DNA from: a bacterium
GTDB taxonomy: Bacteria; UBA9089; CG2-30-40-21; SBAY01
Length of the DNA: 8,676 nucleotides
Direction: 5' to 3'
Assembly (NCBI GenBank): GCA_040757115.1
Contig: JBFLYA010000156.1
Coordinates: forward strand, 1 to 8,676
Made by a program: the position numbers and the translations under genes. The notes beneath the pieces are model-generated. The model saw only the letters and a program-made list of their open reading frames with translations, searched no databases and was not told the DNA's origin. Shown piece after piece: positions 1 to 8,676 of the stretch (its first letter is position 1; each line of letters begins with the position of its first letter).

Positions 1-96
1 GGAAAGTAGGAAAGGGGGAGACATTGCCCCCAGAAGAGGAATACCGTGCACATCCTTTATCCCTTTCCTACTTCCCTACTACCTACTTGCCTACTA
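1..96. repeat. Inverted repeat with CCTACTW microrepeats
   Basis: GGAAAGTAGGAAAGGG at 1-16 is mirrored by CCCTTTCCTACTTCCC at 61-76 with one mismatch in 16, so the region can fold into a long-stem hairpin. Nested inside is a second small hairpin, GGGGG/CCCCC, at about 15-32. The right arm continues as four CCTACTW units (67-73, 75-81, 82-88, 90-96) spaced by zero or one base. The element lies downstream of the larE stop and may extend beyond the left edge of the window. No coding sequence is convincing here. It could be a transcription-end hairpin or a mobile or selfish repeat; there is no T-tract typical of an intrinsic terminator. Confidence 0.6.
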
Positions 97-159
97 TTTT
101 CATTCCCCCAAATAACTGATGTATTACATCTTTCCTTTTTCTCCTTCTCAACCTTCTTT

Positions 160-957
160 TTACGCCTCATTCATACTTCCGGTTCGATAACCTTCCAGGT
201 CAATGCTAATGTAAGTATAGCCAAGTTTTTTGAGATTAGCCACTATTTCCTTTTGCCTCTTCAGGAGGAGGGGTATTTCTTCTTCAAGCACTTCAATTCG
301 GCAATAGTTTCCATAGTGCCTTATGCGGACAACAGATATGCCAAATCCTTTAATGAATTCTTCTGCAGATTCCACTATTTTTAGAGCATGAGGAGTAATC
401 CGCATACCATAAGGGAATCTGGAGGCAAGACAGGCCATTGAGGGTTTATCGAAGGTAGGTAATCCCATCATTTTTGATATCTCTCGGATTTCATTTTTAG
501 TCAATCTGACTTCTTCCAGTAAAGACCGAACGCCAGACTCTTTAATAGCCTCTCTACCCGGTCGGAAATCAGAAATATCATCCACATTTGAGCCATCGAG
601 TATGTATGGCAGACCGTATTGTTTGGCAATCTGGCATAGTTGGTTGAATAATTTCTTTTTGCACAGGTAACATCTGTTTCTGGGATTATCCGCGAAGTCA
701 GGGATTTCTAACTCATCCGAATCAATAATTAGATGTTTGACACCCAGTTTTTTTGCCATTGCCTTTGCAGATTCAATCTCTGATGTCGGGTAAAGTGGTG
801 ACCTGGCGGTGACGGCAAGGACTCTATCCAACAGCACATCACAGGCTATTTTTACCAGTAAGGTAGAATCCACGCCGCCGGAGTAAGCAATTAGCACACC
901 ACCCATTTCTGAAAGGATATTTTTTAATTTATCTATCTTTGAATAGTCAGTCGTCAT
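160..957 (-). CDS. larE: LarE-type ATP-dependent sacrificial sulfur transferase
   Basis: This is a 265-aa cytosolic PP-loop protein of the LarE family. LarE adenylates the carboxylates of pyridinium dicarboxylate mononucleotide and converts them to thiocarboxylates on the way to the nickel-pincer cofactor of lactate racemase and related LarA enzymes. The ATP-binding PP-loop SGGVDS is at residues 26-31. A CYLC motif gives C96 and C99, and C176 lies in the SMACLASRFPYG block where the sulfur-donating cysteine of Lactobacillus LarE sits. Having all three cysteines suggests the [4Fe-4S] class of LarE rather than the single-cysteine sacrificial class (inference). The ATG at 957 is chosen over an in-frame TTG at 978 because AAGGA lies 8 nt upstream and the N-terminus then has the usual family length. 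No larA, larB or larC is in view. A related tRNA- or cofactor-thiolating role is possible. Confidence 0.88.
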   Translation of the reverse strand: MTTDYSKIDKLKNILSEMGGVLIAYSGGVDSTLLVKIACDVLLDRVLAVTARSPLYPTSEIESAKAMAKKLGVKHLIIDSDELEIPDFADNPRNRCYLCKKKLFNQLCQIAKQYGLPYILDGSNVDDISDFRPGREAIKESGVRSLLEEVRLTKNEIREISKMMGLPTFDKPSMACLASRFPYGMRITPHALKIVESAEEFIKGFGISVVRIRHYGNYCRIEVLEEEIPLLLKRQKEIVANLKKLGYTYISIDLEGYRTGSMNEA

Positions 958-961
958 AAAA

Positions 962-1163
962 CTTATCCTTACCCACAAGTTTTAGTGGACACCGTGAAGC
1001 GTGAGAAGAAAGGGGTTTTAATAATTGACAATTGACAATTCACCATTCACCATTATTAAGGAAATTTAGGGAAAAAATTGTGAATGGTGAATTGTGAATG
1101 GTGAATTGTGAATGAATGCATAGTTAATAACATTGTCCAGTAAAAGATGTGGGTAAGGATAAG
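962..1163. repeat. Nested palindromic (MITE-like) intergenic element
   Basis: The outer arms are a perfect 16-bp inverted repeat: CTTATCCTTACCCACA at 962-977 and its complement at 1148-1163. Inside is a second inverted structure. The left side at 1023-1054 is made of AATTGACAATT and CACCATT units; ACAATTCACCATT at 1035-1047 is complementary to copies at 1083-1095 and 1097-1109. The right side is a tandem 14-bp repeat, TGTGAATGGTGAAT, with about 2.6 copies over 1079-1114. The element fills almost the whole gap between the sufB stop and the larE start. It encodes nothing recognisable. Its structure resembles a miniature inverted-repeat element, but no target-site duplication was identified. Confidence 0.7.
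966..970 (-). promoter_or_regulatory. larE ribosome-binding site inside an inverted repeat
   Basis: AAGGA (minus strand) lies 8 nt upstream of the ATG at 955-957 and decides the larE start. It falls within the 16-bp left arm of the inverted repeat 962-977/1148-1163. A hairpin formed by the two arms in the larE mRNA would sequester this site. Confidence 0.65.
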
Positions 1164-1190
1164 GTCATAAAAAGGTCTGACTCCTAATCC

Positions 1191-2426
1191 CTACATCATC
1201 TTTTCCGAAGTTAGTTCTATTGTTCGTCGGACTTCTTGTTTAAGATGTTCAGGGAGTCCTGGCACCTCCGGGTCTAAAAAGCCGCGCACGATTAATGCGG
1301 TTGCTTCATCTTCATTTAAGCCGCGACTCATCAAATAACACAATTGAGCCTCCTCGATTTTACCTACAGCGGCTTCATGGCTCAAATCACATCCTTCTGC
1401 CTTTGCCTCAAGTTCGGGGATAGAATGAATTTTTGCCTTATCACTTAAGAGTAGTCCACGGCAGTCAAGATGTGCTTTAGTTTCAGCCTTTTCTCCAACC
1501 AGATGTCCTCTGGCGATTATCTGAGTAGAGTCTCTGGCAATTGCTCTGGCAGTCATTTCCGCCCGTGTCCCTTCAGCCTTAAGCACTGCCCTTGAACCAA
1601 CATCAAGTAGAGAGTTATCGCAACCATAAAGCAGAGTATGGTATCTGACACGGCTATTTTTGCCCATTAAATACGAGGTTGGATACATCTGAATGCTTTT
1701 AACGGGTTTAAAACAGATATAATTGGAGATGAATGTGCCACCTTCTTCGATAATTGCACCAGTTCTTGGTCTGACTTCAACATCTTCTGCCCAACCGTGA
1801 ATCATGGTAAAGGTAATCGTTGCTCCCCTCTTCACATAAAATTCCGAGATGCCAATATGCATCCCACTCAAAACCAATGGATGGGTAGTACAGCCAGTGA
1901 TGATATGGAGTTCTGATTTTTCTTCGGCAATAATGATATTATGCACAGCCTGTAATAATCCCGCAGTGCCAATGAACAAGCAGGCTTGCACTGGCATGCT
2001 CAATTTAACACCCTCATTAGCGCGGATAAAATAACCACCTGTCAGGTTGGTTTCTGTTCTGGCGGTGTATTTATCCATATCTACGGCCACTGCTTTCCAA
2101 TAGTAATCTTTTAGCCAATCATACTGCTCAATTGCCTCAGGCGTACTTAATACCTCAACTCCTTTTATCCCTTTCTTCTGACAGGCAAGAATAGGCGTGT
2201 GGTCATACTGAAAGAATGTTCCCGAGCGTTTATTTTCATCTGAATTTATTCCTACTTGATGAGCTTTTTCAGCCACCTGGCCGGTTAATTTATCCGGGGA
2301 AGAAATCATCTCTACATAGGCTGGTTTTGAACTAAATTTATCAATGTCTATATCTGGACCGAGCAGAGCGGGTTTCTCTCTTACTTTTTCTGCAGATGCT
2401 TTTAATTCTTCTCTAAAATCAGTCAT
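1191..2426 (-). CDS. sufB: SufB/SufD-family Fe-S assembly scaffold (minimal SUF type)
   Basis: This 411-aa protein is the scaffold partner of the ATPase SufC in cytosolic iron-sulfur cluster assembly. It has the right-handed beta-helix core typical of the family from about residue 130 to 350, then the conserved C-terminal block CDLSHEAAVGKIEEAQLCYLMSRG. C322 (in DCRGLLLSD) and E351 (in SHEAA) are 29 residues apart, the same spacing as the cluster-building C405 and E434 of E. coli SufB, so both catalytic-type residues appear present in one chain. At about 410 residues it is shorter than E. coli SufB (495) and resembles the archaeal and anaerobe SmsB form, which acts as a homodimer with two SufC. 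The ATG at 2426 has AAGGAG 7-8 nt upstream and overlaps the sufC stop by 8 nt, implying coupled translation. No sufD, sufS, sufE or sufU is in view, so the sulfur donor must be elsewhere. Confidence 0.93.
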   Translation of the reverse strand: MTDFREELKASAEKVREKPALLGPDIDIDKFSSKPAYVEMISSPDKLTGQVAEKAHQVGINSDENKRSGTFFQYDHTPILACQKKGIKGVEVLSTPEAIEQYDWLKDYYWKAVAVDMDKYTARTETNLTGGYFIRANEGVKLSMPVQACLFIGTAGLLQAVHNIIIAEEKSELHIITGCTTHPLVLSGMHIGISEFYVKRGATITFTMIHGWAEDVEVRPRTGAIIEEGGTFISNYICFKPVKSIQMYPTSYLMGKNSRVRYHTLLYGCDNSLLDVGSRAVLKAEGTRAEMTARAIARDSTQIIARGHLVGEKAETKAHLDCRGLLLSDKAKIHSIPELEAKAEGCDLSHEAAVGKIEEAQLCYLMSRGLNEDEATALIVRGFLDPEVPGLPEHLKQEVRRTIELTSEKMM

Positions 2427-3210
2427 TTTTCATCTCCTTTTCAATAATGGCTTTCAATCCTGGTGGACAGAGTTCTAAATATTCACAAAATCCCTTTTGT
2501 TCAATGCGGGTAAATATTTCTACCGGGTCGCCCGTTTTAACAATCCTGCCCCCGCACATTACATGGGCTAAATCGGGTCTTAAATAAGGTAGAATATGGC
2601 GGTAATGGGTAACAACCAGACAGGCACAATGATTTTCTTCAATATACTCACCTAAATCTTTACCAATCATTTTTAGCGAGTCAATATCAACGCCAGAATC
2701 AGGTTCATCAAGAATCATTAATTTTGGTTTTGAGGCAAATATTTGAGCTACTTCTGAGCGTTTTCGCTCACCACCTGAGAAACCAACATTAACCTCTCTA
2801 TCCCGAAAAACCTCTGGTAAAAGTCCTACTTTAGTCAAAAGAGGTGTGGCGAATGATTCTTGTGGTTCTTTAAACGAGTCCCAGAGAGTCTTACCACCGG
2901 CTATTCTGATTAAATCGCGCAATTTTACACCCCTTATCTCTGGTGGAGATTGAAAAGCAACTGACAATCCTAATTTTACCCGTTGATGAATTGGTTTAGA
3001 ATTTAATTCAGTGCCAGCAAAGGTTATTTTTCCGCTTACCACCTGATAATGAGGGTAACCTAATAAGGTCATAATTAAAGTGCTTTTGCCCGAGCCATTT
3101 GGTCCCATCAAGATATGCACCTCTCCTTTTTCAATATTTAGATGGACGCCATTTAACACCTGCTTATTATTAACCTTTACCACTAAATCCTTTATTTCTA
3201 ACAAACTCAT
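2419..3210 (-). CDS. sufC: SufC ABC-type ATPase of the SUF Fe-S assembly system
   Basis: This is a soluble 263-aa ABC ATPase that drives conformational change in the SufB scaffold during cluster assembly; it is not a transporter. All nucleotide-binding motifs are intact: Walker A GPNGSGKST at residues 36-44, Q-loop Q87, signature FSGGERKR at 144-151, Walker B LMILDEPDSGVD at 164-175, and switch histidine H202 in VVTHY. The DEPDSGVD form and the GGERKR signature are typical of SufC rather than of transporter ATPases. The start at 3210 has a strong AAAGGAGG about 8 nt upstream. It is the first gene of a two-gene sufC-sufB operon, the arrangement of minimal (Sms-type) systems. The length is normal for the family, about 250 aa. 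Confidence 0.95.
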   Translation of the reverse strand: MSLLEIKDLVVKVNNKQVLNGVHLNIEKGEVHILMGPNGSGKSTLIMTLLGYPHYQVVSGKITFAGTELNSKPIHQRVKLGLSVAFQSPPEIRGVKLRDLIRIAGGKTLWDSFKEPQESFATPLLTKVGLLPEVFRDREVNVGFSGGERKRSEVAQIFASKPKLMILDEPDSGVDIDSLKMIGKDLGEYIEENHCACLVVTHYRHILPYLRPDLAHVMCGGRIVKTGDPVEIFTRIEQKGFCEYLELCPPGLKAIIEKEMKND

Positions 3211-3257
3211 TCTGAGAGCCTCCTTTATTTAATCCAGCCGCTAACCTCGTTGTCTTT

Positions 3258-3292
3258 GTGGGATTATTATTCTAACGCCAGAAATAATCCAC
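3258..3292. repeat. Imperfect inverted repeat upstream of sufC
   Basis: GTGGGATTATTATTCT at 3258-3273 pairs with AGAAATAATCCAC at 3280-3292 across a 6-nt loop, with small bulges. It lies between the cohesin-gene stop at 3322 and the sufC start at 3210. On the transcribed strand no T-run follows, so it is a poor intrinsic terminator. It could be a weak terminator, a leader structure or an operator for the suf operon. The minus strand also shows TAGAAT within the repeat, a possible -10, but no convincing -35 accompanies it. Confidence 0.4.
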
Positions 3293-3321
3293 CCTGCCCC
3301 CCCACCTCGGTTTAACTTCTC

Positions 3322-6300
3322 TTATCTTATTATTCCCACTTTCCCCTTCTTTTTGTCCTTTCCATCATCAACTACGAAGATATAGACACCTGATGGCAGG
3401 TCTTTTCCATCTTTGTTTTTCATCTCATACTCAAACTCTCCAGAGGAATTGGTCCTCTTTTCCCCTTCATATAAAAGCTCGCCGGCAATGTTAAAAACCT
3501 TTAAAGTTATATTTGTATCTTTTGATATATTCTTAAATGTTACTTTATTTACCTTCCTGGCTGGGTTTGGAAAACAATAGACTGAATTAAAGATTACAGG
3601 GACATCTATCTTCGCTGGTTGAGAATTTATCTCTAAAAGGCTATCCTGATTTCCTATCCTTTCTATAAACATTGTCTCTCTATTCTCTTCCATATCAAAG
3701 TTAAAATTTAATTGGGAAGAACCACTATCTTTGACCATAAATCTGACCTTTCCTAAAACGCCTGAATCCATTTCTTGTGGGTTCACTAAACCATAGGCAT
3801 AGTCTATCCTTCCATTTTCTACCCTGTTTATAATCCGATAGGCATTTTCTGGCAGCCAATCTCCTTCTACTATTTTGCCTATTGGTTTAAGGATATTCTC
3901 ATCATAGCTTAGATGAATCTCTCCACACAAAGAATCCCTGGCACCAGAAATAAGGATATTAAACTCTATAATCTCACCTATCTTTACATTATTAATAGAT
4001 TCTGGCTCAAACTTTAAGGTAATCTTTCCACCTTCTCTTTTTGCCTTTAATGGTTTTATTCCTTCTAAAGTTTGTTGTTCACCAAAGTTTGCCCTGAATA
4101 TCATAAAATCATCAATGTTTATTATGGCATCAGCGTTAAAATCGCAATTAGAATTATAATAAGTTTTTGAACCTAAAGTATCGGCAAGTGCTGGCCAATC
4201 TGATATATTTATCTGGCCATCGCCATTTGCGTCTCCTAAGATGAGGATAATTGTTCCCTGCTCAGTTGTCTCATTAAATTGTGTCTTTGTTATGATAACA
4301 TCTGTCTTTGTGGCTGGTGTTGCCCCGGGATAGGTAAAGGCTAAGCTATAAGTTCCAACCTGGATATGGTCAAAGATAAACCTTGAGTCAGGAGTTGTTG
4401 TGGTTGTTGCACCCGTTTCAATTAATCTAACACTAATACTTCCAACCCTCTGTCCTGCGGTCCCAAAGTCAATAAAACAAAGCCCTGATATGTTGCCAAA
4501 CCTTCTTAAAGAATAAGCGTTAAATACAACCAAAGAATCAGAAAGTCTTGCCTCTACGGTATAAGTTCCTGGCGGCTCTTTCCCTAAGATAAGATATGCG
4601 CCTGTTGTTCCATTGATGTTAGTTAATGTTTGGGTTTGGGATAGATTAAATCCAGATGCACCATCTGGACTATCTGTAATTTCCCAGTTTATCAAAACAT
4701 CTGGATAAGGGTTATGATAAATATCTTCTACCTTTATCACAAAGGGATTAGGTAACGTCTCCTCGCAGTTGGCTCGCTGGTTATTTCCGCAGACATAAAG
4801 AATGGTTGTTGGTGTGCCTGTCACATAGATTATGCCATCTTCTTTATTGAATGGAATGGCGTTTGAAGATGCATCCCGAAGAGTGGTAGAAGTTCCAAAA
4901 CACAAGGAAGATGTTCCTTCATCCTCTCCTCTAAATCTGATAGAGCATAAAACACCAGAACCTGTTGCTGAACCGATTAATCCAACAAAGTAATAAATAC
5001 TTCCAGTGCTATTATCATATCGCTGAACAACCATACCTCCTTGCGGAAATTCACCAGAGGTGATGGTTGAAACCTCAAGGATATCCGGATTAAAGGAAAG
5101 AAAGAGCTCTGCTCCGGCCATATTCGTTACATCTTCTATCAGAACATCAACAGTAGATTCTGTGCCTCTGTGAATAACCTTTGATGATGGGACAATCCTT
5201 AATTTTGTTATTGTCGGTAATGTGTGGACAATTATAGCCTCAACTACGGAAAAGGTTCCATAATTGAGTGCTTTATCTGTCAGGGTTCCGTAGAGGGTAT
5301 ATGTTCCATCTGAAAGCCCACAATAAGATAAAGAAATGGTGCCATTATTTAAACCAAAGATTGTGGTTGTATTTGAGGCAAATATATGACCATCTCTTGC
5401 TAACACGATGGTGAATGTAGCGGGATTTTTCTCTGTCCAGATAAAGGCGACAATAATGGTTGCGGTTGCTGGTGTGGTATAAGGTATTGTTCCATCATTG
5501 ATATTTGTTATTTCAACCATAGGTTTGGTGGTATCAACAATGGTTGAGGTAGTAGTTCCTGTAAATAATTCTTCATTACCTGCCATATCCTTTGCTTTGG
5601 TATAGAAGAACCATTTGCCATCTGTATTTGTGCCTAAATTACAGGTGAATGTTCCCGTAGTAAGTATTCCAGAAATGGGTTGATAGGTATGATAGTCCCA
5701 TGTCCCTCCCTCTTTCATCTTATAAAGGTTAATTTGCTTAAGTCCTGATTTATCAAAGGCAAGGTAAGGAATCTTAAGGCTTGAGGTATTTGAGTATTCG
5801 GACAGAGAAAGGGGATAAGATGCAGGTAAGATACCATCTAAAGTAACTGGGACATCACATATCTTTGTGTATGTGTTTGTGCCAATGGTAAGATAACCTG
5901 TAAGTGTGCCATTGATAATATTGTCTCCATTCTTGACCGTGTAGGTTCCTGTATAGGTGCCTGGCTGTATTTCTGTCATAGTTGTTGTCGCCATACCAGA
6001 AATAACAAAGGTAGCAAAACCGTATGGCGTTCCATTCATAACTACCTCAAGAACCTTTCCAATTCCCAGGGATGTCGTGCCGGAATGGGTAAGGAAGGTA
6101 ATGGCGTTTTCATTAGTTATTGGCAGAATATATCCCATAGAAAGGCTATAAAAGCTATTCTTGCATTCACCAATACATCCCTGACCACTGGAATCGACTA
6201 ATTTATCCCCACCTGAAACCCTTATCCCACCACCCTGGTCTACCACTTGCCAGAAAACATTATCTGCATAAGAAGTGGTAGGGAAGACAGATAAAATAAT

Positions 6301-6342
6301 TAGAGTTAATAAAACTCCTTTTTTATCTTGTAATCTAATCAT
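3322..6342 (-). CDS. Secreted cohesin-dockerin protein with FlgD-like C-terminal sorting domain
   Basis: This is a 1006-aa exported protein. A signal peptide (residues 1-26) has a basic N-region, hydrophobic core LLTLIILSVF and a likely cut after SYA. An N-terminal region of Ig-like beta-sandwiches follows (about 30-375; DxAGNEE motif near 252-258). Cohesin-like domain 1 spans about 380-508, an invasin-like Ig domain about 511-600, and a carboxypeptidase-regulatory-like domain about 616-690. A type I dockerin covers about 701-756, with two calcium loops starting at D704 (DANGDGQINISD) and D734 (DFNADAIINIDD). Cohesin-like domain 2 spans about 772-915. A FlgD-Ig/type IX-like sorting domain closes the protein at about 920-1006 (CFPNPARKVNKVTF, ending PSGVYIFVV and a basic tail). 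No catalytic domain is seen. The ATG at 6342 has AAGGA about 9 nt upstream. It probably acts as a surface scaffold or adhesin; the binding partner is unknown and the sorting route is inference. Confidence 0.85.
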   Translation of the reverse strand: MIRLQDKKGVLLTLIILSVFPTTSYADNVFWQVVDQGGGIRVSGGDKLVDSSGQGCIGECKNSFYSLSMGYILPITNENAITFLTHSGTTSLGIGKVLEVVMNGTPYGFATFVISGMATTTMTEIQPGTYTGTYTVKNGDNIINGTLTGYLTIGTNTYTKICDVPVTLDGILPASYPLSLSEYSNTSSLKIPYLAFDKSGLKQINLYKMKEGGTWDYHTYQPISGILTTGTFTCNLGTNTDGKWFFYTKAKDMAGNEELFTGTTTSTIVDTTKPMVEITNINDGTIPYTTPATATIIVAFIWTEKNPATFTIVLARDGHIFASNTTTIFGLNNGTISLSYCGLSDGTYTLYGTLTDKALNYGTFSVVEAIIVHTLPTITKLRIVPSSKVIHRGTESTVDVLIEDVTNMAGAELFLSFNPDILEVSTITSGEFPQGGMVVQRYDNSTGSIYYFVGLIGSATGSGVLCSIRFRGEDEGTSSLCFGTSTTLRDASSNAIPFNKEDGIIYVTGTPTTILYVCGNNQRANCEETLPNPFVIKVEDIYHNPYPDVLINWEITDSPDGASGFNLSQTQTLTNINGTTGAYLILGKEPPGTYTVEARLSDSLVVFNAYSLRRFGNISGLCFIDFGTAGQRVGSISVRLIETGATTTTTPDSRFIFDHIQVGTYSLAFTYPGATPATKTDVIITKTQFNETTEQGTIILILGDANGDGQINISDWPALADTLGSKTYYNSNCDFNADAIINIDDFMIFRANFGEQQTLEGIKPLKAKREGGKITLKFEPESINNVKIGEIIEFNILISGARDSLCGEIHLSYDENILKPIGKIVEGDWLPENAYRIINRVENGRIDYAYGLVNPQEMDSGVLGKVRFMVKDSGSSQLNFNFDMEENRETMFIERIGNQDSLLEINSQPAKIDVPVIFNSVYCFPNPARKVNKVTFKNISKDTNITLKVFNIAGELLYEGEKRTNSSGEFEYEMKNKDGKDLPSGVYIFVVDDGKDKKKGKVGIIR

Positions 6343-6453
6343 AGTCGTTTTCCTTCTTTTTATCGTTTTGCGAGAAATTTAATCTTTATTCCTTTCTTCC
6401 AGCAATAACTAACGTATTACTTTTTATGTAACCGTTCAGGTAGTCTGGTATCT

Positions 6454-6502
6454 GGGTGTCTAAGTGTCTGGGTTACATAGATTACCAGACACATAGACAC
6501 CC
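6454..6502. repeat. GTGTCTGG-family hairpin
   Basis: GGGTGTCTAAGTGTCTGG at 6454-6471 is complementary to CCAGACACATAGACACCC at 6485-6502 with a single mismatch in 18, separated by a 13-nt loop. The left arm reads as phased 8-bp units of the TCTGGGTG type. Neither side has the T-run of an intrinsic terminator. It lies about 110 bp upstream of the cohesin gene and could affect its leader or be a dispersed repeat. Confidence 0.7.
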
Positions 6503-6545
6503 TTTACGCAAAATTGTAGGATTTGTTACTATCCTGATTTCCTGG

Positions 6546-6580
6546 CTGTTAACTGATTGCTGATACCTGATGGCTGAACG
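6546..6580. repeat. Heptamer tandem repeat, consensus CTGATNN
   Basis: Five consecutive 7-bp units start with CTG: CTGTTAA, CTGATTG, CTGATAC, CTGATGG and CTGAACG. The first four bases of the last four units are invariant and the final bases drift. The 7-bp phase is not a multiple of three, and no reading frame uses it. Confidence 0.6.
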
Positions 6581-6615
6581 CTTACCTCTTTATCTACATT
6601 TTTTCGTAACTATTC

Positions 6616-6771
6616 ACCACGAAGAGCACGAAGGACACGAAGATGTTACAGAACAAGTCTCTTTATGCCTTCTTTCAATCTTTCCACATTGAAATTTATC
6701 AACAGACTAACCTTAATATTTGCTAACTTCATTAGATATTTCATCAAATTTCACTTCGTGCCCTTCGTGGT
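6616..6771 (-). repeat. CACGAAG inverted-repeat element
   Basis: The left arm (6616-6642) is three 9-bp units, ACCACGAAG, AGCACGAAG and GACACGAAG. The right arm (6754-6771) is the inverse of two such units and, read on the minus strand, is ACCACGAAGGGCACGAAG. It matches the left arm at 17 of 18 positions. Between the arms lies the tail of a GxxExxY-family gene. The arms plus gene remnant look like an internally deleted copy of a larger repeat-associated element. Confidence 0.65.
6646..6744 (-). pseudogene. GxxExxY-family protein, C-terminal remnant
   Basis: Read on the minus strand from the ATG at 6744, the sequence encodes 32 residues (MKYLMKLANIK, then VSLLINFNVERLKEGIKRLV, then L) before TAA at 6646-6648. 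The closing LLINFNVxxLKxGIKRxV is the characteristic C-terminus of the GxxExxY family (PD-(D/E)XK-like small proteins, usually about 120-130 aa). The catalytic part and the name-giving GxxExxY motif are absent, and an in-frame TGA lies just upstream, so this is a truncated fossil rather than a gene. It is framed exactly by the inverted CACGAAG arms. It is too short for standard ORF calling. Confidence 0.75.
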
Positions 6772-6784
6772 TTAATCTCTTTTA

Positions 6785-6841
6785 GTCTAACACTGAAATA
6801 AGCGGTGAGCGAAGCGAATCCACTTCATTGATTGGTTAGGC
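6785..6841 (-). other. Candidate integron attC recombination site
   Basis: Read on the minus strand, this 57-bp site opens with GCCTAAC (matches RYYYAAC) and closes with GTTAGAC (matches GTTRRRY); the two are complementary apart from one wobble position. The inner arms AAGTGG and CCGCTT flank a 14-nt terminal region, ATTCGCTTCGCTCA, a form common in environmental attC sites. The two half-sides differ by one nucleotide, as expected of attC extrahelical bases. It sits about 50 bp downstream of the vapC stop in the canonical orientation for a cassette. No integrase gene or second complete attC is in view. Confidence 0.75.
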
Positions 6842-6891
6842 AATCTCTCTCTATCTTCTCCTTAAATTCGATGTCTGACTCCGATTCCTTC

Positions 6892-7308
6892 TTATTTCAG
6901 CAAACGAATAAAACCTGCTTGTTCAAAGTGATGGTCGGTTGTCAAAGCTTCTCCAATACCACGCTGTCTCATCACTACAAAACTCGCACAATCCGCAAGG
7001 CTCCACTCCTTATCCTGATGGCTTCTGAATAGCTGCCAAGCCTGTTCATCAAGTCTCAAGTCCACATGCACAACTTCAACATAAGGTGAGTTTTTTAAAC
7101 CTGCAATAAACGCAATCACTCTTGTCCGAGGAATGCGTAGAGGACTGGTCATTAACATTGCTAATTCAGCAATAACATAGTTAGTTGTAATGACTTTCCG
7201 TCCCTGTTGACGGGATGTCCGATAAATGGTTGCTGCCAACGCATGGTAAGGCTGCGTTGAATCAACCAAATTGCCCCATCCCGATGTGTCAGCAAATAGT
7301 TCAGACAT
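6892..7308 (-). CDS. vapC: VapC-type PIN-domain ribonuclease toxin
   Basis: This is a 138-aa single PIN domain. The expected acidic metal-binding residues are present: D7 in FADTSGW, E48 in NYVIAELA, D106 in SLADCASF (with D99 in the preceding DKEWS) and D125 in TTDHHFEQAGF, which is the C-terminal signature of the family. Such toxins cleave tRNA or other RNA using Mg2+ and are held inactive by the cognate antitoxin. The start at 7308 follows the vapB stop by one base and has AAGGA about 9 nt upstream within vapB, so the two are co-translated. The length is normal and all key residues are intact, so it is probably active. The specific RNA target cannot be told from sequence. Confidence 0.92.
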   Translation of the reverse strand: MSELFADTSGWGNLVDSTQPYHALAATIYRTSRQQGRKVITTNYVIAELAMLMTSPLRIPRTRVIAFIAGLKNSPYVEVVHVDLRLDEQAWQLFRSHQDKEWSLADCASFVVMRQRGIGEALTTDHHFEQAGFIRLLK

Positions 7309-7309
7309 A

Positions 7310-7570
7310 TCAGTTATCCTTGTCTCCTTTATACTCTATTTGTTTCATCAAGTCCGCCCCAATGTATTTGTTATGTTGATCTGCCCAATCTGGAATGTTA
7401 CTCTTGAACACCCCGATAAAATTTTCTACCGGATCTTCAACAGTAGTGCGAATGGCAGTCTTCAACCACTCGAGAGCCAATTTTTCAGGCGTCCGTCCTG
7501 TCTGTTTTGCCGTTCTTATTAGGGGTTCGTATATCTTTTCTGGCACTTCTAAAGTCAATGTATGTCCCAT
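7310..7570 (-). CDS. vapB: VapB-like ribbon-helix-helix antitoxin
   Basis: This 86-aa protein is encoded immediately before vapC. Residues 3-10 (HTLTLEVP) form the DNA-contacting beta strand, and about 11-42 give the two helices of a ribbon-helix-helix fold. The C-terminal half (about 48-75, FIGVFKSNIPDWADQHNKYIG) resembles the toxin-neutralising tail seen in antitoxins of PIN toxins. It should bind VapC and, as a dimer, repress its own promoter. The start at 7570 has AAGGAG about 8 nt upstream. In the leader, 7585-7605 reads as three 7-bp units (AAATTGG, AAATTAG, AAATAAA on the minus strand). The assignment rests mainly on its position before vapC and on the fold pattern. Confidence 0.82.
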   Translation of the reverse strand: MGHTLTLEVPEKIYEPLIRTAKQTGRTPEKLALEWLKTAIRTTVEDPVENFIGVFKSNIPDWADQHNKYIGADLMKQIEYKGDKDN

Positions 7571-7639
7571 AGAACCATCTCCTTTTTATTTCTAATTTCC
7601 AATTTTAACTTCATTTTCTAACCGCAAGCTTTCAAACAA

Positions 7640-7655
7640 AAGTGAACCGTCCCCG
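7640..7655 (-). repeat. Solitary GGGGACGGTTCACTTT motif
   Basis: The minus strand carries GGGGACGGTTCACTTT in the gap between the PAC2-gene stop and the vapBC leader. GGGGACGGTTC-type motifs are often seen beside REP-associated tyrosine (Y1/IS200-like) transposase genes in candidate-phylum genomes, from general knowledge. No transposase and no second copy are in the window, so this is a suggestive footprint only. Confidence 0.35.
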
Positions 7656-7666
7656 AAATTCATAAC

Positions 7667-8596
7667 TTATTGTCCTTCTTTTCTAAACAAATCTAAAAAT
7701 CTATCCTCGTATAAATTATATAAATTCCAGCGATCTAATTCCTCTTTTAACTTATGAGCCTTTTGTTTATCCTGTTTTGACTCTTCAAATAGTTTTTCTA
7801 TCTTTTCCATAATATTATCAGGGACTTTATGTTCTTTTTCTTCAGTCTTTTTCTCTTCCTGTCCAGGAAGAACACCTTTTATTTTATCCTCAATCATATC
7901 CATTTTCATTCCAATCTCTTGAATAGCAAGGTTTATTTCTGTCATCTCCACTCTAAAATTCAATAATTTTCCCAAAGTCTCGATTATGACTTTTGATGCC
8001 TTTGGATTTGGGAAATTAATCATATACTGTGGAATGCTGGCTAAAATGCAAGCGGCTTCTATCCCTAGTAGCCCGGCATAGGATAATAATAAACCATTTA
8101 GTCCTGAAATTTGTCCTCCTTTCATTATCTCTATCCCATGTTGATAGACATAATCTCTAATTGATTTATTATTTCCTACACAAAAGGGAAGCGAGTCATC
8201 TTTATGAGTAATAACTACCGGGAATGCCGCGGCGGTATAAATTCTTTGAACCTCAAGTTGTTTGGCAAAATCTAAAACCTTCAGCATTAAATGCAAACCC
8301 TGTAAATCTTTTAATTGAGCCTCACTTTCAAATATGAGTAAATTCAAATCCTTGTGGTAATAAAATACATTTTTAGGCACTGGCGGGAATTTGGCTATAC
8401 CCTGTTCGATTATAACTAACTCTGGAGCTACTAATTGCTCTATCTCAATTTCGGCAAATGGAGTTGCCTTAAGCTTCCATTGTAAGTAATCTATTGCCCC
8501 TAAGGCAACATTACCTATTCCTGGCCAGGCCGCTATCATCACCGGCTCCTTTATCTTTAATCTTTTATAAATTTTTATTTCTGGTTGCATTGTCAT
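7667..8596 (-). CDS. PAC2-family protein (proteasome assembly chaperone 2-like)
   Basis: This is a 309-aa cytosolic protein of the PAC2 superfamily. The conserved core spans about residues 18-235: MIAAWPGIGNVA at 20-31 (first glycine-rich loop), TAAAFPVVITHK at 121-132, GGQISGLNGLLL at 160-171 and the region SIPQYMINFPNP at 187-198. A lysine- and glutamate-rich tail from about 240 to 290 is predicted to be helical or coiled, ending in an aromatic segment, RWNLYNLYEDRFLDLF. Archaeal and eukaryotic members help proteasome assembly; the role of most bacterial members is unknown and no proteasome gene is visible here. The gene appears to be leaderless: no Shine-Dalgarno precedes the ATG at 8596, and a second ATG lies at 8590. 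It does not form an operon with vapBC (96-bp gap with repeat and cassette boundary). Confidence 0.82.
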   Translation of the reverse strand: MTMQPEIKIYKRLKIKEPVMIAAWPGIGNVALGAIDYLQWKLKATPFAEIEIEQLVAPELVIIEQGIAKFPPVPKNVFYYHKDLNLLIFESEAQLKDLQGLHLMLKVLDFAKQLEVQRIYTAAAFPVVITHKDDSLPFCVGNNKSIRDYVYQHGIEIMKGGQISGLNGLLLSYAGLLGIEAACILASIPQYMINFPNPKASKVIIETLGKLLNFRVEMTEINLAIQEIGMKMDMIEDKIKGVLPGQEEKKTEEKEHKVPDNIMEKIEKLFEESKQDKQKAHKLKEELDRWNLYNLYEDRFLDLFRKEGQ

Positions 8597-8602
8597 CTAT
8601 TA

Positions 8603-8631
8603 ATATTACCAGATATGTTAAAAAAATGCAA
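8603..8631 (-). promoter_or_regulatory. Promoter of the PAC2-family gene
   Basis: On the minus strand TTGCAT (-35, forward 8626-8631) is followed after exactly 17 bp by TAATAT (-10, forward 8603-8608). Only 6 nt separate the -10 from the ATG at 8596, so transcription starting 7 nt downstream of the -10 would begin at the A of the start codon. This agrees with the absence of a ribosome-binding site. Confidence 0.6.
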
Positions 8632-8642
8632 GTAAAAAATGA

Positions 8643-8671
8643 TTGACATTTTTTATTTCATAAGGTATAAT
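8643..8671 (+). promoter_or_regulatory. Consensus sigma-70 promoter firing rightward
   Basis: TTGACA at 8643-8648 and TATAAT at 8666-8671 are separated by exactly 17 bp, a perfect match to the housekeeping promoter consensus. Transcription would start just beyond the right edge and read a plus-strand gene or RNA not in this window. It is divergent from the PAC2 promoter, with 11 bp between the two -35 boxes. Confidence 0.8.
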
Positions 8672-8676
8672 TTTTT

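Follow-up and report, generated by a model that had tools for sequence, protein, structure and literature searches.

A vapBC gene pair with an apparently weakened attC site, probably a stranded cassette of a resident chromosomal integron

Toxin-antitoxin (TA) cassettes are already known, as are large chromosomal integrons (PMC11023631) and lone attC sites (PMC9024848). What, then, is a vapBC-like gene pair that is followed by a single attC-like site on a contig without an integrase: a mobile cassette, the edge of an array, or something left behind? We analysed such a locus in the complete contig C156 (8676 bp, hereafter the window) of a draft genome of 4.3 Mb in 462 contigs that is 99.9% complete. 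A first-pass annotation had described the locus as a mobile, stand-alone vapBC cassette with an attC, either isolated at a secondary site or at the edge of a CALIN (a cluster of attCs lacking an integrase). The features that our analysis relies on are the following, in minus-strand order from the PAC2-family gene through the vapB-like gene and vapC to the attC and beyond:

7667..8596, minus strand: PAC2-family gene, the chromosomal flank (PF09754, E 7.9e-32; 99% amino acid identity in the sister genome G001)
7588..7653, minus strand: truncated MITE with one end only, upstream of vapB (homology to dispersed copies)
7310..7570, minus strand: vapB-like antitoxin gene, 86 aa (by position and size; one base upstream of vapC)
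6892..7308, minus strand: vapC, PIN-domain toxin, 138 aa (PF01850, E 1.5e-9)
6785..6841, minus strand: attC, 57 bp (39.2 bits with model R1, 49.4 bits with model R2; 91% identical to a sister site on contig C78)
6790..6791, minus strand: crossover point G|TT (copies of the downstream cassette elsewhere start at that base)
6615..6790, minus strand: recurrent gene-less cassette, of which the first ~175 bp are present; a relic of a GxxExxY gene (copies elsewhere; no recognisable attC at the far end)

The site downstream of vapC is a genuine attC. It starts 50 nt beyond the vapC stop (6892), in the same orientation as the genes, and its sequence at 6841-6785(-), GCCTAACCAATCAATGAAGTGGATTCGCTTCGCTCACCGCTTATTTCAGTGTTAGAC, has the boxes R'' GCCTAAC (6841-6835) and R' GTTAGAC (6791-6785), which fit the RYYYAAC/GTTRRRY ends, with paired inner boxes. 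In the window, a covariance model trained solely on eight attCs from known plasmid-borne resistance cassettes (R1) placed this site first (E 2.5e-9); the runner-up was the same site on the opposite strand (12.4 bits), and the best match elsewhere had 10.9 bits. Genome-wide, R1 found 20 short sites at 28.9-64.6 bits before the next match fell to 15.4 bits. A further model trained on 22 other attCs of the host genome, with the window site excluded (R2), scored the site with an E-value of 9e-13. Because most of the short training sites of R2 came from the R1 search, R2 is partly dependent on R1. In the host attC set, two-sided changes occurred in 9 of 18 pairs with a covariation score of 0.353, compared with 0.150 for shuffles and at most 0.076 for slid versions. 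Neither model found a second attC in the window, and Rfam scans gave no attC-type match. The covariance search therefore bears out the 57-bp attC of the first-pass annotation, and its reading of vapBC as the cargo of that site fits the order and orientation. Attcs akin to the window site are found on C78 and C124 (80% for the latter); the C78 site (L073 2491-2547) has a better stem, but its R' box reads CTTAGAC and is altered at the crossover base. Among class 1 integron cassettes, the attC that looks most similar by eye belongs to catB3 (plasmid pE47_001); it has common R''/R' boxes and 5-nt spacers and is also alike in its L boxes with extra-helical bases and in its GCTTCGC loop region (CGCTTATTTCAG vs GGCTTATTTCAG), whereas the window site is 57 rather than 60 bp long, folds much more weakly, and has an inner stem that is shorter and an L stem with one A.C mismatch on the bottom strand.

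The two genes upstream of this attC are a predicted toxin-antitoxin pair with intact reading frames. The nearest solved relative of the VapC is VapC20 (E 1.7e-16), and a PIN protein with a small gene directly upstream is the arrangement of VapBC systems. The PIN match confirms the toxin of the earlier annotation; the antitoxin matches no family at threshold, and the search returned for it only a sub-threshold match to RHH_5 (ribbon-helix-helix, E 0.02). A promoter scan upstream of vapB gave nothing above chance, and PADLOC gave no match. Plasmid records contained distant relatives of the VapC only (<40% identity), and relatives beyond this locus reached at most 48% identity over most of the length, with one 39-residue fragment at 62%. 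Besides both copies of this locus, the loci searched yielded one attC-like match only (L096, 26.6 bits).

The right-hand junction fixes where recombination would have taken place. The last six bases of R' are part of the downstream cassette, and the sequence from the attC G at 6791 onward is GTTAGACTAAAAGAGATTAAACCACGAAGG.... Copies of the same element (TTAGACTAAAAGAG...) begin at the identical base after different attCs on C168, C212, C30, C205, C298, C28 and C78. On C39 and C63 they begin after ...GTATAATNACTT|, which we regard as attI because it resembles ...GTGTATAATAACTT|GTTAGAC beside the intact intI. Several copies are roughly 190-240 bp long and end at another attC, and the element is therefore a small gene-less cassette; the copy on C205 is longer and codes for the beginning of a GxxExxY protein (PF13366). 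Because the start base is shared by these other copies, the crossover at 6791/6790 is fixed independently of the attC models, and the exact junction with a recurrent cassette lies at the G|TT where IntI would recombine the window attC. It also means that the cassette does not stand alone, as had been supposed, because its attC runs directly into another cassette, a common one, of which the first ~175 bp are present.

Integrases use attC as a folded bottom strand. Calculated with DNA parameters on the bottom strand and with canonical stems enforced, the window attC folds at -0.8 kcal/mol with a folding probability of 0.024, compared with -13.7 to -22.9 kcal/mol for the eight plasmid attCs and -4.8 to -25.2 kcal/mol for the 22 host attCs, which makes it the least stable of the 30 attCs measured. 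Low folding probabilities were also obtained for the host sites C59b (0.0014) and C298b (0.028), neither of which is as unstable in energy. The weak fold results from the L stem, where the arms pair on the top strand only with a G.T and the bottom strand has an A.C mismatch; the complementary arms noted earlier thus hold for the top strand but not for the strand that is used. Because the mismatch is common to the host and to G001, the weakening is older than the split between the two genomes. Unconstrained folding of both strands was no better than that of shuffled sequence (z 0.16 and 0.68). The attC is real, but by calculated fold energy it appears weakened, and the vapBC cassette is probably no longer excisable. 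Because the contig carries a single attC, there is also no partner site for attC x attC excision as the contig stands.

On the left, no cassette boundary was found. No attC or attI was detected upstream of vapBC, so the expected G|TT after an attI or attC is lacking and we class the locus as a cassette remnant rather than a complete cassette. The GTTAGAA at 7616-7622, which had been put forward as the other boundary, falls within the truncated MITE. Full copies of this family are 118-184 bp long, have the ends GGGACGGTTC/GAACCGTCCC and an internal palindrome, and are present on many contigs; most aligned copies have GTTAGAA in the same place. The MITE homology runs ~34 bases beyond the motif to 7588, 17 nt before vapB. 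Had a cassette been inserted at G7622, this MITE sequence would no longer be there, and G7622 was therefore ruled out as a boundary.

The host lineage is sparsely sampled, and one genome of the same genus, G001, was available for comparison. G001 has the same order of PAC2 gene, MITE, vapB, vapC, attC and cassette, with 96.9% identity over 2.1 kb (PAC2 98.6%, vapB 99.2%, vapC 99.8%, attC 98.2%), a 39-nt indel between vapC and attC, and a left-end MITE that is truncated in an identical arrangement. Because the locus is the same in G001, the cassette is old. G001, the one close relative in which this vapBC is found, has the attC as well, and in the same-genus comparison, where the locus is occupied, no empty site for vapBC-attC was found. 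Together with the missing left partner site and the least stable fold, the shared locus argues against the mobility claimed in the first-pass annotation. Homology to G001 stops at 6615, the end of the dispersed gene-less cassette, and of the following sequence only dispersed repeats match; the searched coding part of the next gene (5900-6342) has no counterpart there. The side beyond 6615 may reflect a rearrangement or an assembly join. Because the contig is short and synteny ends there, the actual surroundings of the locus are uncertain, and there could be more of an array in that direction. The next gene itself (3322-6342) encodes a secreted-type protein of 1006 aa with cohesin-like and Por secretion-tail matches, whose start region was not found in G001.

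The absence of an integrase noted earlier holds for the window contig but not for the genome: besides a single intact intI, the latter carries about six that are broken or partial, together with attI of two types and at least 121 attCs. Every attC count is a minimum, because R1 misses 132-bp attCs, and R2, which was capped at 150 scored candidates, misses short sites that are known (C156, C78). Near-identical attCs of 132 bp, of which there are at least 40, dominate the host set. Integron-bearing contigs of the host (G000) are C30, C39, C63, C93, C98, C116, C118, C130, C168, C205, C212, C282, C298, C322 and C329 (example loci L017, L018 and L020). The intact IntI is encoded on C39 (460 aa; TIGR02249 372 bits, cut-off 265), where its gene faces away from a cassette array with an attI in between. 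We used the TIGR02249 cut-off because NF011946 also matched ordinary XerC/D in 14 of 14 control genomes. In the intact protein (L017 13613-14995), the integrase domain is preceded by ~135 additional N-terminal residues, and relatives of the same extended length with 48-74% identity are found in Desulfobacterota, Brocadia/Scalindua and Nitrospirae MAGs. Broken or partial intI are located on C30, C63, C118, C324, C114 and C116. The second attI type, ...GGCAGTATAATCTAAG|GTTAGAC, is on C118, with close versions on C30 and C116, and C118 also carries another vapBC cassette that is flanked by two attCs within an array.

With an intI, attI and long arrays of similar attCs, albeit divided among many contigs, the host thus has a sedentary chromosomal integron. 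It is like the Vibrio superintegron type in its intI, attI, number of attCs and TA cassette within an array, but differs in having several broken intI and two attI types and in that the vapBC of the window is not within the arrays. In the terms of IntegronFinder, the window resembles a CALIN or lone attC in having an attC without an integrase nearby, although its single attC is under the default threshold of two, so that the contig does not qualify as a CALIN by that definition, and an integrase is present elsewhere in the genome; a CALIN with one attC can nevertheless be a true positive (PMC9024848). For archaeal MAGs, the literature reports as many as 107 attCs (PMC9668308). We consider the integron load of the host, with its attCs, attI types and broken integrases, more interesting than the locus itself. 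The wider point is this sparsely sampled host lineage: with R2, attCs were detected in 18 of the 21 genomes examined around the host (host counted), with at least 86 in the sister genome. An integrase match above the TIGR02249 cut-off was seen in 6 of the 21.

We therefore weighed several explanations for the locus. It is probably a vapBC cassette of the resident chromosomal integron that was stranded outside the main arrays. This reading draws on the attC scores from two separately trained models and the covariation in the host attC set, on the exact start of the downstream cassette, which is also seen after other attCs and attI, on the intact IntI, the many attCs and the C118 vapBC cassette in the same genome, and on the truncated left MITE in both genomes together with the least stable fold. 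Against it stand the lack of an empty site and the loss of synteny with G001 past 6615, and the weak fold is a calculated energy, with some other host sites similarly low in folding probability. A chance palindrome beside an ordinary chromosomal vapBC operon would agree with free single-strand folds at the shuffled level, but is scarcely credible given the high scores with both models, the near-identical sister sites and the exact cassette junction. That the locus is instead a true edge or detached fragment of an array, with an assembly break and nothing stranded, is unlikely, even though the host arrays are split over contigs, a second cassette starts directly after the attC, and the alignment with G001 breaks off at a dispersed repeat: both genomes have a PAC2 gene and a MITE on the left, without attC or attI, and to the right the contig runs 6.6 kb further with ordinary genes (including sufB/sufC-like and larE-like genes) and no attC. 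Recent insertion of a functional, mobile cassette at an attG-type secondary site in the chromosome, along the lines of the first-pass annotation, would account for a lone attC in a chromosomal setting, where the intact integrase could act in trans, and off-array cassette integration has been described in the literature (Loot et al. 2024, as cited in PMC11023631 and PMC12444791). We nevertheless regard it as very improbable, because the left side has no cassette boundary, the presence of the locus in G001 is at odds with a recent event, the fold is weak, and the second cassette start does not fit a lone insertion.

For the stranded cassette, we propose that IntI once brought the vapBC and gene-less cassettes together, within an array or at a secondary site in the chromosome by the PAC2 gene. 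A later MITE insertion, or a deletion ending in the MITE, would have removed the left end, the right-hand cassette would have lost its own attC, and the remaining vapBC attC would have decayed; these steps may have occurred in another order. The vapBC genes may have been kept with intact frames because loss of a toxin-antitoxin pair is difficult. TA cassettes are usually proposed to stabilise arrays, a role that a lone TA cassette would not have. The locus would illustrate one fate of cassettes, in which a TA cassette outlives its array with one end gone and its attC weaker, while its genes are kept in two genomes of the genus.

The gene-less cassette also occurs off-array, starting at 1501 in L003 (C40), 1001 in L037 (C9) and 948 in L030 (C67). 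These copies start with G|TTAGAC (GATAGAC on C67) and are preceded by neither attC nor attI; on C40, an aminotransferase-like frame upstream ends at a stop codon provided by the element. Natural spread of this cassette to chromosomal places outside integrons in the host lineage appears doubtful to us, and the fact that no attC was found at the right ends of the three copies counts against it. If it were true, stranded pieces of the vapBC-attC type would be fossils of natural off-array (attG-like) integration, repeated in one genome. At 1022-1114, downstream of the larE-like gene, the window contains AATTGTGAATGGTG-type repeats, and strings like these are also present in the gene-less cassette copy on C9.
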